Source: Terriglobia bacterium
GTDB taxonomy: Bacteria; Acidobacteriota; Terriglobia; Bryobacterales; Bryobacteraceae
DNA: 64,000 nt
Assembly: GCA_020073265.1 (NCBI GenBank)
Contig: JAIQFN010000003.1
Coordinates: 62,001-126,000, forward strand
Direction of reading: 5' to 3'
Made by a program: the position numbers and the translations under genes. Of the stretch, positions 1 to 64,000 are shown in pieces. Under the pieces are notes generated by a model. It had not been told where the DNA came from. It made no database searches and was given only the letters and a program-made list of their open reading frames with translations. Each line of letters starts with the position of its first letter. The stretch's first letter is position 1.

Positions 1-283
1 GCAGCGGGCCTTTGAGCGTTTCGCCCTCGACGAGCTCCATGACCAGCGCGCGTTCTTCGACGCCGTAGATCTGCGCGATGTTGGGATGGTTCAGCGACGC
101 CAGCACCTTGGCTTCGCGCTCGAACCGCGCCATGCGGTCGGCGTCCGCCGCAAAAGCCGCCGGCAGAATCTTCAGCGCGACTTCGCGATCGAGCTTGGTG
201 TCGACCGCGCGATACACCTCGCCCATCCCGCCTTCGCCCAGCTTAGCGGTGATGCGGTAGTGCGCAATCTGCTGAGGATCCAC
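1..283 (-). CDS. Serine/threonine protein kinase, N-terminal fragment (cut by window edge)
   Basis: Reading leftward from a GTG at 283, the frame opens VDPQQIAHYRITAKLGEGGM and continues into GEVYRAVDTKLDREVALKIL, i.e. the glycine-rich loop (GxGxxG) and the VALK lysine of a Hanks-type kinase. A further stretch, FEREAKVLASLNHPNIAQIY, matches the alphaC helix region, and ALVMELVEGETLKGPL fits the hinge. The catalytic loop lies beyond the window, so activity cannot be judged. Acidobacterial kinases of this kind usually carry a C-terminal TM segment and sensor repeats; whether this one does is not visible. The start is inferred from the conserved N-terminus; a TAGGAT hexamer lies nine bases before the GTG. 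Confidence 0.9.
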   Translation of the reverse strand, partial: MDPQQIAHYRITAKLGEGGMGEVYRAVDTKLDREVALKILPAAFAADADRMARFEREAKVLASLNHPNIAQIYGVEERALVMELVEGETLKGPL

Positions 284-310
284 TTTTTTGCAATCCTACC
301 ACCTACGCAG

Positions 311-343
311 CACCTGACACCTGACACCTGGCACCCGACACCT
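311..343. repeat. Tandem heptamer repeat (CACCTGR, ~4.7 copies)
   Basis: Four full heptamers (CACCTGA, CACCTGA, CACCTGG, CACCCGA) plus a partial CACCT sit in the short gap between the divergent kinase and DUF1844 genes, immediately upstream of the -10-like TAAAAT. It could be a regulator-binding array or simple slippage. No known box is recognised. Confidence 0.6.
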
Positions 344-344
344 C

Positions 345-350
345 TAAAAT
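345..350 (+). promoter_or_regulatory. Candidate -10 box (TAAAAT) for the DUF1844 gene
   Basis: TAAAAT ends 10 nt before the ATG at 361. That leaves almost no 5' leader, so the transcript would be leaderless or nearly so. No Shine-Dalgarno sequence is visible. Inferred from sequence only. Confidence 0.4.
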
Positions 351-360
351 AGAGAATGCA

Positions 361-702
361 ATGAGCGACCAGGAATATCCGCTGCCCCCCGCTACCTTCG
401 AGTTCCTGGTTCTTTCGCTCAAGACCCAGACCGAAATGCACCTCGGCCTGCTGTTCTTCGGCGAAGAAAAGGACCGCCCGGAGCCCGATTTCCGCATCGC
501 GAGGCATAGCATCGACCTGCTGGCCATGCTGCAGGAGAAAACCCGCGGTAACACCACGCTCGAAGAGCAGCGCCTCATCGAAAACGCGGTCACCGAGCTG
601 CGCTTCCGTTTCGTGCAGGCCATGGAAGAACATCAGAAGAAGACGGCTGCCGCGGGTCAATCTGGCGAAGCGCCCAAGTCAGAAGGGCAGGCCGGCGCCT
701 AA
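361..702 (+). CDS. DUF1844 family protein
   Basis: This 113-residue acidic cytosolic protein matches the DUF1844 pattern. It has a LHLGLLFFGEE-type segment (around residues 32-40), ARHSIDLLAMLQEKTRGN (about 47-64) and EEQRLIENAVTELRFRFVQ (about 68-86), all predicted helical, then a Gln/Ala/Gly-rich disordered tail. DUF1844 proteins are widespread in Acidobacteriota, Thermodesulfobacteriota and related phyla and have no established function. The next gene starts directly after the stop (TAAATG), so the two are almost certainly co-transcribed. Confidence 0.88.
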   Translation: MSDQEYPLPPATFEFLVLSLKTQTEMHLGLLFFGEEKDRPEPDFRIARHSIDLLAMLQEKTRGNTTLEEQRLIENAVTELRFRFVQAMEEHQKKTAAAGQSGEAPKSEGQAGA

Positions 703-1494
703 ATGCCCGTCGATACGCTCAGCATCACGGTGCTCGGTTCCGGCACCAGCGTCGGGGTACCCACCATCGGCTGTCATTGCGCGGTGTGCCGCTCCGACGA
801 TCCGCGCGACAAGCGGCTGCGTCCTTCCATTTACGTCAAATACGGCGAGCACGGCGTGCTCATCGACAGCACGCCCGATTTCCGCCAGCAGGCCCTGCGC
901 GCCGGCATCGAGCGGGTGGACGCCATCCTGTACACGCATTCGCACGCCGACCACATCATGGGCCTGGACGACGTGCGGCCGTTCAATTTCCGGCAGGGCG
1001 GCGTGATCCCGATCTACGGCGCGGCCGAGCACATCGAGAACATCCAGCGCTGCTTTCATTACATTTTTTCGAACCACAAGACGGAATCGTCGGTGCCGCG
1101 CCTGATGGCGCACGTGTTCGACACAGCGCCCATCGATCTGTTCGGCCTGGAATTCACGCCCATCCGCCTGTGCCACGGCAAGGGCACGGTGCACGGCTTC
1201 CGCTTCGGCCAAGCCGCCTACCTCACCGATCACAGCGACATCCCGGAAGAATCCATGAGCCAGCTGGAGTCGCTGGACGTGCTGTTCCTGGACGCGTTGC
1301 GGCACCGGCCGCACCCCACGCACTCGACTGTCGAGCGCTCGCTGCAATCGGTCGAAAAGCTCGCGCCCAAGCGGGCGTTTTTCACGCACATCTGTCACGA
1401 CCTGGCGCACGCGGCCACCGAAGCAGCGCTGCCCGGGCACGTCCGGCTGGCGTACGACGGTCTGGAGATCGCGGTCCGGGGAGTCCGCGAATGA
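703..1494 (+). CDS. MBL-fold metal-dependent hydrolase (PhnP-like)
   Basis: This 263-residue metallo-beta-lactamase-fold protein has the signature THSHADHIMGLDD (HxHxDH, about residues 82-93), a central LTDHSD and a late HICHDL. Near the N-terminus, GSGTSVGVPTIGCHCAVC carries the cysteines that bind a structural zinc in PhnP-type cyclic phosphodiesterases. The fold and metal site are clear; the substrate (cyclic phosphodiester, lipoyl/octanoyl ester or other) is not determined by sequence. It starts directly after the DUF1844 stop and its TGA overlaps the ribF ATG (ATGA), so it belongs to a tight three-gene operon with ribF. Confidence 0.88.
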   Translation: MPVDTLSITVLGSGTSVGVPTIGCHCAVCRSDDPRDKRLRPSIYVKYGEHGVLIDSTPDFRQQALRAGIERVDAILYTHSHADHIMGLDDVRPFNFRQGGVIPIYGAAEHIENIQRCFHYIFSNHKTESSVPRLMAHVFDTAPIDLFGLEFTPIRLCHGKGTVHGFRFGQAAYLTDHSDIPEESMSQLESLDVLFLDALRHRPHPTHSTVERSLQSVEKLAPKRAFFTHICHDLAHAATEAALPGHVRLAYDGLEIAVRGVRE

Positions 1495-2462
1495 TCTTCC
1501 GCAGCCTGGCCGCTGTTCCGGCGGATTTCGGACCGTGCGCCATCACCATCGGCAATTTCGACGGCGTCCATTTGGGACATTGGGTGATCCTGCGGCGTCT
1601 GGTCGCGCTCGCTCGCCAAGGCGGCTGGCACTCGGCCGTTCTCACCTTCGATCCGCACCCGACGAAACTGGTGGCACCGGCGCGCGCGCCGCTTCTGCTC
1701 ACGACTCCCGAGGAGCGTGTTTCACTGATGCAGCCGTCCGGCATCGATCGCGTGCTGATTTTGCCGTTCAACGCCGAGATCGCCGCGCTCTCACCTGAAA
1801 AATTCGTGCGCGACATCCTGGTGGACAAACTCAAAGCGCGCGCCGTGCTGGTGGGCGCGAACTTTCGCTTCGGGCACCGCGCCGCGGGCGATGTCCGCAC
1901 GCTGGCGGAGTTGGGCCGCAAGTACGGTTTCGAAACCGACATACTTCCGGGCGTCACCTGGCGGGGCCGCGTCATCTCGAGCAGCGAGATCCGGCGCTTG
2001 ATCGATTCCGGCGACGTCTCGCTGGCCTGCCGGATGCTGGGCCGGCCGTACGCGCTCCGGGGCAAGGTGGTGCCAGGCGCCGGCGTCGGATCGAAGCAGA
2101 CGGTGCCGACGCTTAACCTGCAGACCGATGCTGAGGTTTTGCCCAAGACCGGCGTCTACGTGACGCGCACGCGCGAAACCGGCGGCGAGCGCGAGTGGCC
2201 CTCCATCACCAACGTCGGGTATCGGCCCACTTTCAACGGCCACGGGCTTACCATTGAGACGTACCTGCTCGCGGGCCTGGATGGCCCGGCGCCTGGCGAG
2301 ATTTCGGTCGAGTTTCTACGCTGGGTGCGCGAGGAGAAGAAGTTCGAGAATCCGGAAGCGCTCAAGGCTCAGATCCTTCGCGATGTGGGCCGCGCCCAGG
2401 CTTACTTCCGGCGGCTGCGCGGGCGGGCCGCCCAGGCACCACACATGAAACAGTATTCTTAA
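1491..2462 (+). CDS. ribF: Bifunctional riboflavin kinase/FAD synthetase
   Basis: This 323-residue RibF makes FMN from riboflavin and then FAD. The N-terminal adenylyltransferase domain shows AITIGNFDGVHLGHW (about residues 18-32), SAVLTFDPHPTKL and the late ISSSEIRRLI motif (ISSTxIR-like). The C-terminal flavokinase domain shows RPYALRGKVVPGAG, TVPTLNL and TNVGYRPTF, then the glutamate-containing EISVEFLRWVREEKKF. Length is normal for the family. ATG at 1491 was chosen because it overlaps the upstream stop (ATGA) and begins just before the conserved domain; the same frame is open further upstream but that part is only a shadow of the preceding gene. Confidence 0.96.
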   Translation: MIFRSLAAVPADFGPCAITIGNFDGVHLGHWVILRRLVALARQGGWHSAVLTFDPHPTKLVAPARAPLLLTTPEERVSLMQPSGIDRVLILPFNAEIAALSPEKFVRDILVDKLKARAVLVGANFRFGHRAAGDVRTLAELGRKYGFETDILPGVTWRGRVISSSEIRRLIDSGDVSLACRMLGRPYALRGKVVPGAGVGSKQTVPTLNLQTDAEVLPKTGVYVTRTRETGGEREWPSITNVGYRPTFNGHGLTIETYLLAGLDGPAPGEISVEFLRWVREEKKFENPEALKAQILRDVGRAQAYFRRLRGRAAQAPHMKQYS

Positions 2463-2475
2463 GGGGAGAAATGTT

Positions 2476-3492
2476 ATGAGTCTATCCGCAGGCAAAATCC
2501 GTCACATGCAGGCGCTCTCGAACCAGGCGGGCGTCATCGCGGCTGCCGCCATGGATCAGCGCGGCAGTCTTCAGAAAGCCATCGCCGGCGCGCGAGGCAT
2601 TTCCACCGATCAGGTGACCACCGACATGATGAGCGAGTTCAAGATTGCGGTCAGCAAGGTGCTGACGCCGCATGCCAGCGCCATCCTGCTGGATCCCGAG
2701 TACGGACTCCCGGCCGCCAAGGCGCGCTCGAAGAACGCGGGCCTGTTGCTGGCCTATGAAGAGAGCGGCTACGACAACACCAAGCCGGGGCGCCTGCCCG
2801 ATTTGCTGCCGCACGTCTCCGCTAAGCGCATCGCCGATTGGGGCGCCAACGCGGTGAAGATCCTGCTGTACTATTCGCCTTTCGACGACGCGCAGGTCAA
2901 CGACATCAAGCACGCCTTCATCGAGCGAATCGGTTCCGAGTGCGAGTCGCTCGATATCCCGTTCTTCCTGGAGTTCGTCGGCTACGACCCCAAGGGCGGC
3001 GACGAGAAGGGCCTGGAATTCGCCAAGATCAAGCCGCAGGTGGTCATCAAGAGCATGCAGGAGTTCTCCAAGCCGCAATATAAAGTGGACGTGCTCAAGG
3101 TGGAAGTTCCCATCAACGCGAACTTCGTGGAAGGCAGCAGCGTCTACAAGGGCCAGAAAGCTTATTCGCGCCAGGAGGCGCTGGAACATTTCCGCCGCGG
3201 CGCCGAAGCAGCCAAGAAGCCGTTCATCTATCTGAGCGCGGGCGTGGGGAACGCGCAGTTCGTCGAGGAGTTGAACATGGCCGCCGAAGCGGGCACCGAT
3301 TATTCGGGCGTTCTGTGCGGGCGCGCCACCTGGAAAGAAGGAATCCCGGTTTACGCCAAGCAGGGCGCCAAAGCGCTGGAGGATTGGCTCGCCGGCGAAG
3401 GCGTCAAGAACATCAACGCCGTCAACGCCGCCATCAAAACCGCGAAACCCTGGTATTTGAAAGCGGGCATCCCCCAGCCAGCCCTCGCGTAG
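2476..3492 (+). CDS. Tagatose-1,6-bisphosphate aldolase (LacD-type)
   Basis: This 338-residue class I aldolase of the LacD family would cleave tagatose 1,6-bisphosphate to dihydroxyacetone phosphate and glyceraldehyde 3-phosphate; the family is promiscuous for related ketohexose bisphosphates. Recognisable blocks are AAAMDQRGSLQKAI (about residues 23-36), ILLDPEYGLPAA, AVKILLYYSPFD and VDVLKVEVPIN, the last carrying the probable Schiff-base lysine, with YLSAGVGNAQF near the C-terminus. A strong Shine-Dalgarno AGGGGAG lies 9 nt before the ATG, so it may also be expressed apart from ribF, which ends 13 nt earlier. No other tagatose/lactose genes are nearby, so the physiological substrate is uncertain. 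Confidence 0.9.
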   Translation: MSLSAGKIRHMQALSNQAGVIAAAAMDQRGSLQKAIAGARGISTDQVTTDMMSEFKIAVSKVLTPHASAILLDPEYGLPAAKARSKNAGLLLAYEESGYDNTKPGRLPDLLPHVSAKRIADWGANAVKILLYYSPFDDAQVNDIKHAFIERIGSECESLDIPFFLEFVGYDPKGGDEKGLEFAKIKPQVVIKSMQEFSKPQYKVDVLKVEVPINANFVEGSSVYKGQKAYSRQEALEHFRRGAEAAKKPFIYLSAGVGNAQFVEELNMAAEAGTDYSGVLCGRATWKEGIPVYAKQGAKALEDWLAGEGVKNINAVNAAIKTAKPWYLKAGIPQPALA

Positions 3493-3494
3493 AC

Positions 3495-3542
3495 GTGGGC
3501 GCACGCGCTCATGCGTGCCGCGTTCACATTCGTGTGAACGCC
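3495..3542 (+). repeat. Twin-hairpin intergenic repeat, copy A
   Basis: The element starts 2 nt after the aldolase stop. Hairpin 1 pairs GCACGC with GCGTGC. Hairpin 2 is a perfect 9-bp stem GCGTTCACA / TGTGAACGC closing a TTCG loop. It is the first of five copies seen in this window (see 23111, 52114, 58481, 61221). Position and orientation suggest a 3'-end element: a terminator, an mRNA-stabilising hairpin or a REP-like repeat. Confidence 0.75.
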
Positions 3543-3686
3543 CGGTGGCGCGTGTTCGCTTCCGCACACCTTAATCCCAGCCGGCGACAGGTGTGGCGGC
3601 GGCGTTGCTTCGGAAATCCATGAAGCTAAGCTCTCTGCGGCTGGCACGCCAAGTGCTCTCGACTCTAGTCCGCCCCGAGGTGACGT

Positions 3687-6116
3687 TTGCGCACACTTTG
3701 GTATGACATCCGCTACGGCCTGCGAATGCTGGCCGCGAATCCCGGCTTCACGGCCGTCGCGATCCTGTCGCTCGCCATCGGCATCGGCGCGAACACATCC
3801 ACCTTCAGCCTGGCCGATGCCCTGCTGCTGCGTCCGCTGCCGGTGGAGCGCCCGAGCGAGATAGTTCGCGTCCTAAGCACCTCGCGCACCCAGCAATTCG
3901 GCGGGATTTCGTATCCCGACTACCTCGATTTTCGCGCGCAGTCCAAGACGCTTTCCGGCCTGGTGGCTTACGAGCAAACCGGGCTGGGCCTGCAGCCCGA
4001 TCCCCAATCCGCTACCCAACTCAAGCTGGGCCTGGCGGTAGACACCGATTTTTTCGACGTGCTGGGCGTGAAGCCGGCGCTGGGCCGCGCGTTCCGTCCG
4101 GACGAGGATCGCAGCCCGGTCGTAGTTCTGAGCGATGCGCTGTGGCAATCGCAGTTCGCGCGCGATCGCGCCGTCGTCGGCCGCACCGTGAAGCTGAGCA
4201 AAGTCGACTTCACCATCATCGGTGTCGCGCCCGCCACGTTTCCCAGCCTGGACCTTTTCGTTCACGAGAGCATGTACATTCCGTTCGGCATGCTGCCGCG
4301 GCTTCCGCTCTCGGACAAGGATCCGCTGGGGCATCGCGACCACCTCTACCTGGAGGTTTTCGGCCGGCTGGCGCCCGGACGCACGGCCCGCCAGGCACAA
4401 GCTGAGTTGCAGGCCGTCGCGCGCAACCTGGAGCGCGCTTATCCGGAAACGAATCGCGGACGCAGCGTGGTGGCTATCTCCGAGCTTCGCGCCCGGACCT
4501 ACAACTCAGAAGACGTGCTGCCGGTGGCCATGTTGCTGGCGATCGCGGGATTGGTTCTGCTGATTGCCTGCGCCAATGTCGCCAACCTTTTGCTGTCGCG
4601 CGCCGGTGCGCGATCGCGCGAAATCGCCGTGCGTCTCGCGATCGGGGCCAGCCGCCGGCGCCTGTTCCAGCAACTGCTCACCGAGAGCCTGCTGCTGGCC
4701 TTGGCGGGCGGCGGCGCGGGGCTGCTGCTGGCGCTTTTCAGCATCGACTTTTTCGCCTCGCTGCGGCTCCCCACCTCGCTTCCTCTCTGGCTGGTGGCGC
4801 GCGTGGACCTTCGGGTTCTGCTGGTTGCGATGGGGTCCTCCATCGTGAGCGCCCTGGTCTTCGGCGTAGCGCCGGCCTTGCACGCGTTAAAGTCCGATTT
4901 GAACACCACGCTCAAAGCCGGCGACGCTTCACCTGCCGGGAAGGGCCGCCGGTTCCAGGCGCGCGATGTTCTGGCCGTTGCGCAGATCGCGATTTCCATG
5001 CTGCTGCTGCTCGCCGCGGGTCTGCTCATCAAGGATTTTTCCAACCTGGTTCATACCCGGCCGGGCTTTCGCACTGACCATGTATTGGTGCTGGGCTTGG
5101 ACCCCACCGCCGCGGGCTACCAGGAACCACAGGCTCGTTCGTTCTACCAGCAGCTCATCGCAAGGCTCAGCACGCTCCCCGGTGTTCGATCCGTGGCGCT
5201 CGGCCAGAACATCCCGCTGGGAGTGAGCAGCTCCATGAAGTCCGTCATGGTTGAGGGATTCGAGATGGCGCGGGATCAGCAGAGTTTCCCCGTCGGGTCC
5301 GACACGGTGGATGAGCGTTACCTGCCGCTGATGCAGATCCCGATCGTGCGCGGGCGCAACTTCGACAGCCGCGACACTGCGTCGTCGCCCCCGGTTGCGA
5401 TCGTGAACGAAATCATGGCCGCGAAATATTGGCCCAACCGGAGCGCCATCGGAGGCCGGATTCGGATGCGCGATCAGACGCTGGAAGTGGTGGGCATCGC
5501 CAAGACTATCAAGTATCGCGATATCGGGGAGACTCCGCAGCCATTCCTGTATTTGCCCTTCGCGCAACAGTTCGCGTCCATAATGATGCTGCACGTCGAG
5601 AGCACCGGCGATCCGGCCGCGCTGGCCGCCCCGGTCCTGGCCGAGATTCGCCGGCTGGATTCGGGAACACCCGTCCAAGACATCCAGACGCTGGATCACT
5701 TTTTCAAGGGCGCTCTCATTAGCAATCGCATCGTTACCCAGGTGGTTGCGGTCATCGGAGCGTTCGGACTGCTGCTCGCCGTTACGGGCCTGTACGGCGT
5801 GATCGCGTACTCGGTGAGCCGGCGGACTCGCGAGATCGGGATCCGGATGGCGATCGGCGCGGATCCGGGCGGTGTCGCGCGCCTGGTGCTGCGGCAGGGA
5901 ATGACGCTCACACTGGCGGGCGCCGGGATCGGCCTGGTGCTGGCGCTGGCGGCGTCGAAGCTGCTGGGCAGTTTGCTGGTGGGCGTCAGCTCGCGCGATC
6001 CGATGGTGTTCCTGCTGGTCCCGCCGGTGCTCGCGGGCGTCAGCTTGCTGGCTTGTTACGTCCCGGCGCGGCGTGCAGCACGAGTGGATCCTCTGCGGGC
6101 GCTGCGTCAGGATTAG
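3687..6116 (+). CDS. MacB/FtsX-type ABC transporter permease (acidobacterial type)
   Basis: This 809-residue inner-membrane protein has the duplicated FtsX architecture. It opens WYDIRYGLRMLAANPGFTAV with a TM helix (about 20-42), followed by a periplasmic MacB-type domain. An FtsX block of three helices follows (about 275-400, ending in LHALKSDLNTTLKAG), then a second TM/periplasmic half and a final FtsX block (about 680-805) with REIGIRMAIGADPGG and PARRAARVDPLRALRQD. Such single-gene permeases are strongly expanded in Acidobacteriota; no ATPase gene is adjacent, so the partner is elsewhere. Start is a TTG at 3687 preceded by a GAGGTGA Shine-Dalgarno. Its last 77 bp overlap the convergent symporter gene. 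Confidence 0.9.
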   Translation: MRTLWYDIRYGLRMLAANPGFTAVAILSLAIGIGANTSTFSLADALLLRPLPVERPSEIVRVLSTSRTQQFGGISYPDYLDFRAQSKTLSGLVAYEQTGLGLQPDPQSATQLKLGLAVDTDFFDVLGVKPALGRAFRPDEDRSPVVVLSDALWQSQFARDRAVVGRTVKLSKVDFTIIGVAPATFPSLDLFVHESMYIPFGMLPRLPLSDKDPLGHRDHLYLEVFGRLAPGRTARQAQAELQAVARNLERAYPETNRGRSVVAISELRARTYNSEDVLPVAMLLAIAGLVLLIACANVANLLLSRAGARSREIAVRLAIGASRRRLFQQLLTESLLLALAGGGAGLLLALFSIDFFASLRLPTSLPLWLVARVDLRVLLVAMGSSIVSALVFGVAPALHALKSDLNTTLKAGDASPAGKGRRFQARDVLAVAQIAISMLLLLAAGLLIKDFSNLVHTRPGFRTDHVLVLGLDPTAAGYQEPQARSFYQQLIARLSTLPGVRSVALGQNIPLGVSSSMKSVMVEGFEMARDQQSFPVGSDTVDERYLPLMQIPIVRGRNFDSRDTASSPPVAIVNEIMAAKYWPNRSAIGGRIRMRDQTLEVVGIAKTIKYRDIGETPQPFLYLPFAQQFASIMMLHVESTGDPAALAAPVLAEIRRLDSGTPVQDIQTLDHFFKGALISNRIVTQVVAVIGAFGLLLAVTGLYGVIAYSVSRRTREIGIRMAIGADPGGVARLVLRQGMTLTLAGAGIGLVLALAASKLLGSLLVGVSSRDPMVFLLVPPVLAGVSLLACYVPARRAARVDPLRALRQD

Positions 6117-7332
6117 CCGCTGCGTCGAGGTCCACGCCCTCCCAGCGCGCCACCACTACGGTCGCCATGCAATTGCCGAGCAGGTTGACCGACGTGCGCG
6201 CCATGTCCATCAAGGCGTCCGCCCCCAGGATCAGAGCGACGCCCGCCACCGGGAGGTTGAACGTGGTCAGCGTTCCGGCCAGGATCACCAGCGCCGCGCG
6301 CGGCACCGCGGCCACGCCTTTGCTGGTGAGCATCAGCGTCAGCATCATGAGGATCTGCTGCGAGAACGGCATGTGCACGCCCGCCGCCTGCGCGACGAAC
6401 AGCGAGGCCATCGACAGATACAGCGTGCTGCCGTCCAGGTTGAAACTGTATCCGGTGGGAAGCACGAACGCGACGATGTGCGCGGGCACGCCCATCAGTT
6501 CCAGATTCTCCAGCGCCAGCGGCAGCGCCGACTCGCTCGATGCGGTGGAGAATGCCAGGATGAACGGCTCGCGAACCGCGCGGAAGAATCGCCGCAATGG
6601 CACTCGCGCCAGGATGGCCACCGCGCCCAAGACGACGAAGACGAAGATCAGCAGCGTGGCGTAGAGCGTCAGCACCAGCTTTCCGAGTCCCAGCAATACG
6701 CCGATGCCTTTACTGCCGATGGTGTGCGCCATTGCCGCGCCGACTCCGACCGGCGCCAGGTACATCACGTACTTGGTGTAGCGGAACATGACTTCCGAAA
6801 GCGATTTGCAGAAGTCCACGACGATTCGGGCCTTCGCGCCGATGGCCGCGCAGGCCGCACCGAACAGGAAGGAGAAGACCACGATCTGCAGCACGTCGCC
6901 CTTGGCCATCGCATCCACCACGCTGGCCGGGAAAGTATGCTCGAGCGTTCCGCTCAAGCTGGGAGCGGCCTGAGGCAAACCTGTCTCGGCGGCGTTCTTT
7001 TCGAGCGTCATCCCCTGGCCGGGCCGGACCAGGTTCACCGCGCCGAGTCCCAGAAAGAGCGCGACGGTGGTCAGCGCTTCGAAGTAGACGATGGCCTTGA
7101 GACCGATGCGGCCCATGGCCTTCACGCTGCCCGTGCTCGCGATGCCGTACACCAAAGTGCCGAAGATCAACGGCGCGATGATGGACCGGATCAGGCGCAG
7201 GAACACGTTGGCGATGGCTTGCATCCAGTCGGCTTTGCCCAGCTCGGGGAAAACCGCGCCAACCGCGACGCCCGCCAGCATGGCGATGAAGATCCAGGCC
7301 GTCAGCGACAGCCGCTTCACCGTTCTCCCCAT
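6040..7332 (-). CDS. Dicarboxylate/amino acid:cation (Na+/H+) symporter
   Basis: This 430-residue member of the DAACS (GltP/DctA/SdcL) family is an inner-membrane secondary carrier for C4-dicarboxylates or acidic amino acids. Hallmarks are several TM helices from residue 8 onward, the serine-rich re-entrant loop AFSTASSESALPLALENL (about 262-279), VLPTGYSFNLDGSTLY (about 291-306) and the second re-entrant region with LLGNCMATVVVARWEG (about 384-399). The specificity is not decided by sequence. The first 16 bp overlap nadK, which reads in the same direction. The poorly conserved last ~25 codons overlap the end of the convergent FtsX permease gene. Confidence 0.92.
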   Translation of the reverse strand: MGRTVKRLSLTAWIFIAMLAGVAVGAVFPELGKADWMQAIANVFLRLIRSIIAPLIFGTLVYGIASTGSVKAMGRIGLKAIVYFEALTTVALFLGLGAVNLVRPGQGMTLEKNAAETGLPQAAPSLSGTLEHTFPASVVDAMAKGDVLQIVVFSFLFGAACAAIGAKARIVVDFCKSLSEVMFRYTKYVMYLAPVGVGAAMAHTIGSKGIGVLLGLGKLVLTLYATLLIFVFVVLGAVAILARVPLRRFFRAVREPFILAFSTASSESALPLALENLELMGVPAHIVAFVLPTGYSFNLDGSTLYLSMASLFVAQAAGVHMPFSQQILMMLTLMLTSKGVAAVPRAALVILAGTLTTFNLPVAGVALILGADALMDMARTSVNLLGNCMATVVVARWEGVDLDAAANPDAAPAEDPLVLHAAPGRNKPAS

Positions 7333-8177
7333 TTCAGCTTTTGCCGCAGCACATCGAAGAAGAACATTTTGGGCGGGCGGACTAGGTGGACTTTATGCTG
7401 GGAGCTCCGGCAGACTACGTGGTCGTCCTGCCGCAAAGGCTCGCCGATCTGGCCGTCCACGGTCAGGAAGGCCTCGTTGTGCGAGGCGCGGCAGATGATT
7501 TCGATCCGGCTGGTTTCGGGAACCAGCACCGGCCGGTTGGTCAGCGTGTGCGGGCAGACCGGCGTGATGCAGAGCGCTTCCACGGCCGGAAACACGATGG
7601 GACCGCCGGCCGAGAGCGAGTAGGCGGTGGATCCGGTGGGCGTCGCGACGATCAGTCCGTCAGCCTTGAAGGTGCTGACGTATTGAGAATCGACGTAGGT
7701 GTCCAGGTCGATCATGCGCGCGATTTGCGTCTTGGCGATGACCACGTCGTTCAGCGCTTCGTAGGACTTCACGATCTCGCCGCCGCGCACCAGGTCGCCG
7801 TGCAGCATCCGGCGCGGGACCACGCGCTGCTCGCCCTTCAGCGCCCGTTCGAGTTCGGGATAAAGCTGGTCCAGCGTGATGGCGGTGAGGAATCCAAGCC
7901 CGCCCAGGTTCACCGGAAACAGCGGGATCTCACGTCCGGCCACGGCTCGGGCAGCCGACAGCAGCGTGCCGTCGCCTCCCAGGACGATGACCAGTTGCGT
8001 GCCATCGGGCACTTCGGCGCGCGGCACTCCGGCGCGATTGAGATAGACCGCCGCTTCCTCATCCAGGCGCGCTTCGACGCCGTGCGCTTTGAGCCACGCG
8101 ACCAGTTCCGGCAGGATCGCCGAAGCGTGCGGAATCCCGGGCTTGGCCATGATGCCGACGACTTTAATGTCTGGCAT
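7317..8177 (-). CDS. nadK: NAD kinase
   Basis: This 286-residue NAD kinase phosphorylates NAD+ to NADP+. It has the catalytic/metal motif GGDGT at residues 67-71 within QLVIVLGGDGTLL, the NLGGLGFL segment, and the NAD-binding ATPTGSTAYSLSAGGPIV block (about 182-199). Length is normal for bacterial enzymes. It overlaps tlyA by 14 bp upstream and the symporter by 16 bp downstream, a translationally coupled leftward operon. Pairing of nadK with tlyA and a polyprenyl synthase is a common housekeeping arrangement (with xseB, tlyA, nadK). Confidence 0.96.
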   Translation of the reverse strand: MPDIKVVGIMAKPGIPHASAILPELVAWLKAHGVEARLDEEAAVYLNRAGVPRAEVPDGTQLVIVLGGDGTLLSAARAVAGREIPLFPVNLGGLGFLTAITLDQLYPELERALKGEQRVVPRRMLHGDLVRGGEIVKSYEALNDVVIAKTQIARMIDLDTYVDSQYVSTFKADGLIVATPTGSTAYSLSAGGPIVFPAVEALCITPVCPHTLTNRPVLVPETSRIEIICRASHNEAFLTVDGQIGEPLRQDDHVVCRSSQHKVHLVRPPKMFFFDVLRQKLKWGER

Positions 8178-8889
8178 ATAAGAGAAATTCCTGGTTGCCT
8201 TCCGCGCCCAGAATCGGGCTGGGGATCAGGCTGGTGTTGAAGCCGAGCCGGCGCACAGCGTCTTCCACGCGCTGGCAGGCCTCGCGGTGCAACGCCGGGT
8301 CGCGAATAATTCCTCCTTTACCCACCTGGTGCCTTTCCAGTTCGAATTGCGGCTTTACCAGGATAACCATTTCCGCGTTGCCGGCCAGAAGCTTGGCGAG
8401 CGCCGGCAGAATCATTGTGATGGAGATGAAGCTCACATCGCAAACCGCCAGGTGGACGGGCTCCGGCACTTCGGCTCGGCTGAGGTAGCGGGCGTTCACC
8501 TGCTCGCGGACCACCACGCGGGGATCGTTGCGGAGTTTCCAGTCGAGCTGGCTGGTTCCGACGTCCACGGCATAGACGCGCGCGGCGCCGTGCTGCAGCA
8601 GGCAGTCCGTGAATCCGCCGGTGGAGGAACCGATATCGGCGCAGGTCTTGCCGGCGGCCTGGATACCGAAGTGCTTCAGCGCGGCTTCGAGCTTCAGGCC
8701 GCCGCGGCCGACGTAACGCGGCTGCTCGAGCACTTCGACGCGGCTGTCCGGCGCCACGCTGCGGCCGGCCTTGTCGATCTTCTGGCCGTTCACCAGCACC
8801 TGACCCGCCAGAATCAGCGCGCGCGCTTTCTCACGGGATTCCACCAGACCGCGCTCCACGAGAATCTGATCGAGCCGGCGGCCAGGCAT
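8164..8889 (-). CDS. tlyA: TlyA-family rRNA 2'-O-methyltransferase
   Basis: This 241-residue protein has an N-terminal S4 RNA-binding domain (RLDQILVERGLVESREKAR, residues 4-22; LVNGQKIDKAG) followed by a FtsJ-type Rossmann methyltransferase domain. The SAM motif is CADIGSSTGGFTDCLLQHGA (about 94-113), with YAVDVGTSQLDWKLR and ILVKPQFELER, the latter containing the catalytic lysine of 2'-O-methyltransferases. TlyA enzymes methylate ribose in 16S and/or 23S rRNA; the historical 'hemolysin' name is misleading. It sits between the polyprenyl synthase (10 bp gap) and nadK (14-bp overlap). Confidence 0.94.
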   Translation of the reverse strand: MPGRRLDQILVERGLVESREKARALILAGQVLVNGQKIDKAGRSVAPDSRVEVLEQPRYVGRGGLKLEAALKHFGIQAAGKTCADIGSSTGGFTDCLLQHGAARVYAVDVGTSQLDWKLRNDPRVVVREQVNARYLSRAEVPEPVHLAVCDVSFISITMILPALAKLLAGNAEMVILVKPQFELERHQVGKGGIIRDPALHREACQRVEDAVRRLGFNTSLIPSPILGAEGNQEFLLYARH

Positions 8890-8899
8890 AGGCGAGCGG

Positions 8900-9781
8900 C
8901 TAAGCCTTGCGCTGCACGATGAAGTCGGCCAGCTCGCGCAGTCTTTCGGCGCGCTCGTCGAACGGCCTCAGCGCAACATGCGCGGCCAGCCGCTCGTGCT
9001 CGGCCATTTCGCGCGAGCGCTCCAGCCCATACACCGCCGGGAAAGTGATCTTCTTCTGCTTTTCGTCCTTGCCGGCCGTTTTGCCGAGCTTTTCGGAGGG
9101 CTGTTCGACGTCCAGCACATCGTCGACAATCTGGAATGCCAGGCCCACGTGCTCGCCGTAACAGGACAGTGCGGCCAACTGTTCATCGTCGGCTCCGGCG
9201 TAGATGGCGCCCATGCGCAGGCTGGCCCGTAGCAGCGCGCCGGTCTTGGCGCGATGGATGGCCTCCAGCAACGCCGCGGTCGGATGCTTGCCTTCGCCTT
9301 CCAGGTCGTTCACCTGACCGCCGATCATCCCGCCCACCGTTCCGGAAGCGACCGCAAGTTCCTCGATGAGCCTCGATTTGCACTCCGGATCGCAGGCCAG
9401 TTGCGCCAGCACCTGGAAAGCCAGCGTCAACAGAGCGTCGCCGGCCAGGATGGCGATGGCCTCACCGAATTTCTTGTGACAGGTGGGGACGCCGCGGCGC
9501 AGGTCGTCGTTGTCGAGCGCGGGCAGATCGTCGTGGATCAGCGAATAAGTATGGATAAGTTCGAGCGTCGAGGCGGGCGACTCGATTCCGTCCGGCGAAT
9601 CGGAAACCGCTTCGGCAGCGGCCATGCAAAGAATGGGGCGAACCCGCTTGCCGCCCGCGAACAGGCTGTAGCGCATGGCCCGATGAATGGATTCAGGCGT
9701 CGTCGTCTCAGATGGAACCAGCCGCCGGAGCGCTTCGTCGATCCTGAGCTGCTGCTGTGCAACGTATTCGGCGAGCGTCAT
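8900..9781 (-). CDS. ispA: Farnesyl/geranylgeranyl diphosphate synthase (trans-prenyltransferase)
   Basis: This 293-residue short-chain polyprenyl synthase condenses isopentenyl diphosphate with allylic diphosphates. It contains GGKRVRP (residues 43-49), the first aspartate-rich motif within LIHDDLPALDND (D84-D90), and the second aspartate motif in QIVDDVLDVEQ (about 222-232). Chain length (C15 or C20) cannot be read reliably. The ATG overlaps the xseB stop (ATGA), the classic xseB-ispA arrangement also seen in Proteobacteria, so this is one operon running xseB-ispA-tlyA-nadK-symporter. Confidence 0.93.
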   Translation of the reverse strand: MTLAEYVAQQQLRIDEALRRLVPSETTTPESIHRAMRYSLFAGGKRVRPILCMAAAEAVSDSPDGIESPASTLELIHTYSLIHDDLPALDNDDLRRGVPTCHKKFGEAIAILAGDALLTLAFQVLAQLACDPECKSRLIEELAVASGTVGGMIGGQVNDLEGEGKHPTAALLEAIHRAKTGALLRASLRMGAIYAGADDEQLAALSCYGEHVGLAFQIVDDVLDVEQPSEKLGKTAGKDEKQKKITFPAVYGLERSREMAEHERLAAHVALRPFDERAERLRELADFIVQRKA

Positions 9782-10020
9782 GCCTTGTCGGACCGGAACG
9801 GCTCCGGCTGGACCTTGTCGCCTTTCCGGACCAGGATCTCAATCCGAGTTTCCGCCTCTTCCAACTGCTTGCGGCAGGTTTCGCTCAGGCGCATGCCCTT
9901 CTCAAACAGCTCGAGCGCGCGCTCCAGCGGCAAATCGCTCGATTCCATCTCTTTGACGACGGACTCGAGCTCCTGCAGGCTCGACTCGAAACTGGGAGCG
10001 GGCTTTTCTTCGCCGGGCAT
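9778..10020 (-). CDS. xseB: Exodeoxyribonuclease VII small subunit
   Basis: This 80-residue XseB homologue has the family core FESSLQELESVVKEMESSDL (about residues 11-30), then LPLERALELFEKGMRLSETC and RKQLEEAETRIEIL, predicted as a helical hairpin. XseB is the small subunit of exonuclease VII; the large subunit XseA is not in this window. The frame is open further upstream, but ATG at 10020 is chosen because the homologous region starts here. A TAGAAT hexamer lies 7 nt before it and there is no Shine-Dalgarno, pointing to a leaderless message. The 3' end overlaps ispA by 4 bp. Confidence 0.92.
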   Translation of the reverse strand: MPGEEKPAPSFESSLQELESVVKEMESSDLPLERALELFEKGMRLSETCRKQLEEAETRIEILVRKGDKVQPEPFRSDKA

Positions 10021-10027
10021 TTTTTCT

Positions 10028-10033
10028 ATTCTA
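10028..10033 (-). promoter_or_regulatory. Candidate -10 box (TAGAAT) for the xseB operon
   Basis: On the minus strand TAGAAT is followed by seven bases and then the xseB ATG, so transcription would begin at or next to the start codon. Confidence 0.45.
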
Positions 10034-10069
10034 GCTGGTGGCGCGGGCGTTCTTGCGGGGAGCGCCGTT

Positions 10070-10696
10070 ATGAAGTCCATCCGCTTACAAGCCGATAGGA
10101 TGATGGTGAAGAAGGCCGTCGGATTATTCTGTGTTTTGGCATACTGCGCCGCCGCGCAGGAGGCAAGCCAACTGGTGGGCCGCTGGCGATCGGTAGAAAC
10201 ATCCAAGGGCGGAATCGGCGCGATGTACGATTTCGACGCTGACGGAACGGTGCACTTCAGCCCCGGCGCCATCGTGCCTATGCAATATCGTGTGGTGGGC
10301 GATCGGCTCATCTTCGAGCCGCCGGACGGGATTCGTTACTCGCTGTCCTGGAACGGCGCCGACCGTCTGCGACTCACCGTGAACGGTGCGGGAAGCGAAG
10401 ACTACGCCCGGCTGGGAGTCCAGAATGACCCGCAGAACCCGTTGCTGGGTGAGTGGACCGGCACGCGGGACATGGACGGACAAAAGGTGCTGGTGCACTG
10501 GATCTTCGGAGCCGATGCGAAGGGTCTGTTGATGGTTCGGTTCCTCTCGAAGACCGGCAGCTATTCGGTTCAGAACGGCCGCCTGGTGGCTAAGTTCGGC
10601 GGGCAAGTTGGTTTAGACGGAGCCATCAGCTTAACCAATGGGATTCTCTCGATCAGTCGCAGCGGTGGCCGAGTGACCAATCTGTCGCGCTACTAA
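10070..10696 (+). CDS. Secreted protein of unknown function (two lipocalin-like beta repeats)
   Basis: A 208-residue protein with an N-terminal signal peptide: a basic stretch, hydrophobic VGLFCVLAYCAAA and likely cleavage near AAAQEAS. The mature part falls into two similar halves, each beginning LVGRW / LLGEW and continuing with short beta strands (YDFDADGTVHFSP; HWIFGADAKGLLMV). That resembles the small extracytoplasmic lipocalin-like or DUF-type beta-barrel proteins often found in Acidobacteriota, but I do not recognise a named family. ATG at 10070 was chosen because GGGGAG lies 7 nt upstream; ATGs at 10100 and 10103 are alternatives. It is transcribed divergently from xseB. Confidence 0.7.
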   Translation: MKSIRLQADRMMVKKAVGLFCVLAYCAAAQEASQLVGRWRSVETSKGGIGAMYDFDADGTVHFSPGAIVPMQYRVVGDRLIFEPPDGIRYSLSWNGADRLRLTVNGAGSEDYARLGVQNDPQNPLLGEWTGTRDMDGQKVLVHWIFGADAKGLLMVRFLSKTGSYSVQNGRLVAKFGGQVGLDGAISLTNGILSISRSGGRVTNLSRY

Positions 10697-10785
10697 GGGC
10701 GCGGGGCTCGCGGCTACACTTGGGAGTTGGCCGAACGGACCCCGGTCTTCAGGTACCACCATTTGCCACCGAGATGTGACGGCTT

Positions 10786-11766
10786 TCAGCCGAGCTTCGG
10801 CTGCGCCAGCGCCTCACACAACTCGTCGAGCTCCTCCGATTCGTTTTCGATCAGCCGCAACGCCAGGCCTTTCAAGGCCGTGATGTTCTCCGGGCTGGCG
10901 TTGTCGAGACGATGGTTGCCGGCGTCGAGCGTAGTCTGGAAGCGGTAGTAACGCTTGGGCTCGCCCGCGGCGCCGGGCAACAGTTGCCGGAGCTGGTAAT
11001 CGACCGTTCGGCTGACGCCATCGAACACCGTGTCGAGCATCGGCATGGCCCAGCGGGCCACGCCCCAATTCCGCGTGCCGTCGTAGGGCAGGCTGCGATT
11101 CAGTTCTCCGGTTCCCAAAGAGACCACCAGAAAGTCGCGGGCGCCGGGATGAGTGGTGCGGGCTTCCACCAGCGCGCACGCAGCGGGATTGTTAGCAAAA
11201 ACGCCGCCATCGATGAGCGTGTAATGATCGGGCACGGTACCGGTTAGTAGTTTCATAGGTTCGAAGTAGGTGGGGGCAGCGGAGGTTGCGCGTGCGACGT
11301 CGCGCGCGGGGAAGTCGTAGTCCATGCGCTCGCGGGCCATGGAACTTCGGAAAAAGAACGGAAAACTCTGCTCGATCTCGTAGCTGGTGATCAGAACCTG
11401 GGTGGCGGCGTCGCGCAGGCGGGCGTCTCCGAAGTATTCCTCCAGCACCTGCTGGATGCCGCCGGCGGAATATTTGGGTTGGATCAAGTGGTCGCAGGCC
11501 GTCAGGCGGTGCCACAGGGATCGCGAAAAAATGCGGGGACCTTCGCGCGCGTACATTTCGACAAACTGCTGGGCGCGATAGAGCGGCGCGGCCGGGGTCT
11601 TCGGAATGGTCAGGCCAAGCGCCAGAATGCCGCCGGTGGAGGTGCCGGCCACCAGGTCGAACAGGCGGGCGATGGGCTGGCCGGTGCGTCGCTCGAGCTC
11701 GGCCAGCAGCAGGGCGGGAATGATTCCGCGGATGCCGCCTCCGTCGATGGCGAGAATTTTGATCAT
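10786..11766 (-). CDS. Patatin-like phospholipase
   Basis: This 326-residue patatin-fold lipid acyl hydrolase has the oxyanion-hole motif DGGGIRG (about residues 8-14), the nucleophile elbow GTSTGG (about 42-47) and the catalytic Asp in IDGGVFANNPA, so the Ser-Asp dyad is complete. It lacks a signal peptide and is presumably cytosolic. The N-terminal organisation resembles CapV-type effectors as well as ordinary patatins. No cyclic-nucleotide synthase lies nearby, so a CBASS assignment is not supported. It is divergent from the three-gene group at 11992-13752, with a 225-bp AT-rich shared upstream region. Confidence 0.9.
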   Translation of the reverse strand: MIKILAIDGGGIRGIIPALLLAELERRTGQPIARLFDLVAGTSTGGILALGLTIPKTPAAPLYRAQQFVEMYAREGPRIFSRSLWHRLTACDHLIQPKYSAGGIQQVLEEYFGDARLRDAATQVLITSYEIEQSFPFFFRSSMARERMDYDFPARDVARATSAAPTYFEPMKLLTGTVPDHYTLIDGGVFANNPAACALVEARTTHPGARDFLVVSLGTGELNRSLPYDGTRNWGVARWAMPMLDTVFDGVSRTVDYQLRQLLPGAAGEPKRYYRFQTTLDAGNHRLDNASPENITALKGLALRLIENESEELDELCEALAQPKLG

Positions 11767-11928
11767 GGGGAAGAACCAGTGCTTCGGGTGGCGGCCGGTG
11801 GCCGATCCGGATATTCCTACGATCAGGTTACGGCTCGGCCGCCGGGCTTTCGCCGCTATCGATGCCGTAAGTTACAGGTACACAATGGAAAAGAAATTCG
11901 TAACAATTGCGAATTAGCTTTTTCCCTA

Positions 11929-11957
11929 TTGCTTTTTAGCTAAAACTGATTTAGTAT
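11929..11957 (+). promoter_or_regulatory. Candidate promoter for the 11992-13752 gene group
   Basis: TTGCTT (11929-11934), a 17-bp spacer and TAGTAT (11952-11957) lie in an unusually AT-rich stretch about 35 bp before the ATG at 11992. The region also contains an inverted pair TTAGCT/AGCTAA. Prediction from sequence only. Confidence 0.4.
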
Positions 11958-11991
11958 CGCGAGAACCGCACACATTTGTGGCAGGTCTTCG

Positions 11992-12357
11992 ATGACGGCC
12001 GACGTCCTGTTGTTCCGCATCTCGCTCGGAGCGGCGTTCCTGCTGCTGGCCGCGTTCGCCGCCGTCATCGCCGGCAAGATGTGGCGCGGGGACATCCTGC
12101 TGGATGGGCTGCTCGACAGCAAGGATGCCACCGGGGAGCGCTCCTTCAGCCCGGCCCGCCTGCAATTGCTGATCATCACGTTGGCCGTGGCCGCCGACTA
12201 CGTCCATCAGGTCTGGATCTCACCCCAGCGCAGTTCCCTGCCCTCATTGTCGAAAGAAGTCATCGCGGCGCTGGGCGGCAGCCAGGCCATCTATCTGGGC
12301 GCCAAGTGGTACGCCCTGCTCATTGAACCGTTCTTGAGAAATCTCACGCGGAGGTAA
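11992..12357 (+). CDS. Membrane protein of unknown function (2 TM, 'RLQLL' motif)
   Basis: A 121-residue protein with an N-terminal TM helix (about residues 7-28) and a second hydrophobic segment around SPARLQLLIITLAVAADYV (about 53-71). The C-terminal part (ALGGSQAIYLGAKWY) resembles a similarly placed segment (LLGISASTYAVSKGI) of the next gene. The shared layout, S-x-R-x-QLL followed by a TM helix and a G-x-S-x-x-x-Y-x-x-x-K element, indicates that the two products are related or were built from one domain. No named family recognised. It starts the likely operon 11992-13752; the gap to the next gene is 3 bp. Confidence 0.7.
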   Translation: MTADVLLFRISLGAAFLLLAAFAAVIAGKMWRGDILLDGLLDSKDATGERSFSPARLQLLIITLAVAADYVHQVWISPQRSSLPSLSKEVIAALGGSQAIYLGAKWYALLIEPFLRNLTRR

Positions 12358-12360
12358 GTC

Positions 12361-12849
12361 ATGCAACCAACCAATCCCAGCCCCAAGGCCTTCGACTGGG
12401 TCCCGATCGTATCGCTTCTGCTTTCGCTCGTTGCCGTGCTGATCGTATATTTCACGGTTCCAGGGGACGCCATGGACCGCCTCAAGGTAGTAACCGGGTA
12501 CGTGATTCTGATCCTGGTCTTCTTCTTCGGGCTGATGGTGCTCATCGGCATGGCGCGTGGCACCATCGACTTGAAGTACCTGATCAGCGAACCCACCGGG
12601 CACGCCAGCGTGTCCCGCTTCCAGTTGCTGATTTTCACCTTCGTGATCGGTTTGAGCATTTTCCTGATCATCGCCGGCACCAAGCCGCCCAAGTTTCCCG
12701 CTATCCCGGCCGACGTTCTCACGCTCTTAGGGATCAGCGCCAGCACCTATGCGGTGAGCAAGGGCATTCAATTCAGCAGGCCGGAGGGCGTTCAGCCGCC
12801 TGCGACCAATCCCGCGACGGAGCCGCAAGCGGAAGAGAAAAAGGGTTGA
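12361..12849 (+). CDS. Membrane protein of unknown function (3 TM, 'RFQLL' motif)
   Basis: A 162-residue protein with TM helices at about residues 13-33, 42-64 and 82-104, followed by PADVLTLLGISASTYAVSKG and a Pro/Glu-rich cytosolic tail. The segment SVSRFQLLIFTFVIGLSIFL matches the RLQLL segment of the upstream protein, so the pair may form a hetero-oligomer. It starts 3 bp after the upstream stop and ends 3 bp before the next ATG, so all three genes are surely co-transcribed. Function unknown; the topology would suit a small channel or a scaffold, but that is conjecture. Confidence 0.7.
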   Translation: MQPTNPSPKAFDWVPIVSLLLSLVAVLIVYFTVPGDAMDRLKVVTGYVILILVFFFGLMVLIGMARGTIDLKYLISEPTGHASVSRFQLLIFTFVIGLSIFLIIAGTKPPKFPAIPADVLTLLGISASTYAVSKGIQFSRPEGVQPPATNPATEPQAEEKKG

Positions 12850-12852
12850 GTT

Positions 12853-13752
12853 ATGCCGACATCGGGCAGTGGGAATCGCGGAACCGTTAGCCGCAGAGTT
12901 GCACCGTTCGCACCGCTGGCTCTGGCCTTGCTGCTGCAGCGCGCGGTGATCCCGGGAGGCGGCGGGTCGGGCGAAGAGGTGGAGCACGGCGAGGAAGCGG
13001 CCGTGTGCGCCGACGATATCGAAGGCTTCCGGGGGTGTCACAGTGAGTATCCCACCGGCTGCACCAAGGCCGGCAAGTACGACGCCTATCTGAACCTCTT
13101 CAAGAACCAGTTGATCCCGCCCAAGACCGCGCCAGTGGGCTTCCTGGCCAAGAGCGACTTCGCCAACCTGGACCGGAACACGCCCAAGGATCTCACTCGC
13201 GGCAACCATGCCGACATGAAGGACGCGCTCGGCAAGCTGGGTGAAGGACAAGTGTTCGCCGTGAACGGTTATCTGTACTATGCGCAGAAAGGCGGAACCA
13301 GCGAGAGCTCCAACTGTCAGCTTTCCGACATCGACGATATCGATTTTCACATCGGGATCGGATTCGACGGCGCGCTGGCCGCGAAGCTGGTCAAGAAGCC
13401 GGGGACAGCCAAGGCCAAGTTGAGCGAGGACGAGAAGGCCGGGCTGACGCAGACCAGCATCATCGTGGAGATGACGCCGCATTATCGCGCCCAGTTCAAG
13501 CAGGATTGGACACTGGACCTGGTGAAGGCCAATGTGGGCCAGCAGGTGCGGGTGACCGGCCAGTTGATGGCCGACAACGAGCACAACAACACCAAGGACA
13601 ACTGCTCCTATCCGGGGGCCAACCAGACCAGTTGCTGGCGCGCGAGCATCTGGGAGCTGCATCCGGTGACGCAGTTTCAGATCTGCAAGAGCGCCAGCCG
13701 ATGCGCGGACGATTCGACGGACTGGGTGAACATCGAGGACGCTCAGCCGTAG
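12853..13752 (+). CDS. Probable exported protein with OB-fold-like C-terminus, unknown function
   Basis: A 299-residue protein with a hydrophobic N-terminal segment (about residues 20-33) that could act as a signal or anchor, followed by a Gly/Glu-rich linker and a mature domain rich in cysteines (extracytoplasmic character). The core contains EGQVFAVNGYLYYAQKGG, then DIDDIDFHIGIGFD, SIIVEMTPHYRAQF, and GQQVRVTGQLMADNEHNN followed by ASIWELHPVTQFQIC. From memory this beta-rich arrangement with a terminal 'WE(I/L)HPVT' strand recurs in uncharacterised bacterial proteins and looks like an OB-fold. No catalytic motif is evident. Third gene of the group divergent from the patatin. Confidence 0.65.
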   Translation: MPTSGSGNRGTVSRRVAPFAPLALALLLQRAVIPGGGGSGEEVEHGEEAAVCADDIEGFRGCHSEYPTGCTKAGKYDAYLNLFKNQLIPPKTAPVGFLAKSDFANLDRNTPKDLTRGNHADMKDALGKLGEGQVFAVNGYLYYAQKGGTSESSNCQLSDIDDIDFHIGIGFDGALAAKLVKKPGTAKAKLSEDEKAGLTQTSIIVEMTPHYRAQFKQDWTLDLVKANVGQQVRVTGQLMADNEHNNTKDNCSYPGANQTSCWRASIWELHPVTQFQICKSASRCADDSTDWVNIEDAQP

Positions 13753-13819
13753 CTGGGGCGAGCTGATCCACACGGAATCGCGTCAGGCCGGTCAAGGACA
13801 AGCGGCCACTTGCAGAAAT

Positions 13820-13841
13820 GACGCCTGGAGGCGTCCTCTTG
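13820..13841 (+). terminator. Possible intrinsic terminator before mqnA
   Basis: A perfect 6-bp stem GACGCC/GGCGTC (13820-13835) with a TGGA loop is followed by CTCTTG. The T-tract is weak. It lies 68 bp after the preceding stop codon and just upstream of the mqnA promoter box. Confidence 0.4.
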
Positions 13842-13847
13842 TAAACT
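13842..13847 (+). promoter_or_regulatory. Candidate -10 box (TAAACT) for mqnA-mqnC
   Basis: TAAACT is followed by only five bases and then the TTG start at 13853. This fits a leaderless transcript and helps to explain the unusual start codon. Confidence 0.4.
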
Positions 13848-13852
13848 GGTTC

Positions 13853-14650
13853 TTGACCCTCGAATCAAAACCCCGCGTTTCTGTCGTCAGCTATCTGAAC
13901 ACCGTGCCGCTGGTGTGGGGCATGCTGCATGGCGAGCAGCGCGATCTCTTCGATCTGTCGTTCGCGATCCCGTCGGAGTGCGCCGACCGGCTTGCCAAAG
14001 GCCTCGCCGACATCGGGATCGTGCCCTCGGTGGAGCTGAACCGGCAGAAGCTGGAGATCATTCCGGACACCGGCATCGCCTGCCGCGGAGCCGTGCGCAG
14101 CATCCTGCTGATCTCGAAGGTTCCGATCGGCGAAATCCGGACGCTGGCCACCGATTCCAGTTCGCGCACTTCGGTGGCGCTGAGCCGGATCGTGCTGGCG
14201 CGGAAGTACGGCGTCGAGCCTCGGCTTTCCTCCGAACGGCCGCACCTGGGTTCGATGCTGGAACATAACGATGCGGCGCTGATCATCGGCGATGCGGCGC
14301 TGGTGCTCGATCCGGCCGAGCTTCCGTTCCACGTGCTGGATCTCGGCAGCGAGTGGACCGGGATGACCGGGCTTCCGATGGTGTTCGCGGTTTGGGCCGC
14401 GCGCGCCGGGCTGCCCGCGCAGGATGCGGCGCTGTTCACCGCGTCGCTGCGCTACGGGATGCAGCACATCGATGATATCGTGCGCCAGGAGCATTCCAAG
14501 CTAGGCATTACCGAAGCGCTGGCACGCGATTACCTGACGCGCAACATCATTTTCGAGCTGGGCGAGCCGGAATACGCGGGCCTCACGACTTTTCTACAAT
14601 ATGCTTCGGAGCTGGGGCGGCCCGAGGAGCTGAGGAAGGTGACGGCATGA
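13853..14650 (+). CDS. mqnA: Chorismate dehydratase (futalosine menaquinone pathway)
   Basis: A 265-residue MqnA, which dehydrates chorismate to 3-[(1-carboxyvinyl)oxy]benzoate, the first step of the futalosine route to menaquinone. The fold is periplasmic-binding-protein-like. It opens RVSVVSYLNTVPLVWG (about residues 8-23), then ADIGIVPSVELNRQ, CRGAVRSILLISK, TDSSSRTSVALSRIVL and DAALIIGDAAL. The start is assigned to TTG at 13853, just before the conserved N-terminus; no ATG or GTG is available because an in-frame stop lies upstream. The stop overlaps the mqnC ATG (ATGATG), so MqnA and MqnC are translationally coupled. Confidence 0.93.
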   Translation: MTLESKPRVSVVSYLNTVPLVWGMLHGEQRDLFDLSFAIPSECADRLAKGLADIGIVPSVELNRQKLEIIPDTGIACRGAVRSILLISKVPIGEIRTLATDSSSRTSVALSRIVLARKYGVEPRLSSERPHLGSMLEHNDAALIIGDAALVLDPAELPFHVLDLGSEWTGMTGLPMVFAVWAARAGLPAQDAALFTASLRYGMQHIDDIVRQEHSKLGITEALARDYLTRNIIFELGEPEYAGLTTFLQYASELGRPEELRKVTA

Positions 14651-15684
14651 TGACGCGCGCAGAAGCGATCGACCTGTTCCGCAGCGACGACCTGGTGGGG
14701 ATCGGTATGGCGGCCGACGCGGTGCGGCGCAAACTGCATCCGCACGGCGTGGTGAGCTACATCATCGATCGCAACATCAACTACACGAATTTCTGCACCG
14801 AATATTGCAGCTTCTGCGCGTTCTACCGGCCGATGGGGCACGCCGAGGGTTACCTGCATCCCAAGGAAGTGATCTTCGACAAGATCCAGGAGACCATCGA
14901 TCTGGGCGGCACCGGCATCCTGATGCAAGGCGGGCTGCATCCGGACCTGAAGATCGAGTGGTACGAGGACCTGTTGCGGTCGATCAAGGCGCGCTTTGGC
15001 GACCGGATCTGGAACCATTGCTTTTCGGCGCCTGAGATCGTCAACATCGCCGAAGTGAGCGGGCTGCCGTTGCGCGACACGATTGCGCGGCTGCGCGACG
15101 CGGGCCTGGAGTCGATTCCGGGCGGCGGCGCCGAGATTCTGGACAACGACGTGCGGCGCAGGATCAGCCGCCTGAAGTCGTCCACGCAGGACTGGATCGA
15201 CGTGCACCGCACCGCGCACGCCCTGGGCCTCAGGACCACCGCCACCATGATGTTCGGCTGCGGCGAGACCATCGAGCAGCGCATGAATCATTTCGACATC
15301 GTGCGCCAGATCCAGGAGGACACCGGCGGGTTCACGGCGTTCATCCCGTGGTCGTTCCAGCGCGAGAACACGTCGCTCGGCCGGTTCGTGAAGGAAGAAG
15401 CCACCGGGGTGGAGTATCTGAAGACGCTGGCGCTATCGCGGCTGTACCTGGAGAATATCCTGAACATCCAGTCGTCGTGGGTGACGCCGGGGCTGAAGAC
15501 CTGCCAGGTGGGGCTGCGCTTCGGCGGTAACGACGTCGGCAGCATCATGATCGAGGAGAACGTGGTGTCGGCGGCCGGAGCGCACAACCGCGCCAGCGAA
15601 GAAGAGCTGCGGCGGCTGATCCGCGACGCCGGTTTCATTCCCAAGCAGCGCGATACGTTGTACCGGACGTATTTTCTGAACTAA
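14647..15684 (+). CDS. mqnC: Cyclic dehypoxanthinyl futalosine synthase (radical SAM)
   Basis: A 345-residue radical SAM enzyme that cyclises dehypoxanthinyl futalosine in menaquinone synthesis. The [4Fe-4S]-binding CX3CX2C motif is C50-TEY-C54-SF-C57. Family blocks include GGTGILMQGGLHPDLKIEWY, ESIPGGGAEILDNDVR and TTATMMFGCGETIEQR. It follows mqnA with a 4-bp overlap. MqnB, MqnD and the prenyltransferase are not in the window, but two genes of the pathway together support a menaquinone-using respiratory chain. Its stop overlaps by 3 bp the stop of the convergent cyclotransferase pseudogene. Confidence 0.96.
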   Translation: MMTRAEAIDLFRSDDLVGIGMAADAVRRKLHPHGVVSYIIDRNINYTNFCTEYCSFCAFYRPMGHAEGYLHPKEVIFDKIQETIDLGGTGILMQGGLHPDLKIEWYEDLLRSIKARFGDRIWNHCFSAPEIVNIAEVSGLPLRDTIARLRDAGLESIPGGGAEILDNDVRRRISRLKSSTQDWIDVHRTAHALGLRTTATMMFGCGETIEQRMNHFDIVRQIQEDTGGFTAFIPWSFQRENTSLGRFVKEEATGVEYLKTLALSRLYLENILNIQSSWVTPGLKTCQVGLRFGGNDVGSIMIEENVVSAAGAHNRASEEELRRLIRDAGFIPKQRDTLYRTYFLN

Positions 15685-16056
15685 GCGCGGCGGACAGGCC
15701 ACGCGCCGGAGATGATCCGGGTGCCGGTCGGATTTCCGCGATACAAATACACCCAGGCCAGCGTCATGCCTGACGCGAGGTAAACTCGCTGGGGCGCCCG
15801 CCCAAATTGAGGCCCCTCATACGCGTCCAGCGCCGCGAGTGTCTTGGCGGGCTGATTCAAGCGAAACACCTCGCCGCGGACCCAATCGTTCGGACCATTC
15901 GAAGGCGTCGCGCCAGGGTAGCTGGCCCAGGTTGTAGAGGCGTCCTTGCAGGCGAGCGTTGCCGAGGAACCGCGCGCGATCCCGAAGCAGCCGGGCGAAG
16001 CGGTGGTCCGATCCGCGGCGGAGGGTGCCATACACGAAGAGCTGCGCGAGTTCCAC
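15681..16056 (-). pseudogene. Gamma-glutamylcyclotransferase-like (AIG2 family), frameshifted
   Basis: The family start QLFVYGTLRRGSDHRFARLL, continuing to RLYNLG, is read in one frame from a GTG at 16056. The rest (SYPGATPSNGPNDWVRGEVF, AALDAYEGPQFG, then AWVYLYRG) continues in the next frame. One extra base around 15924-15927, in a GGCCC run, breaks the gene; removing it would give a normal ~124-residue protein. Family members have a barrel-like fold with a catalytic glutamate, here in LDAYEG. Decay, a programmed shift or a sequence error are all possible. The start lies 8 bp downstream of the toxin stop, so the gene may have been co-transcribed with the ParDE pair. Confidence 0.75.
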
Positions 16057-16063
16057 GAATTGC

Positions 16064-16381
16064 CTACTCTTCAACCATAGATTCAAAGTCTCGAGAGCCG
16101 TGAATCACCCGGACGATCTCAATGCCTTTCGAAACCGGTCGATAAAAGACGACGTAGTTGCCGAAATTCTTCACTGCAGGCATGCGGGTGTGGGCCAAGA
16201 ACGGATTTCGCAGGGGCGTGCGCCGGCCGATCAGGGGATGCAGCCGCAAAAGCGTGAAGGTCTCCTCGGCGGCGTCGTAGAACCGCAGAGCGACTTCGAG
16301 GCCTGAGTCCCTGGCAATGTAGCGAGCGTGTTCGTCGAGATCCCGGCTGGCAGCGGGGCGTATAAGAATCCCGCGGGTCAC
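16064..16381 (-). CDS. ParE/RelE-superfamily toxin
   Basis: A 105-residue toxin of the ParE type: ILIRPAASRDLDEHARYIAR (about residues 5-24) is the N-terminal helical hairpin, followed by FTLLRLHPLIGRR, then NYVVFYRPVSKGIEIVRVIH and the C-terminal GSRDFESMVEE. ParE toxins inhibit DNA gyrase; RelE relatives cut mRNA at the ribosome. The pattern fits ParE better but the target is not proven. The start is GTG at 16381, overlapping the antitoxin stop (GTGA), typical coupling in which the antitoxin is translated first. Confidence 0.88.
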   Translation of the reverse strand: MTRGILIRPAASRDLDEHARYIARDSGLEVALRFYDAAEETFTLLRLHPLIGRRTPLRNPFLAHTRMPAVKNFGNYVVFYRPVSKGIEIVRVIHGSRDFESMVEE

Positions 16382-16635
16382 TTGGGCGGCTTGCGGCCGT
16401 TGGAAATCAACCGAGAGCGCTTCTTCTTCCAATAGGCCCGGTTCAGCTCGACAGTCTGGCCGGAAGCGATGCCTTCGAGCAACAGTGCTTCGATTTTCTC
16501 TGCTAGCATCCGCTTGTGATCTTCTCGAATCAGCGCGCGGACATATTCGCTCGGCGTGCTGTAGCCTTCGGTCTCGACCTGTCTTTCGACGTATTCTCTG
16601 AGACTCTTGGGGAGCGAGACGTTTAAGGAAGCCAT
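16378..16635 (-). CDS. ParD-like ribbon-helix-helix antitoxin
   Basis: An 85-residue antitoxin. The N-terminal ASLNVSLPKSLREYVERQVE is a ribbon-helix-helix DNA-binding motif, followed by GYSTPSEYVRALIREDHKR. The C-terminal half is the toxin-binding tail. ATG at 16635 was preferred over an upstream in-frame start because it places the beta strand of the RHH at residues 3-8, as in the family. The stop overlaps the toxin GTG. A pair of overlapping palindromes 27-49 bp upstream is the likely autoregulatory operator. Confidence 0.88.
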   Translation of the reverse strand: MASLNVSLPKSLREYVERQVETEGYSTPSEYVRALIREDHKRMLAEKIEALLLEGIASGQTVELNRAYWKKKRSRLISNGRKPPK

Positions 16636-16661
16636 GCCAACCGGACCCACTGCTAGGTTGC

Positions 16662-16684
16662 CAGTTATTGACAATAACTGTCAA
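16662..16684. promoter_or_regulatory. Overlapping palindromes: probable ParD operator
   Basis: CAGTTATTG-A-CAATAACTG (16662-16680) is a perfect 19-bp palindrome. It overlaps TTGACA-ATAAC-TGTCAA (16668-16684), which also supplies a TTGACA-like -35 on the gene's strand. It stands out as AT-rich in a GC-rich region, directly upstream of the antitoxin. Autorepression of this type is standard for parDE; binding here is inferred. Confidence 0.65.
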
Positions 16685-16731
16685 TAGCGTGCCGCCTGGG
16701 AGTTCGAGTGAGGGGGCACGGCGGAGCCGGA

Positions 16732-17106
16732 CTACTTGCGGACCGCTAGCGCGTCCTGCAGCTCGCGCGCGTAGTGCTCGATCTCCCCGGGCTGGACCGT
16801 GACCAGCGTCTTCTCGAAATCTTCCGCGGTTTCGAGCATGTGCTGCAAGTGCAGCGCGGCGATCTTCAGACACCAGGCGTCGGTGAGCGGGTGGCCCACC
16901 TTCTTGCTGACGGCCAGCAGCGCCGGATGAGGCAGCGCGACCACGCGCTCATCGAAAGGTTCGCCGCCGGTGGAGATTCCGAATTTGACGTCCACCGTGT
17001 CGGCGTGCCGGATGGAAATGGCGGTCTGAAGCCACGCGAAATGAACCTGCCAGGTGCGCCCGAAAGGATCGGGGCCGACTTGGAACTGACGGAAGTTGTC
17101 GAGCAT
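16732..17106 (-). CDS. Conserved hypothetical protein
   Basis: A 124-residue soluble protein opening MLDNFRQFQVGPDPFGRTWQ, continuing VHFAWLQTAISIRHADTVDV and ending in a helical stretch (CLKIAALHLQHMLETAEDFE) followed by EIEHYARELQDA. I believe it belongs to a family of conserved acidobacterial hypotheticals, but I know no function. It has no signal peptide and no metal-binding motif. It lies 38 bp after folE on the same strand and may be the last gene of the PTPS-folE operon. Confidence 0.7.
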   Translation of the reverse strand: MLDNFRQFQVGPDPFGRTWQVHFAWLQTAISIRHADTVDVKFGISTGGEPFDERVVALPHPALLAVSKKVGHPLTDAWCLKIAALHLQHMLETAEDFEKTLVTVQPGEIEHYARELQDALAVRK

Positions 17107-17144
17107 CTAGGTTGATTGAACCACAGGCGCGCGCGCCGGTGCCA

Positions 17145-17762
17145 CTACACGAAGGCGTGGTTCCTCTGCGACACCAGCGAGAGAAACTCGTCGCGGGTCT
17201 CCTTGCGCTTGCGGAAGGCGCCCAGCATCGCGCTGGTCACCGTGCCGGAGTGCTGCTTTTCGACGCCTCGCATCATCATGCAGAAGTGCCGGGCCTCGCA
17301 GATCACTCCCACACCCCGCGGCTGCAGCACTTCGGCCAGCGTGGCCGCGACGTCGTGAGTGAGCCGTTCCTGAACCTGCAGCCGGCGGGCGAACATGTCC
17401 ACGATGCGCGGGATTTTGCTCAGGCCGATCACCCGGTCCTTGGGCAGATAGGCCACGTGCATGGTCCCGAAGAACGGCAGCAAGTGGTGCTCGCACATGC
17501 TGTAGAACTCGATGTCCTTCACCACCACCATCTCGTCGCACTTCTCCGAGAACAGTGCGCCGTTGATGATGCTCTGGACGTCGGTCTGGTAGCCGCTGGT
17601 CAGGAAGCGCAGCGCTTTCTCCGCGCGATCCGGAGTGCGAACCAATCCTTCGCGCGACGTGTCCTCGCCAATCTTGACCAATAGCTTCTTCATCAGCGCC
17701 GCGATGGACTCCTCGTCCAGCTTGGGCTGCATCACTTTGACCAGCGCTTTCTTCGGCTTCAT
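17145..17762 (-). CDS. folE: GTP cyclohydrolase I
   Basis: A 205-residue GTP cyclohydrolase I, converting GTP to 7,8-dihydroneopterin triphosphate for folate and other pterins or deazapurines. It has the family features [31 protein letters not shown] with zinc-binding Cys and His residues, [31 protein letters not shown] and [20 protein letters not shown] with the second zinc cysteine. The ATG at 17762 directly abuts the stop of the upstream PTPS gene, so the three genes form one operon. Its product is the substrate expected for the two PTPS-family neighbours. Confidence 0.96.
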
Positions 17763-18188
17763 TTAACTCACTCGCGATTCGAACAGGTTGCGGCGCGTCT
17801 CGCGCAGCCGGATGGCTTCCAGGCGCGGCCACTCACCAGGGAAAGCGGCGCGCCAATGCTGTTTCAACCGGTCCTCGATCACGCTGATGATGTTCTCAGA
17901 GGTGGGGACCAGTTTTTTGAAATCCGCCAGGTCGGCGTTCAGGTACTTGTGATCGAAGTCATGCACCACGTGATCGGCCACCAGGCGGTCCAACGCGGGA
18001 ACATTCACCGCCTGCCCGGTGGCGGGATCGAGCGGACCGGCGGCGGTTACTTCCAGGACATAGTCGTGCCCATGGCCGTGAGGATTGTTGCACTTGCCGT
18101 ACAGCTCGCGGTTTTCCTCTTCCGAAAGCCGAGCGGCATTGAGCCGGTGCGAGGCGGCGAAACGGTAGCGGCGTGTCACGCGCATCAT
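17763..18188 (-). CDS. 6-pyruvoyl-tetrahydropterin synthase / QueD family protein (with catalytic Cys)
   Basis: A 141-residue PTPS-fold enzyme. RRYRFAASHRLN provides the first zinc His (H14), and LYGKCNNPHGHGHDY contains the catalytic Cys (C33) and zinc ligands H39 and H41. FDHKYLN and the late IRLRETRRN supply other active-site residues. This subfamily acts on dihydroneopterin triphosphate to give 6-pyruvoyl- or 6-carboxy-tetrahydropterin, feeding biopterin-like cofactors or queuosine; the sequence resembles the mammalian-type CNNPHGHGH motif. It overlaps its paralogue by 4 bp and abuts folE. Confidence 0.9.
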   Translation of the reverse strand: MMRVTRRYRFAASHRLNAARLSEEENRELYGKCNNPHGHGHDYVLEVTAAGPLDPATGQAVNVPALDRLVADHVVHDFDHKYLNADLADFKKLVPTSENIISVIEDRLKQHWRAAFPGEWPRLEAIRLRETRRNLFESRVS

Positions 18189-18601
18189 CGGCGACCCCCT
18201 GCGTAATCGACGTACAGATCCTCGGTCTCGTACAGCCGGACGTTGTTCAGGCGCGTGCGGGCGCCGTCGAAGAAGGGCGTCAGGCGGTTCCAGATTTCAG
18301 CCGCGACGTTTTCCGTGGTGGGCACCACCCGATCGAAGGGCGGCACCTCGTAGTTGAGGAAGCGGTGATCCATCGGCTCGATCACCACCTCCTGCAGGAT
18401 CTCCTTCAGCCGCTTGAGGTCGAAGATCATGCCGGTTTCCGGATCGGGGTCGCCTTCCAGCGTCACTTCGAGCACGTAATTGTGCCCGTGCCCGTTCGGA
18501 TTGGCGGCCGCGCCGTAGAGTTCACGATTCTGCTCGGCCGTCAGGGACGGCTGGCAGCAAACGTGCGACGCAGAAAATTCGGCTCTGCGAGTGATCAGCA
18601 T
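18185..18601 (-). CDS. PTPS/QueD family paralogue lacking the canonical catalytic Cys
   Basis: A 138-residue second PTPS-fold protein, clearly paralogous to its neighbour: RRAEFSASHVCCQPSL, LYGAAANPNGHGHNYVLEV, PMDHRFLN, VRLYETEDLYVDY. The three zinc histidines are kept (H13, H38, H40), but the position that is Cys in the neighbour is Ala here. Two cysteines (C15-C16) lie just after the first His instead. Loss or relocation of the nucleophile suggests a different reaction, as in the PTPS-III group that bypasses FolB, or a structural role. Start ATG 18601 has AGGA 5 nt upstream; an upstream in-frame ATG is less likely. First gene of the operon, divergent from the TlpA-like gene. Confidence 0.85.
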   Translation of the reverse strand: MLITRRAEFSASHVCCQPSLTAEQNRELYGAAANPNGHGHNYVLEVTLEGDPDPETGMIFDLKRLKEILQEVVIEPMDHRFLNYEVPPFDRVVPTTENVAAEIWNRLTPFFDGARTRLNNVRLYETEDLYVDYAGGRR

Positions 18602-18680
18602 TGGTCCTATTATGTGATGCTCCCTCTTGGGGTTGGGATACTCTAATATTATAAGAGAAGGTGTGGGGACCGACACGAAA

Positions 18681-19226
18681 ATGACTCATTCCAAAGTAGA
18701 TCAGGCAATCAAGCTGGCTATCGGAGCGGGCCTCGTGGCGCTGGCCTTCGTGGTTGTTTCCACCATGCAGAACCACATTGTGGGAGTGGGGGAAAGCGCA
18801 CCCAGTTTCAGCATCACCACCGACAAGGGCCAGCAAATCACGCCCCGGGATTTCGGCGGCAAGGTTCTGGTGCTGAACTTCTGGGCGAGCTGGTGCCCGC
18901 CCTGCGTGCAGGAGGCTCCCTCGCTGAACGAGTTCGCCAAGGAACTCGCGCCGTCGGGCGTGGTGGTTCTGGCGGTCAGCGTCGACCAGAACCAGAGCCA
19001 GTATCAGGCCTTCATCAAGAAGTTCCAGGTGGCCTTCCAGACGGTGCGCGATCCCGAGGAGAACCTGAGCTACAAGTACGGGACCTTCCAGTTTCCGGAA
19101 AGCTACATCATCGATCGCAACGGCAAGGTGGTGCGCAAGTTCCCGGGCCTGCCGGATCGCGACGGCCGGACCATCCCGTGGACCGATCCGGAGCTGATGA
19201 GCTACGTCAAGTCGCTGGGGTCCTGA
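18681..19226 (+). CDS. TlpA/ResA-like membrane-anchored thioredoxin
   Basis: A 181-residue protein with an N-terminal membrane anchor (AIGAGLVALAFVVVSTM, about residues 14-30) and an extracytoplasmic redoxin domain. GESAPSFSITTDKGQQITPR opens the AhpC/TSA-type fold; NFWASWCPPCVQEAPSL carries the redox-active CPPC; YIIDRNGKVVRKF is the cis-Pro/strand region. Such proteins reduce disulfides in the periplasm, for example for cytochrome c maturation, but no partner gene is adjacent. ATG 18681 was chosen; an in-frame GTG at 18663 would add six residues and has a purine-rich stretch before it. Confidence 0.88.
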   Translation: MTHSKVDQAIKLAIGAGLVALAFVVVSTMQNHIVGVGESAPSFSITTDKGQQITPRDFGGKVLVLNFWASWCPPCVQEAPSLNEFAKELAPSGVVVLAVSVDQNQSQYQAFIKKFQVAFQTVRDPEENLSYKYGTFQFPESYIIDRNGKVVRKFPGLPDRDGRTIPWTDPELMSYVKSLGS

Positions 19227-19296
19227 TGCGGAAGCACGCCTGGTATTCGGACACGGACCCCAAGGCCGCGAGCGGTCGTAGCTTAAGTTGACGGCC

Positions 19297-20718
19297 ATGA
19301 TTCCCTCCGCCGTGCTCGAGGCCGTCCACAAGGTGCTGGGAGCTCGCGGGTATCTGCATCGGCCCGAGGACCTGACGCTGTATGAGTACGACGGCGGGGT
19401 GGATAAGGCGCGGCCGGACCTGGTGGTTTTTCCGCAATCCACTCAGGACGTCGCCGCCATCGTCAGGATCGCGGCCGAAGAAGAAATCCCGATCGTCGGC
19501 CGCGGTGCCGGTACCGGTCTGAGCGGCGGCGCGATCCCGCAATCCGGCGGCATCGTTATTTCGTTCGCGCGCATGAATCGCATCGTGGCTACCGATCTCT
19601 ACGATGAGCGCGCGCTGCTCGAGCCGGGCGTGGTGAACCTCGAAATCACGCAGGCGGTGGAGCGGCAGGGCTATTTCTACGCGCCCGATCCTTCCAGCCA
19701 GCGGGCTTGCACCATCGGCGGCAACGTGGCGGAGAACTCGGGCGGGCCTCATACGCTGGCCTACGGTGTCACCACCAATCACGTGCTGGGGCTGGAGGCG
19801 GTGCTGCCGGATGGCACCCTGATCGCCACCGGCGGGAATGCGCCCGATCTGGCGGGTTACGACCTGACCGGCCTGCTCACCGGTTCGGAAGGCACGCTGG
19901 CGCTGGTCACGCGCATCACGGCGCGGCTGATGCGCCAGCCCGAGCTGGTGAAGACGCTGCTGGCCATCTACGATCGCGTGGACGATTGCGCGGATTCGGT
20001 GGCCGAGATCACCTCGCGCGCCATCACGCCGGCCGCCATCGAGATGCTGGATGGCGTGATGCTGCGCATGGTGGAGGAAGACACGCACGCCGGCTACCCC
20101 ATGGACGCCTCCGCGGTGCTGTTGATCGAGCTCGAAGGGCTGCGGGAAGCCGTGGAAGAGCAGGTGGCGCAGATCGAGGACGCCTGCAAAACCTGCCGCG
20201 CGCGTGAGGTCCGCATCGCGCGTTCGGCCGCCGAGCGCGAGCTGCTGTGGAAGGGACGCAAGAACGCCTTCGGTGCGGTGGGCCGTGTGAGCCCTTCCTA
20301 CTACGTGCAGGACGGCGTGGTGCCTCGCACCAAGATCGCGCCCACGCTGCGCGAGATCGGCAGGATCTCGGAGCAGTACGGCCTGACGATCAGCAACATT
20401 TTCCACGCCGGCGACGGCAACATGCATCCCATCATCCTGTTTGATGCGCGCAAGCCGGGAGAACTCGACCGCGCGCGGGCGGCCGGCGACGACATCCTCC
20501 GGTTCTGCATCGCCGAGGGAGGCTCCATCACCGGCGAGCACGGCGTGGGACTGGAGAAGAAGGAGCTGATCGGCGAACAGTTCTCCGACGACAGCCTGGG
20601 GATGATCCGGCGCTTCAAGACGCTGTTCGATCCGGCCTGCCGGCTGAATCCGGGCAAGATGCTTCCCACCGGCAAAGGCTGCATGGAGATCCGCCAGCCG
20701 GCCGGTATGCTGGTGTAG
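19297..20718 (+). CDS. glcD: FAD-linked glycolate/D-lactate oxidase subunit (GlcD-like)
   Basis: A 473-residue FAD-binding oxidoreductase. The PCMH FAD domain has PIVGRGAGTGLSGGAIPQSG (about residues 67-86), YAPDPSSQRACTIGGNVAEN and GVTTNHVLGLEAVLPDG. The C-terminal FAD-oxidase domain has SNIFHAGDGNMHPIILFD, containing the active-site His motif, and GGSITGEHGVGLEKK. The enzyme oxidises glycolate or another 2-hydroxy acid and normally works with GlcE and the iron-sulfur subunit GlcF, which are not adjacent here. ATG 19297 is preferred; a TTG at 19288 is an alternative. It ends 18 bp before the convergent peroxiredoxin-like gene. Confidence 0.9.
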   Translation: MIPSAVLEAVHKVLGARGYLHRPEDLTLYEYDGGVDKARPDLVVFPQSTQDVAAIVRIAAEEEIPIVGRGAGTGLSGGAIPQSGGIVISFARMNRIVATDLYDERALLEPGVVNLEITQAVERQGYFYAPDPSSQRACTIGGNVAENSGGPHTLAYGVTTNHVLGLEAVLPDGTLIATGGNAPDLAGYDLTGLLTGSEGTLALVTRITARLMRQPELVKTLLAIYDRVDDCADSVAEITSRAITPAAIEMLDGVMLRMVEEDTHAGYPMDASAVLLIELEGLREAVEEQVAQIEDACKTCRAREVRIARSAAERELLWKGRKNAFGAVGRVSPSYYVQDGVVPRTKIAPTLREIGRISEQYGLTISNIFHAGDGNMHPIILFDARKPGELDRARAAGDDILRFCIAEGGSITGEHGVGLEKKELIGEQFSDDSLGMIRRFKTLFDPACRLNPGKMLPTGKGCMEIRQPAGMLV

Positions 20719-20736
20719 CGGCCGCGACCGCGTGAG

Positions 20737-21270
20737 TTACGGCAGTGCCGCCAGCAAGGCTTCAACGGGCGCGTTGTCGCCGAAAGTCTGGCTGATGTGC
20801 GCGTAGCGGTCCAGGTTGCCCGGGCCGAATACAAAACTACCGCCGAGCTGAAACGGATTCTTGCCGGTACGATGCTGGCGGAATCCGCCTTTCTGCGCGC
20901 GCTTGCGGGCCACGCCGTTGTCGGAGCGGAATAGGTGGAGCAGATTGGCGGATTTCAGGCCCACGCTGCGATAGGCCTGGCGGTGCGCATCGATCAGCAG
21001 CGGGAACTGGATGCCAGTCTCTTCGCGGAACTGAGCGGCGTAGCGTGCATCGCCCAGACCGATGGCCGCGACTTTGGCGCCGCGCGCCTCAAAATCCGCT
21101 TGGTGCTCGCGCAACTGCGCGATGTGCTCGCGGCAGAAGAGTCACCCGTAGTGGCGCAGGAAAACGATCACCGCGGGAGTTGCTTCCCACAGCGAGCCGA
21201 GGCGGATGCTGGCTCCATAGGAGTCGGGCAAGGCGATGCCGGCCAGGGTTTGACTCAGAGTTGAAGCCAC
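20737..21270 (-). CDS. Peroxiredoxin-like (AhpC/TSA_2 family) protein with in-frame TGA at the redox CxxC: candidate selenoprotein
   Basis: Reading from GTG 21270, one continuous frame of 178 codons is interrupted only by a TGA at codon 43 (21142-21144). The protein before it ends TPAVIVFLRHYG; after it comes LFCREHIAQLREHQADFEAR. In the AhpC/TSA_2 (PRXL2-like) family this position is the first Cys of the G-C-x-x-C-R-E redox motif, so the TGA replaces exactly the active-site residue, giving U-L-F-C. The downstream part (KVAAIGLGDARYAAQF, FPLLIDAHRQAYRSVGL, GGSFVFGPGN) keeps the family pattern with no other lesion. A 6-bp hairpin lies 20-35 nt after the TGA. Selenocysteine insertion is inferred; simple TGC-to-TGA decay is the alternative. 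Confidence 0.75.
21107..21122 (-). promoter_or_regulatory. Candidate bacterial SECIS hairpin
   Basis: On the coding strand UCGCGC-AGUU-GCGCGA forms a perfect 6-bp stem with a 4-nt loop. The loop begins 26 nt after the UGA at 21144-21142 and has a G in its second position. Bacterial SECIS elements are hairpins just downstream of the UGA with a G in the first two loop positions, so spacing and form fit. GC-rich coding sequence can form hairpins by chance. Confidence 0.5.
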
Positions 21271-21289
21271 ACCAGAAATCTAACACAGG

Positions 21290-23089
21290 CTATCGCACGG
21301 CTAGCGTCGCCACGTTGCTGGCTCGGCTGCCGGAAGCGATCACAACCGGCGCCTGCGGATTAGCGCCGATCCCGCCGGGCACGATGCAATTGATCTGATC
21401 CAAGCCCCGGAAGCCGGGCGCCCGGCCGGCGAAAGTAACGGCGCAGTCCTGGCCCGCGATGGTCACCGACGGTTGCTGGTCGGCGTAGAAAAGGCCGCCG
21501 CGGGGCGTGAGGTGTCCCAGACCGGTAGCGAAGAGCTCGACGGAATCGCCGGCGTGCAGCGGATTGTCCGCCGACACGACGTTGTGGTTCACGCCGCTCA
21601 ATGCCGCTGCCGCGCCGCTTCCCGATGCGTCCAGTGTGAAGATGGCCGGTACTGCTGCTTCGACCAACAGATTGACCGTGTGCGAGCCGCTACTGTTGCG
21701 GACCGTGAGCTTCACGAGTCCACTCAGGGTGTCGGGAATCACGGCGTCGATTTGCGTGGCCGCCACGTAGTAGAGCGGGATGGCCGAATCGTTTATCAGC
21801 ACCTGAGTGCCGCCCAGGTCTAGCGGGTAAGGAAGGGCGGCTTGAGCCGTTTGGCTCGAGAGGGCTGTTCCATAAATGGCCACGAACATCTCGGGCGCGA
21901 CGCTCAGAGGAAACACCTTCGGGGCCGCCGGGAGCACTCTTGCGATCGACGGTCCCGCTTTGAGGGTGAAGACCTGGGTTCCGCCGGCAGCGAGCGTTCT
22001 TCGGTTGTCGCCGACCGTGAGCGCCGGAGAGACCGCGGTCAGCGTGAGCGGGCCAGCCGGAAACAGATCCGTATAAGCGACGTCGCCGGAAGGAATGTTC
22101 AGCTCCTTGGAGTACGCTGGCCGGTCGGCCGCGCCGGTGACGGAGGTAAGGGTGAGGCTGGCATCCTCGGCCGTGCGCGCGGTAACGTTCAGCCCTCCGT
22201 TGACTGACAGAAACGGATCGTCTTCCGCGGCGGCGCCGACACTCATCCATTGGTTCGTTCCATTGAGAAAGGACTGAATGATTTGCGCGGCGGGATGCGA
22301 GGCGGATGTGATGTTCGCGATGCCGTGCGCGTCGGGCGGGCAGAGCCGGGTGAATCCGACCAGGCCCCCCGGATCCACATGGCAGAAGGGCAGCACGCGC
22401 GTGCGGCCGGGCAAGTAGAAGCCCAGGGACGCGCTGGAGAGCGCAACCACGCCGTCGTCGAAACCGGGCATCACGGCCAGGCCGGTGCCGCCGTCACCGA
22501 TCGCGGCAATGGCATCCACTCCGCGCAGGTCATCGGTTCCTTGATTCCAGGTTGCCAGGTCAAACAGGAAGCGGCTGCCGCTGGCCAGCTCCTTGAGCTG
22601 CGCGGTGAAGTCGGCCAACGACCCCAGGCCGGTCCCGAAGTGCGGAGTTGCCAGGAAGACCGCTTTGCGAACGTGCGTGTCGCCGGGCGGATGGAACGCG
22701 CCCGCGCTGTTCTGCTTTCCGCTCAGGTAGCTGCGCAGGACCAGCCCGCCCATGCTGTGGACCACCACGTCCACCAGTTCGACGGCCTGGCCGTCCTGGT
22801 AGCGCAGGCCGGCGAGAAAGCCCGCGAAAGCCGCGCCCAAGTCCTCAATGGAGGCCGTGGACGGGACGCTGCAGGTGTTGAAGAAGAGGCTGACTTCGCC
22901 GTTGCTCTGCAAAACCTGATCGGCCACGCCGAACGTGTCGGAAAAGGAAGAGGGGCACAGGTTCTGATGCCCGTTGATAAACACAACCGGAGGCTTGGAA
23001 GTACGCGGCAGCGGAGCGGCCGGAGGAATCAACTGCGGGCAGGCAGAGCCGGCCAACAGGAGCGCGCCGATACCGCGTGCAAGGATCAT
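21290..23089 (-). CDS. Secreted alpha/beta-hydrolase (lipase-like) with TIGR03437-type C-terminal domain
   Basis: A 599-residue secreted protein. A signal peptide with a possible lipobox-like Ala-Cys at 16-17 is followed by an alpha/beta-hydrolase domain: PPVVFINGHQNLCPSSF, then the nucleophile elbow VVHSMGGLVLRSYL (GHSMGG-like, about residues 108-121) and FLATPHFGTGLGSL, typical of PGAP1/lipase-class enzymes. After a linker domain the C-terminal ~220 residues (PEMFVAIYGTALSSQTAQA, LYYVAATQIDAVIPD, VELFATGLG, FRGLDQINCIVPGGI) match the TIGR03437 domain common in Solibacter-like genomes. Likely an esterase or lipase acting outside the cell; the substrate is unknown. Confidence 0.82.
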   Translation of the reverse strand: MILARGIGALLLAGSACPQLIPPAAPLPRTSKPPVVFINGHQNLCPSSFSDTFGVADQVLQSNGEVSLFFNTCSVPSTASIEDLGAAFAGFLAGLRYQDGQAVELVDVVVHSMGGLVLRSYLSGKQNSAGAFHPPGDTHVRKAVFLATPHFGTGLGSLADFTAQLKELASGSRFLFDLATWNQGTDDLRGVDAIAAIGDGGTGLAVMPGFDDGVVALSSASLGFYLPGRTRVLPFCHVDPGGLVGFTRLCPPDAHGIANITSASHPAAQIIQSFLNGTNQWMSVGAAAEDDPFLSVNGGLNVTARTAEDASLTLTSVTGAADRPAYSKELNIPSGDVAYTDLFPAGPLTLTAVSPALTVGDNRRTLAAGGTQVFTLKAGPSIARVLPAAPKVFPLSVAPEMFVAIYGTALSSQTAQAALPYPLDLGGTQVLINDSAIPLYYVAATQIDAVIPDTLSGLVKLTVRNSSGSHTVNLLVEAAVPAIFTLDASGSGAAAALSGVNHNVVSADNPLHAGDSVELFATGLGHLTPRGGLFYADQQPSVTIAGQDCAVTFAGRAPGFRGLDQINCIVPGGIGANPQAPVVIASGSRASNVATLAVR

Positions 23090-23110
23090 GCGCCTTATCG
23101 ACTTACTCCA

Positions 23111-23157
23111 GGCGTTCGCGTGATTGGGAACGCGGCACGCGCGAGAGCGTGCGCCAC
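23111..23157 (-). repeat. Twin-hairpin intergenic repeat, copy D
   Basis: On the minus strand the element starts 3 nt after the clpP stop and follows the same plan as copies A, B, C and E, but with more drift: hairpin 2 keeps GCGTTC/GAACGC with an enlarged loop. Its orientation is sense relative to clpP. Confidence 0.7.
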
Positions 23158-23160
23158 AGC

Positions 23161-23778
23161 TTAACGCGTAGGAACCGGCTGCAGGGCGCGGCTCTCGATG
23201 ATGCGATCGATGATGCCGTACTCGAGCGCCTGATCCGGTTCGAGAATATAATCGCGATCCACGTCGCGCGCGATGCGGTCCGCCGGCTGGCCGGTGGCGT
23301 TCGCGAGGATCTGGTTGAGCGATTCGCGCATACGCAGGATTTCGCGCGCATAGATGTCGATGTCGGTGGCCTGCCCGCCCAGGCCGCTCATGGAAGGCTG
23401 GTGGATCAGGATGCGCGAGTGCGGCAGGCTGTAGCGCTTGCCCTTGGTGCCGCAGGCGAGCAGCACCGCGGCCATGGAGGCGGCCTGCCCCACGCAGTAA
23501 GTCACGATGTCGGGCTCGATCAGGTTCATGGTGTCGAGAATAGCGAGGCCGGCGGTGATGGAGCCGCCCGGAGAATTGATATACAGCGAGATGTCCTTCT
23601 CCGGATCTTCCGCCGCCAGGAACAGCATCTGCGCGATGACCAGGTTCGCCACATTATCGTCGATGGGCGTGCCCAGGAAAATGATGTTCTCCTTGAGCAG
23701 GCGCGAGTAGATATCGAACGCGCGTTCGCCTCGCGAGGTCTGTTCGACCACCATCGGCACCAGGACAGAATTCTGCAT
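23161..23778 (-). CDS. clpP: ATP-dependent Clp protease proteolytic subunit
   Basis: A 205-residue serine protease that forms the ClpP tetradecamer. The catalytic triad is S101 (in [13 protein letters not shown]), H126 (in [11 protein letters not shown]) and D172 (in [12 protein letters not shown]). [13 protein letters not shown] forms the oxyanion region. The start ATG 23778 has an AGGGAG Shine-Dalgarno about 9 nt upstream; an open upstream extension lacks homology. It is not followed by clpX, and tig is not adjacent, so the usual tig-clpP-clpX order is broken here. A Clp-type AAA+ ATPase lies at 28605 but is of ClpA/B rather than ClpX type. Confidence 0.97.
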
Positions 23779-23823
23779 TAACAAACTCCCTTCAAAACAT
23801 CCATGATACCGCGCCCCGCCTAG

Positions 23824-24441
23824 CCGGCGATCCCTGGTTACGCGAAGGCAGCCATTCTCTTGGTTGGGGCTCCCAAGAGCGGTAAAACGTTGCTCGCAGT
23901 GCAATGTGCGTTGGCGGTCGCGAGCGGAACACGATTGTTCGACCATTACCGCGTTCTAGAACCAGGGCCGACACTGATCGTTGAGCAGGACGATCCGGCG
24001 GGCGCCAGCAGCGTGAAGACGATTTTACAGCGATCGAAGATGGATACGGAGGGAATCCCATTTTATCTTGTGCCCCGCGTGAGATTCTCATTTGGACTCG
24101 AGTTTCTGCAGTGGCTTGAAGGACAAGTTGGCGCTCGTCAGCTTCATCTTGTTGTCCTCGACAGCTACACCGCACTGCGCGGCTCGCGGCGATCGGGAGT
24201 CGACATCGTGAAGGCTGAACAATCAGATCTTAACCTGCTCGACGACGCTCGGACGTCCGGAGTCTACCGGCCGTTGGAAGCGATCACCGCAATCACGACA
24301 GCTAGCACGATGACCAATGCTAGCCAGGCGGGAAAATGGACGTGGCCCGGTGCGCACAACTCACATCGCGCTTGGGGCACCGCCGGTTTCTGGTACTCGC
24401 GCCAGGAAACGCCCGTGCTAGGCAGTCCGATGCTAGTGTAG
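23824..24441 (+). pseudogene. Remnant of a RepA-like AAA ATPase (AAA_25 type)
   Basis: The frame shows [20 protein letters not shown] (Walker A) and TLIVEQDDPAGASSVKTILQ. The Walker B region is LHLVVLDSYTALRGSRRSGV, followed by KAEQSDLNLLDDA. This is the pattern of the plasmid/phage RepA-like replicative ATPase family. The usual N-terminal part is missing: a TAG sits nine codons before the homologous core at 23821 and no start codon precedes it. After about residue 140 the sequence no longer matches the family, so the C-terminal third is lost or scrambled. It lies between clpP and a decayed TIGR03437 gene and is probably a relic of a mobile element. Confidence 0.65.
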
Positions 24442-24515
24442 CGTTGGCCACGGGCGGTTACGCCGATATGGGCACCGCAGCCGCCCCTCGTCATGAAAAG
24501 TTCCCCACGTCCGCA

Positions 24516-24851
24516 TTAGTGATGTACCGTCAGGATTGTTCCAGCAGGCGCCGCGGCGCCGCCGATCATGGCTTGAACGGGCCAGTCGCCATCGGTGAGG
24601 GAAGCCGGTATCGTTATCGCGATCTAGTACAAGCCGGCCGAGCCTGACGCCAACGCGGCGCCGGCGTCGGTGCTCTTGAGGAGCCCGTAGTTCACGCCCA
24701 CGTAAACCGGGGTTTGCGCGCGCAGGCTACACGCGAAGGTCAACAAAAGGCACAACAGAACTTGACACTGTGACGCGGAGCGGCTTGAGATGGAGACACG
24801 GGTAAGCGTGAGCTCGCTGCGGGCTAAATGGTTTTTCATTGGCTCTTTCAT
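24516..24851 (-). pseudogene. Decayed secreted BNR/TIGR03437-type protein (internal deletion plus stop)
   Basis: The frame starts at 24851 with a signal peptide (CQVLLCLLLTFACSLRAQ) and then PVYVGVNYGLLKSTDAGAAL, which looks like the first blade of a sortilin/BNR-type repeat protein. Within a few residues it switches to GSAGLY-stop-IAITIPASLTDGDWPVQA and ends AGTILTVHH, the terminal strand pattern of a TIGR03437 domain, where a Gln (CAG) would be expected at the stop (TAG at 24626-24624). A large internal deletion has therefore joined the two ends, followed by a nonsense mutation. The next gene downstream on the same strand order is another TIGR03437 protein. Confidence 0.6.
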
Positions 24852-24858
24852 TGGATTT

Positions 24859-26763
24859 TTATTGCATGGCGATAGAAACGTTAGCCGGGCTCGACGTGCT
24901 GCCCATCTGAATCACCACCGGCACTTGATTGCTCGGAGTGATCCCGTCCGGAATGGTCACGTTGATTTGATATAAGCCCGCAAACGCCGGCGTAAGTCCG
25001 GAGAACAGGATCAAATTGTCCGGGACCGTCACACCGCCAATCTTAACCACCGGGCGAACCGTGGTGTTCCGCAGTGTGAGGTTGGAAAAATCGGGAGCGC
25101 AAATCGATTGATCGCACGAATTCCAGCCGTCGTTGACCGGGGGAGTTACCGCGCCGAGCCCGTTCGTGTAGATCGTGATGGTGTCGCCGGTTTTTGCCGG
25201 TCTCCAATCGGTGCCCGATTTGATGGGACCCACGATGGTCGCGGTATTCGCGAACACCACTACTGCCTGGCCCGAGCCATTCTGGCTGGCGGTGAAAATA
25301 GCGGGAGATGCCGCAGCTAGACTGATCGTTTCACTATTGCTGGTTCCGGCTGGAGTGGTCACTTGCACGGTAGCCGACGTTCCGGTTATTTCATAAGGCA
25401 CCTGTGCATTGATCTGCGCCGGTGCGACGAAGAACAGCGGCGCTTTGGTGCCGTTGAAGGTTACGCTCACGCCTTGCAGATCAGTCGGAAGCGGATCGCC
25501 CGATGGCACGGCCAATTGCGAAATGAAGTTACTTCCGAAAATCGAGACGATCGCGCCGGCCGCGGCGGGCGCCTTGCCGTCAAAGGACGCCCCATTCACA
25601 ATCCCGTTGGCGTTCAGACTCGGGGGCGGGGTTCCGGACGCAATGGGTGTCGCAACCGCGATGCCCGAGAGTCCATTCGACAGCTTGTAAGAGAACGCCA
25701 CCTGGCCGTTGTCGTTCAGGAACCGGCCAGCAACTTGAGATTCAGTAATCCCCGAAACCACCGATCCAAACAGCGGATCTCCCGTGCCGATCACCTTGTC
25801 CGCAACCTTGTCCGGGCCCGTAAATATGCCCTCGACGAAAGGCGAGATGCCGAACTTCGCCCAATAGGCGACCTCGCCCTTGCGGTTCACACTTACGTTG
25901 TTAGCACTCCCCAGCGAAACCACTTGAGTTCCGAGGTCCACGGCCGCCGCTATCTGGCCGTTGCTGGCCACGAATACACCTTTAACGCTCTGGTAAGTTC
26001 CTAGAAACGCGATCGCCCCGTTATCGTTTAGCTGGGGAACAACACTGCCAGAAAGGTTTTCCTGAAGCGGCGCTACGGGTGTTGGCGCTCCTGGACCTGC
26101 GGTGTAAATCCCGCAACGGCAACTCGCGCCGCTGGCTACACCGAGGGCGTAGAAGGCGACTGTGCCGGAATTGTTGATGGAGAGGCCGTACAGCGTTGGA
26201 GGGGCTAGCGCGTTCGATCCGGGCAGAGCCGTATTGCTCACCAGCGTTTGGGCACCGGCCGTTCCGGTGCGCGTCAGTATGCTGGTATTCGACTGATCGC
26301 CTCCGTAAGCGACCGTTCCAGCATTGTTGATTCCGGGAAAAATGCCAGAACCTCCAGTCGGGGTCGAAGTACTAACCAAGAACGGTGTTCCTCCCGGTGT
26401 TGCTGTATAAACCGCCCGTGCCTCGGTCAAGTAAACCACCGTGCCGGAATCGTTGAAGCCGGTGGCCACGAACACCACAGGCGAACCAAAAGTAAGGCCA
26501 CCCACGTACACCGTGCTGACACCATTACCGGAGCCGGTATAGACCCCGACTCCTCCAGTACCTCTCGCACCACTCGCCGTAAACGCCACGGCGCCACTGC
26601 TGTTGATCAAAAAGGGGCCCAAGAACGAGGTCAGCCCAAGTGTCGAACCTGGCGCGTCATCCGTGATCTTTGTGTACGTATAGTCCGTTCCAAACAGCGC
26701 CGGAACAGCCAACAATCCAATCAGGATCAGGACGCTCAGTCTAAACACATCATTGGGCCGCAT
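24859..26763 (-). CDS. Secreted tandem-repeat protein with TIGR03437-type C-terminal domain
   Basis: A 634-residue protein. The signal peptide (VFRLSVLILIGLLAVPALFG) is followed by about 350 residues of tandem ~50-residue repeats built around 'NxxGxVAF': INSSGAVAFTA, FNDSGTVVYL, INNAGTVAYGG, INNSGTVAFYA, LNDNGAIAFLG, NRKGEVAYWA, LNDNGQVAFSY. This matches the choice-of-anchor tandem-repeat type, probably a beta-propeller. The C-terminal domain (IVSIFGSNFISQLAVPSG, FFVAPAQINAQVPYEITG, TIYTNGLGAVTPP, AGLYQINVTIPDGI) is the TIGR03437 type. ATG 26763 has GGAG 10 nt upstream and is preferred to ATG 26808. Likely cell-surface or secreted; no enzymatic motif is visible. Confidence 0.82.
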   Translation of the reverse strand: MRPNDVFRLSVLILIGLLAVPALFGTDYTYTKITDDAPGSTLGLTSFLGPFLINSSGAVAFTASGARGTGGVGVYTGSGNGVSTVYVGGLTFGSPVVFVATGFNDSGTVVYLTEARAVYTATPGGTPFLVSTSTPTGGSGIFPGINNAGTVAYGGDQSNTSILTRTGTAGAQTLVSNTALPGSNALAPPTLYGLSINNSGTVAFYALGVASGASCRCGIYTAGPGAPTPVAPLQENLSGSVVPQLNDNGAIAFLGTYQSVKGVFVASNGQIAAAVDLGTQVVSLGSANNVSVNRKGEVAYWAKFGISPFVEGIFTGPDKVADKVIGTGDPLFGSVVSGITESQVAGRFLNDNGQVAFSYKLSNGLSGIAVATPIASGTPPPSLNANGIVNGASFDGKAPAAAGAIVSIFGSNFISQLAVPSGDPLPTDLQGVSVTFNGTKAPLFFVAPAQINAQVPYEITGTSATVQVTTPAGTSNSETISLAAASPAIFTASQNGSGQAVVVFANTATIVGPIKSGTDWRPAKTGDTITIYTNGLGAVTPPVNDGWNSCDQSICAPDFSNLTLRNTTVRPVVKIGGVTVPDNLILFSGLTPAFAGLYQINVTIPDGITPSNQVPVVIQMGSTSSPANVSIAMQ

Positions 26764-27178
26764 TTTTTCGCTCCATCTTTTCTCGACGTAGGACTGCATA
26801 GTAGCCATTCACCACGCATTGCGCAAGAAGTCTCCGTAAACTGTCATGCCGGGGCCAATCCATGACATAAAACAATTCCCCTGCCAAATCCCGGGCGGAG
26901 AGGAGGGCCGCAATGTTTCGGTGCGTCCACGATGGTTTTGTCCGGCCCTATTCAAGAAAGGCTCTGTGGACCCATTGTGCCTCGCACATACACCGTTCCC
27001 GCCTAGCCGCCGCAGAAGCCAATCGCAATTGCAGTTCACTCTTTCGCGGCAAGCATACCTTGATGGCGGCACTCTTGCTCGCCTACGTCGCTAGCGTCCG
27101 CCTTCAGAATCCTATCGATCTTGAGGAGCCACTCCCGCGTCATCTGCTGTCGCTTTCACCGCGCCCCTGAGGCAAGAC
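26764..27178. other. Intergenic stretch without recognisable gene
   Basis: These 415 bp lie between the tandem-repeat protein and the truncated recombinase. Short open frames on both strands show no family resemblance, and base composition is lower in GC than the flanking core genes. The part next to 26763 must contain the promoter of the leftward gene. I see no tRNA, terminator or repeat here. Confidence 0.5.
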
Positions 27179-27823
27179 ATGACTGACGAGAAACACCCCA
27201 TAAGGACACTTATGTCATGTACTTACAGAGACCATCAGATTATCAACCAGTGGCTGGAATGCCAGCCGAGCGCGCTAACTCGTAGCTGTTACGAACGCGA
27301 CGCGAACCGGCTGCTGGCGCACACCGGCAAGCCGCTGGCTCGAATCGGCCTCGGCGACTTGCAGCGCTTCGCGCAAACGCTCATCGCGGCCGGCCTGGCC
27401 CCCATCTCGCGCGCCCGGACCATCGCCGCGATCAAGAGCCTGTTCGGATTTTGCCGACGGATCGGTTACGTTAGGGCGAATCCAGCCCTCGAGTTGCCGC
27501 TGCCGCGCTACGAGAACTGCCTGGCAGAGCGGGTCCTGTCCGAGGACGACGTCCAGAGCCTCCTTACCGCCGAAGTCGAGCCACGCGACCGCATCCTGCT
27601 GAGCTTGCTTTATTTTGCGGGACTGCGGGTGTCGGAGGCGTGCAACCTCCGCTGGCGCAATCTGCACGCCCGCGGCGATGCGGGCCGGGTCACGGTGTTC
27701 GGAAAGAACGGCCGCACGCGCGCGATCCCGGTGCCGCGGGCGGTCTGGTCGGAACTCACCGGGATGCGCAGCGTGGCCGACGCCATCGAACGTAGTATGG
27801 AAGCATGCACAACACATTCTTGA
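27179..27823 (+). pseudogene. Tyrosine recombinase (XerC/D-like), C-terminally truncated
   Basis: A 214-residue product. The N-terminal SAM-like core-binding domain (INQWLECQPSALTRSCYERD, RARTIAAIKSLFGFCRRIGY, NPALELPLPR) is intact. The catalytic domain begins correctly with the first Arg in LLSLLYFAGLRVSEACNLRW and the beta-hairpin Lys in VTVFGKNGRTRAIPV. It then stops after a short unrelated tail, before the HxxR box, the second His/Trp and the tyrosine nucleophile, so it cannot catalyse strand exchange. The 3' end overlaps the SDR gene start by 19 bp, showing that the SDR segment replaced the recombinase C-terminus. Probable relic of an integrated element. Confidence 0.75.
27793..27798 (+). 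promoter_or_regulatory. Candidate -10 box (TAGTAT) for the SDR gene
   Basis: TAGTAT lies within the 3' end of the truncated recombinase, six bases before the SDR ATG at 27805, again giving an essentially leaderless message. Confidence 0.4.
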
Positions 27824-28524
27824 CGGGACGAAATGCAGTAGTGACCGGAGGAACGCGCGGCATCGGCTTCGCGATCGCCGAAGCGCTGGCCGGAGCGGGC
27901 GCCGCAGTGGCGATCTGCGGCCGCAGCCAGGCCGGAGTGGACCACGCCGTAAGACAGCTCACCAAGCCGCCGGCGCGTAAAGTGGTGGGAAAAATTGCCG
28001 ATGTAAGGAGCAGCACAGAGGTAGCAGATTTGTTTGCGTTTGTCGATCGGGAGCTGGGCGGCGTGGACATCCTGGTGAACAACGCAGGAGTCGGAATATT
28101 CAAGAGCACGGCGGACCTGTCTATAGCAGAGTGGCAAATGACGCTGGAGACCAACCTGTCGGGAGTTTTCTATTGTTGCCGGGAAGCGCTCGGGCGCCTG
28201 AAGAATCGTGGGGGCGGGTACATCATCAACATAAGTAGCCTGGCCGGCAAGAACGCTTTTGCTGGTGGGGCAGCTTACAATGCTTCGAAGTTTGGGTTGA
28301 ACGGATTCAGTGAAGCGATGATGCTGGATCATCGATATGACAACGTGCGAGTGACTCACATTATGCCAGGGAGCGTCGATACGGAGTTTAGTCCGGGATC
28401 AGCTAAGACGGACTGGAAAATTTCTCCCGAGGATGTAGCGGAGATCGCGTTAGCGGTTTTGAGGATGCCAGAAAGGACGCTGGTGAGCCGAGTGGAAGTC
28501 AGGCCGTCAAGGCCAAGAAAGTAA
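27805..28524 (+). CDS. Short-chain dehydrogenase/reductase
   Basis: A 239-residue classical SDR with an NAD(P)-binding Rossmann fold. The cofactor motif is TGGTRGIGFAIAEAL (about residues 15-29), then VDILVNNAGVGIF, the catalytic Ser in INISSLAGKNAF (about 141-152) and YxxxK in AAYNASKFGLNGF (about 155-167). The C-terminal RVTHIMPGSVDTEFSPG is also typical. It resembles FabG/3-oxoacyl reductases, but the substrate is not determinable. The second half has lower GC than its neighbours and the gene overlaps a recombinase remnant, so acquisition by transfer is plausible. Confidence 0.9.
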   Translation: MHNTFLTGRNAVVTGGTRGIGFAIAEALAGAGAAVAICGRSQAGVDHAVRQLTKPPARKVVGKIADVRSSTEVADLFAFVDRELGGVDILVNNAGVGIFKSTADLSIAEWQMTLETNLSGVFYCCREALGRLKNRGGGYIINISSLAGKNAFAGGAAYNASKFGLNGFSEAMMLDHRYDNVRVTHIMPGSVDTEFSPGSAKTDWKISPEDVAEIALAVLRMPERTLVSRVEVRPSRPRK

Positions 28525-28604
28525 AGGTTTTGTCCTAGGTCATCTGGTATGGCATGCGATTTGCTCACAGAATATCGGGAGTCGAAGTGAAAGGGGCCCA
28601 GAAA

Positions 28605-29786
28605 ATGTTACGGGTTAACGTTCCTTTAGATCCGACGAGAACCGGAAGAGAGGCTGAAGCTCTCGAGGCCAACTTGCGCCGAATGATTGTCGGTCAAGAC
28701 GAAGCCATCCAGCAGATCGTGAACATCTATCAGATGAATCTGACGGGCATGACGCCTCCTGGCCGGCCGATCGGCAACTTCCTCTTCCTCGGGCCCACCG
28801 GATCCGGAAAGACGCGCATCGTCGAGGCGACGGCCGAGGCGCTGGTGAAGAATCCGCGCGCGGTGATCAAGATCGATTGCGCTGAATTCCAGCACAGTCA
28901 CGAGATTGCCAAGCTGATCGGTTCGCCTCCCGGATACCTGGGACATCGCGAAACGCATCCGCTGTTGAGCCAGGAAGTGCTGAATCAGTACCACACGGAA
29001 GCCATCAAATTGAGCTTCGTGCTGTTCGACGAAATCGAGAAGGCGTCGGACGCCCTGTGGAACCTGTTGCTCGGCATCCTGGACAAAGGCACGCTGACGT
29101 TGGGCGACAACCGCAAGGTGGATTTCTCGCGCGCCTTGATCTTCATGACCAGCAATCTGGGTGCGACGGAAATGAGCTCGCTGATGAATCCACGGCTGGG
29201 GTTCCGTGCCGCGGAAACGGCGCGCGAGGCCCAAAATGGGACTGTTGACGAGAAATTGAACACCAAGATCACGCGCACCGGCGTGGATGCGGCCCGGCGC
29301 AAGTTCACCCCCGAGTTCATCAACCGATTGGACAAGATCGTCACTTTCCGGCCGCTCGGCACGCCGGAACTCAAGAAGATCCTCGACATCGAGCTGAACA
29401 TGGTTCAGCAGCGGATCTTCAATACTTCGCCCGAGAAGTCGTTCGTGTTCAAGGCCAGCGACGAAGCCAAGGAGTTCCTGCTGAAAGAAGGAACCGATCT
29501 TAAATATGGCGCGCGCCACTTGAAGCGTGCCATCGAGCGGCTGCTGGTTCAGCCCATGTCCAACCTGATTGCCACCGATCAGGTGCGCGGCGGAGACTGC
29601 ATCGTCGTGGACTTCGACGCGGAAGCCAAAGGACTCACGTTCGTCAAGGAAGCCGAGGGATTGGCGGTGAACGCCATGGCGGATCTGGTGGACCGGTCCA
29701 TCTCGATTCCGGCTTTCGCCCTCGCCAACGGCGCTTTCATCGAGGCCGCAAAAACGCAGAGCGCGCGCTCGTCAAAGCGAGCCTAG
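28605..29786 (+). CDS. Stand-alone Clp/Hsp100-type AAA+ ATPase
   Basis: A 393-residue single-ring AAA+ protein corresponding to the second (D2) module of ClpA/ClpB. It has Walker A GPTGSGKT at 63-70, the pore loop SPPGYLGH at about 107-114, Walker B FVLFDEIEKA (D142, E143), sensor 1 ALIFMTSNLGA, the arginine-finger region FTPEFINRLDKIVTF, and the D2-small domain with GARHLKRAIERLL (sensor 2). It lacks the N domain, the D1 ring and the ClpX zinc finger. The C-terminal ~60 residues after the AAA core are unique. Likely an unfoldase or disaggregase; whether it docks on ClpP is unclear, because an IGF/L-type loop was not identified. Start chosen at ATG 28605 (AGGGG 8 nt upstream). Confidence 0.85.
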   Translation: MLRVNVPLDPTRTGREAEALEANLRRMIVGQDEAIQQIVNIYQMNLTGMTPPGRPIGNFLFLGPTGSGKTRIVEATAEALVKNPRAVIKIDCAEFQHSHEIAKLIGSPPGYLGHRETHPLLSQEVLNQYHTEAIKLSFVLFDEIEKASDALWNLLLGILDKGTLTLGDNRKVDFSRALIFMTSNLGATEMSSLMNPRLGFRAAETAREAQNGTVDEKLNTKITRTGVDAARRKFTPEFINRLDKIVTFRPLGTPELKKILDIELNMVQQRIFNTSPEKSFVFKASDEAKEFLLKEGTDLKYGARHLKRAIERLLVQPMSNLIATDQVRGGDCIVVDFDAEAKGLTFVKEAEGLAVNAMADLVDRSISIPAFALANGAFIEAAKTQSARSSKRA

Positions 29787-29789
29787 AAA

Positions 29790-31580
29790 CTAGCTGGCGC
29801 ACTCACCGCGGCCAAGCTGCAGCGAGTACTCCATTTCGTCGCCCCAGTCCCTGTACATCTCAGGGAACATTTCGGCCGGCTTGGACAAATCGGTCGTCAT
29901 GAGCCGAAATGTCTCAACCTTGTGGCGTAGTACGTAGGCGCGGAAAGTTTCCCCCGCCTGGCGGTTGGCAGTGTAGTGTTCCAGCACCCTTCGAACCGCC
30001 ACCGGAGCCAGCCTGGCAGGAATGCTCTGGATGGCAACGCCGAAGCGCATGATGCCGTCCTGATCGTAACCCCCGCCCAGGAGCATCTGATAATACGGTA
30101 CTTCCCTGCCCTCGATCTTGCGGGCATTGCCATAGAAGCCGAGGTCGGCGATCCAATGCTGCCCACAGGAATTGGGACAGCCACTGATCTTGATAGACAG
30201 CCGGCGCACCAGCGGATCGGGATGCTCGCGGACCTCTTCAGCCAGTGCAGCGCCCAGCGTCATGGATTTCGTGAGCGCCAGGTTGCAACTGTAAGCGCCC
30301 GGACACGTGGTTACATCCTCTATCTCGTGGGCTCCAGCGTCCGCCAGCCCGATGTCTAGAAGCGCTGCGTAAACTTGGGGCATATGCCGCAGGGGAATGT
30401 AAGCCAGCACAAGGTTCTGGTCGACCGTCACGCGCAGCAGGCCGTCACCGGCGTTCCTGGCAATGTGAGCCAGCCCACGCATCTGCTGGCCGTTCAGGTT
30501 GCCTTGCGGAACCTTGACCGTGACCATGGCGTAACCGCGCTGTTTCTGCTCGCGGATATTGGTCTCGAGCCAGTGTTCGTAAGCGGGATTGGAATGCCCG
30601 TTGGGACCCAGCACCGGCAGCAGGTCGCCGGAGCCCAGCGGTGGTGGTGCTGCTTGAAAACCACCAAAGCCGTCCGGGACCACCTCAGGCGTCGGAATGC
30701 CGCCATTGGCCAGGATGTCCTGATATTCTTTCTCGATCTGTTCCTTAACCCACTCAAAGCCGCGCGCGCGCACGACAAACTTGAGCCGCGCCATGTTCTT
30801 GTTTTTCCGGTTGCCGTGCTGGTTGAACACGCGGATCACGGCTTCGCACCTGGCGACCAGCCGTTCTTCGGGAACAAACTCGTCGAGCAGGTTGGCCTCG
30901 ACCGGCAGCGGGCCCAGGCCGCCGCCGACCAGCATGCGGAATCCCCGCCGGCCGTCGCGAATCACGGCGCGCAGCCCGATGTCGTGGATCGCACCCAGCA
31001 TGCAGTCGTCCTTGCAACCCGAAAAAGCGATCTTGAACTTGCGCGGCAGGCTGTCGGTGAGCTCCTTGTGCAGGAACGCGAACGCGACGCGCTGGGCGTA
31101 CGGATGCACGTCGAAGACTTCGTCCTCCAGCAGCCCGCTCAACGGGCACGCGGTCACGTTGCGGACCGTGTTGTAGCAGGCCTCGCGCGTCGTCATGCGG
31201 ACATCGGCCAGACGGTGCAGCAGATCGGGAACCTGCGCCAGCGGAACGAAATGATACTGCATGTTCTGGCGCGTGGTCAGATGTCCCTTGCCGCCGCCGA
31301 ACTCATCGGCGACCAAGGCGAGCTGATCCATCTGGGCCGCCGTCAGCAGGCCGCCCGGAATCTTGGTCCGGATCATGTGGACGCCGGCCTGGCGCTGGGT
31401 ATAGATGCCGCGGCGGAGTCGCTGGGCCCGGAACTGATCGTCGTTGATCTCGCCCGCCACCCATTTCTCGGAATGCGCGCGGAACAGTTCGATGTCGGCC
31501 CGAACGGTGGCGTCGTACTCGGCTTCGGTGAGGGAGGCGAGATTAGGTTCGAAAGCTTGTACCGTTTCCGCGGTCGCCAT
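29790..31580 (-). CDS. Ferredoxin-dependent sulfite/nitrite reductase (siroheme, 4Fe-4S)
   Basis: A 596-residue protein with the duplicated nitrite/sulfite reductase ferredoxin-like half-domains. GGLLTAAQMDQLALVADEFG and KGHLTTRQNMQYHFVPL form the first half; GYAMVTVKVPQGNLNGQQMR and LLRVTVDQNLVLAYIPL repeat it. The siroheme/4Fe-4S ligands are in TTCPGAYSCNLALTKS and IKISGCPNSCGQHWIADLGF (C-X5-C ... C-X3-C). An earlier FSGCKDDCMLGAIHDIG sits in the equivalent place of the first half. It reduces sulfite to sulfide or nitrite to ammonia; the family does not discriminate reliably. A perfect palindrome lies just upstream of its ribosome-binding site. Confidence 0.92.
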   Translation of the reverse strand: MATAETVQAFEPNLASLTEAEYDATVRADIELFRAHSEKWVAGEINDDQFRAQRLRRGIYTQRQAGVHMIRTKIPGGLLTAAQMDQLALVADEFGGGKGHLTTRQNMQYHFVPLAQVPDLLHRLADVRMTTREACYNTVRNVTACPLSGLLEDEVFDVHPYAQRVAFAFLHKELTDSLPRKFKIAFSGCKDDCMLGAIHDIGLRAVIRDGRRGFRMLVGGGLGPLPVEANLLDEFVPEERLVARCEAVIRVFNQHGNRKNKNMARLKFVVRARGFEWVKEQIEKEYQDILANGGIPTPEVVPDGFGGFQAAPPPLGSGDLLPVLGPNGHSNPAYEHWLETNIREQKQRGYAMVTVKVPQGNLNGQQMRGLAHIARNAGDGLLRVTVDQNLVLAYIPLRHMPQVYAALLDIGLADAGAHEIEDVTTCPGAYSCNLALTKSMTLGAALAEEVREHPDPLVRRLSIKISGCPNSCGQHWIADLGFYGNARKIEGREVPYYQMLLGGGYDQDGIMRFGVAIQSIPARLAPVAVRRVLEHYTANRQAGETFRAYVLRHKVETFRLMTTDLSKPAEMFPEMYRDWGDEMEYSLQLGRGECAS

Positions 31581-31591
31581 GCAATACCTCT

Positions 31592-31605
31592 ATCTCTATA
31601 GAGAT
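31592..31605. promoter_or_regulatory. Palindromic operator candidate upstream of the sulfite/nitrite reductase
   Basis: ATCTCTATAGAGAT is a perfect 14-bp palindrome 11 bp upstream of the reductase start at 31580 and overlapping the purine-rich AGAGG Shine-Dalgarno flank. Its position would suit a repressor responding to sulfur or nitrogen status, for example of the Rrf2 type. No regulator gene is adjacent. Confidence 0.5.
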
Positions 31606-31620
31606 TACTAGATTTGAGGG

Positions 31621-32994
31621 CTAATTACAATCGGGCAGCTCTTGGCCGGTGTAGTAGTCCAGGCCGTAGCGCCAGGAGGCATTGGCTTCGGAGATACAAG
31701 TGATTGATCCGGCGCTGGAAAGCCATCGGACCCGGGCCGAGGCCTGGCGGTCGAGCAAGGGGTAGCCCCGCCAGACCAATTGGAAGACCGAGGCGGTGGT
31801 CAGCAGGGTGACGAAGGCGAAGGCGGTAGCGCGGCGCCCGGCGCGCTCGAGCCAGGCGCACGCCAGGATCGCAAGGAATGCCGGTACCAGCCACTCGGCC
31901 GCCAGATGGAAGTGGGAGCGTGTCAGCCCGGAGACAAGCGCCTGGGGCAAGAGTTCCTGGATGCTGGGAACCAGCCAAGGCAGGCCGGCGCAGACCGCCA
32001 CCAGACACATCGTGCCGGCGCTACGTTCGCGCGCCTGCTGGAGAGCGATACCCAAAAGCGCCGCCACCGGAGGGAGCAACGGAAGCAGATAACCCGGCAG
32101 CTTGCCGCGCGAGAGGGAGAAGAAAACGAAGCCAAATGCGAACCACGCCAGCAGGAATTGCGCGCGGCGGTCCTGATAGAGGCGTTTGGAAAAAAGCAGG
32201 AGGACCAGCGGGCTCCAGGGGAAAAGCCCGGCCAGCAGCACCGGCGGATAGAACCAGAACGGCCGGTCGTGCAGAAGTTCCCCGCTGACGAAGCGAGTGA
32301 ATTGCTGTTTCCAGAAAAAGTCCTCCAGGAACGGCGCGCCGTTGCGCAGGGTGACCAGGATGTACCAGGGCGCGGCGACCACGAGCGCTGCAGCGAGCAT
32401 CAGGAACACGTCGCGAACCTGGCGGCGCAGGAACCACAACGCCGGAACGAACAGCACCACAGGGACCAGGCCCTTGGCGAGGATCGCGATTCCGAGCAGC
32501 GCCCCCGCGGCGATTGATCCACGGCCTCGCATGATGCTGAGCATGGCGGCCGCGAAGGATGCGGACAGCGGAAGATCCGGAACCGCCACGTGACTATAGG
32601 CCAGCCATCCGGCCGAGGTTGCCAGAACCCCGGTGGCGTAGAGCGCGGCTTGGTCGCCGAACTCGCGCCGCAGAACCAGGAAAAAGTACACCAGGAATGC
32701 GACGCTCGCAAGCGCGACGGGCAGGCGCGGCGCCAGATCCTGGCCGAGTCCCAGCTTGAATCCGGCCGCGGTCATCCAGTAGAGCAGCGTGGATTTTTCG
32801 AACCAGGGCTGGCCCCACAGCCGGGGCGTGATCCAATCGCCGGTCTGGGCCATGGCGCGGCCGATGGCTGCATAGCGCGGTTCGTCGGGTCCGAGCAGAC
32901 CGGTCCGCGTCAGGCCGAAAAAGTAGAGCACGAAGAGCGCGCAGCCGCTGAGAATGATGAACTGCCAGCGGCTCCAGGAAGATCGCGTGAGCAA
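31621..32994 (-). CDS. ArnT/PMT-type glycosyltransferase (family 39/83-like), membrane
   Basis: A 457-residue polytopic inner-membrane protein with about ten TM helices. The first external loop contains GLLGPDEPRYAAIGRAMAQT (about residues 31-50) with the DE pair typical of GT-C enzymes such as ArnT, followed by WFEKSTLLYWMTA. These transferases move sugars from polyprenyl-phosphate carriers to lipid A, proteins or other acceptors. The C-terminal periplasmic part is short. Start is TTG at 32994 with TATACT five bases before it, overlapping the -10 of the divergent altronate dehydratase gene. The acceptor cannot be predicted. Confidence 0.85.
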   Translation of the reverse strand: MLTRSSWSRWQFIILSGCALFVLYFFGLTRTGLLGPDEPRYAAIGRAMAQTGDWITPRLWGQPWFEKSTLLYWMTAAGFKLGLGQDLAPRLPVALASVAFLVYFFLVLRREFGDQAALYATGVLATSAGWLAYSHVAVPDLPLSASFAAAMLSIMRGRGSIAAGALLGIAILAKGLVPVVLFVPALWFLRRQVRDVFLMLAAALVVAAPWYILVTLRNGAPFLEDFFWKQQFTRFVSGELLHDRPFWFYPPVLLAGLFPWSPLVLLLFSKRLYQDRRAQFLLAWFAFGFVFFSLSRGKLPGYLLPLLPPVAALLGIALQQARERSAGTMCLVAVCAGLPWLVPSIQELLPQALVSGLTRSHFHLAAEWLVPAFLAILACAWLERAGRRATAFAFVTLLTTASVFQLVWRGYPLLDRQASARVRWLSSAGSITCISEANASWRYGLDYYTGQELPDCN

Positions 32995-32998
32995 GTCC

Positions 32999-33005
32999 TA
33001 GTATA
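32999..33005. promoter_or_regulatory. Overlapping divergent -10 boxes (GT39-like gene / uxaA)
   Basis: TAGTAT (32999-33004, plus strand) and TATACT (33005-33000, minus strand) occupy nearly the same bases between two start codons only 26 bp apart. RNA polymerase could probably serve only one direction at a time. The uxaA side keeps a GGAGAGG Shine-Dalgarno; the other side would be leaderless. Confidence 0.4.
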
Positions 33006-33020
33006 TTGGAGAGGTAATCC

Positions 33021-34559
33021 ATGGGCCTGCTCGAAATCACAAAGCTCCCGACCGCTGAGAACGCGGTGATTCATCTGAACGCCGCCGACAACGTGGCGAT
33101 CGCGCGCGTTCCACTGGCGCCGGGGCAGGAGCTGCGCGTGAACGGCCGCGCCTTCAGCGTCGAGGATCCGATTCCGGCGGGGCACAAAGTGGCGGTCACG
33201 CCGATTGCGGCGGGAGAAAACATCCTGCGCTACGGGCAGGTGATCGGCCGGGCGCGCACGCGCATTGAACCGGGCCGGCATGTCCACACGCACAACCTGT
33301 CGTACGAGGAGCTGGCGTTCGCTTACGAGTTTCCGGAAGGCGACCTGACGCAGACGGAGCCTTCCAAGAACGCGCCGGTGTTTCTGGGCTACCGCCGCGA
33401 GGACGGGCGTGTAGGGACGCGGAACTACATCGCGGTGGTCGCGGCCAGCAACTGCGCCGCGCACACAGCCGAGCTGATCGCCTCGAGTTACGCCGGCGAG
33501 CGGCTGCCGCCCAATGTGGACGGCGTGGCGGCTTTTCCGCACGGCGAGGGCTGCGGCCACGCCATCGGACCCGACACCGAGCAGCTTCAGCGGACGCTCG
33601 CGGGCGTGCTGGATCATCCCAACGTCGCGGCCGCCATTATTCTGGGGCTGGGCTGCGAAGTAAACCAGATCGATCATTACCTGGGAAAAGGTGCGCCGCC
33701 GAGCGATCGGCTGGTGGGCATGACGCTGCAATCGAGCGGCGGAACGCGCGCCACGGTGGAGGCGGCCCGGAAGGCGATCGCCGGGCTGATGGAGCGCGCT
33801 TCGGCGGAGAAGCGCGTCCAGACGCCCGCGTCCAAGATTGTTCTGGGCCTCAACTGCGGCGGATCGGATTCTTTTTCCGGAATCACCGCCAATCCAGCCC
33901 TGGGAGTCTGCAGCGATATGCTGGCGGCGGTGGGCGCAACGGCGGTGCTGGCCGAGACCACCGAGATTTTCGGCGCCGAGCACCTGCTCACCAAGCGGGC
34001 GCGCAATCGCCAGGTGGCCGAGAAGCTGCTCGGGTTCGTGACCGGCTACAAGAGTTATCTGAAGCGCTTCGGCGGAAGCTTCAACGACAATCCGACACCT
34101 GGAAACAAGGAAGGTGGGTTGACGAACATCGTCGAGAAGTCGCTGGGCGCGGTGGCCAAGGCGGGAACATCGCCGTTAATGGACGTGGTGGATTATGCCG
34201 AGCGAATCCAATCGCCCGGGTTCGTGTTCATGAACACGCCGGGCTACGATCCGGTATCGCTGACGGGGCTGGCGGCGGGTGGCGTCAATCTGATCGCGTT
34301 CACCACCGGCCGCGGCAGCGCCATCGGGTTCCCCACCATCCCGGTGATCAAGATCGCAACCAACACGCCCATGTACCGCCGCATGCAGGACAACATGGAT
34401 ATCAACGCGGGCCGCATCGCGGACGGCGAATCGACGGTAGAGGGAGTGGGCCGCGAGATCTTCGAGATGCTGCTGCGCGTGGCTTCGGGCGAGAAAACTT
34501 CGAGCGAGCGGTTGGGACACCAGGAATTCGTGCCGTGGCGAATCGGACCGATGTTGTAA
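33021..34559 (+). CDS. uxaA: Altronate dehydratase (UxaA family)
   Basis: A 512-residue full-length UxaA-family dehydratase with both parts present. The small SAF domain (AIARVPLAPGQELRVNGRAF, residues ~28-47; GENILRYGQVIGRA) is followed by the large domain (FLGYRREDGRVGTRNYIAVV, AFPHGEGCGH, ILGLGCEVNQIDHYL, VLGLNCGGSDSFSGITANPA, GNKEGGLTNIVEKSLGAVAK, AFTTGRGSAIGFPTIPVIKI). The family removes water from sugar acids (D-altronate, D-galactarate) to 2-keto-3-deoxy acids. No other hexuronate genes are adjacent. GGAGAGG precedes the ATG by about 8 nt. Confidence 0.92.
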   Translation: MGLLEITKLPTAENAVIHLNAADNVAIARVPLAPGQELRVNGRAFSVEDPIPAGHKVAVTPIAAGENILRYGQVIGRARTRIEPGRHVHTHNLSYEELAFAYEFPEGDLTQTEPSKNAPVFLGYRREDGRVGTRNYIAVVAASNCAAHTAELIASSYAGERLPPNVDGVAAFPHGEGCGHAIGPDTEQLQRTLAGVLDHPNVAAAIILGLGCEVNQIDHYLGKGAPPSDRLVGMTLQSSGGTRATVEAARKAIAGLMERASAEKRVQTPASKIVLGLNCGGSDSFSGITANPALGVCSDMLAAVGATAVLAETTEIFGAEHLLTKRARNRQVAEKLLGFVTGYKSYLKRFGGSFNDNPTPGNKEGGLTNIVEKSLGAVAKAGTSPLMDVVDYAERIQSPGFVFMNTPGYDPVSLTGLAAGGVNLIAFTTGRGSAIGFPTIPVIKIATNTPMYRRMQDNMDINAGRIADGESTVEGVGREIFEMLLRVASGEKTSSERLGHQEFVPWRIGPML

Positions 34560-34572
34560 AGTTACGCGGGCG

Positions 34573-34953
34573 TTACTTAAACCTGGGCCACTTCAATTGC
34601 GACGAGGGAGCGGGCTTGAAGGGGGCGCGGTGCTTGCGGCGGGCAGCCCTGGTTTGCTCCACCGCGTCGCGCGCGCCGGCGAACGCGGACACGTCTGCCG
34701 GCGTGATCGCATAGCTTGAGAATTGAACGGCGTCGGGATCGTCGCCCGATAAGCCTATCGTCAAAATCCGCAGGCACAGATTGGGTCCGTCCTGAACCCG
34801 GATGCGATGCTCGGCCAGGAGCGACATGTCGGCGATAAGAAGAAACTCGTGGTTTTTGGCCAGCTTACTGGGACGCTCTTTGGGAACCACGCCCTGGAAC
34901 CGATAACTGCGGACATTGGCCCGCTGGCTGAAGCCCATGTAGAGGAACTGCAT
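34573..34953 (-). CDS. Conserved hypothetical protein
   Basis: A 126-residue protein opening MQFLYMGFSQRANVRSYRFQ, followed by NHEFLLIADMSLLAEHRIRV and QDGPNLCLRILTIGL, with a Lys/Arg-rich C-terminal tail (AARRKHRAPFKPAPSSQLKW). I recall similar acidobacterial proteins that begin with a 'FLYMGF' strand and an 'RADLxL...IxxQDxPxLC' segment, but no function is known. ATG 34953 was chosen to include that N-terminal strand; ATG 34938 is the alternative. It is convergent with uxaA (13-bp gap). Confidence 0.65.
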   Translation of the reverse strand: MQFLYMGFSQRANVRSYRFQGVVPKERPSKLAKNHEFLLIADMSLLAEHRIRVQDGPNLCLRILTIGLSGDDPDAVQFSSYAITPADVSAFAGARDAVEQTRAARRKHRAPFKPAPSSQLKWPRFK

Positions 34954-35099
34954 ACACTGCCGCACCTTCGGGCGGCGCTACCGGGCGCATCCCCCCCAAC
35001 GGTGGACGCGCCGGATCGGAAGCAACGACTCGGCCGGGCCGCAGACAACTCCCCCCCGAGTCCGCCGGCGTTTCTGCGAAAAGGGCCGGCCTTACCGCT

Positions 35100-35303
35100 T
35101 TAGGCCAAGCTGACTTGCTCGGCTTGCAGGCCTTTGGGACCGCGCTTTACGACGAACGTAACGCGCGCGCCTTCGTCCAGAGTGCGATAACCGCTAGCCT
35201 CGATCGCCGAATAGTGGACGAAAACGTCCTCGCCGTTCTCGCGCTGGATAAATCCAAATCCCTTACCGGCGTTAAACCACTTCACCGTACCTGTCTCTTT
35301 CAT
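35100..35303 (-). CDS. Cold-shock domain protein (CspA family)
   Basis: A 67-residue single cold-shock domain. [20 protein letters not shown] carries RNP1 (KGFGFI), then DVFVHYSAI carries RNP2 (VFVHY), and the rest gives the five-strand OB barrel. It binds single-stranded RNA/DNA as a chaperone. Upstream, more than 150 bp on its strand hold no gene, leaving room for the long structured 5' leader that many csp genes use for temperature-dependent expression. The leader itself cannot be folded reliably by eye. Confidence 0.95.
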
Positions 35304-35515
35304 GTTGCTGTTCTAATTCTCTCTTTCTAGCTGTGTTCCTGACGTCTGGATTGAGGGCAGTCTGGCGAGCGGTCCTAGTTGGAAGCCCCTGTAACTGTTT
35401 TCAAAGGACGTTCAAGTATCTCAAAAGCTTCAGCCAGCATAGCACAGCGGGGAGTTTTGTAACGGGCGGCTGGCCCGGCTGAGCCGGTTCATCGCGCCGA
35501 CGGCCATTCAGGTAC

Positions 35516-36106
35516 CTAACGGACCTGAGCCAGCAGCACTTGGGCCTGTTTTTCCAGCTCTCCGTGCATGGCGATCGCGGCCTCGAGCTGTTCGGAGGCG
35601 GCGTTCAAATCGCCCGCGCCCAGCAGCGCTTTGGCCAGGTAGAAATGGGCCGGTTCCCGGTACGGGGAAGCCGGAGCGGCGATGACGGCGCGGAGTTGTT
35701 GCATGCCGGCCGCCCGGTCGTTGGTGAGCAGCAGGCAGATCCCCAGGTAGAATCGCGCCGGAACGAAATCGGGCTGCGACGCGGCCAGCGCCTGCAGTTC
35801 CGATATGGCCTTGGTGTAGTCGCGCGTCGAGTAACTGTCCAGGGCTTTGCGGAAGCGGGGGCTAGCGGCGGCCTGCTCGCTTGGGGATGGCGAGTAGGGG
35901 GGTGCCTCGAATTGGGCCAGTAGCTGCAAGCGTTCTGCGGGGATGCGCTGATGTGCCGGCGGGCGTGCATTGGCGGTCCGGCCCTCGCCGGCTTCTTTGC
36001 GCGATTCCGAGGCCAGCCACGCAAAAACTCCCACCGCGATGCACATGATGACGGCGGTGAAGGCGTAGATCGAGAACCAGAATCGGGGCGCGCGTTTGTC
36101 GATCAC
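35516..36106 (-). CDS. Membrane-anchored TPR-repeat protein
   Basis: A 196-residue protein with a short cytosolic N-terminus, one TM helix (WFSIYAFTAVIMCIAVGVFAWL, of which residues 12-31 are the core) and an external region. After a Pro-rich linker there are at least two to three TPR-like helical pairs (RFRKALDSYSTRDYTKAISE, PARFYLGICLLLTNDRAAGM, EPAHFYLAKALLGAGDLNAA). It is probably a scaffold in an envelope complex. A short leader containing TATGCT-like promoter sequence lies between it and the divergent DUF1175 gene. No partner can be assigned. Confidence 0.75.
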   Translation of the reverse strand: MIDKRAPRFWFSIYAFTAVIMCIAVGVFAWLASESRKEAGEGRTANARPPAHQRIPAERLQLLAQFEAPPYSPSPSEQAAASPRFRKALDSYSTRDYTKAISELQALAASQPDFVPARFYLGICLLLTNDRAAGMQQLRAVIAAPASPYREPAHFYLAKALLGAGDLNAASEQLEAAIAMHGELEKQAQVLLAQVR

Positions 36107-36205
36107 GAATCGAGCCTGCGGAGTGAGACGGGCCGTTAACCTTCAGCATACTTCCGTTCGGAGCGCGCGTGTACGGCGGAGCGGACGGGAACGGTCCAGC
36201 TTGGT

Positions 36206-36211
36206 TATAAT
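36206..36211 (+). promoter_or_regulatory. Candidate -10 box (TATAAT) for the DUF1175/alpha-2-macroglobulin operon
   Basis: A consensus TATAAT ends 9 nt before the TTG start at 36221, again implying a near-leaderless transcript. Confidence 0.45.
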
Positions 36212-36220
36212 CAGGTCACT

Positions 36221-37297
36221 TTGACCACTCGCGCGCGCGTTGCTGTGTTGGTTTTAGCGTCGGGCGCGGCAGTCGCCGCCGGCTTGATCGGGAGTGGATC
36301 GTTGCTCGATCGCGAACGGCCGCCGGTGCGGATCTCGATTCGGCCGGCCCGGATCGCGGCGGACGGTTACGATTCCGCGATTCTCGCGATCGAGAGCGAC
36401 GCGTTGAAGCCCCCGCGCATTTCTTTTTCCGACAGCGCGCACGGCGTCGCGGTTGAAGAGATTGCCAAACACGACGGGAAATGGCGGGCGCGCATCCGGG
36501 CGGGCGTCGTGCCGGGGCGCATCGGTTTGCGGGTGGAGACGCCGGGACATCGGGCGTCGGCCACGGAGCTGAATCTCGATCTCGACACGCGCGACAGCGC
36601 CAGCGACGGCACGCCCGACTTTCTGCGGCTGGACACCGGGCACGACCGCCAGGAGTTTCGCCGCTGGTTCAGCTTCGTTGCGGAGTCGCAATATTTCCTG
36701 TCCGTGGCTGCCCGGCCGGCCGAAATCAACGACTGCGCCGCGTTGATCCGCTATGCGTATCGCGAGGCGCTGCACGCGCACGACAGCGCCTGGACGGAAT
36801 CCGCCAGATTGCCGGTGATTCCGGCCTTCGATTCGGTGGAGAAATATCAGTATCCCTACACGCCGCTGGGTCCCGCGCTGTTTCGCACGCACTCGGGGAT
36901 CTTCGCCGCGCCGGACGTGTCCAACGGAACGTTCCTCCAGTTCGCCGACGCCCGGACGCTGTGGCGCTTCAACACGCATCCGGTCAGCCGCGATCTGGTT
37001 CGCGCGGTCCCGGGCGACTTGCTCTTTTACCGCCAGCAGACCGAGCACGTCACGTTTCACAGCATGATCTATCTGGGCGAAAGCCAGTTACAAAGGGACG
37101 GCCGGCGCTACGTTCTCTACCATACCGGGCGCGAGGGATCGAACCCGGGCGAGATCCGGCGCCTGACGGTGGAAGAGCTGATGCGATTCCCGCAGCCCGA
37201 GTGGCGGCCGCTGGCTAGCAACCCGAATTTTCTAGGCGTGGCTCGCTGGAACATTCTGCGAACGGGGACCGAGGAGGCGGATGCTCACGAGAACTAA
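36221..37297 (+). CDS. DUF1175 (YfaT-like) exported protein
   Basis: A 358-residue protein with an N-terminal TM or signal segment (VAVLVLASGAAVAAGLIGSG) and an external part. The second half, DRQEFRRWFSFVAESQYFL, then EINDCAALIRYAYREALHAH, and PGDLLFYRQQTEHVTFHSMI with LYHTGREGSNPGEIRRL, matches DUF1175, the family of E. coli YfaT. The Cys, His and Asp arrangement (NDCAALIRYAYRE ... HVTFHSMIY) is reminiscent of NlpC/P60 or amidase-like cysteine hydrolases (my inference). In E. coli yfaT lies next to the alpha-2-macroglobulin gene yfaS, and here it overlaps the alpha-2-macroglobulin gene by 17 bp. Start is TTG 36221. Confidence 0.85.
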   Translation: MTTRARVAVLVLASGAAVAAGLIGSGSLLDRERPPVRISIRPARIAADGYDSAILAIESDALKPPRISFSDSAHGVAVEEIAKHDGKWRARIRAGVVPGRIGLRVETPGHRASATELNLDLDTRDSASDGTPDFLRLDTGHDRQEFRRWFSFVAESQYFLSVAARPAEINDCAALIRYAYREALHAHDSAWTESARLPVIPAFDSVEKYQYPYTPLGPALFRTHSGIFAAPDVSNGTFLQFADARTLWRFNTHPVSRDLVRAVPGDLLFYRQQTEHVTFHSMIYLGESQLQRDGRRYVLYHTGREGSNPGEIRRLTVEELMRFPQPEWRPLASNPNFLGVARWNILRTGTEEADAHEN

Positions 37298-40200
37298 GCT
37301 GTTTCGATTACTGGTGCTGTTCGCCGCGGCCGCCGCCGGGTTGAGCCAAAGCGAGAACGAGCCGTACTTCTCGCTCTCCAGCTTCCGCACCTTCGGCTCG
37401 AACGGGAAGCCGCAAGTGGGACTCAGCGCGTGGAACGTGGATTCGCTGGAGTTCCGCCTGTATCGCATCCAGGACCCGCTGAAGTTCTTTCAGCAGATCG
37501 AGGACCCGCACCAGTTCGGCGGGCGCGCGCCGCAGCCGCCTCGCGAGCGAACACTGCTGGAGCGAATCCACATCTGGAAGCACGCTCTGCGGACGGACAT
37601 CCGGCGATCGCTGCGCGCGCAATTTAACGAACCGCCCAGCGCGCATTTTGAGAGCTTGTTCCCGCGCCAGTCCAAGCCGGGCCCGGCCAGCAAGGAAACG
37701 CAATACGCCGAAGCGCCGGTGTTGAACTCGCAGCAACTGGTGTTGTCGTTCGTGCAGCCGGTCCGCAGCCGCACTCGCTGGGATCGTCAAAACGTGGACC
37801 TGAACGTCCGCGACAAAGGCGTGTACCTGGTGGAGGCCGTGCGGAAGGACCTGCGCGCCTACACGCTGCTGATCGTTTCCGACCTGGTGATGATCAGCAA
37901 GACCGGCGACGGCCGGATCGTCAACCTGGTGGTGGACCGCAACACGGGACAACCGCTCGAAGGGGTGAGCATCGCGATGCTCACCAAGGACGGCGAGGCC
38001 GGCAGCGCGCAGACCAACGGCGACGGAATCGCCGAGCTGCGCTGGTCGGCGGTGAAGGAAGGCGGCCTGCGCCTGGTGGCGCGCAACACCCGCGATGTCG
38101 CGGTCAATATTATTCCCACCGGATCCTCCGGCCCCAATGCCGACCAGTGGAACGGCTACATCTACACCGACCGCCCGGTGTACCGTCCCGGCCACACCGT
38201 GCACTTCAAGGGAGTGCTGCGTTTGCGCAAGCCCGACGGCTACCTGATTCCGGCCGGTCGCAGCGTCAACGTCGAAGTGAACGACTCCGATCAGAAGCCG
38301 GTGTACCAGAAAACGCTCACGGTGAGCGCGAACGGCACCATCCACGACGACATCACGCTGGCGCCATCCGCCACGCTGGGCAACTACTACATTCAAGCGA
38401 AATCGGGCGATGGCTTCATGAGCGGCAACTTCGAGGTCCAGGAGTACAAGAAGCCGGAGTACGAAGTTCGCGTCACGCCCGCCAAGCCGCGCGTGCTCCA
38501 GGGAGAAAACGTGCAAGCCATTGTCGACGCGCGCTACTACTTCGGAGAGCCGGTGAGCGGGGCCAAGGTGAAGTACACCGTGTACCGCCAGCGTTACTGG
38601 TTTCCCTTGTGGTACGACTCGGACGAGTCGTTCCAACCGTCCACGCCCGATGATTCCGACGACGCCGGCGATCAGGTGGGCGAACAGGACGGCCAGCTCG
38701 ATGCCGACGGCAAGCTGACCGTCAACATCCCAACCTCGGTTTCCGACCACAAGTTCGACTACGTTTATCGCGTGGACGCGCGCGTTACCGATGCGGCCAA
38801 TCGCGAGATCACCGGCTCGGGCTGGGTTCTGGCCACTTATGGCAGCTTCGCGCTGAACGTCTCGCCGAAGCAGTATCTCTACGCGCCCGGAAGCAAAGCG
38901 GCGTTCACCGTTCAGGCGCGCGACTACGACAACAAGCCGGTGAGCACGCGCGTCCACGTCGAATTGCTGCAATGGAATTTCAAGGACACGCGCAAGTCGC
39001 AGGTGAAGGGCGCGACGGACGTCACGCTGGGCGCCGAGGGCTCGGCCGATGCGAGCTTGGACATTCCCGCGCAAGGTGGAACCTACCTGGTGCGAGTGAG
39101 CGCGCACTCGCCGGAAGGCCGCGATCCGGAAGCGAGCTCATATCTGTGGGTCTCCGGCAGCGGTGGGTGGAACGTGGATCAGGGCGCGAACGAGGCCGTG
39201 CAGATCATCCCGGATCAAAAAGTTTATCGCGCCGGCGATACGGCCAAGCTTCTGATCGTCACCGGCCAGGCGAACACGCCGGTGCTGGTCGCGGTGGAAG
39301 GGCTGGACATCCGCCAGCACAAGCTGCTTCGCTCGCAGGACGCCACCGTTTCGTTCGACGTCCCCATTGCCGCGAGCGACGAGCCGGGTATTAGTGTCAC
39401 GGCCGCATTCGTGCGCAACGGCGTCTTTCACAGCGGGTCGAAGTACCTCAAGGTTCCTCCGGCGCAACACCAGTTGAACGTGAAGCTCACCACGGACAAG
39501 CCGCAATACCTGCCCGGCCAGACGGCCGAGTACAGCATCGACGTTTCCGGCGCGGATGGGAAACCCGTGCCGCGCGCGGATTTGAGCCTGGGCGTAGTGG
39601 ACGAAGCGATCTATGGAATCCGCCGCGACATGACTGAGGACATCCTCACGTTCTTCTACGGTCACGATTACAATCGCGTGTACACCGACAGCTCGCTCGA
39701 ATATTATTTCAACGGCGAGGCGGGCAAGCGGCGGATGCGTCTGGCCGAGCTGCGTCCGCCTTCGCGCCTGGCGCAACTGAAGCCGGAGCGGCTGGTTCAG
39801 GCGAAAATCCGCAAGGCTTTTCCGGATACGGCGTTTTGGGCCGCGGATGTGACGACCGATGCGTCCGGACACGCGCGGGCCAAAGTCGAATTTCCCGATT
39901 CGCTCACCACCTGGCGGGCCACCGCGCGCGCCGTCACGCCCGAAACGAAAGTGGGGGGCGCGGTCCTCAAGACCATCGTGCGCAAGAATCTGATCCTGCG
40001 TCTGGCGGTGCCGCGGTTCTTTGTTCAAGGCGACGAGGTGTTGATCTCGGCGCTGGTCCACAATTACCTGACGGACGAAAAAACGGCGCGGGTGTCGCTG
40101 GATGTTCAGGGGCTGGAAGTCCTGGAAGGCGCGACCAAGGACGTCAAGATTCCCAGCCGGGGCGAGGCCAAGGTGGACTGGAAGGTCCGCGCCGGCCAGG

Positions 40201-41897
40201 TGCGCAGCGTCACCATCACCGGCAAGGCGCTCACCAACGAAGAGTCGGATGCGCTGGAGCTGCAGCTTCCGGTGGACATCCCGGGCGTGAAGCTGTCGCA
40301 GGCGCGCGGTGGATCGCTAGCGCCCGGTGCATCGGCTGCGTTCGACCTGACGTTCCCGGATCGAATCCAGCCGGGGTCGCGATCGATCTCGGTCCGCGTG
40401 TCTCCGTCGCTGGTTGGATCGCTGTTCGGAGCTCTGGATTACCTCACCTCGTTTCCGTATGGCTGCGTCGAGCAGATCATGTCGAGCTTCCTGCCCAACA
40501 TCGTCGTCGAGGATGCCGTCCGCAGTCTGGGCTTGAAAGTGGATCTGGACGAAGCGGCTCTGCAGGAAAAAATCCGCGCGGGACTGGACCGGCTCTACAG
40601 TTTCCAGCACGAAGACGGGGGATGGGGCTGGTGGGAAACCGACGAGAGCCATCCGTTCATGACGGCTTACGTGGTGGCGGGGCTGGTGCAGGCGCAATCG
40701 GCGGGAACGAAGATCAACCCGGACGCGATCACCAAGGGCGTCGCGTGGCTGAAGAAAGATTTCGCCGCCGATCCGAAGCTGGCCTCCGATCTGCGCGCCT
40801 ACATGCAGTACGCGCTAGTCGTTGCGGGGCAGGCGGATGCGATCGCGCTCGGACAGGTTTACGACAAGCGGTCCAATCTTTCGCCCTACGGCCTGGCGCT
40901 GCTCGGCTTGGCGCTCGAGCAAGCCAAGGATGCGCGCGCGGGCGAGATGGCTGCGGCGCTCGAGCAGCAAGCGCACCAGGACCAGGAGCAGGCTTGGTGG
41001 ACGGCGACGCGCGATCAGATGCTGGACTTCTCCGAGGACCTAACGCCGGAAGCCACCGCATACGTAGCGAAATTCCTGGCGCATCAGCGCAAGGACAGCG
41101 CGCTGCTTCCCAAGGCCGCGCAGTGGTTGATGAATCATCGCGACGAAGGCTACTGGTGGTCGTCCACCAAGCAGACCGCGATGGTGATCTACGGGCTGAT
41201 CGATTATTTGAAGACCACCAACGAGCTGAAGCCCAACCTGACCGCGACGGTGTTCGTCAATGACCAGCCGGTGCTGACGCGCAAGATCGATCAGGCCGCA
41301 AGCCTCAATCTGCCGGACCTGGTGCTGGATGAAAGCAAGCTGGCGGCGGGCGTCAATCACATTCGCGTTGCGACCAGCGGTCAAGGCCGGCTGTACTATT
41401 CGACGCGGGCCGAGTATTACTCCACCGAGCAGCGTTTTCAAAAGACCGGTTCGGTGTCCTTGAACCTGCTGCGCGACTATTTCCGCCTGGCGCCCGCCAA
41501 GGTGGGCGACCGCATCGTGTACGACACGGCGCCGCTCGAAGGACCCGTGTCGGCCGGAGACATCATCGCGGTTCGGCTGACGGTAACGGGCTCGGAATGG
41601 AAGTACCTGATGCTGGAAGATCCCATTCCGGCGGGAACGGAATTCATCGAGCGCGACAACTTGTATGAGCTGCGCAATCGTCCGCCGTGGTGGAGATTCC
41701 TGTTCACGCGCCGCGAGCTGCACGACGATCGCATGGCGATTTTCCAGACTTATTTCCCGCAAGGTCAGCAGCAGTATTTCTACCTGCTGAAGGTCGTAAA
41801 TCCGGGTGTGTTCCAGGTGAGTCCCGCGCGCGTCGGGCCGATGTATCAGACCGACGTTATGGCGACCAGCGAGAGCCGCCGGCTGGAGGCGAAATGA
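37281..41897 (+). CDS. Bacterial alpha-2-macroglobulin (YfaS/YfhM type) with thioester
   Basis: A 1538-residue exported protein. Signal peptide (KLFRLLVLFAAAAAGLSQS), no lipobox cysteine. A series of macroglobulin beta domains follows: WNGYIYTDRPVYRPGHTVHF (MG), NYYIQAKSGDGFMSGNFEVQ, YLYAPGSKAAFTVQARDYDN, then a second half with VTTDASGHARAKVEFPDSLT. The thioester motif is GCVEQ with Cys1062, followed by the alpha-helical thioester domain (HEDGGWGWWETDESHPFMTA). Bacterial alpha-2-macroglobulins trap attacking proteases in the periplasm by covalent thioester linkage. Lack of a lipobox suggests the protein is free or anchored by partners. It overlaps DUF1175 upstream and the membrane gene downstream (ATGA). 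Confidence 0.94.
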   Translation: MLTRTKLFRLLVLFAAAAAGLSQSENEPYFSLSSFRTFGSNGKPQVGLSAWNVDSLEFRLYRIQDPLKFFQQIEDPHQFGGRAPQPPRERTLLERIHIWKHALRTDIRRSLRAQFNEPPSAHFESLFPRQSKPGPASKETQYAEAPVLNSQQLVLSFVQPVRSRTRWDRQNVDLNVRDKGVYLVEAVRKDLRAYTLLIVSDLVMISKTGDGRIVNLVVDRNTGQPLEGVSIAMLTKDGEAGSAQTNGDGIAELRWSAVKEGGLRLVARNTRDVAVNIIPTGSSGPNADQWNGYIYTDRPVYRPGHTVHFKGVLRLRKPDGYLIPAGRSVNVEVNDSDQKPVYQKTLTVSANGTIHDDITLAPSATLGNYYIQAKSGDGFMSGNFEVQEYKKPEYEVRVTPAKPRVLQGENVQAIVDARYYFGEPVSGAKVKYTVYRQRYWFPLWYDSDESFQPSTPDDSDDAGDQVGEQDGQLDADGKLTVNIPTSVSDHKFDYVYRVDARVTDAANREITGSGWVLATYGSFALNVSPKQYLYAPGSKAAFTVQARDYDNKPVSTRVHVELLQWNFKDTRKSQVKGATDVTLGAEGSADASLDIPAQGGTYLVRVSAHSPEGRDPEASSYLWVSGSGGWNVDQGANEAVQIIPDQKVYRAGDTAKLLIVTGQANTPVLVAVEGLDIRQHKLLRSQDATVSFDVPIAASDEPGISVTAAFVRNGVFHSGSKYLKVPPAQHQLNVKLTTDKPQYLPGQTAEYSIDVSGADGKPVPRADLSLGVVDEAIYGIRRDMTEDILTFFYGHDYNRVYTDSSLEYYFNGEAGKRRMRLAELRPPSRLAQLKPERLVQAKIRKAFPDTAFWAADVTTDASGHARAKVEFPDSLTTWRATARAVTPETKVGGAVLKTIVRKNLILRLAVPRFFVQGDEVLISALVHNYLTDEKTARVSLDVQGLEVLEGATKDVKIPSRGEAKVDWKVRAGQVRSVTITGKALTNEESDALELQLPVDIPGVKLSQARGGSLAPGASAAFDLTFPDRIQPGSRSISVRVSPSLVGSLFGALDYLTSFPYGCVEQIMSSFLPNIVVEDAVRSLGLKVDLDEAALQEKIRAGLDRLYSFQHEDGGWGWWETDESHPFMTAYVVAGLVQAQSAGTKINPDAITKGVAWLKKDFAADPKLASDLRAYMQYALVVAGQADAIALGQVYDKRSNLSPYGLALLGLALEQAKDARAGEMAAALEQQAHQDQEQAWWTATRDQMLDFSEDLTPEATAYVAKFLAHQRKDSALLPKAAQWLMNHRDEGYWWSSTKQTAMVIYGLIDYLKTTNELKPNLTATVFVNDQPVLTRKIDQAASLNLPDLVLDESKLAAGVNHIRVATSGQGRLYYSTRAEYYSTEQRFQKTGSVSLNLLRDYFRLAPAKVGDRIVYDTAPLEGPVSAGDIIAVRLTVTGSEWKYLMLEDPIPAGTEFIERDNLYELRNRPPWWRFLFTRRELHDDRMAIFQTYFPQGQQQYFYLLKVVNPGVFQVSPARVGPMYQTDVMATSESRRLEAK

Positions 41898-42643
41898 CGC
41901 GCTCGCTGCGCTGGCTCGCCTTGGTTCATCTCGTGACGAACGCGCTGCTGCTGTGGTTCGGTTACTACTGGCTGGGACTCGGCGAGAGCCGCGCGTCGAC
42001 GCTGGCGTGGAGCGCATTGGTCGCGGTGGTGGTGGTGAGCGTCGGCTGCTGCGCTTACGGAGCGGCGTTGGTTTATTTCCGGCCGGAAGCGACCCAGCGC
42101 GTGGTGGCGGCGTGGCGCACTGCTTTGCGAAATCTGCTGCCGCTCGCCGTCGCTGCGCTGGCGGCGATCGCCATCTATTACTTGCTGGCGCGCTGGGCGG
42201 ATTACAGTACCACGCTCGCCACGAAATTCGCGTCGTATCTGACGCTCACGTTCCGCAAGCCGGTGAAGCCGTCGTCGATACTGCGCGCGTTCAACGTCGT
42301 GCTGTGGCTGGTGCGCTGGGTGATTCTGCCGGTGTCTCTGCTGCCGATGCTGTCCGCGATCGCGGGCGATGGCTGGCGAGGCTTTCGTGCGTTCGGCGCA
42401 TTCACTCGAAAATGGCTGTACTGGATCGAAGCGCCGCTGCTTCTGCTGGGCGCGCTGGCTCTTCCGCTGAAACTATTGGGCTGGGTTCCGCAGGTGGGCG
42501 GCTTCGGAATGCAGACCGCGAGCTTCGTACTGCGCGCGGGCGTCGCTTACTTGCTCTTCGTGACGGCCTGGCTGCTGCTCGCTTTTATAACTTCGGCGGG
42601 CAAGCCGCGCTTCACCCAAGCCGAGACGGTGGCTTCGCCGTAG
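41894..42643 (+). CDS. Polytopic membrane protein of the alpha-2-macroglobulin operon
   Basis: A 249-residue protein with about six TM helices (roughly residues 8-30, 38-60, 80-100, 130-152, 170-192, 210-235). No catalytic motif or named family is recognised. Its ATG overlaps the alpha-2-macroglobulin stop (ATGA), so it is the third gene of that operon and may anchor or export its product. The last 97 bp overlap the convergent SpoIID-metallopeptidase gene, so the two C-termini are encoded on opposite strands of the same DNA. Confidence 0.75.
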   Translation: MTRSLRWLALVHLVTNALLLWFGYYWLGLGESRASTLAWSALVAVVVVSVGCCAYGAALVYFRPEATQRVVAAWRTALRNLLPLAVAALAAIAIYYLLARWADYSTTLATKFASYLTLTFRKPVKPSSILRAFNVVLWLVRWVILPVSLLPMLSAIAGDGWRGFRAFGAFTRKWLYWIEAPLLLLGALALPLKLLGWVPQVGGFGMQTASFVLRAGVAYLLFVTAWLLLAFITSAGKPRFTQAETVASP

Positions 42644-44028
42644 CGCGCGACCAGGTTTGCCACCGACGCCGTGGCATCCGCATAAGCCTGTCGCGCTCGC
42701 GCTGGTGAGCCGGTCTCGCGCAGCTCCGAATCGGTGGGGATGCGAGGCGCGCCCGATCCGCGGCCGGCCGCGAGATAACTCACCAGGCCTTCGCGGAACC
42801 ACAGCGGCAGATCGGGCGCAGCCTGCGATTCCACCAGGATGTGCAGCAACTCGTGCGACAACGTGGATTCGAGCGCGCCGCGGCTGCGTAACACGGCGAT
42901 GGGCTGTAGCTCGATGCGGCGACCCTGCGTGTGCGCCGCCACCCAGCCGGGCTCGCCGGTGGCGTTGCGAAACGTGTCGAGGTCGGGATAGGCGCGAATC
43001 TCGATGTTGCGAGGCATCGGCCAGCCTGTTCGCTCGACCGAGCGCTTGGCCAAGCGCTCGGCGGTGTCGAGCGCGATGCGGTCCTGGTCCGGCCGGGTGG
43101 TGAGCAGCGCGATGCTCTCGCCGCTGAGGCGCTGCCATGTCAGTCCACGACCGGTGAGCCCGGGCACGGTCCCGGGGTAGTAAAACGCCAGGATTTCGCG
43201 ATACGAGCGCCCGGCCAGCCCTTGCTGCTCCGCGCCGACCTGACAGAGGCCGACGCCGTGTCCGGAGCCGGTGCCTTCGAAGCTCACTCGACCGTTCGAG
43301 GATTGAACCGTGTAGTGGTCGCTGCGGATGGTGTTCCAGCCGATCTCGCGTCCGATGGCGAAGCGAAACGATCCGGCGCTGATGCGCACCGAATCACCGG
43401 CGCCGGCCAGAACCAGCGTGGCGGCGCGGCCCGAGGGAGTCCGATCCAGAATCGAAACTTGGTCGAGCCGGCTCGGCGCGCGCAGGCCCGAGCGGCGTAG
43501 CGCGTCCAGGATCTCGCGCGGGTCGCCGCTCCATCGCCACGCGGACCTTCCCGCGCGCGAGCAGTAGTCGTCGGCGTGGCTCTTGAGATAGGGCGCGGCC
43601 TGGTCGGGCCAGACCGCGGCGGCATCTTCGGTGCGCCCGCCGCAGTCGCGCGTGTAGGGGGTGAGGGCCAGCTTGCCTTCGAACCAGAGCAACTCGCCGG
43701 CGGTCGCCTGGGCGGCGGATTCCAGGCGCGCGTTCACAGCGTTCAGGTCCAGACGCTGGCAGTGCGTGGTGTCGCAGAAATCGAAACCTTCGGCTCGATG
43801 GCGGTTGCGCATTTTCACGGCGTACGTGCGCGCGGCCACGGCCATGGCTTTCAACGCTTCTTCGGATTGAAACCCGCCGCTTTCGCCCGCCAGCACCGCG
43901 GCCACGTAACGCTCGAGCGGGAGCTCGACAATTTTCGTTCCTCCGCCCGCGCGTAACTGGACCTGCACCGTCGGCGGCGCTGCGACCAGCGTCCAAGCCA
44001 CCAGCAGCAGTAGCACGATGCGCTTCAA
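42547..44028 (-). CDS. Fusion of SpoIID/LytB amidase-enhancer domain and gluzincin-like metallopeptidase
   Basis: A 493-residue exported protein starting at TTG 44028, which overlaps the transpeptidase stop (TTGA) and is preceded by GGGGCGG. Signal peptide KRIVLLLLVAWTLVAAPP. The SpoIID domain shows VELPLERYVAAVLAGESGGF, LKAMAVAARTYAV, YTRDCGGRTEDAAAVWPDQA and GTGSGHGVGLCQVGAEQQGL, the GHGVGxxQ motif typical of SpoIID glycan-cleaving or amidase-enhancer proteins. The C-terminal part is a peptidase-MA-like domain with zinc motif HELLH (392-396) and downstream WFREGLVSYLA. The combination suggests peptidoglycan remodelling linked to proteolysis; the fusion is uncommon to my knowledge. Confidence 0.85.
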   Translation of the reverse strand: MKRIVLLLLVAWTLVAAPPTVQVQLRAGGGTKIVELPLERYVAAVLAGESGGFQSEEALKAMAVAARTYAVKMRNRHRAEGFDFCDTTHCQRLDLNAVNARLESAAQATAGELLWFEGKLALTPYTRDCGGRTEDAAAVWPDQAAPYLKSHADDYCSRAGRSAWRWSGDPREILDALRRSGLRAPSRLDQVSILDRTPSGRAATLVLAGAGDSVRISAGSFRFAIGREIGWNTIRSDHYTVQSSNGRVSFEGTGSGHGVGLCQVGAEQQGLAGRSYREILAFYYPGTVPGLTGRGLTWQRLSGESIALLTTRPDQDRIALDTAERLAKRSVERTGWPMPRNIEIRAYPDLDTFRNATGEPGWVAAHTQGRRIELQPIAVLRSRGALESTLSHELLHILVESQAAPDLPLWFREGLVSYLAAGRGSGAPRIPTDSELRETGSPARARQAYADATASVANLVARYGEATVSAWVKRGLPAEVIKASSSQAVTKSK

Positions 44029-44894
44029 AGCCGCCCCGCACGATGAGCCGCGAGGATTCTTCCAGCGACCGGGGCGGCATCCGCGCCCCCAGAACGTCCC
44101 GGCAACATGACTACCACCACCACTTCCGGCGCACGGCTGGGCAGAAAGCCCGCGAACCACGCGATGGGTTCTCCCGCGGCGGTGAGCACGCTTCCGGTTT
44201 TGCCGGCGAACTTTGCGCCAGGCACTCGTGCGTGTTGCGCGGTGCCGAACTCCACCGCGCCTTCGAGTCCATCCAGGATGGGCTGAATTTCCGGGCGTGC
44301 TACTTGAAGCGCGAGCGACCGGTAGGCCAACGCCAGCTCGGCCGCAGTGATGACGATGCCGTCTTCACCGAGGGCTTGAAGCCGCTGCGCATCCATGCTG
44401 CGCGCGGCCAGAACGCGGCCGGAAGCTTCATCGCCCGCGATCAATCCAGACGGCGAGCCGAAGCCGTAGCTATCCAATACACGAGCCAGTTCACCGGGTT
44501 CGAACCGCGCGGCGACCTGCGCGACGAAGCAGTTGCAGGAGTACGCGATCGCGGTGTCGATGCGAACCGGAGCGGCGAGCGGCGGATGCGAGCAATCGAG
44601 CGTGCGGTTGCCGATCGTGAGCCGCCCAGGACACGGCAACGAAAAGCTCGCACTGAGCTTTCCGCTCTTGATCAAAGCGGAAAGCACGAAGGGTTTCAAG
44701 GTTGAGCCGGGTGGCGTCAACGACCTGGTCGCCAGAGCGCCGCCGCTAACCGCGATCGGCCGGCGCGTGCGAACGTCGATCAACAGCGCTGCGCCCCCGG
44801 CGGAGTCGAAAAAGCGGTCGAGGCTGGCGAACGAACCGGCGCGAGCGCGGGCCAGGACACCGAACAACATCGAGACCGCGTGCCTGCGAAGCAT
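44025..44894 (-). CDS. Stand-alone penicillin-binding transpeptidase domain
   Basis: A 289-residue serine D,D-transpeptidase (or class D beta-lactamase-like) domain with all three motifs: S64-TLK67 in PPGSTLKPF, S119-C-N121 in AYSCNCFVAQ, and K232-TG in KFAGKTGSVL. It lacks the PBP dimerisation and transglycosylase domains, and the N-terminus is only a short basic/hydrophobic stretch. It is coupled to the SpoIID fusion by a 4-bp overlap. In E. coli, alpha-2-macroglobulin YfhM is linked to PBP1C, so this PBP domain beside an alpha-2-macroglobulin operon echoes that pairing. Whether it cross-links peptidoglycan is inference. Confidence 0.85.
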   Translation of the reverse strand: MLRRHAVSMLFGVLARARAGSFASLDRFFDSAGGAALLIDVRTRRPIAVSGGALATRSLTPPGSTLKPFVLSALIKSGKLSASFSLPCPGRLTIGNRTLDCSHPPLAAPVRIDTAIAYSCNCFVAQVAARFEPGELARVLDSYGFGSPSGLIAGDEASGRVLAARSMDAQRLQALGEDGIVITAAELALAYRSLALQVARPEIQPILDGLEGAVEFGTAQHARVPGAKFAGKTGSVLTAAGEPIAWFAGFLPSRAPEVVVVVMLPGRSGGADAAPVAGRILAAHRAGRL

Positions 44895-44945
44895 TGCGTG
44901 CTTCGATTGTACTCCGCAGCCTTGCGAGGCGACGATCCTCGTCGG

Positions 44946-45410
44946 TCATTTGACAAACCGTGAATCGTACCGGAATGCTTCGACCGAATGCAGCCGTATC
45001 TTCGAGAACTCCGGATGTCCGGGGTTGACCAGCCAGTTCGACTCGCTGGGAGCAAGCGCCGACGGAACGATGAGAATAGCAGCGCGGCGGTCGCGAACGA
45101 ACCGGTCGCCGATAGCCGTGAGTTCCGGCGGCGCTGGACTCTGGAGCCAGTTGGCGGGCAACTGCCGCACATGAATCGAAGTCCGGGAAACACTTGCCGG
45201 AATCTCCGCAGTGACCACGACGAGATCCTCGGGCGCATCGTCCGGGTCGATGTGGACGAAGTATTCGATCATGGCCAGTGAGAGATGCTCGGCCGTATAT
45301 GCCAGCCGCGTCCCCGGGCTGGACCAGCGTCCGCCAAAACGGTACGCACCCTCGCCGTTGAGGGGCTGCTTCGAATAAGGTTTGCGCAGAATCCGGTAGA
45401 CCCGGGTCAA
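44946..45410 (-). CDS. RES-domain toxin
   Basis: A 154-residue RES-domain protein. The three family residues occur in VYRILRKPYSK (R), in GAYRFGGRWSSPGTRLAYTA followed by HLSLAMIEYFVH (E), and in VPSALAPSESNWLVNPGHPE (S). RES toxins of the RES-Xre type II family degrade intracellular NAD+. Its start overlaps the antitoxin stop by 4 bp (antitoxin first), the standard arrangement. The fold resembles ADP-ribosyl transferases. The full length (normal 150-160) suggests an active toxin. Confidence 0.92.
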   Translation of the reverse strand: MTRVYRILRKPYSKQPLNGEGAYRFGGRWSSPGTRLAYTAEHLSLAMIEYFVHIDPDDAPEDLVVVTAEIPASVSRTSIHVRQLPANWLQSPAPPELTAIGDRFVRDRRAAILIVPSALAPSESNWLVNPGHPEFSKIRLHSVEAFRYDSRFVK

Positions 45411-45856
45411 CTGACCCCGCCGTATGCGATGCGGCCGAGAACGTTCTCCACCGCTCGGGCGCCGGGCTCGGTATCAATCAACTCCAGCGGCGCGCTCCCG
45501 CCCAGCGCCCGGTTGGGACGTCTCAGCCAGCGGGAAGCCTTCGCGTCCTCGCCGAGATAGTGTTTCGCCAGCGCGACGATGCGCGCCAACCGGTACAGAC
45601 GATCCGATTCATACCGCGCCAGCCTCCCCTGGCGGCGTCGCCGTTGCAGGCTTCGAGCGGATAGATCCAGACTGGTGGCCAGTTCCTTGAGAGTGAGTCC
45701 GGCGGCGTGCATGACTTCCTCGACCACGGTCTGAGGGAAGCCCTCGCGAATGGCCTTCTGGAGGTCAGTCTGGGTGCGAAGCGAACGGCCCAAGACGGGC
45801 GTGCCACCCAGCTCCTCGACAACGGCCTGGAGTTCGTTGACCATTCTGTCGTTCAT
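45407..45856 (-). CDS. Xre/MbcA/ParS-type antitoxin
   Basis: A 149-residue antitoxin. The N-terminal part includes FPQTVVEEVMHAAGLTLKEL and ATSLDLSARSLQRRRRQGRL, an HTH DNA-binding region; the C-terminal toxin-binding domain (SDRLYRLARIVALAKHYLGE, KASRWLRRPNRALGGSAPLE, LIDTEPGARAVENVLGRIAYG) is the DUF2384 type. It neutralises the RES toxin encoded by the overlapping next gene. A TATAAT hexamer overlaps the ATG at 45856, so the real start may be the second ATG at 45844. Confidence 0.9.
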   Translation of the reverse strand: MNDRMVNELQAVVEELGGTPVLGRSLRTQTDLQKAIREGFPQTVVEEVMHAAGLTLKELATSLDLSARSLQRRRRQGRLARYESDRLYRLARIVALAKHYLGEDAKASRWLRRPNRALGGSAPLELIDTEPGARAVENVLGRIAYGGVS

Positions 45857-45876
45857 TATAGCGCCAAATGTCGCTA
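45855..45876. promoter_or_regulatory. Promoter/operator of the RES-Xre toxin-antitoxin pair
   Basis: TATAAT (45860-45855 on the minus strand) abuts an inverted repeat TAGCG-N8-CGCTA (45859-45876). This layout suits autorepression by the Xre antitoxin. The -10 overlaps the first possible ATG, pointing to ATG 45844 or to a different promoter. Confidence 0.5.
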
Positions 45877-45893
45877 GGCTGCAGATCTTGCGG

Positions 45894-45912
45894 CTCTACC
45901 GTGTCAAGGCAG
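45894..45912 (+). repeat. Attachment-site-like copy of the tRNA-Val anticodon region
   Basis: CTCTACCGTGTCAAGG (45894-45909) is identical to 47097-47112 inside the tRNA-Val gene, in the same orientation, and continues with 18 of 19 matches to 45912. The matching part is the anticodon stem-loop, a usual crossover site of tyrosine integrases. The two copies bracket the phosphotransferase gene (~1.2 kb). Chance identity cannot be excluded. Confidence 0.5.
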
Positions 45913-46059
45913 TCAGATCAAGCGTTTGCACGGCACCGTTAATGAGAACGAAAGGCTTCGGCGTCGGCGATTTGGACCTCAAATGGACCGCAGGGGCGCG
46001 GTTTGGACTCACGCGCCTGGCCAGCGAGGTGGACAGATACCATCGCGCGAGGGCGCGGT

Positions 46060-47001
46060 TCATCGACCGACGGCGTCTAGCCGTTTCAAGCACTCGGTGA
46101 AAACGTGCATCAGTCGCTGGCGGTCGCCGGGGTTCGAGCGGGTCTGGTTACCGTTGAAGACCTGGCCGTGTTCGGACATCAGATCGACGATGAACATTGC
46201 GACATATAAACGGAAAATGTAATCGTCCCGAAAGCTTGCAAGCCGCATCCAGGCGTCGACATAATCGATCGGGCCGCCGCTTGCCAGGAGTGCGGCCAGA
46301 GTCAGTGCGACAACGTAACGCGGGTCACCAAAACAAAGATCATCCACATCAACGATGCCGGAGAACCTTCCTTCCGGAGATACGATGACGTTTTTTGTCG
46401 TGGTGTCGTGCAGGAAAGCCGTTGACGGCAGGCAGTCAAGCGCGGCCTGCGCGGCGCTGACGAGGGCCATGACTCGGTCCACCGGAGTGGTGTCGAAGAG
46501 TCTCGCTGATTTAATCCGTTCGCGCGATCTATTCAGATTGTCGTTGAGGACACAATGCCACTGTGTGTGGGGCGCCTCTTGCGGCTTCACCCCGTATCCG
46601 TAGCGGCCGGCGGAGGGCAGTCTGGCGACAACCGACTGCGCCGCCGCGACGCTAGCGGCGATGGCGTCAAGACTGGAGCGGGGAAGATCACCGATGGCAT
46701 TACCCAAATCAACCCCGGGGAGCCTCTCAAGAATCAGGTACGGGAATTCGTGGTCCAATCCTTCCGCGAGAATTTGCGGAAGTGGTACACCAAGCGGACG
46801 AAGAATGTGGGACAGCGCCAGCGCTCCGGCCAAAGCCCCGCGGTTCTGGCTAATGGCAATTCGAATGACAACCGGCGCACGATCCCTGAACAAAACCTCG
46901 AACACATAATGAGCCGATCCTGTGTTGAACCGGCGAATCTCGGCGGGCTCGGACCCGAGAGCGGCGGCCGCGAGACGGCGGGCAGTATCAAAGTCCGGCA
47001 T
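46060..47001 (-). CDS. Aminoglycoside phosphotransferase-like (APH family) kinase
   Basis: A 313-residue protein of the APH/choline-kinase-like fold. The N-lobe has FNTGSAHYVFEVLFRDRAPV then VIRIAISQNRGAL (lysine replaced by Arg/Ile context), and the hinge is FPYLILERLPGVDLGNAIG. The catalytic loop is AFLHDTTTKNVIVSPEGRFS, where the usual HGDxxxxN is altered to HDTTTKN, and the metal-binding Asp lies in GIVDVDDLCFGDPRY. The substrate is unknown; these proteins include antibiotic kinases and many small-molecule kinases. Composition is less GC-rich than the core genes, and it lies between tRNA-Val and an anticodon-region repeat, so it may be acquired. TATAAT lies 15 nt before the ATG. Confidence 0.82.
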   Translation of the reverse strand: MPDFDTARRLAAAALGSEPAEIRRFNTGSAHYVFEVLFRDRAPVVIRIAISQNRGALAGALALSHILRPLGVPLPQILAEGLDHEFPYLILERLPGVDLGNAIGDLPRSSLDAIAASVAAAQSVVARLPSAGRYGYGVKPQEAPHTQWHCVLNDNLNRSRERIKSARLFDTTPVDRVMALVSAAQAALDCLPSTAFLHDTTTKNVIVSPEGRFSGIVDVDDLCFGDPRYVVALTLAALLASGGPIDYVDAWMRLASFRDDYIFRLYVAMFIVDLMSEHGQVFNGNQTRSNPGDRQRLMHVFTECLKRLDAVGR

Positions 47002-47065
47002 ACCAGCTTTGTTGGGATTATAAACCTCTGAAGCGCCTCTGTTTGGAATCTACAGCGAAAGGAGG

Positions 47066-47142
47066 TGGTGGGCCCGACAGAACTCGAATCTGTGACCTCT
47101 ACCGTGTCAAGGTAGCGCTCTAACCAACTGAGCTACGGGCCC
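47066..47142 (-). tRNA. tRNA-Val (anticodon GAC)
   Basis: The minus strand folds into a cloverleaf: a 7-bp acceptor stem GGGCCCG/CGGGCCC, D-arm TAGCTCAGTTGGTTAGAGC, anticodon arm CTACC-TTGACAC-GGTAG with anticodon GAC, a short variable loop AGGTC, T-arm with TTCGAGT, discriminator A and an encoded CCA (47068-47066). All expected invariant bases are present. Confidence 0.96.
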
Positions 47143-47244
47143 GCGATACAGCGGAAGCCCTTCTAATATAACATCTTCGCGCCGCCGGCCGACCCGGTTT
47201 TCGGCTGCAGTCGCGGCCCGATTCCGCCGATAGATAGGCAGCCT

Positions 47245-48312
47245 ATGCCCCGCCTCAATTCCAAACTTGCGCTCCTGTTTCTGGGCCTCGCTTCGGCCGC
47301 CGGCAACGCACAGACCGCGCCCGGTCTGTGGCGCTTCGTCCATCCTGACGCCAAGGCGGTCATCAGCATCGATTGGAGCCGCATGCGGACGTCGCACCTC
47401 GGCACCATGATTCGCGAGAAGTTCGTGACCCCGAACCCGGGCCTCACGATCCCGGGCATCGAGTTTCTGGACAGCACGGACCGCTTCATTGTTTCCTCTC
47501 CCGGACGGAAACCGGACGACTCGTCAGCCGACGCGCCTATGTTGGTGGTGGTCGGCGGGCATTTCGATCTGGCCAAGGTACGCAGCGTGCTGGTCCGGCA
47601 CGGAGCCAAAGCGCAGCAGTTCAATTCCTTCCAGGTCTACCGGCCGCAGGGCAAGGACTCGAGGGACCTGGCTTTCGTTCTGTTCGACGCGCAGACCATC
47701 CTGATCGGCGATTCGCGCTCGATCTTCGCCAGTCTGGAGCGAGCCGCGTTCCCCAGCCCCGCTCCCGAGCCCAATTCGGTGCTCGCGCGCGCCGCCGAGA
47801 TGGAAGCCAACTACGAAGCCTGGGCGATCCTGACCGGAACGGATGTCGTCAAGAGCGACCGGTTGAACGCGTTTCTCAGCGGCGGGGCGCTGGACGCGCA
47901 GGCTCAAGGCATGCAGTTCGGTATGTCGATGCGGAACGGGCTGGCGATCGAGATCGCGGTGCTGTTCGATTCGGAAGGCGCGGCCAAGAAGATGGCTACC
48001 GAGCTGTCCAGAGTCGTCAAGCTTTCCGTCAAGGACAAGCTGGGCGAGCCGGCCATGCTGGATCTCGAGAAACGGCTGAAGTTCACCGCGCAGGGAACGC
48101 TGGTGAAGCTCGCGATGCACATGACGCCGCAGGAGCTGGAGAAGAACGCGCAGATTTTCGCGGCTTCGCGCAAGCAAATGCCCGCCGGCCTGGCCGAAAT
48201 CAAGCCGGTCATAAAATCCGACGCGGCGCCTGCGCCGGAGAAGCCGGAGAATAAAGTCATCCGGATCGAAGGCCTGGACAGCGGCCCGCGCGAAATACCT
48301 TTCAACAAATAG
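47245..48312 (+). CDS. Exported protein of unknown function
   Basis: A 355-residue protein with a signal peptide (KLALLFLGLASAAGNAQT, cleavage near AQT-AP). The mature protein is of mixed alpha/beta type: RFVHPDAKAVISIDWSRM opens it, followed by MLVVVGGHFDLAKVRSVLVR, DLAFVLFDAQTILIGDSRSI, ANYEAWAILTG and MSMRNGLAIEIAVLFDSEGA. The repeated ferredoxin-like pattern resembles DUF3352-type or similar acidobacterial periplasmic proteins, but I cannot name the family. The C-terminus is Ala/Pro/Lys-rich and disordered. It follows tRNA-Val divergently and may start its own transcript. Confidence 0.7.
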   Translation: MPRLNSKLALLFLGLASAAGNAQTAPGLWRFVHPDAKAVISIDWSRMRTSHLGTMIREKFVTPNPGLTIPGIEFLDSTDRFIVSSPGRKPDDSSADAPMLVVVGGHFDLAKVRSVLVRHGAKAQQFNSFQVYRPQGKDSRDLAFVLFDAQTILIGDSRSIFASLERAAFPSPAPEPNSVLARAAEMEANYEAWAILTGTDVVKSDRLNAFLSGGALDAQAQGMQFGMSMRNGLAIEIAVLFDSEGAAKKMATELSRVVKLSVKDKLGEPAMLDLEKRLKFTAQGTLVKLAMHMTPQELEKNAQIFAASRKQMPAGLAEIKPVIKSDAAPAPEKPENKVIRIEGLDSGPREIPFNK

Positions 48313-48367
48313 CCACAACGCTCGCCCTGCGATCCAGGCTCGTTCCCTGCCCGCGGCGCGGTTGCGC

Positions 48368-48373
48368 TAAGAT
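48368..48373 (+). promoter_or_regulatory. Candidate -10 box (TAAGAT) for the CxxC small protein gene
   Basis: TAAGAT ends six bases before the ATG at 48380; there is no Shine-Dalgarno between them. Confidence 0.4.
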
Positions 48374-48379
48374 TTGCGT

Positions 48380-48691
48380 ATGGCGACAGGCAAACACGAG
48401 CTGATTGAAGTGCGCTGCCCGTGTTGCGAAGCAAAGCTTCAAATCGATCCTCAGCTGAAAGCGGTCATCAGTTACGAGGAGCACCAGAAGCCGCGCTCGA
48501 TCGAAGACATCGGCGCCGCAGTTCAGAAACTCAAGGGCGAAGAAGCGCGCCGCGCCGAAGTGTTTCAAAAATCCTTCGAGGACCACAAGAGCCACGGCAA
48601 GGTGCTGGAGCGGAAATTCGACGAGCTGCTCAAGCAGGCCAAAGAGAAACCCGACGCACCGCCGCCTCGCAAGCCGTTCGACTACGACTAA
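48380..48691 (+). CDS. Small protein with N-terminal CxxC zinc-ribbon-like motif
   Basis: A 103-residue protein. ELIEVRCPCCEAKLQIDPQL (about residues 7-26) contains CxCC in the arrangement of a half zinc ribbon. It is followed by a long charged helix (IEDIGAAVQKLKGEEARRAE, VFQKSFEDHKSHGKVLERKF, DELLKQAKEK) and a Pro-rich tail ending FDYD. The zinc-ribbon-plus-coiled-coil design suggests a nucleic-acid or protein adaptor; I do not recognise a named family. ATG 48380 fits a leaderless promoter; an upstream TTG is less likely. Confidence 0.75.
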   Translation: MATGKHELIEVRCPCCEAKLQIDPQLKAVISYEEHQKPRSIEDIGAAVQKLKGEEARRAEVFQKSFEDHKSHGKVLERKFDELLKQAKEKPDAPPPRKPFDYD

Positions 48692-48752
48692 GCCGCGCGC
48701 CCGGCGGTGAAAGAAACGGTTTCGCACGCTGCCCAACCTGTTCCCCATGCGC

Positions 48753-48758
48753 TAGAAT
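48753..48758 (+). promoter_or_regulatory. Candidate -10 box (TAGAAT) for the beta-oxidation operon
   Basis: TAGAAT ends seven bases before the ATG at 48766, consistent with a leaderless or near-leaderless message. Confidence 0.4.
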
Positions 48759-48765
48759 CGTACCG

Positions 48766-50916
<2,151 letters not shown>

Positions 50917-50919
50917 TCG

Positions 50920-52107
<1,188 letters not shown>

Positions 52108-52113
52108 GAGAGT

Positions 52114-52160
52114 GTGGCGCAGGCACTCGTGCGTGCCGAGTCGCGACTCATCGCGACGCA
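52114..52160 (+). repeat. Twin-hairpin intergenic repeat, copy B
   Basis: It starts 6 nt after the thiolase stop. Hairpin 1 is close to the consensus around CACTCGTG. Hairpin 2 has a different stem, GTCGCGA/TCGCGAC with a CTCA loop, compared with copies A and E: both arms changed together so pairing is kept. Confidence 0.75.
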
Positions 52161-52180
52161 TGGTTCCTGAGATCCCAGCC

Positions 52181-52206
52181 GGCGTTCACGCGAGTGCGTG
52201 CGTCAC
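52181..52206 (-). repeat. Inverted, internally deleted derivative of the twin-hairpin repeat
   Basis: Read on the minus strand it joins the first half of hairpin 1 (GTGACGCACGCACTCG) to the last half of hairpin 2 (CGTGAACGCC), as if recombination between the two CACTCG loops had removed the middle. It faces copy B 21 bp away and ends just before the preferred start of the Crp/Fnr gene. Confidence 0.55.
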
Positions 52207-52218
52207 GGACGATTCATT

Positions 52219-52923
52219 TTGCCACCTCAACGACCTGACGTCGCCTCAGTCCTAAAATCCGTGGCCTTGTTCGCGCCGCTAGACGCGTCCGAGATTCAGT
52301 TTCTGGCTGCTCGCGCCGGATTAAAATCCTACGGGCCGGGTGAGCTGCTGTTTTCAGAAGGCGACCCCTGCAGCGGTCTCTTCGTGGTGGCAACCGGGCG
52401 CGTGCGAATCTTCAAAACATCCGCGAACGGCCGCGAACACGTGCTCGCCATAGAAGGCCCCGGCAGTTCCATCGCCGAGCTCCCGGTTTTCGATGGCGGC
52501 AACTACCCGGCCTCGGCGGCGGCGCTGGAGAAATCCGACCTGGTGTTCGTATCCCGCGCGGACTTCCGCGCTATTTGCCTGGAGCATCCCGAGGTCGCGC
52601 TGAAGGTTCTGCAAGTGGTGGGCGGCCGCCTGCGCCGCCTGGTCGGGATCATCGAGGAACTGTCGTTCACTACCGTGCGCCACCGCCTCATTTCCTGGCT
52701 GTTGCGTCAAGCCAAGACCGAAGGCCGGCCCACGGACCGAGGTCCCGCGTTTTCGCTCGGCGCCAGCCATCAAGAACTGGCGGCCCAGATCGGAACCGTG
52801 CGCGAGCTGGTGTCGCGCAACATGGCTCGCCTGCAGGCCCAGGGCTTCATTGAGATGAACGGCCGCGAAGTCGTGATTCTCGATCTCGAAGGCCTGGAGG
52901 CGGATCTCGCCTCGGTCATCTAG
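52219..52923 (+). CDS. Crp/Fnr-family transcription regulator
   Basis: A 234-residue regulator. The N-terminal cyclic-nucleotide-binding-like domain (LFAPLDASEIQFLAARAGLK, GELLFSEGDPCSGLFVVATG, SIAELPVFDGGNYPASAAAL) is followed by the dimerisation helix and a winged HTH with SHQELAAQIGTVRELVSRNM and ARLQAQGFIEM. The four-Cys iron-sulfur signature of FNR is absent, so it is closer to DNR/NnrR/CRP types. Start set at TTG 52219 because the alternative GTG 52198 lies inside the repeat derivative. Downstream are a Crp/Fnr-type palindrome and two nitric-oxide-related genes, so it probably controls them. Confidence 0.88.
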   Translation: MPPQRPDVASVLKSVALFAPLDASEIQFLAARAGLKSYGPGELLFSEGDPCSGLFVVATGRVRIFKTSANGREHVLAIEGPGSSIAELPVFDGGNYPASAAALEKSDLVFVSRADFRAICLEHPEVALKVLQVVGGRLRRLVGIIEELSFTTVRHRLISWLLRQAKTEGRPTDRGPAFSLGASHQELAAQIGTVRELVSRNMARLQAQGFIEMNGREVVILDLEGLEADLASVI

Positions 52924-52947
52924 CTCCCGTCCTTTCGCGCAGGTCCG

Positions 52948-52961
52948 GTGACTTAAGTCAC
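52948..52961. promoter_or_regulatory. Crp/Fnr-type palindrome upstream of the RIC/NnrS genes
   Basis: GTGACTTAAGTCAC is a perfect 14-bp palindrome with TGAC/GTCA half-sites, centred about 52 bp before the ytfE-like ATG and 31 bp after the regulator stop. Form and position suit activation by the adjacent Crp/Fnr protein. Confidence 0.65.
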
Positions 52962-53006
52962 TGCGCCCAGCCTCTCCCCGCCTTAACCTGATCTCAGAGG
53001 AACAAA

Positions 53007-53726
53007 ATGACACTGACCACCGAGAAGACGGTTCGAGAGATCGCGATCGAAAATCCCGCCACGGTCCGGGTGTTCGAGTCGCTGGGAATAGACTACTGCT
53101 GCGGCGGACGCCGCCCTTTGAGCGAGGCTTGCGAGCGCGCCAACGTCCCCGTGACGCAGGTTCTCGAACTGATCGCCAAGACGCAGCCCGACAGTCAACC
53201 GTCCGGCAAGGACGAGTGGGCTGACGCAACGCTCGCGAGCCTGATCGAGCACATTGTCACGCGGCATCACGGCTTCGTGCGTCAGGAAGTGTCCAGGCTG
53301 GAGCCGCTGCTGGCCAAAGTCGGCAACAAGCATGGGGACACGCGCCCCGAGCTGCGATCGATTCAGGAACTCTTCTCCGCGCTGTCGCAGGAATTGATGG
53401 CGCACATGTTCAAAGAGGAGCAGGTTCTGTTTCCCTATATCCAGAAGTTGGAAGCAGCGTCGCGCGGCGGGAGCCAGCTTCCAGGCGCTTGCTTCGGATC
53501 GGTGGAGATGCCGATCGCGCGGATGCTGGCCGAACACGACGACGCCGGTGAACTGCTCGCCCAAATCCGCACGCTGGCCGGAGACTTTCAGCCGCCCGAG
53601 GATGCCTGCCCCAGTTTTCGCGGTCTCTATCACGGCCTGCAAGAGTTCGAGCGCGATCTGCATCGCCACATCCACCTGGAAAACAACATTCTCTTTCCGC
53701 GCGCCGTGGAATTAGAGCGCGCATAG
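53007..53726 (+). CDS. Iron-sulfur cluster repair di-iron protein (RIC/YtfE/ScdA)
   Basis: A 239-residue RIC protein. The N-terminal ScdA_N domain contains FESLGIDYCCGGRRPLSEAC with the conserved CC pair. It is followed by a hemerythrin-like four-helix bundle with iron ligands in HIVTRHHGFVRQE, MAHMFKEEQVLFPYI, MLAEHDDAGELL and HRHIHLENNILFP. RIC proteins restore iron-sulfur clusters damaged by nitric oxide or peroxide. It lies between the Crp/Fnr gene and nnrS and starts with GAGGA 6 nt before the ATG. Gap to nnrS is 14 bp. Confidence 0.94.
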   Translation: MTLTTEKTVREIAIENPATVRVFESLGIDYCCGGRRPLSEACERANVPVTQVLELIAKTQPDSQPSGKDEWADATLASLIEHIVTRHHGFVRQEVSRLEPLLAKVGNKHGDTRPELRSIQELFSALSQELMAHMFKEEQVLFPYIQKLEAASRGGSQLPGACFGSVEMPIARMLAEHDDAGELLAQIRTLAGDFQPPEDACPSFRGLYHGLQEFERDLHRHIHLENNILFPRAVELERA

Positions 53727-53740
53727 CCGGAGGCCGCGTC

Positions 53741-55066
53741 ATGACCGCACACAACACAGCCGTGGATGAGAACCGTTCCGAGATCGTGCGCCGGGAAACA
53801 GGCTTGCAACGCCTGGTGACCGCGTACATTCTCGCGGGACTGCTCTTCATGCTCCTGCCCGGCACGTTTCTGGGCGTCTGGAACCTGCTGTCCATCAGCA
53901 GCACTCACACCGCAGCCACGCTTTCACCGGCCTGGCTGCAGGCGCATGGGCACGCCCAGATCTTCGGTTGGCTGGGAACGTTCATTCTGGGCATCGGCTT
54001 CTATTCTCTGTCGAAGATGGGCAATCTGCCGGCGTTCGCGATATCGCGCGGATGGACCTGCTTCGTTCTGTGGGCGGCGGGCGTCTCAATGCGCTGGACG
54101 GTCAACGTGACCGCTTGGCAATGGCGGTTCCTGCTGCCACTCTCGGCCGTGTTGGAACTCGCGGCCTTCCTCACGTTTTTCCGAACCGTCGCGCACCACC
54201 GGCCGGAACAACCGAGCGCTACACCGCGACCCAAGCAACCCTGGATGCTGGTGGTGGTCGGCTCGACGATCGGATTTCTGGTCATACTCGTGGTCAACTT
54301 CGGCGTCACCAGTTACGCGGCGCTGCGCGGCGGCAGTCCGGCCATACCGTCGCCGCTCGATCAGCATCTGCTCATGCTGCCTACCTGGGGATTTCTGGTT
54401 CCCGCGGTCTGGGGATTCAACGCCCGCTGGCTGCCGGTGTTCTTAGGTCTCGAAGCCCCGGGCGCACGGCGTCTCTACGCGGCGTTGCTGGTCGCCTGGA
54501 CGGCCGCGATCGCGATGCCGTTCGGATTCGCCGTCTTCTCGGCCGCTCTGCTTCCTGTCGCCGCGCTGCTGGCGGTGTCAGCGCTCCACGTTTTCAAACC
54601 GGCCACTCAGCCGCCCAAGCTCAACGGCGTCCATGCCAGCTTCCCGATCTTCGTACGCGGCGCGTATGTGTGGTTGCTGGTGGCAGCGGGCCTGTCAATC
54701 GCAGCCGCCCTGGCGGACCGCGAGGGCGGAATCTGGGGCGCTTCCCGGCACGCTCTGACGGTCGGGTTTCTTTCCACGATGGTCTTCGCGATCGGCCAGA
54801 AGATCCTGCCCGCGTTTTGTGGCGCGCGAGTTCTATTCAGCAAGCAACTGATGTTGGCATCTCTGACGTTGCTGAATCTCGGATGCGCTCTGCGCGTCGG
54901 GTCGGAAATCCCGGCGTACGAAGGCTATCTGAGGCAAGCCTGGTCGGTGCTGCCGGTTTCGGCCGTGATCGAGCTCACCGCGGTAACTCTCTTCGCCGCC
55001 AACCTGGCGTTCACATTCCTGCGGCCCGCCGCTCATCTGTTGCGCGAGCAGCAAGCCACGGCGTAG
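53741..55066 (+). CDS. NnrS-like polytopic haem/copper membrane protein
   Basis: A 441-residue membrane protein with about twelve TM helices. The conserved block QAHGHAQIFGWLGTFILGIG (about residues 66-85) has the paired histidines typical of NnrS, with later HLLMLPTWGFLVPAVWGFNA and RHALTVGFLSTMVFAIGQKI. NnrS proteins are linked to nitric-oxide/nitrosative stress and usually controlled by NnrR/DNR-type regulators, matching the upstream regulator and RIC gene. GGAGG precedes the ATG. Directly downstream lies the displaced 3' end of the quinone-oxidoreductase gene. Confidence 0.88.
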   Translation: MTAHNTAVDENRSEIVRRETGLQRLVTAYILAGLLFMLLPGTFLGVWNLLSISSTHTAATLSPAWLQAHGHAQIFGWLGTFILGIGFYSLSKMGNLPAFAISRGWTCFVLWAAGVSMRWTVNVTAWQWRFLLPLSAVLELAAFLTFFRTVAHHRPEQPSATPRPKQPWMLVVVGSTIGFLVILVVNFGVTSYAALRGGSPAIPSPLDQHLLMLPTWGFLVPAVWGFNARWLPVFLGLEAPGARRLYAALLVAWTAAIAMPFGFAVFSAALLPVAALLAVSALHVFKPATQPPKLNGVHASFPIFVRGAYVWLLVAAGLSIAAALADREGGIWGASRHALTVGFLSTMVFAIGQKILPAFCGARVLFSKQLMLASLTLLNLGCALRVGSEIPAYEGYLRQAWSVLPVSAVIELTAVTLFAANLAFTFLRPAAHLLREQQATA

Positions 55067-55076
55067 TCTACGCCAC

Positions 55077-55208
55077 CTTCACCAGCATCTTGCCGGTGTT
55101 GTCGCCCTGCAGCATTCCGATGAACGCCTTCACGGTGTTCTGGAATCCTTCCACCACCTCTTCGCGATGCTTCAGCTTACCTTCGCGCAGCCACTGCGCC
55201 ATCTGGGT
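55077..55208. repeat. 132-bp direct repeat, left copy (displaced oxidoreductase 3' end)
   Basis: Identical base for base to 56479-56610. On the minus strand it encodes the last ~43 codons of the oxidoreductase with the ending LVKVA-stop, now separated from the rest of the gene by the two-gene insertion. Complete identity implies a recent event. Confidence 0.9.
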
Positions 55209-55239
55209 GACGAGTAGCCGCCGAACGTACCAGATAGGC

Positions 55240-55635
55240 TCAGGACTCCGCTTGCGACAGAAGACTGCTGAGCACCCGCTTAGTATCTTCGGAATTGAGC
55301 ACGCCCTTCAACCAATTGACAAAGGCTTGCTCCGAGTCAAATTTGGGCTTGTTGCTCCCATAGTAAGCCTGATGGGGACCTGACTCCAAGCGAACCGGAT
55401 ATAGCTTCACACCATGACTCACCACAAACAGCTCGTATCGATAATCTAGCGCGGTAGCCTCAATTAAGAATCGGTGGTGAAACTCCCCGCCGAAGGTTTG
55501 CGTAGTGACTTGGCCCTCCAAGAGATTATTCGTGTGCTTTCCCAACAATGCGGCCTGCTGCTTGAGAATGGCCAGCGGCGTCCGCACTTTGGCTGATCCA
55601 AGATCCGGCCAAAGGTCGACGGCTTCCTCAGTCAT
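55240..55635 (-). CDS. Small protein of unknown function, partner of an EEP nuclease
   Basis: A 131-residue acidic protein. It opens TEEAVDLWPDLGSAKVRTPL, followed by AILKQQAALLGKHTNNLLEG, QVTTQTFGGEFHHRFLIEAT and DYRYELFVVSHGVKLYPVRL, then FDSEQAFVNWLKGVLNSEDT near the C-terminus. That gives a helix, a beta-sheet core and C-terminal helices, with no recognised motif. I believe similar proteins accompany EEP-type nucleases in other genomes but cannot name a family. It lies 12 bp after the nuclease gene with a GGAGG ribosome-binding site and is clearly co-transcribed. The composition is markedly less GC-rich than the neighbours. Confidence 0.75.
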   Translation of the reverse strand: MTEEAVDLWPDLGSAKVRTPLAILKQQAALLGKHTNNLLEGQVTTQTFGGEFHHRFLIEATALDYRYELFVVSHGVKLYPVRLESGPHQAYYGSNKPKFDSEQAFVNWLKGVLNSEDTKRVLSSLLSQAES

Positions 55636-55647
55636 ACCTCTATCCTC

Positions 55648-56457
55648 CTACAGATCGAGCTTGAACAACAACGGGAAGTGATCGGAGCCATCAACAGTAT
55701 TCGGGCGGCCATCTTCGGTCCTCAGAGACGTTGCGCCGGCGCGGCTTAGGAGTCTCACCTGATCACTCCGGAACCGCTCCATCAATTGCGGCCTAACCAA
55801 AACCTGATCGAAAGTATTCCAGAAATAGTTCACGTGTTCCGCACGCTCGTAGTAGTAAGAACCTGGCGGCCGATCGGCCCAATCGCCGAGATGTCCCCAC
55901 ATCGGGTTGGAGAAGAACGGATAAGCGACCCCCTGAACGGTCCTCTCGACTCGCTCCGCCACTTTCCGCGCCATGACCGCATGAAGACCGCTCGCACCCA
56001 CCACGCCCGATTCGAATGGATTCATATTCAAATCGCCGACCAAAACCGTCCTGCTGTGGCCGGCCCGACGCTCCTCGTCAGCTATCGTTCTGCTCAGGAC
56101 GGCGCACTCCATCGTCTGACTCTCGTTGCTCCAATGGAGCTTGCTCGGAAAGTGGACGGCCACCAGCAGGACTTCTTCGGATACCGGCAAGGCCAGTCTC
56201 CGAATGGAGATGCGGTCGCTCTCATAGGCAGGCCTAAGATAACGGCCAGGGAATCGGCTGAAAATGTTGATTCGCCGGCTCTGCCCGGGCGCGAAATGGA
56301 ACGCACGCTCTTCGCGGTTCAACGCCCGCAGCAGAGCAGCAGGCTCAAGCCCGCATTCAGCAAGGATTAGAACATCGATCGCTTCATCATGCGCGATCGC
56401 CGCGATCGCATCGGAGAGCGGCTTCCCGTTGACGTTCCAAAACAGAAATGTCAGCAT
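55648..56457 (-). CDS. Endonuclease/exonuclease/phosphatase (EEP) superfamily protein
   Basis: A 269-residue EEP-fold hydrolase with a complete active site: FLFWNVNGK (N8, N10), LILAECG (E34), VAVHFPSKLHW (H102), LVGDLNMNPFESG (D142, N144), YFWNTFDQVLV (N214, D217) and DGSDHFPLLF (D259-H260). The family includes DNases, RNases and phosphodiesterases; the substrate is open. No signal peptide, so cytosolic. It heads a two-gene unit enclosed by identical 132-bp direct repeats and has lower GC than the surroundings, so it was acquired. An AGGAG ribosome-binding site lies just before the ATG. Confidence 0.88.
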   Translation of the reverse strand: MLTFLFWNVNGKPLSDAIAAIAHDEAIDVLILAECGLEPAALLRALNREERAFHFAPGQSRRINIFSRFPGRYLRPAYESDRISIRRLALPVSEEVLLVAVHFPSKLHWSNESQTMECAVLSRTIADEERRAGHSRTVLVGDLNMNPFESGVVGASGLHAVMARKVAERVERTVQGVAYPFFSNPMWGHLGDWADRPPGSYYYERAEHVNYFWNTFDQVLVRPQLMERFRSDQVRLLSRAGATSLRTEDGRPNTVDGSDHFPLLFKLDL

Positions 56458-56472
56458 CCGCTCCTGAGATGG

Positions 56473-57501
56473 TTACATCTTCACCAGCATCTTGCCGGTG
56501 TTGTCGCCCTGCAGCATTCCGATGAACGCCTTCACGGTGTTCTGGAATCCTTCCACCACCTCTTCGCGATGCTTCAGCTTACCTTCGCGCAGCCACTGCG
56601 CCATCTGGGTAATGCCCTCCGGATAGCGGTCTGCGAAGCGGAACACGATGAAGCCTTCCACCTTGAGCTGCTTCACCAGCATGAAGCTCAACAGCCTCGG
56701 TCCCGGCTCCGGCTTCTCCAGGTTGTATTGCGAGATCTGGCCGCAGATCGAGATGCGCCCGTACACGTTCATCAGAGGAAACACCGCGTCGGTAATCGCG
56801 CCGCCCACGTTGTCGAAGTAGCAGTCGATTCCGTTGGGGCAGAGTTCCTTCAGCTTGGTCGAGTAGTCGGACGTGGATTTGTAGTTGAAGGCCGCGTCGA
56901 AGCCCAGTTCCTTCTTCATCCAGTCGATCTTGGAATCGGCGCCGGCGATTCCCACCGTGCGGCAGCCCTTGATTTTCGCGATCTGGCCCACCAGCGAACC
57001 CACCGCCCCGGCCGCGCCCGACACCACCACGGTCTCGCCCGGCTTCGGCTTGCAGATATCCAGGAAGCCGAAGTAAGCCGTCATGCCCGGCATCCCTAGC
57101 ACACCGAGAGCAGTCGACACAGGCGCCAGCTTCGCGTCCAGTTTCCGCAGCGTCGTGGCATCCGCCGCCGCGAACTCCTGCCAGCCCCACATTCCTGTGA
57201 CAAAATCTCCGGGGACGAACCCGGACGCCTTCGACTCCACCACCTGTCCGACCGTTCCGCCCTGCATGACGTCGCCGATGTTCACCGGCTCCGCGTAGGT
57301 TCGTATGCCGGTGATGCGCCCGCGCATGTAGGGGTCCACCGACAGATACGCGCTCTTCACCAGCACCTGTCCATCTCGCGCCGCGGGCATGGGCGAGTCG
57401 ACGAGTGAAAAATCCGATTCTTTCGGGAGGCCTACCGGCCGCGCCGCAAGCTTAAACTGACGATTCACACTGGGCAAGGGTCCAAGTTTGGTAGCTGACA
57501 T
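56473..57501 (-). CDS. NADP-dependent oxidoreductase (MDR family, CurA/PTGR-like)
   Basis: A 342-residue medium-chain reductase without zinc ligands. N-terminal GroES-like part: SAYLSVDPYMRGRITGIRTY and GDVMQGGTVGQVVESKASGF. Rossmann part: GMPGMTAYFGFLDICKPKPG, then VVVSGAAGAVGSLVGQIAKI with the AxxGxxG nucleotide motif, DCYFDNVGGAITDAVFPLMN and GRISICGQISQYN. Relatives reduce alpha,beta-unsaturated ketones with NADPH (15-oxoprostaglandin reductase, curcumin reductase, E. coli YncB). The gene is complete, but its last few codons were altered by the cassette insertion (LVKM instead of LVKVA). Start ATG 57501 has no clear Shine-Dalgarno. Confidence 0.93.
   Translation of the reverse strand: MSATKLGPLPSVNRQFKLAARPVGLPKESDFSLVDSPMPAARDGQVLVKSAYLSVDPYMRGRITGIRTYAEPVNIGDVMQGGTVGQVVESKASGFVPGDFVTGMWGWQEFAAADATTLRKLDAKLAPVSTALGVLGMPGMTAYFGFLDICKPKPGETVVVSGAAGAVGSLVGQIAKIKGCRTVGIAGADSKIDWMKKELGFDAAFNYKSTSDYSTKLKELCPNGIDCYFDNVGGAITDAVFPLMNVYGRISICGQISQYNLEKPEPGPRLLSFMLVKQLKVEGFIVFRFADRYPEGITQMAQWLREGKLKHREEVVEGFQNTVKAFIGMLQGDNTGKMLVKM
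56479..56610. repeat. 132-bp direct repeat, right copy (3' end of the intact oxidoreductase)
   Basis: Identical to 55077-55208, same orientation. Here it forms the real 3' end of the oxidoreductase gene, but the final codons differ (LVKM-stop), meaning the stop is supplied by sequence brought in with the cassette. Confidence 0.9.
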
Positions 57502-57632
57502 AGCTGTTTCATTATCTCAGGTCGCGGCGTCGTATCAGCAGGGAGCGTCCGGCGCCGGCCAACGTAGAAACGTTCCCTATTGAAAATGTTTGACATTCAT
57601 GTTATGGATATATAGATTGGGAGGTTGTCGCC

Positions 57633-58478
57633 ATGGCTAGCACCGTCTGGAAGGGGCATCTCACCTTCGGCCTCGTTTCTTTTCCCGTAAAGCTGTTCAC
57701 TGCCGCGCGCAGCGACAGCATCAGCTTCAACCAGCTCCACAAATCCGATAACTCGCGCATCAAGCAGGTGATCTACTGCCAGGCCGAGGACAAGCCCGTC
57801 CCGCGCAGCGAAATCGTGAAGGGCTACGAGTACGAAAAGGACCGCTACGTGGTGGTGGAGGACGAGGAAATCAAGAAGATGGCGCCTGCGACGGCCAGGA
57901 TCATGGAGATCCTCGAGTTCGTCAAGACCACGGAAGTGGACCCGATCTACTTCGAAAGCTCGTTTTATATGGCGCCGGACGACGCGGGCGAGAAACCCTA
58001 CGCACTGCTGTACGACACCCTCAAGCGGACCGGCTACGTGGGCGTGGCCAAGATCGCGATGCACAATCGCGAGCACATCGTCATCTTCCGGCCGGGCAAT
58101 TTCGGGCTGATGATGCACACCATGTATTTCGCGCACGAAGTCCGCAAGGTGGAGGAGTTTCGCACCGACACCAGCCTGGTGAAGGACCAGGAGGTGAAGC
58201 TGGCCGAGATGCTGGTGCAGTCGCTGGCCGCCCCTTTCGAGCCGGAGAAATACAAGGACACGTATCGCGAGAATCTGAAAGCGCTGATCGACGCCAAGAT
58301 CAAGGGGCAGGAGGTGGTGACGCCTCCGCACGCCGAGCCCGCCAAGGTGATCGACATCATGGAGGCGCTCAAGCAGAGCCTGGCCATCGCCAAGAAGCCG
58401 CCGGCCTCGGTGGAAGTGCTGGAAGCCGAGGCGCCCAAGCAGAAGACCGCCGGCAAGAAAAAGAGCGCCCGCGGGTAG
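57633..58478 (+). CDS. ku: Ku protein (non-homologous end joining)
   Basis: A 281-residue bacterial Ku: STVWKGHLTFGLVSFPVKLF (residues 3-22), ISFNQLHKSDNSRIKQVIYC, GYEYEKDRYVVVEDEEIKKM, IYFESSFYMAPDDAGEKPYA and MVQSLAAPFEPEKYKDTYRE, then a Lys/Pro-rich C-terminal tail. Ku homodimers encircle DNA ends and recruit the ligase LigD. No ligD lies in the window, so it is encoded elsewhere. GGGAGG stands about 9 nt before the ATG. A TTGACA at 57590 and a TATAGA at 57611 could be a promoter, but the spacing (15 bp) is short. A twin-hairpin repeat follows the stop by 2 nt. Confidence 0.95.
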   Translation: MASTVWKGHLTFGLVSFPVKLFTAARSDSISFNQLHKSDNSRIKQVIYCQAEDKPVPRSEIVKGYEYEKDRYVVVEDEEIKKMAPATARIMEILEFVKTTEVDPIYFESSFYMAPDDAGEKPYALLYDTLKRTGYVGVAKIAMHNREHIVIFRPGNFGLMMHTMYFAHEVRKVEEFRTDTSLVKDQEVKLAEMLVQSLAAPFEPEKYKDTYRENLKALIDAKIKGQEVVTPPHAEPAKVIDIMEALKQSLAIAKKPPASVEVLEAEAPKQKTAGKKKSARG

Positions 58479-58480
58479 GT

Positions 58481-58527
58481 GTGGCGCACGCACTCCTGCG
58501 TGCCGCGCCGGCACTCGTGCCGACGCC
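58481..58527 (+). repeat. Twin-hairpin intergenic repeat, copy C
   Basis: It starts 2 nt after the ku stop. Hairpin 2 has the stem CGGCA/TGCCG with a CTCG loop in a GCG/CGC frame, differing from copies A/E (TTCACA/TGTGAA) and B in both arms, i.e. compensatory changes. It separates ku from the convergent DUF72 gene. Confidence 0.75.
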
Positions 58528-58533
58528 CGGGTC

Positions 58534-59262
58534 CTACGCCCCCGCCTTCGCCTGCTCCGGAAACCGCGTCAGCAATTCTTCGGCGTACAACGCCCCAGCC
58601 GGCGTTTCCTCGTGCTTGAAGAAAACATACACGTCCCTGCCCGCGCCCAGAAGTTGCTCCACGCGCCCGGCGATCTCCTTGCGGTCTTCCGCTGAATATT
58701 CCGGCATCCGCAGCCGCGAGTAAACGAAATCCGCCGTCACCACTTCCGGGATCACCAATTTCTCGGACTCGGCCAGGCACAACGCCACGCCGTGTCTCTC
58801 GAGCAGCCGGTACACCGGATCCTCGAGCCAGGACGTATGCCGGAACTCGAACGCGTAACGGATCTCGCGCGGCAGCGTGGCCAGAAAATCCCCCAGCAAG
58901 GCTTCGTCGCACTTCATCGCCGGAGGCAGTTGGAACAGCACCGGCCCCAGCCGCCGCGCCGTTCGCAACGGATCGATGGCGCGAAAGAAAACGTCCGTGA
59001 ACTCCGACGGCTTCAGCCGCTGGATGTGCGTGATGCGCATGTGCGCCTTCAGCGGAAACACAAACCCGGGCCGCGTCTCGTTGACCCAGTTTTCGAGCGT
59101 GGAGGCCGCTGGGAGCCTCCGAAACGTGTAATTGATCTCGACCGCGTTCAACCGCTGGGCGTAATAATTGAGGAATTTCCTAGCAGGCAGTTTCTCGGGA
59201 TAGAAATCCGGCTTCCAGCCCGCGTAGGCGAATCCGGAAGTTCCGCAGTAGAGATGGGCCAT
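58534..59262 (-). CDS. DUF72 family protein
   Basis: A 242-residue TIM-barrel-like DUF72 (YecE) protein. It starts LYCGTSGFAYAGWKPDFYPE, followed by FLNYYAQRLNAVEINYTFRR, WVNETRPGFVFPLKAHMRIT, LGPVLFQLPPAMKCDEALLG, YAFEFRHTSW and DVYVFFKHEETPAGALYAEE, covering the whole family length. The biochemical function is not established, though a metal- or nucleic-acid-related role has been suggested from context in other bacteria. Independent gene with GAGG upstream; convergent with ku. Confidence 0.93.
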   Translation of the reverse strand: MAHLYCGTSGFAYAGWKPDFYPEKLPARKFLNYYAQRLNAVEINYTFRRLPAASTLENWVNETRPGFVFPLKAHMRITHIQRLKPSEFTDVFFRAIDPLRTARRLGPVLFQLPPAMKCDEALLGDFLATLPREIRYAFEFRHTSWLEDPVYRLLERHGVALCLAESEKLVIPEVVTADFVYSRLRMPEYSAEDRKEIAGRVEQLLGAGRDVYVFFKHEETPAGALYAEELLTRFPEQAKAGA

Positions 59263-59321
59263 CGTTTAACCTCGCATCCAACGGCGCCAGCGGCGCATCC
59301 CATACAATAGTTCAAGTACCA

Positions 59322-61214
59322 GTGCTACCGCAAAAGCCCAAAAAACCCGCGTCGGAGCGGCTTCGAACGCTTTGGCCGGACATCCGCGAATTGATGCGTC
59401 CGCGCCGGCGCATTCTGGCCGTGGGATTCGTGCTGATGATCATCAGCCGCGTCTGCGGGCTGGTTCTTCCGACCTCGACCAAGTACCTGGTGGACAATGT
59501 CATCGGCAAGAAGCAGCTCGATCTGCTGATGCCGCTGGTGCTGGCCGTCATGGCTGCCACAATCATTCAAGGCATAACGGGATTCGCCATTACGCAACTG
59601 GTCTCCAAGGCTGCGCAGCGATTGATCGCCGAAATGCGCCGCAAGGTTCAGGCGCACATCGGCCACCTGCCGGTGTCCTACTACGATTCCAACAAGTCCG
59701 GAACGCTGGTGGCGCGCATCATGACGGATGTGGACGGAATCCGGAACCTGCTGGGCACCGGGCTGATCGAATTCCTGGGCGGCTTGCTCACAGCCTTCCT
59801 GGTGCTCGGATTTCTGCTGCGCATCAGTTGGCTTCTCACCAGCATCGCGCTGGTCATCGTCGTCGTGTTTGCGTTCGCGCTGCTACGGGCCTTCACTACC
59901 ATCCGGCCGATTTTCCGCGAACGCGGCAAGATCAATGCCGAAGTTACCGGCCGTCTGACCGAGTCGCTGGGCGGCGTGCGGGTCATCAAGGGCTATCACG
60001 CCGAGGAGAGGGAAGAGGAAGTTTTCGGCCAAGGCGTGCAGCGGCTGCTCAACAACGTTTTGAAGAGCCTGACTGCAACCTCGTTCATGAGCCTCGCGGC
60101 CACCGTGCTGATGGGCGTAGTTGGCGCGGTGATCATGTACGTCGGGGCGCGACAGATCACCGCTGGCGCAATGACCCTGGGCGACTTCATGACGTTCACC
60201 GCGCTGCTCGCGTTCCTGATCGCGCCTATGTTCCAGATTGTGGGAATTGGAACGCAGCTCACCGAAGCGCTGGCGGGACTCGAACGCACGCGCGAGGTCC
60301 TGCATGAGCGGCCCGAGGACCAGGATCCGCGCCGCGCAATTTCGCTGCCCTTGATCAATGGCCAGGTGGTGTTCGATCACGTCAACTTCGCCTACGACGC
60401 GGGCAAGACAATACTCCATGACGTCTCCTTCCGCTCCGAGCCGGACACAGTAACCGCGCTGGTGGGCCCCTCCGGCTCCGGCAAATCGACCATCATCGGC
60501 TTGATTTCGGCGTTTCACACGCCCGAATCCGGAACCATCTTCGTCGACGGCGTCGACCTGTCCACGGTGCGCCTGGATTCGTTCCGGACTCAGCTCGGCG
60601 TGGTGTTGCAGGAAACGTTCCTGTTCGACGGAACGATTCGCGAAAATGTCGCGTTCGCCCGGCCCGCCGCCACCGAGCAGCAGATCATGGAGGCCTGCCG
60701 GATCGCGCGCGTGGATGAGTTCGCCGAGGGCTTCGAGAAAAAGTACGACACCATCGTCGGCGAGCGCGGTGTCAAGCTTTCCGGCGGCCAGCGCCAGCGC
60801 GTTTCGATCGCGCGGGCGATTCTGGCCGATCCGCGCATCCTGATTCTGGACGAAGCCACGTCCAGCCTGGATTCCGAGTCCGAAGCGATGATCCAGGAGG
60901 GCTTGAAATACCTGATGCAGGGCCGCACCACGTTCGTGATCGCGCACCGGCTCTCCACTATCCGGCGCGCCGACCAGATCCTGGTGGTGGAGGCCGGAAG
61001 CATCGTCGAGCGCGGGACTCACCAGGAGTTGTATGGCGCGCAGGGCCGCTACTGGGATCTCTACACCAAGCAACACGGCCTGGAAGCCAACCTGTTCTTG
61101 GCGCCCGGCGAAGGCGAAGAGCAGGCCGCGGCGGAGGCGGCCGCCAACGGTCCCAGAGCGCAGGGCGCCGGCTCCAACGTGCTATCGGACGCCGTACGCC
61201 TCCTGCGCGGCTAA
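59322..61214 (+). CDS. MsbA-like ABC exporter (fused TM and ATPase)
   Basis: A 630-residue half-transporter. Six TM helices lie in the first ~310 residues, followed by a nucleotide-binding domain: Walker A GPSGSGKST, Q-loop VVLQETFLFDGTIRENVAFA, signature LSGGQRQRVSIARAI, Walker B ILILDEATSSLDSESE and the H-loop in FVIAHRLSTIRRAD. Such exporters act as homodimers on lipids, lipid A precursors, peptides or drugs. The substrate is not decided by sequence. The start is GTG 59322, with TACAAT 13 nt upstream. The C-terminal ~45 residues are Ala/Glu-rich and unrelated. A twin-hairpin repeat follows the stop. Confidence 0.93.
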   Translation: MLPQKPKKPASERLRTLWPDIRELMRPRRRILAVGFVLMIISRVCGLVLPTSTKYLVDNVIGKKQLDLLMPLVLAVMAATIIQGITGFAITQLVSKAAQRLIAEMRRKVQAHIGHLPVSYYDSNKSGTLVARIMTDVDGIRNLLGTGLIEFLGGLLTAFLVLGFLLRISWLLTSIALVIVVVFAFALLRAFTTIRPIFRERGKINAEVTGRLTESLGGVRVIKGYHAEEREEEVFGQGVQRLLNNVLKSLTATSFMSLAATVLMGVVGAVIMYVGARQITAGAMTLGDFMTFTALLAFLIAPMFQIVGIGTQLTEALAGLERTREVLHERPEDQDPRRAISLPLINGQVVFDHVNFAYDAGKTILHDVSFRSEPDTVTALVGPSGSGKSTIIGLISAFHTPESGTIFVDGVDLSTVRLDSFRTQLGVVLQETFLFDGTIRENVAFARPAATEQQIMEACRIARVDEFAEGFEKKYDTIVGERGVKLSGGQRQRVSIARAILADPRILILDEATSSLDSESEAMIQEGLKYLMQGRTTFVIAHRLSTIRRADQILVVEAGSIVERGTHQELYGAQGRYWDLYTKQHGLEANLFLAPGEGEEQAAAEAAANGPRAQGAGSNVLSDAVRLLRG

Positions 61215-61220
61215 GCAGGC

Positions 61221-61267
61221 GTGGCGCACGCACTCGTGCGTGCCGCGTTCACACTCGTGTGAACGCC
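61221..61267 (+). repeat. Twin-hairpin intergenic repeat, copy E (best-formed copy)
   Basis: It starts 6 nt after the exporter stop. Hairpin 1 (GGC-[GC]-ACGCA / TGCGTGCC) and hairpin 2 (GCGTTCACA / TGTGAACGC) both close on a CTCG tetraloop. It fills the 56-bp gap between convergent genes, which favours a bidirectional terminator function. Confidence 0.8.
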
Positions 61268-61270
61268 AGC

Positions 61271-61666
61271 CTATTTTTTCCGAATCACCCGATCCAAACT
61301 CCAAGGCCCGGCGCCCGCACTCACGAGCATCAAGAAAATGAAACAATACAGCACCGCCAGCTCTCCGCCGTTCGCGATCGGCCAGAATCCGTGCGGCGCA
61401 TGTTGCTTGAAATAGGCCACCGCCATTTCGCCGCACAGAATGAACGCCACCGGCCGGGTGAATAGGCCAGCCAGAATCAGCAGACCACCAAAAGTCTCCA
61501 GCACCCCGGCTGCTCCCAGCAGCGAGAACAGCCGCGCCGTGGTTCCGTGCCCCAGGCCGCCGAAGTATCCGAACAGTTTTTGAAACCCGTGGAGTGAGAA
61601 GGTAAATCCCGCCGCGATTCTCAGCAGCGAGAGCGCGTATGGTTCGAATGTGCCCTCTCGAGCCAA
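61271..61666 (-). CDS. DoxX family membrane protein
   Basis: A 131-residue four-helix membrane protein: YALSLLRIAAGFTFSLHGFQ, KLFGYFGGLGHGTTARLFSL, LETFGGLLILAGLFTRPVAF, EMAVAYFKQHAPHGFWPIAN and VLYCFIFLMLVSAGAGPWSL give the DoxX pattern including the HGFQK and G-x-F-TRP elements. DoxX-like proteins are quinol- or thiosulfate-related or structural membrane proteins with varied roles. The start is TTG 61666, 9 bp after the ferredoxin stop, with AGGG upstream; the open frame upstream overlaps the ferredoxin gene and lacks homology. Co-transcribed with the ferredoxin. Confidence 0.85.
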   Translation of the reverse strand: MAREGTFEPYALSLLRIAAGFTFSLHGFQKLFGYFGGLGHGTTARLFSLLGAAGVLETFGGLLILAGLFTRPVAFILCGEMAVAYFKQHAPHGFWPIANGGELAVLYCFIFLMLVSAGAGPWSLDRVIRKK

Positions 61667-61674
61667 GGCGGACC

Positions 61675-62058
61675 CTATCGCTTCGCGGCGGGGATGGCGT
61701 CGCCGAGGTTCATGGAGCCGCCGCCTTCGCTGACGTAGTTGCGATTCCAGGACGGAATCTCCACTTCCACGTCGCCTTCCACGATGCACTGGCAGCCCAG
61801 GCGCGAGCGCAGCGTCAACCCGGCGGCCATGTCCAGACGGTCGGCCTCATCGTCGTCCATTTCCGAAAGATTTTCCATGCCTTTGGTGACGATGACGTGA
61901 CAGGTAGTGCAGGCGCAGTTGCCGCCGCAGGCGTGCTCCAGGTGGATTCCGTTGTTCAAGCAGACGTCCAGAAGGGATTCCGGTTTCCCGTGCTCCTGAT
62001 AAGGAAGCTGGCCGGATTCGAATTCCACCGTCTTTCCGTCGATTGTGACTTTGGGCAA
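61675..62058 (-). CDS. 2Fe-2S ferredoxin (adrenodoxin type)
   Basis: A 127-residue plant/adrenodoxin-type ferredoxin. CLNNGIHLEHACGGNCACTT carries the C-X5-C-X2-C ligands, and the fourth Cys lies in RSRLGCQCIVEGDVEVEIP. DDDEADRLDMAAGLT is the acidic interaction helix. It transfers electrons in iron-sulfur assembly or to P450-like partners; the long C-terminus (WNRNYVSEGGGSMNLGDAI) is unusual. Start is TTG 62058, supported by a TATAAT only 5 nt upstream, so leaderless. It is divergent from argS. Confidence 0.9.
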   Translation of the reverse strand: MPKVTIDGKTVEFESGQLPYQEHGKPESLLDVCLNNGIHLEHACGGNCACTTCHVIVTKGMENLSEMDDDEADRLDMAAGLTLRSRLGCQCIVEGDVEVEIPSWNRNYVSEGGGSMNLGDAIPAAKR

Positions 62059-62063
62059 GTCTC

Positions 62064-62069
62064 ATTATA
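62064..62069 (-). promoter_or_regulatory. Candidate -10 box (TATAAT) for the ferredoxin-DoxX genes
   Basis: Consensus TATAAT ends five bases before the TTG start at 62058. The expected transcription start would coincide with the start codon. Confidence 0.45.
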
Positions 62070-62109
62070 TCGTGCGAGCCGCGCGCGCCCTACTGCATAC
62101 TGGTAGGAA

Positions 62110-64000
62110 GTGTTCCATCTCATCGAGAAGCAAATTTCGGAGCGCGTGGCCGAACACGTTCGGGCGCGCTACAACGTCGAGAACGTGGCCGCGCTCGAGC
62201 AGCCCAAGCAGGCCTCCTTCGGCGAGCTGGCTATCCCGGTGGCGTTTCACCTGGCGCGGCAGCTCAAGCAGGCGCCGCGCGCCATCGCCGGCCAGATTGT
62301 CGCCGACCTCGGCGCTCTCGAAGGCGTCTCGGCGCTCGAAGTAGCGGGCAATGGCTACATCAATGTCCGGCTCGATCGCGGACGCTACGCCGACGGCGTC
62401 CTCAAAGGGACCGGCGAGTCCCGCGAAAAGGTCCCCGGCAAGATCATCGTCGAACACACCAACATCAATCCCAACAAGGCCGCCCACATCGGCCACCTGC
62501 GCAACGCGATCCTGGGCGACACCTTCGTACGCATGTTGCGGCGCGGCGGTTGCAACGTTGAAGTCCAGAACTACATCGACAACACCGGCGTGCAAGTGGC
62601 GGATGTCGTGGCGGGCTTTCACTTCCTCGAGACAAAATCCGCGGCGGACGTCGAACAGCTCCTGCGCGATCCGGCCGTGCGTTTCGATTACTACTGCTGG
62701 GACCTGTACGCCCGCGTGTCGACGCATTTCAACGGGCATCCCGAGGATCTGGCCTGGCGGCTGAACACGCTGCACGAGATTGAGCACCGCACCGGGGACC
62801 GGGCGCACCTGGCGGCGATCGTCTCGAACGCGATCGTCGGCTATCACCTTGCGACCATGCAGCGGCTCGGCATCCAATATGACGTGCTGCCGCGCGAGAG
62901 CGAGATCCTGCACCTGAAGTTCTGGGAAACCGCCTTCGAGCAACTCAAGGCGCGCCAGGCGATTTATTTCGAAACCGAGGGCAAGAACAAAGGCTGCTGG
63001 GTGATGCCGGCCAGCGCCTTCAAGGAACAGACCCGCGAAGACACCGAGGACAGCAAGGTCATCGTGCGGTCCAACAACACCGTCACCTACGTCGGCAAGG
63101 ACATCGCGTATCAGCTCTGGAAGTTCGGCCTGCTTGGCAAGGATTTCTTCTACCGGCCCTGGAAGCAGGTCGACGGCCACACGGTGTACGTCAGCACTTC
63201 CGATCCGCAGCCGGCCGGCGCCCCGTCCTTTGGACACGGGGACTCGGTCTACAACGTGATCGATTCGCGCCAATCTTATCTGCAGGACGTCGTCGTCGCG
63301 GGCCTGCGGGCGCTGGGTTACGACCAACAGGCGAATCGATCGATTCACTTTTCCTACGAGATGGTGGCGCTATCGCCGCGCACCTGCGTCGAACTGGGCA
63401 TCGAGCTGTCGGAAGAGGACAAGAAACGTCCCTACGTCGAGGTCTCCGGCCGCAAAGGCCTGGGGGTGAAAGCCGACGACCTGATCGACAAGCTGATCGA
63501 GAAGGCTCTCGAAGAAGTGGACGCGCGCCATCCGGAAGCGCCCGCCGCCGAGCGCCGCACGGTAGCAACTCAAATCGCGGTCGGCGCGCTGCGCTATTTC
63601 ATGCTCAAGTACACGCGCAATTCCGTGATCGCTTTCGATTTCCAGGAGGCGCTCAGCTTCGAAGGCGAGACCGGACCGTACGTGCAGTACACCGCCGTGC
63701 GCGCGCGCAACATCCTGCGCAAACTCGCCGAGCGAGGTGAGCAGCTTCCCGACTTCGCGCGCGAGCTGGATGCAGCCGCGCTCCAGCGCCAGCTTGCATC
63801 CGAAGATTTCTGGCAACTGCTGCTGATCGCCTCCAAGGCCGACTCCGCGGTCGACCGCGCCATCTCGTCAGGCGAACCGGCGCATGTCGCCAAGTACGCG
63901 TTTCAACTGGCGCAGGCGTTCAACAATTTCTATCACGGCTATCCGGTCCTGACCGAGGAGAATCGCGAGAAGCGAATCTTCCTGCTATGGATGACCGACT
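62110..64000 (+). CDS. argS: Arginyl-tRNA synthetase (cut by window edge)
   Basis: The frame opens at GTG 62110 (FHLIEKQISERVAEHVRARY) and stays open to the window end (630 codons). Class Ia features: an N-terminal Arg-S additional domain (residues ~1-85); GKIIVEHTNINPNKAAHIGH (HIGH motif) followed by LRNAILGDTFVRMLRRGGCN; YIDNTGVQVADVVAGF; YVGKDIAYQLWKFGLL; SFGHGDSVYNVID; and VSGRKGLGVKADDLID in place of the KMSK loop. The anticodon-binding domain starts with ALRYFMLKYTRNSVIAFDF. An AGGA lies just before the GTG, and a CATACT hexamer 8 nt before it. The C-terminus lies beyond the window. Confidence 0.94.
   Translation, partial: MFHLIEKQISERVAEHVRARYNVENVAALEQPKQASFGELAIPVAFHLARQLKQAPRAIAGQIVADLGALEGVSALEVAGNGYINVRLDRGRYADGVLKGTGESREKVPGKIIVEHTNINPNKAAHIGHLRNAILGDTFVRMLRRGGCNVEVQNYIDNTGVQVADVVAGFHFLETKSAADVEQLLRDPAVRFDYYCWDLYARVSTHFNGHPEDLAWRLNTLHEIEHRTGDRAHLAAIVSNAIVGYHLATMQRLGIQYDVLPRESEILHLKFWETAFEQLKARQAIYFETEGKNKGCWVMPASAFKEQTREDTEDSKVIVRSNNTVTYVGKDIAYQLWKFGLLGKDFFYRPWKQVDGHTVYVSTSDPQPAGAPSFGHGDSVYNVIDSRQSYLQDVVVAGLRALGYDQQANRSIHFSYEMVALSPRTCVELGIELSEEDKKRPYVEVSGRKGLGVKADDLIDKLIEKALEEVDARHPEAPAAERRTVATQIAVGALRYFMLKYTRNSVIAFDFQEALSFEGETGPYVQYTAVRARNILRKLAERGEQLPDFARELDAAALQRQLASEDFWQLLLIASKADSAVDRAISSGEPAHVAKYAFQLAQAFNNFYHGYPVLTEENREKRIFLLWMTD

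Follow-up and report, generated by a model that had tools for sequence, protein, structure and literature searches.

An in-frame UGA predicted to be read as selenocysteine in the UxxC centre of a SelL-related protein from a Terriglobia bacterium

Does the TGA that interrupts a redoxin-like frame in a Terriglobia bacterium end translation, or is it read as selenocysteine (Sec)? The frame lies on the minus strand, from 21270 to 20737, of the window, which is the whole 64,000-nucleotide stretch of DNA analysed here, and comprises 178 codons, that is, 177 residues and a TAA. GTG is its only ATG, GTG or TTG start, and three further codons follow the upstream stop. Re-reading of this strand bore out the original prediction of a frame broken by one TGA between FLRHYG and LFCREHIAQL: the sole in-frame stop is the TGA of codon 43 (21144-21142), in the context FLRHYG-U-LFCREH, and the TGC of codon 46 (21135-21133, minus strand) encodes Cys46, so that a Sec at codon 43 would occupy the first position, and Cys46 the second, of a UxxC motif in G-U-L-F-C. 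Downstream in the same frame, a TTG-started open reading frame (ORF) spans 125 residues, and annotation of the UGA as a stop would presumably leave a 125-residue fragment or a pseudogene at this locus. On comparative sequence evidence, the stop is almost certainly reread as selenocysteine at the redox centre of the protein.

Family membership of the read-through protein

The read-through protein scores 130.5 bits against NF040769, the NCBIfam model of the "SelL-related redox protein" (SelL_rel_redox; cut-off 120), with residues 12-175 covering positions 6-172 of the 173 in the model. It also reaches 59.7 bits with AhpC-TSA_2 (PF13911), well over the cut-off of 27 and in agreement with the earlier assignment to the AhpC/TSA_2 (PRXL2-like) family, as well as 53.7 bits with AhpC-TSA (PF00578) and 34.5 bits with Redoxin. 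Ten relatives, which include UxxC, UxxU, UxxA, and Cys forms, score between 109.6 and 175.3 bits with NF040769. A Cys homologue (L028), a UxxU relative (L080), and L081 lie at 172-175 bits, L026 (115.4) and L089 (109.6) fall below the cut-off, and the branch of the window is situated near the edge of the model.

The description of the gene as "peroxiredoxin-like" holds for the family and does not imply peroxidase activity; the centre is a UxxC of the CxxC type, as in PGF synthase. The canonical peroxiredoxin active site, PxxxT(S)xxC, is absent from the window protein, which reads HYGULFC at this place. In an alignment with a peroxiredoxin-type paralogue carrying T-P-G-C (L052), U43 falls on the Thr of TxxC and C46 on its Cys, and these columns point to a UxxC centre of the CxxC type. 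The motif of SelL is UxxU; the two Sec residues of SelL proper, as in ULPU, are not found in the window protein, in which codon 46 is TGC.

Conservation of the UGA and its agreement with the Sec machinery

Five close orthologues (L024-L027 and L030, the last from the same genus as the window genome) are 59-71% identical to the window protein in alignment A1, and in all of them, as in the window (6/6), codon 43 is TGA and codon 46 is TGC. The Cys homologue L028 is 38% identical. A profile made from the window protein and the five orthologues was searched against 396 genomes from the window's phylum and yielded 25 matches in 24 genomes, the window itself included; at exactly the column of codon 43, TGA is found in 24 of the 25 and Cys in one, a count that is bound to a threshold of E <= 1e-20. 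Three of these 24 TGA matches also have TGA at position 46 and are therefore of the UxxU form. In the phylum to which G455, the source of L024, belongs, the same search covered 395 genomes and gave 14 matches, L024 included, all 14 with TGA, and in six of them Cys46 is replaced by Ala (five) or Ser (one).

Looser thresholds add remoter Cys homologues (L031-L039, L041, L042, and L044) with open frames of 200-339 codons; other remote redoxins, for example L048, L053, and L057 with Thr at the column, lie under the profile threshold. After the removal of duplicates (L061, which is the window, L029; L060, the same as L025; and L085, which is L024) and of paralogue loci (L040, L043, L045, L047, and L052), the family holds TGA in 41 distinct rows, the window included, and Cys in 14. 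The exchange of Cys and Sec that was anticipated at the UGA column is thus seen directly in the homologue alignment, and the recurrence of TGA at one column in 41 distinct loci agrees with the earlier argument that a stop at this very residue is not there by chance. No residue other than Sec or Cys stands at position 43 in the retained family rows, and position 46 of the Sec rows is C, U, A, or S. Scattered stops of the kind expected in a family of pseudogenes were not seen among the homologues, which have one TGA at the same column; the sole extra stop, a TAG found in L077 at -35, possibly lies upstream of the true start.

Between the window and the five orthologues, codons +1 to +128 show an identity of 58-70% and a dN of 0.24-0.35, with a dS of 1.04-1.35 in four of the five comparisons, the fifth being not computable. 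These substitution rates indicate that the frame 3' of the UGA is protein-coding and that selection on the protein continues there. A tree of the 41 Sec and the 14 Cys rows, 55 in all, requires a minimum of 3 Sec/Cys changes, compared with 12.7 when the labels are shuffled, and places the window inside a 12-row, all-Sec branch with a support of 100/99; the tree is midpoint-rooted, and so silent on the direction of the Sec/Cys change, and its bootstrap is not fully settled.

The draft genome that contains the window comprises 6.41 Mb in 131 contigs, with 98.18% completeness and 3.34% contamination. The machinery that the original prediction called for was found in it, with selB at 384.6, selA at 442.6, and selD at 376.5 bits, all above their cut-offs, and a tRNA-Sec at 76 bits with the anticodon TCA (UCA) assigned by ARAGORN, although these genes sit on contigs other than the window's in a draft with that level of contamination. 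A second tRNA-Sec candidate above the cut-off, at 48.1 bits, is a tRNA-Ser. The cut-off of the tRNA-Sec model (47) is exceeded in 5 of 14 control genomes, and matches near 47 bits mean little; because the cut-off is lax, the case for a Sec system is built jointly on the 76-bit score, the UCA anticodon, and the three protein genes. The selD gene itself (L018:1408-2433, minus strand, on contig C85 of the window genome, G000) is likewise interrupted by an in-frame TGA, in AAGUASK, and its product is likely to be a selenoprotein as well.

The form of the gene was compared with the machinery in 16 genome records, namely 10 of the 24 genomes from the phylum search, G003, and the five genomes behind L024-L028. 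In the 14 Sec-form records, which represent 13 distinct assemblies as G378 and G456 have identical match places and are seemingly one assembly, tRNA-Sec scores 67.2-77.8 bits and selA is over its cut-off at 439-579 bits. In the two Cys-form genomes, G432 and G454, the best tRNA-Sec scores are 46.7 and 43.9 bits, both below 47, and selA gives 22.2 bits or nothing. The Sec form therefore coincides with the machinery, and the Cys form with its lack, in 16 of the 16 records tested, G454 being scored on its Cys-form copy.

These data bear on the possibility of a pseudogene, in which a nonsense mutation would end translation after 42 residues. UGA is a standard stop, and the TTG-started ORF of 125 residues downstream in the same frame would suit such a reading. 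However, the TGA is shared by the five close orthologues and by 41 distinct loci of the family, selection is detected on both sides of it, and the Sec form tracks the presence of the Sec machinery, which together make a nonsense mutation very unlikely and favor the insertion of Sec.

The candidate SECIS hairpin and the decoding of UGA

Bacterial SECIS elements (bSECIS) are characterized by an apical loop 16-37 nt from the UGA and a G within the first two loop positions. The hairpin that was originally described 20-35 nt past the UGA (21122-21107, minus strand) is present: a 6-bp stem, UCGCGC/GCGCGA, closes an AGUU loop (21116-21113) with G at loop position 2, and 25 nt lie between the UGA and the loop, in accordance with this pattern. 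As a bacterial SECIS, it is insignificant by single-sequence folding and backed by comparison across rows. For the window alone, the z value is -1.12, with 32 of 200 shuffles folding equally well, and it is -1.62 against synonymous recodings, a test in which single rows range from -4.87 to +1.36. Loose SECIS criteria are reached by 9-55% of recodings, so that conformity with them proves little, and comparative tests were used because the window alone gives no significance.

Alignment A3 contains 28 of the 41 Sec rows, ungapped, the other 13 being later loci from the search of the G455 phylum; the hairpin statistics describe these 28 rows only, and the UxxA and UxxS loci and L098 are without the AGTT loop. 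Across A3, a 7-bp stem is paired in 81.6% of its cells, compared with 70.6% after shuffling. Changes on both sides occur at 6 of the 7 stem pairs (shuffled mean 3.5, with 12 of 500 shuffles as high) and in 19 cells (6.7 after shuffling, with 0 of 500 as high), although the rows are related and the shuffle figures are thus not probabilities. The covariation is 0.353 in place and 0.034-0.116 when the stem is slid along the alignment. As the protein is conserved at the hairpin too (AQLRE), the rows were recoded synonymously 2000 times. At least six contiguous pairs are found in 18 of the 28 rows (null mean 1.1, maximum 6), and the AGTT loop is found in 23 of the 28 (null mean 2.6, maximum 8). Measured against these recodings, the conservation of the predicted hairpin exceeds the demand of the protein sequence. 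The codon usage in the loop region is also biased, as the Leu at U+10 is encoded by TTG in 21 of the 25 Sec genes that have Leu there, compared with 53 of 521 other Leu codons, and in one of nine Cys genes (L028).

The hairpin is not uniform across the family, which provides 28 aligned candidate SECIS hairpins in all. Minimum free energy (MFE) folding gives no qualifying hairpin in three of 33 folded rows (L065, L076, and L081), and in five of the 28 rows (L073-L076 and L078) the shared stem is missing its innermost pairs. Hairpins in another register that conform to the loose criteria occur at 25 nt in L073, at 21 nt in L074 and L078 (3 pairs only), and at 17 nt in L075. RNAalifold recovers only 4 pairs from A3, in which the rows of other register are forced into one alignment. 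The five UxxA loci (L086-L090) and the UxxS locus (L092) have kept Sec, lost the second Cys, and have no AGTT loop at this place.

The Cys homologue L028 (4073-4120) still has CAG TTG, with the AGTT loop closed by a stem of 4 bp, and neither selA nor tRNA-Sec was found over the cut-off in its genome; its hairpin is perhaps a fossil SECIS, a relic of a change from Sec to Cys. The same AGUU apical loop is present in another small redoxin (L040 and L045, WUPFC), at 16 nt past the UGA rather than 25.

Read-through of UGA occurs in bacteria, and codon 43 might accordingly be decoded by a near-cognate tRNA or as Trp instead of as Sec. Such decoding is extremely improbable at this locus: Cys occupies the position in each of the 14 retained family rows that lack the TGA (the dropped paralogues of TxxC type have Thr), selA, selB, selD, and tRNA-Sec are all present, the hairpin is conserved, and four of the orthologous genes (L025, L026, L027, and L030) themselves terminate in TGA. 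An error in the sequencing or assembly of a TGC or TGT Cys codon, for which the draft state of the assembly and the existence of Cys homologues (L028 and L068) might be cited, has a negligible probability, as the same TGA is found in orthologues from other assemblies. The insertion of Sec to give a UxxC centre, as originally proposed, is supported by the machinery, the TGA of the orthologues, and the comparative analysis of the putative hairpin.

Predicted fold, mechanism, and known relatives

An AlphaFold2 model built on six sequences, with Cys standing in for Sec, has a mean pLDDT of 89.7 and a pTM of 0.87, and residue 43 directly precedes a helix formed by residues 44-55. The top match among solved folds is human prostamide/PGF synthase (9usa, a C44S/C47S double mutant; Z 22.4, 1.6 A over 158 residues), followed by peroxiredoxins of the Bcp, PrxQ, and AhpE types with Z of 18-20, among which the wild-type synthase (9us9_A) also lies, at 18.4. 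The same enzyme (PDB 9us9 and 9usa), which we take to be PRXL2B/FAM213B, also ranks first among solved structures in the profile search (E 3.4e-11). The profile alignment places U43 and C46 on C44 and C47, at 22% identity, with Cys in the human enzyme where the window has Sec.

The product of the gene is thus very probably a selenoprotein with a thioredoxin fold, of the SelL-related, AhpC-TSA_2 (PRXL2-like) type, a Sec-containing relative of both SelL and human PGF synthase, into which Sec would be inserted at UGA-43 through SelB and the AGUU hairpin. SelB carrying Sec-tRNA(UCA) would bind the AGUU-loop hairpin, which starts 20 nt past UGA-43 within the coding sequence, and Sec would be inserted at the UGA in place of termination. 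The attacking nucleophile is likely to be Sec43, with which the active-site helix begins; in the family rows position 43 is always Sec or Cys and in Sec rows position 46 is variable, a pattern which suggests that Sec43 attacks and that C46 or an outside thiol resolves. In the window protein, Cys46 would be likely to resolve Sec43 as an Se-S bond, and a thioredoxin-type donor would then reduce the bond. The substrate is probably a peroxide or a disulfide, and ten chosen neighbour proteins, whose families vary from locus to locus, give no clue to it. No signal peptide is seen by eye in the window protein, which is probably cytosolic.

Selenoproteins of the broad family are already known, and the gene adds a UxxC member beside the UxxS and UxxU forms in print. 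The accessible text of one survey lists 119 selenoprotein families and subfamilies, among them AhpC/TSA of cd02970 with UxxS and Prx-like PF00578 with UxxC or UxxU (PMC13188914), and pfam13911 is named with UxxS in the accessible part of another (PMC9312934). The AhpC/TSA selenoprotein of these reviews shares the Pfam family and a Sec in UxxX with the window, and one UxxS row (L092) occurs here; compared by description only, it is UxxS in the parts consulted, whereas the window is UxxC. In the text available, SelL is a Prx-like protein of prokaryotes and eukaryotes (PMC2398784), and a table row names a "ULPU-containing selenoprotein" (PMC5029168). Three relatives in the present set have ULPU or ULLU at the site; SelL/ULPU has UxxU, whereas the window has one Sec with Cys in second place, the ULPU protein being compared by its description in that table. 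The Prx-like thiol:disulfide oxidoreductase of PF00578 (UxxC/UxxU), which appears in the available lists of PMC1794560 and PMC13188914, is likewise Prx-like and shares UxxC with the window; the oxidoreductase is again compared by description, and the window is slightly nearer to PF13911 (59.7) than to PF00578 (53.7).

NF040769 does not appear in the family table of PMC13188914 (2026), and neither this accession nor a bacterial PRXL2 with selenocysteine was found in the literature searched. The available text of PMC12013277 names one Acidobacteriota test genome, and such a family is absent from it. A UxxC branch of PF13911 as such was not found in the main texts of a literature with few subscription papers, and an earlier account of it may exist. 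A tentative wider reading, held with somewhat less than even confidence, is that the RHYGUxFCRE-type branch of 12 rows is an all-Sec group unlisted in the reviews, with a near-invariant AGUU bSECIS at fixed spacing that recurs at 16 nt in the L040/L045 redoxins, and with Cys forms where the machinery has been lost, the loop of L028 being fossil-like. If the recurrence of AGUU across two families is real, it would suggest that SelB favors a single loop in these bacteria. The family lends itself to the questions of what the enzyme gains from Sec and which RNA loop is read by SelB.

Loose SECIS-like hairpins accompany 13 TGA codons in the window, that at 21142-21144 included; the other twelve were judged by eye, except for one at 39140 (minus strand). 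The latter TGA separates two open stretches in one frame, 392 and 609 codons long, and has a SECIS-like hairpin, but neither side matches Pfam, and the arrangement is probably due to chance. At gathering scores, Rfam reports only a tRNA in the window. Elsewhere in the genome, on contig C48 of G000, a redoxin of about 348 residues with a DsbD_N domain (L059:835-1881, minus strand) has a TGA in SADWUPYC; among its relatives, one-TGA matches of similar open-frame length recur, and this type is probably a second selenoprotein family of the group.
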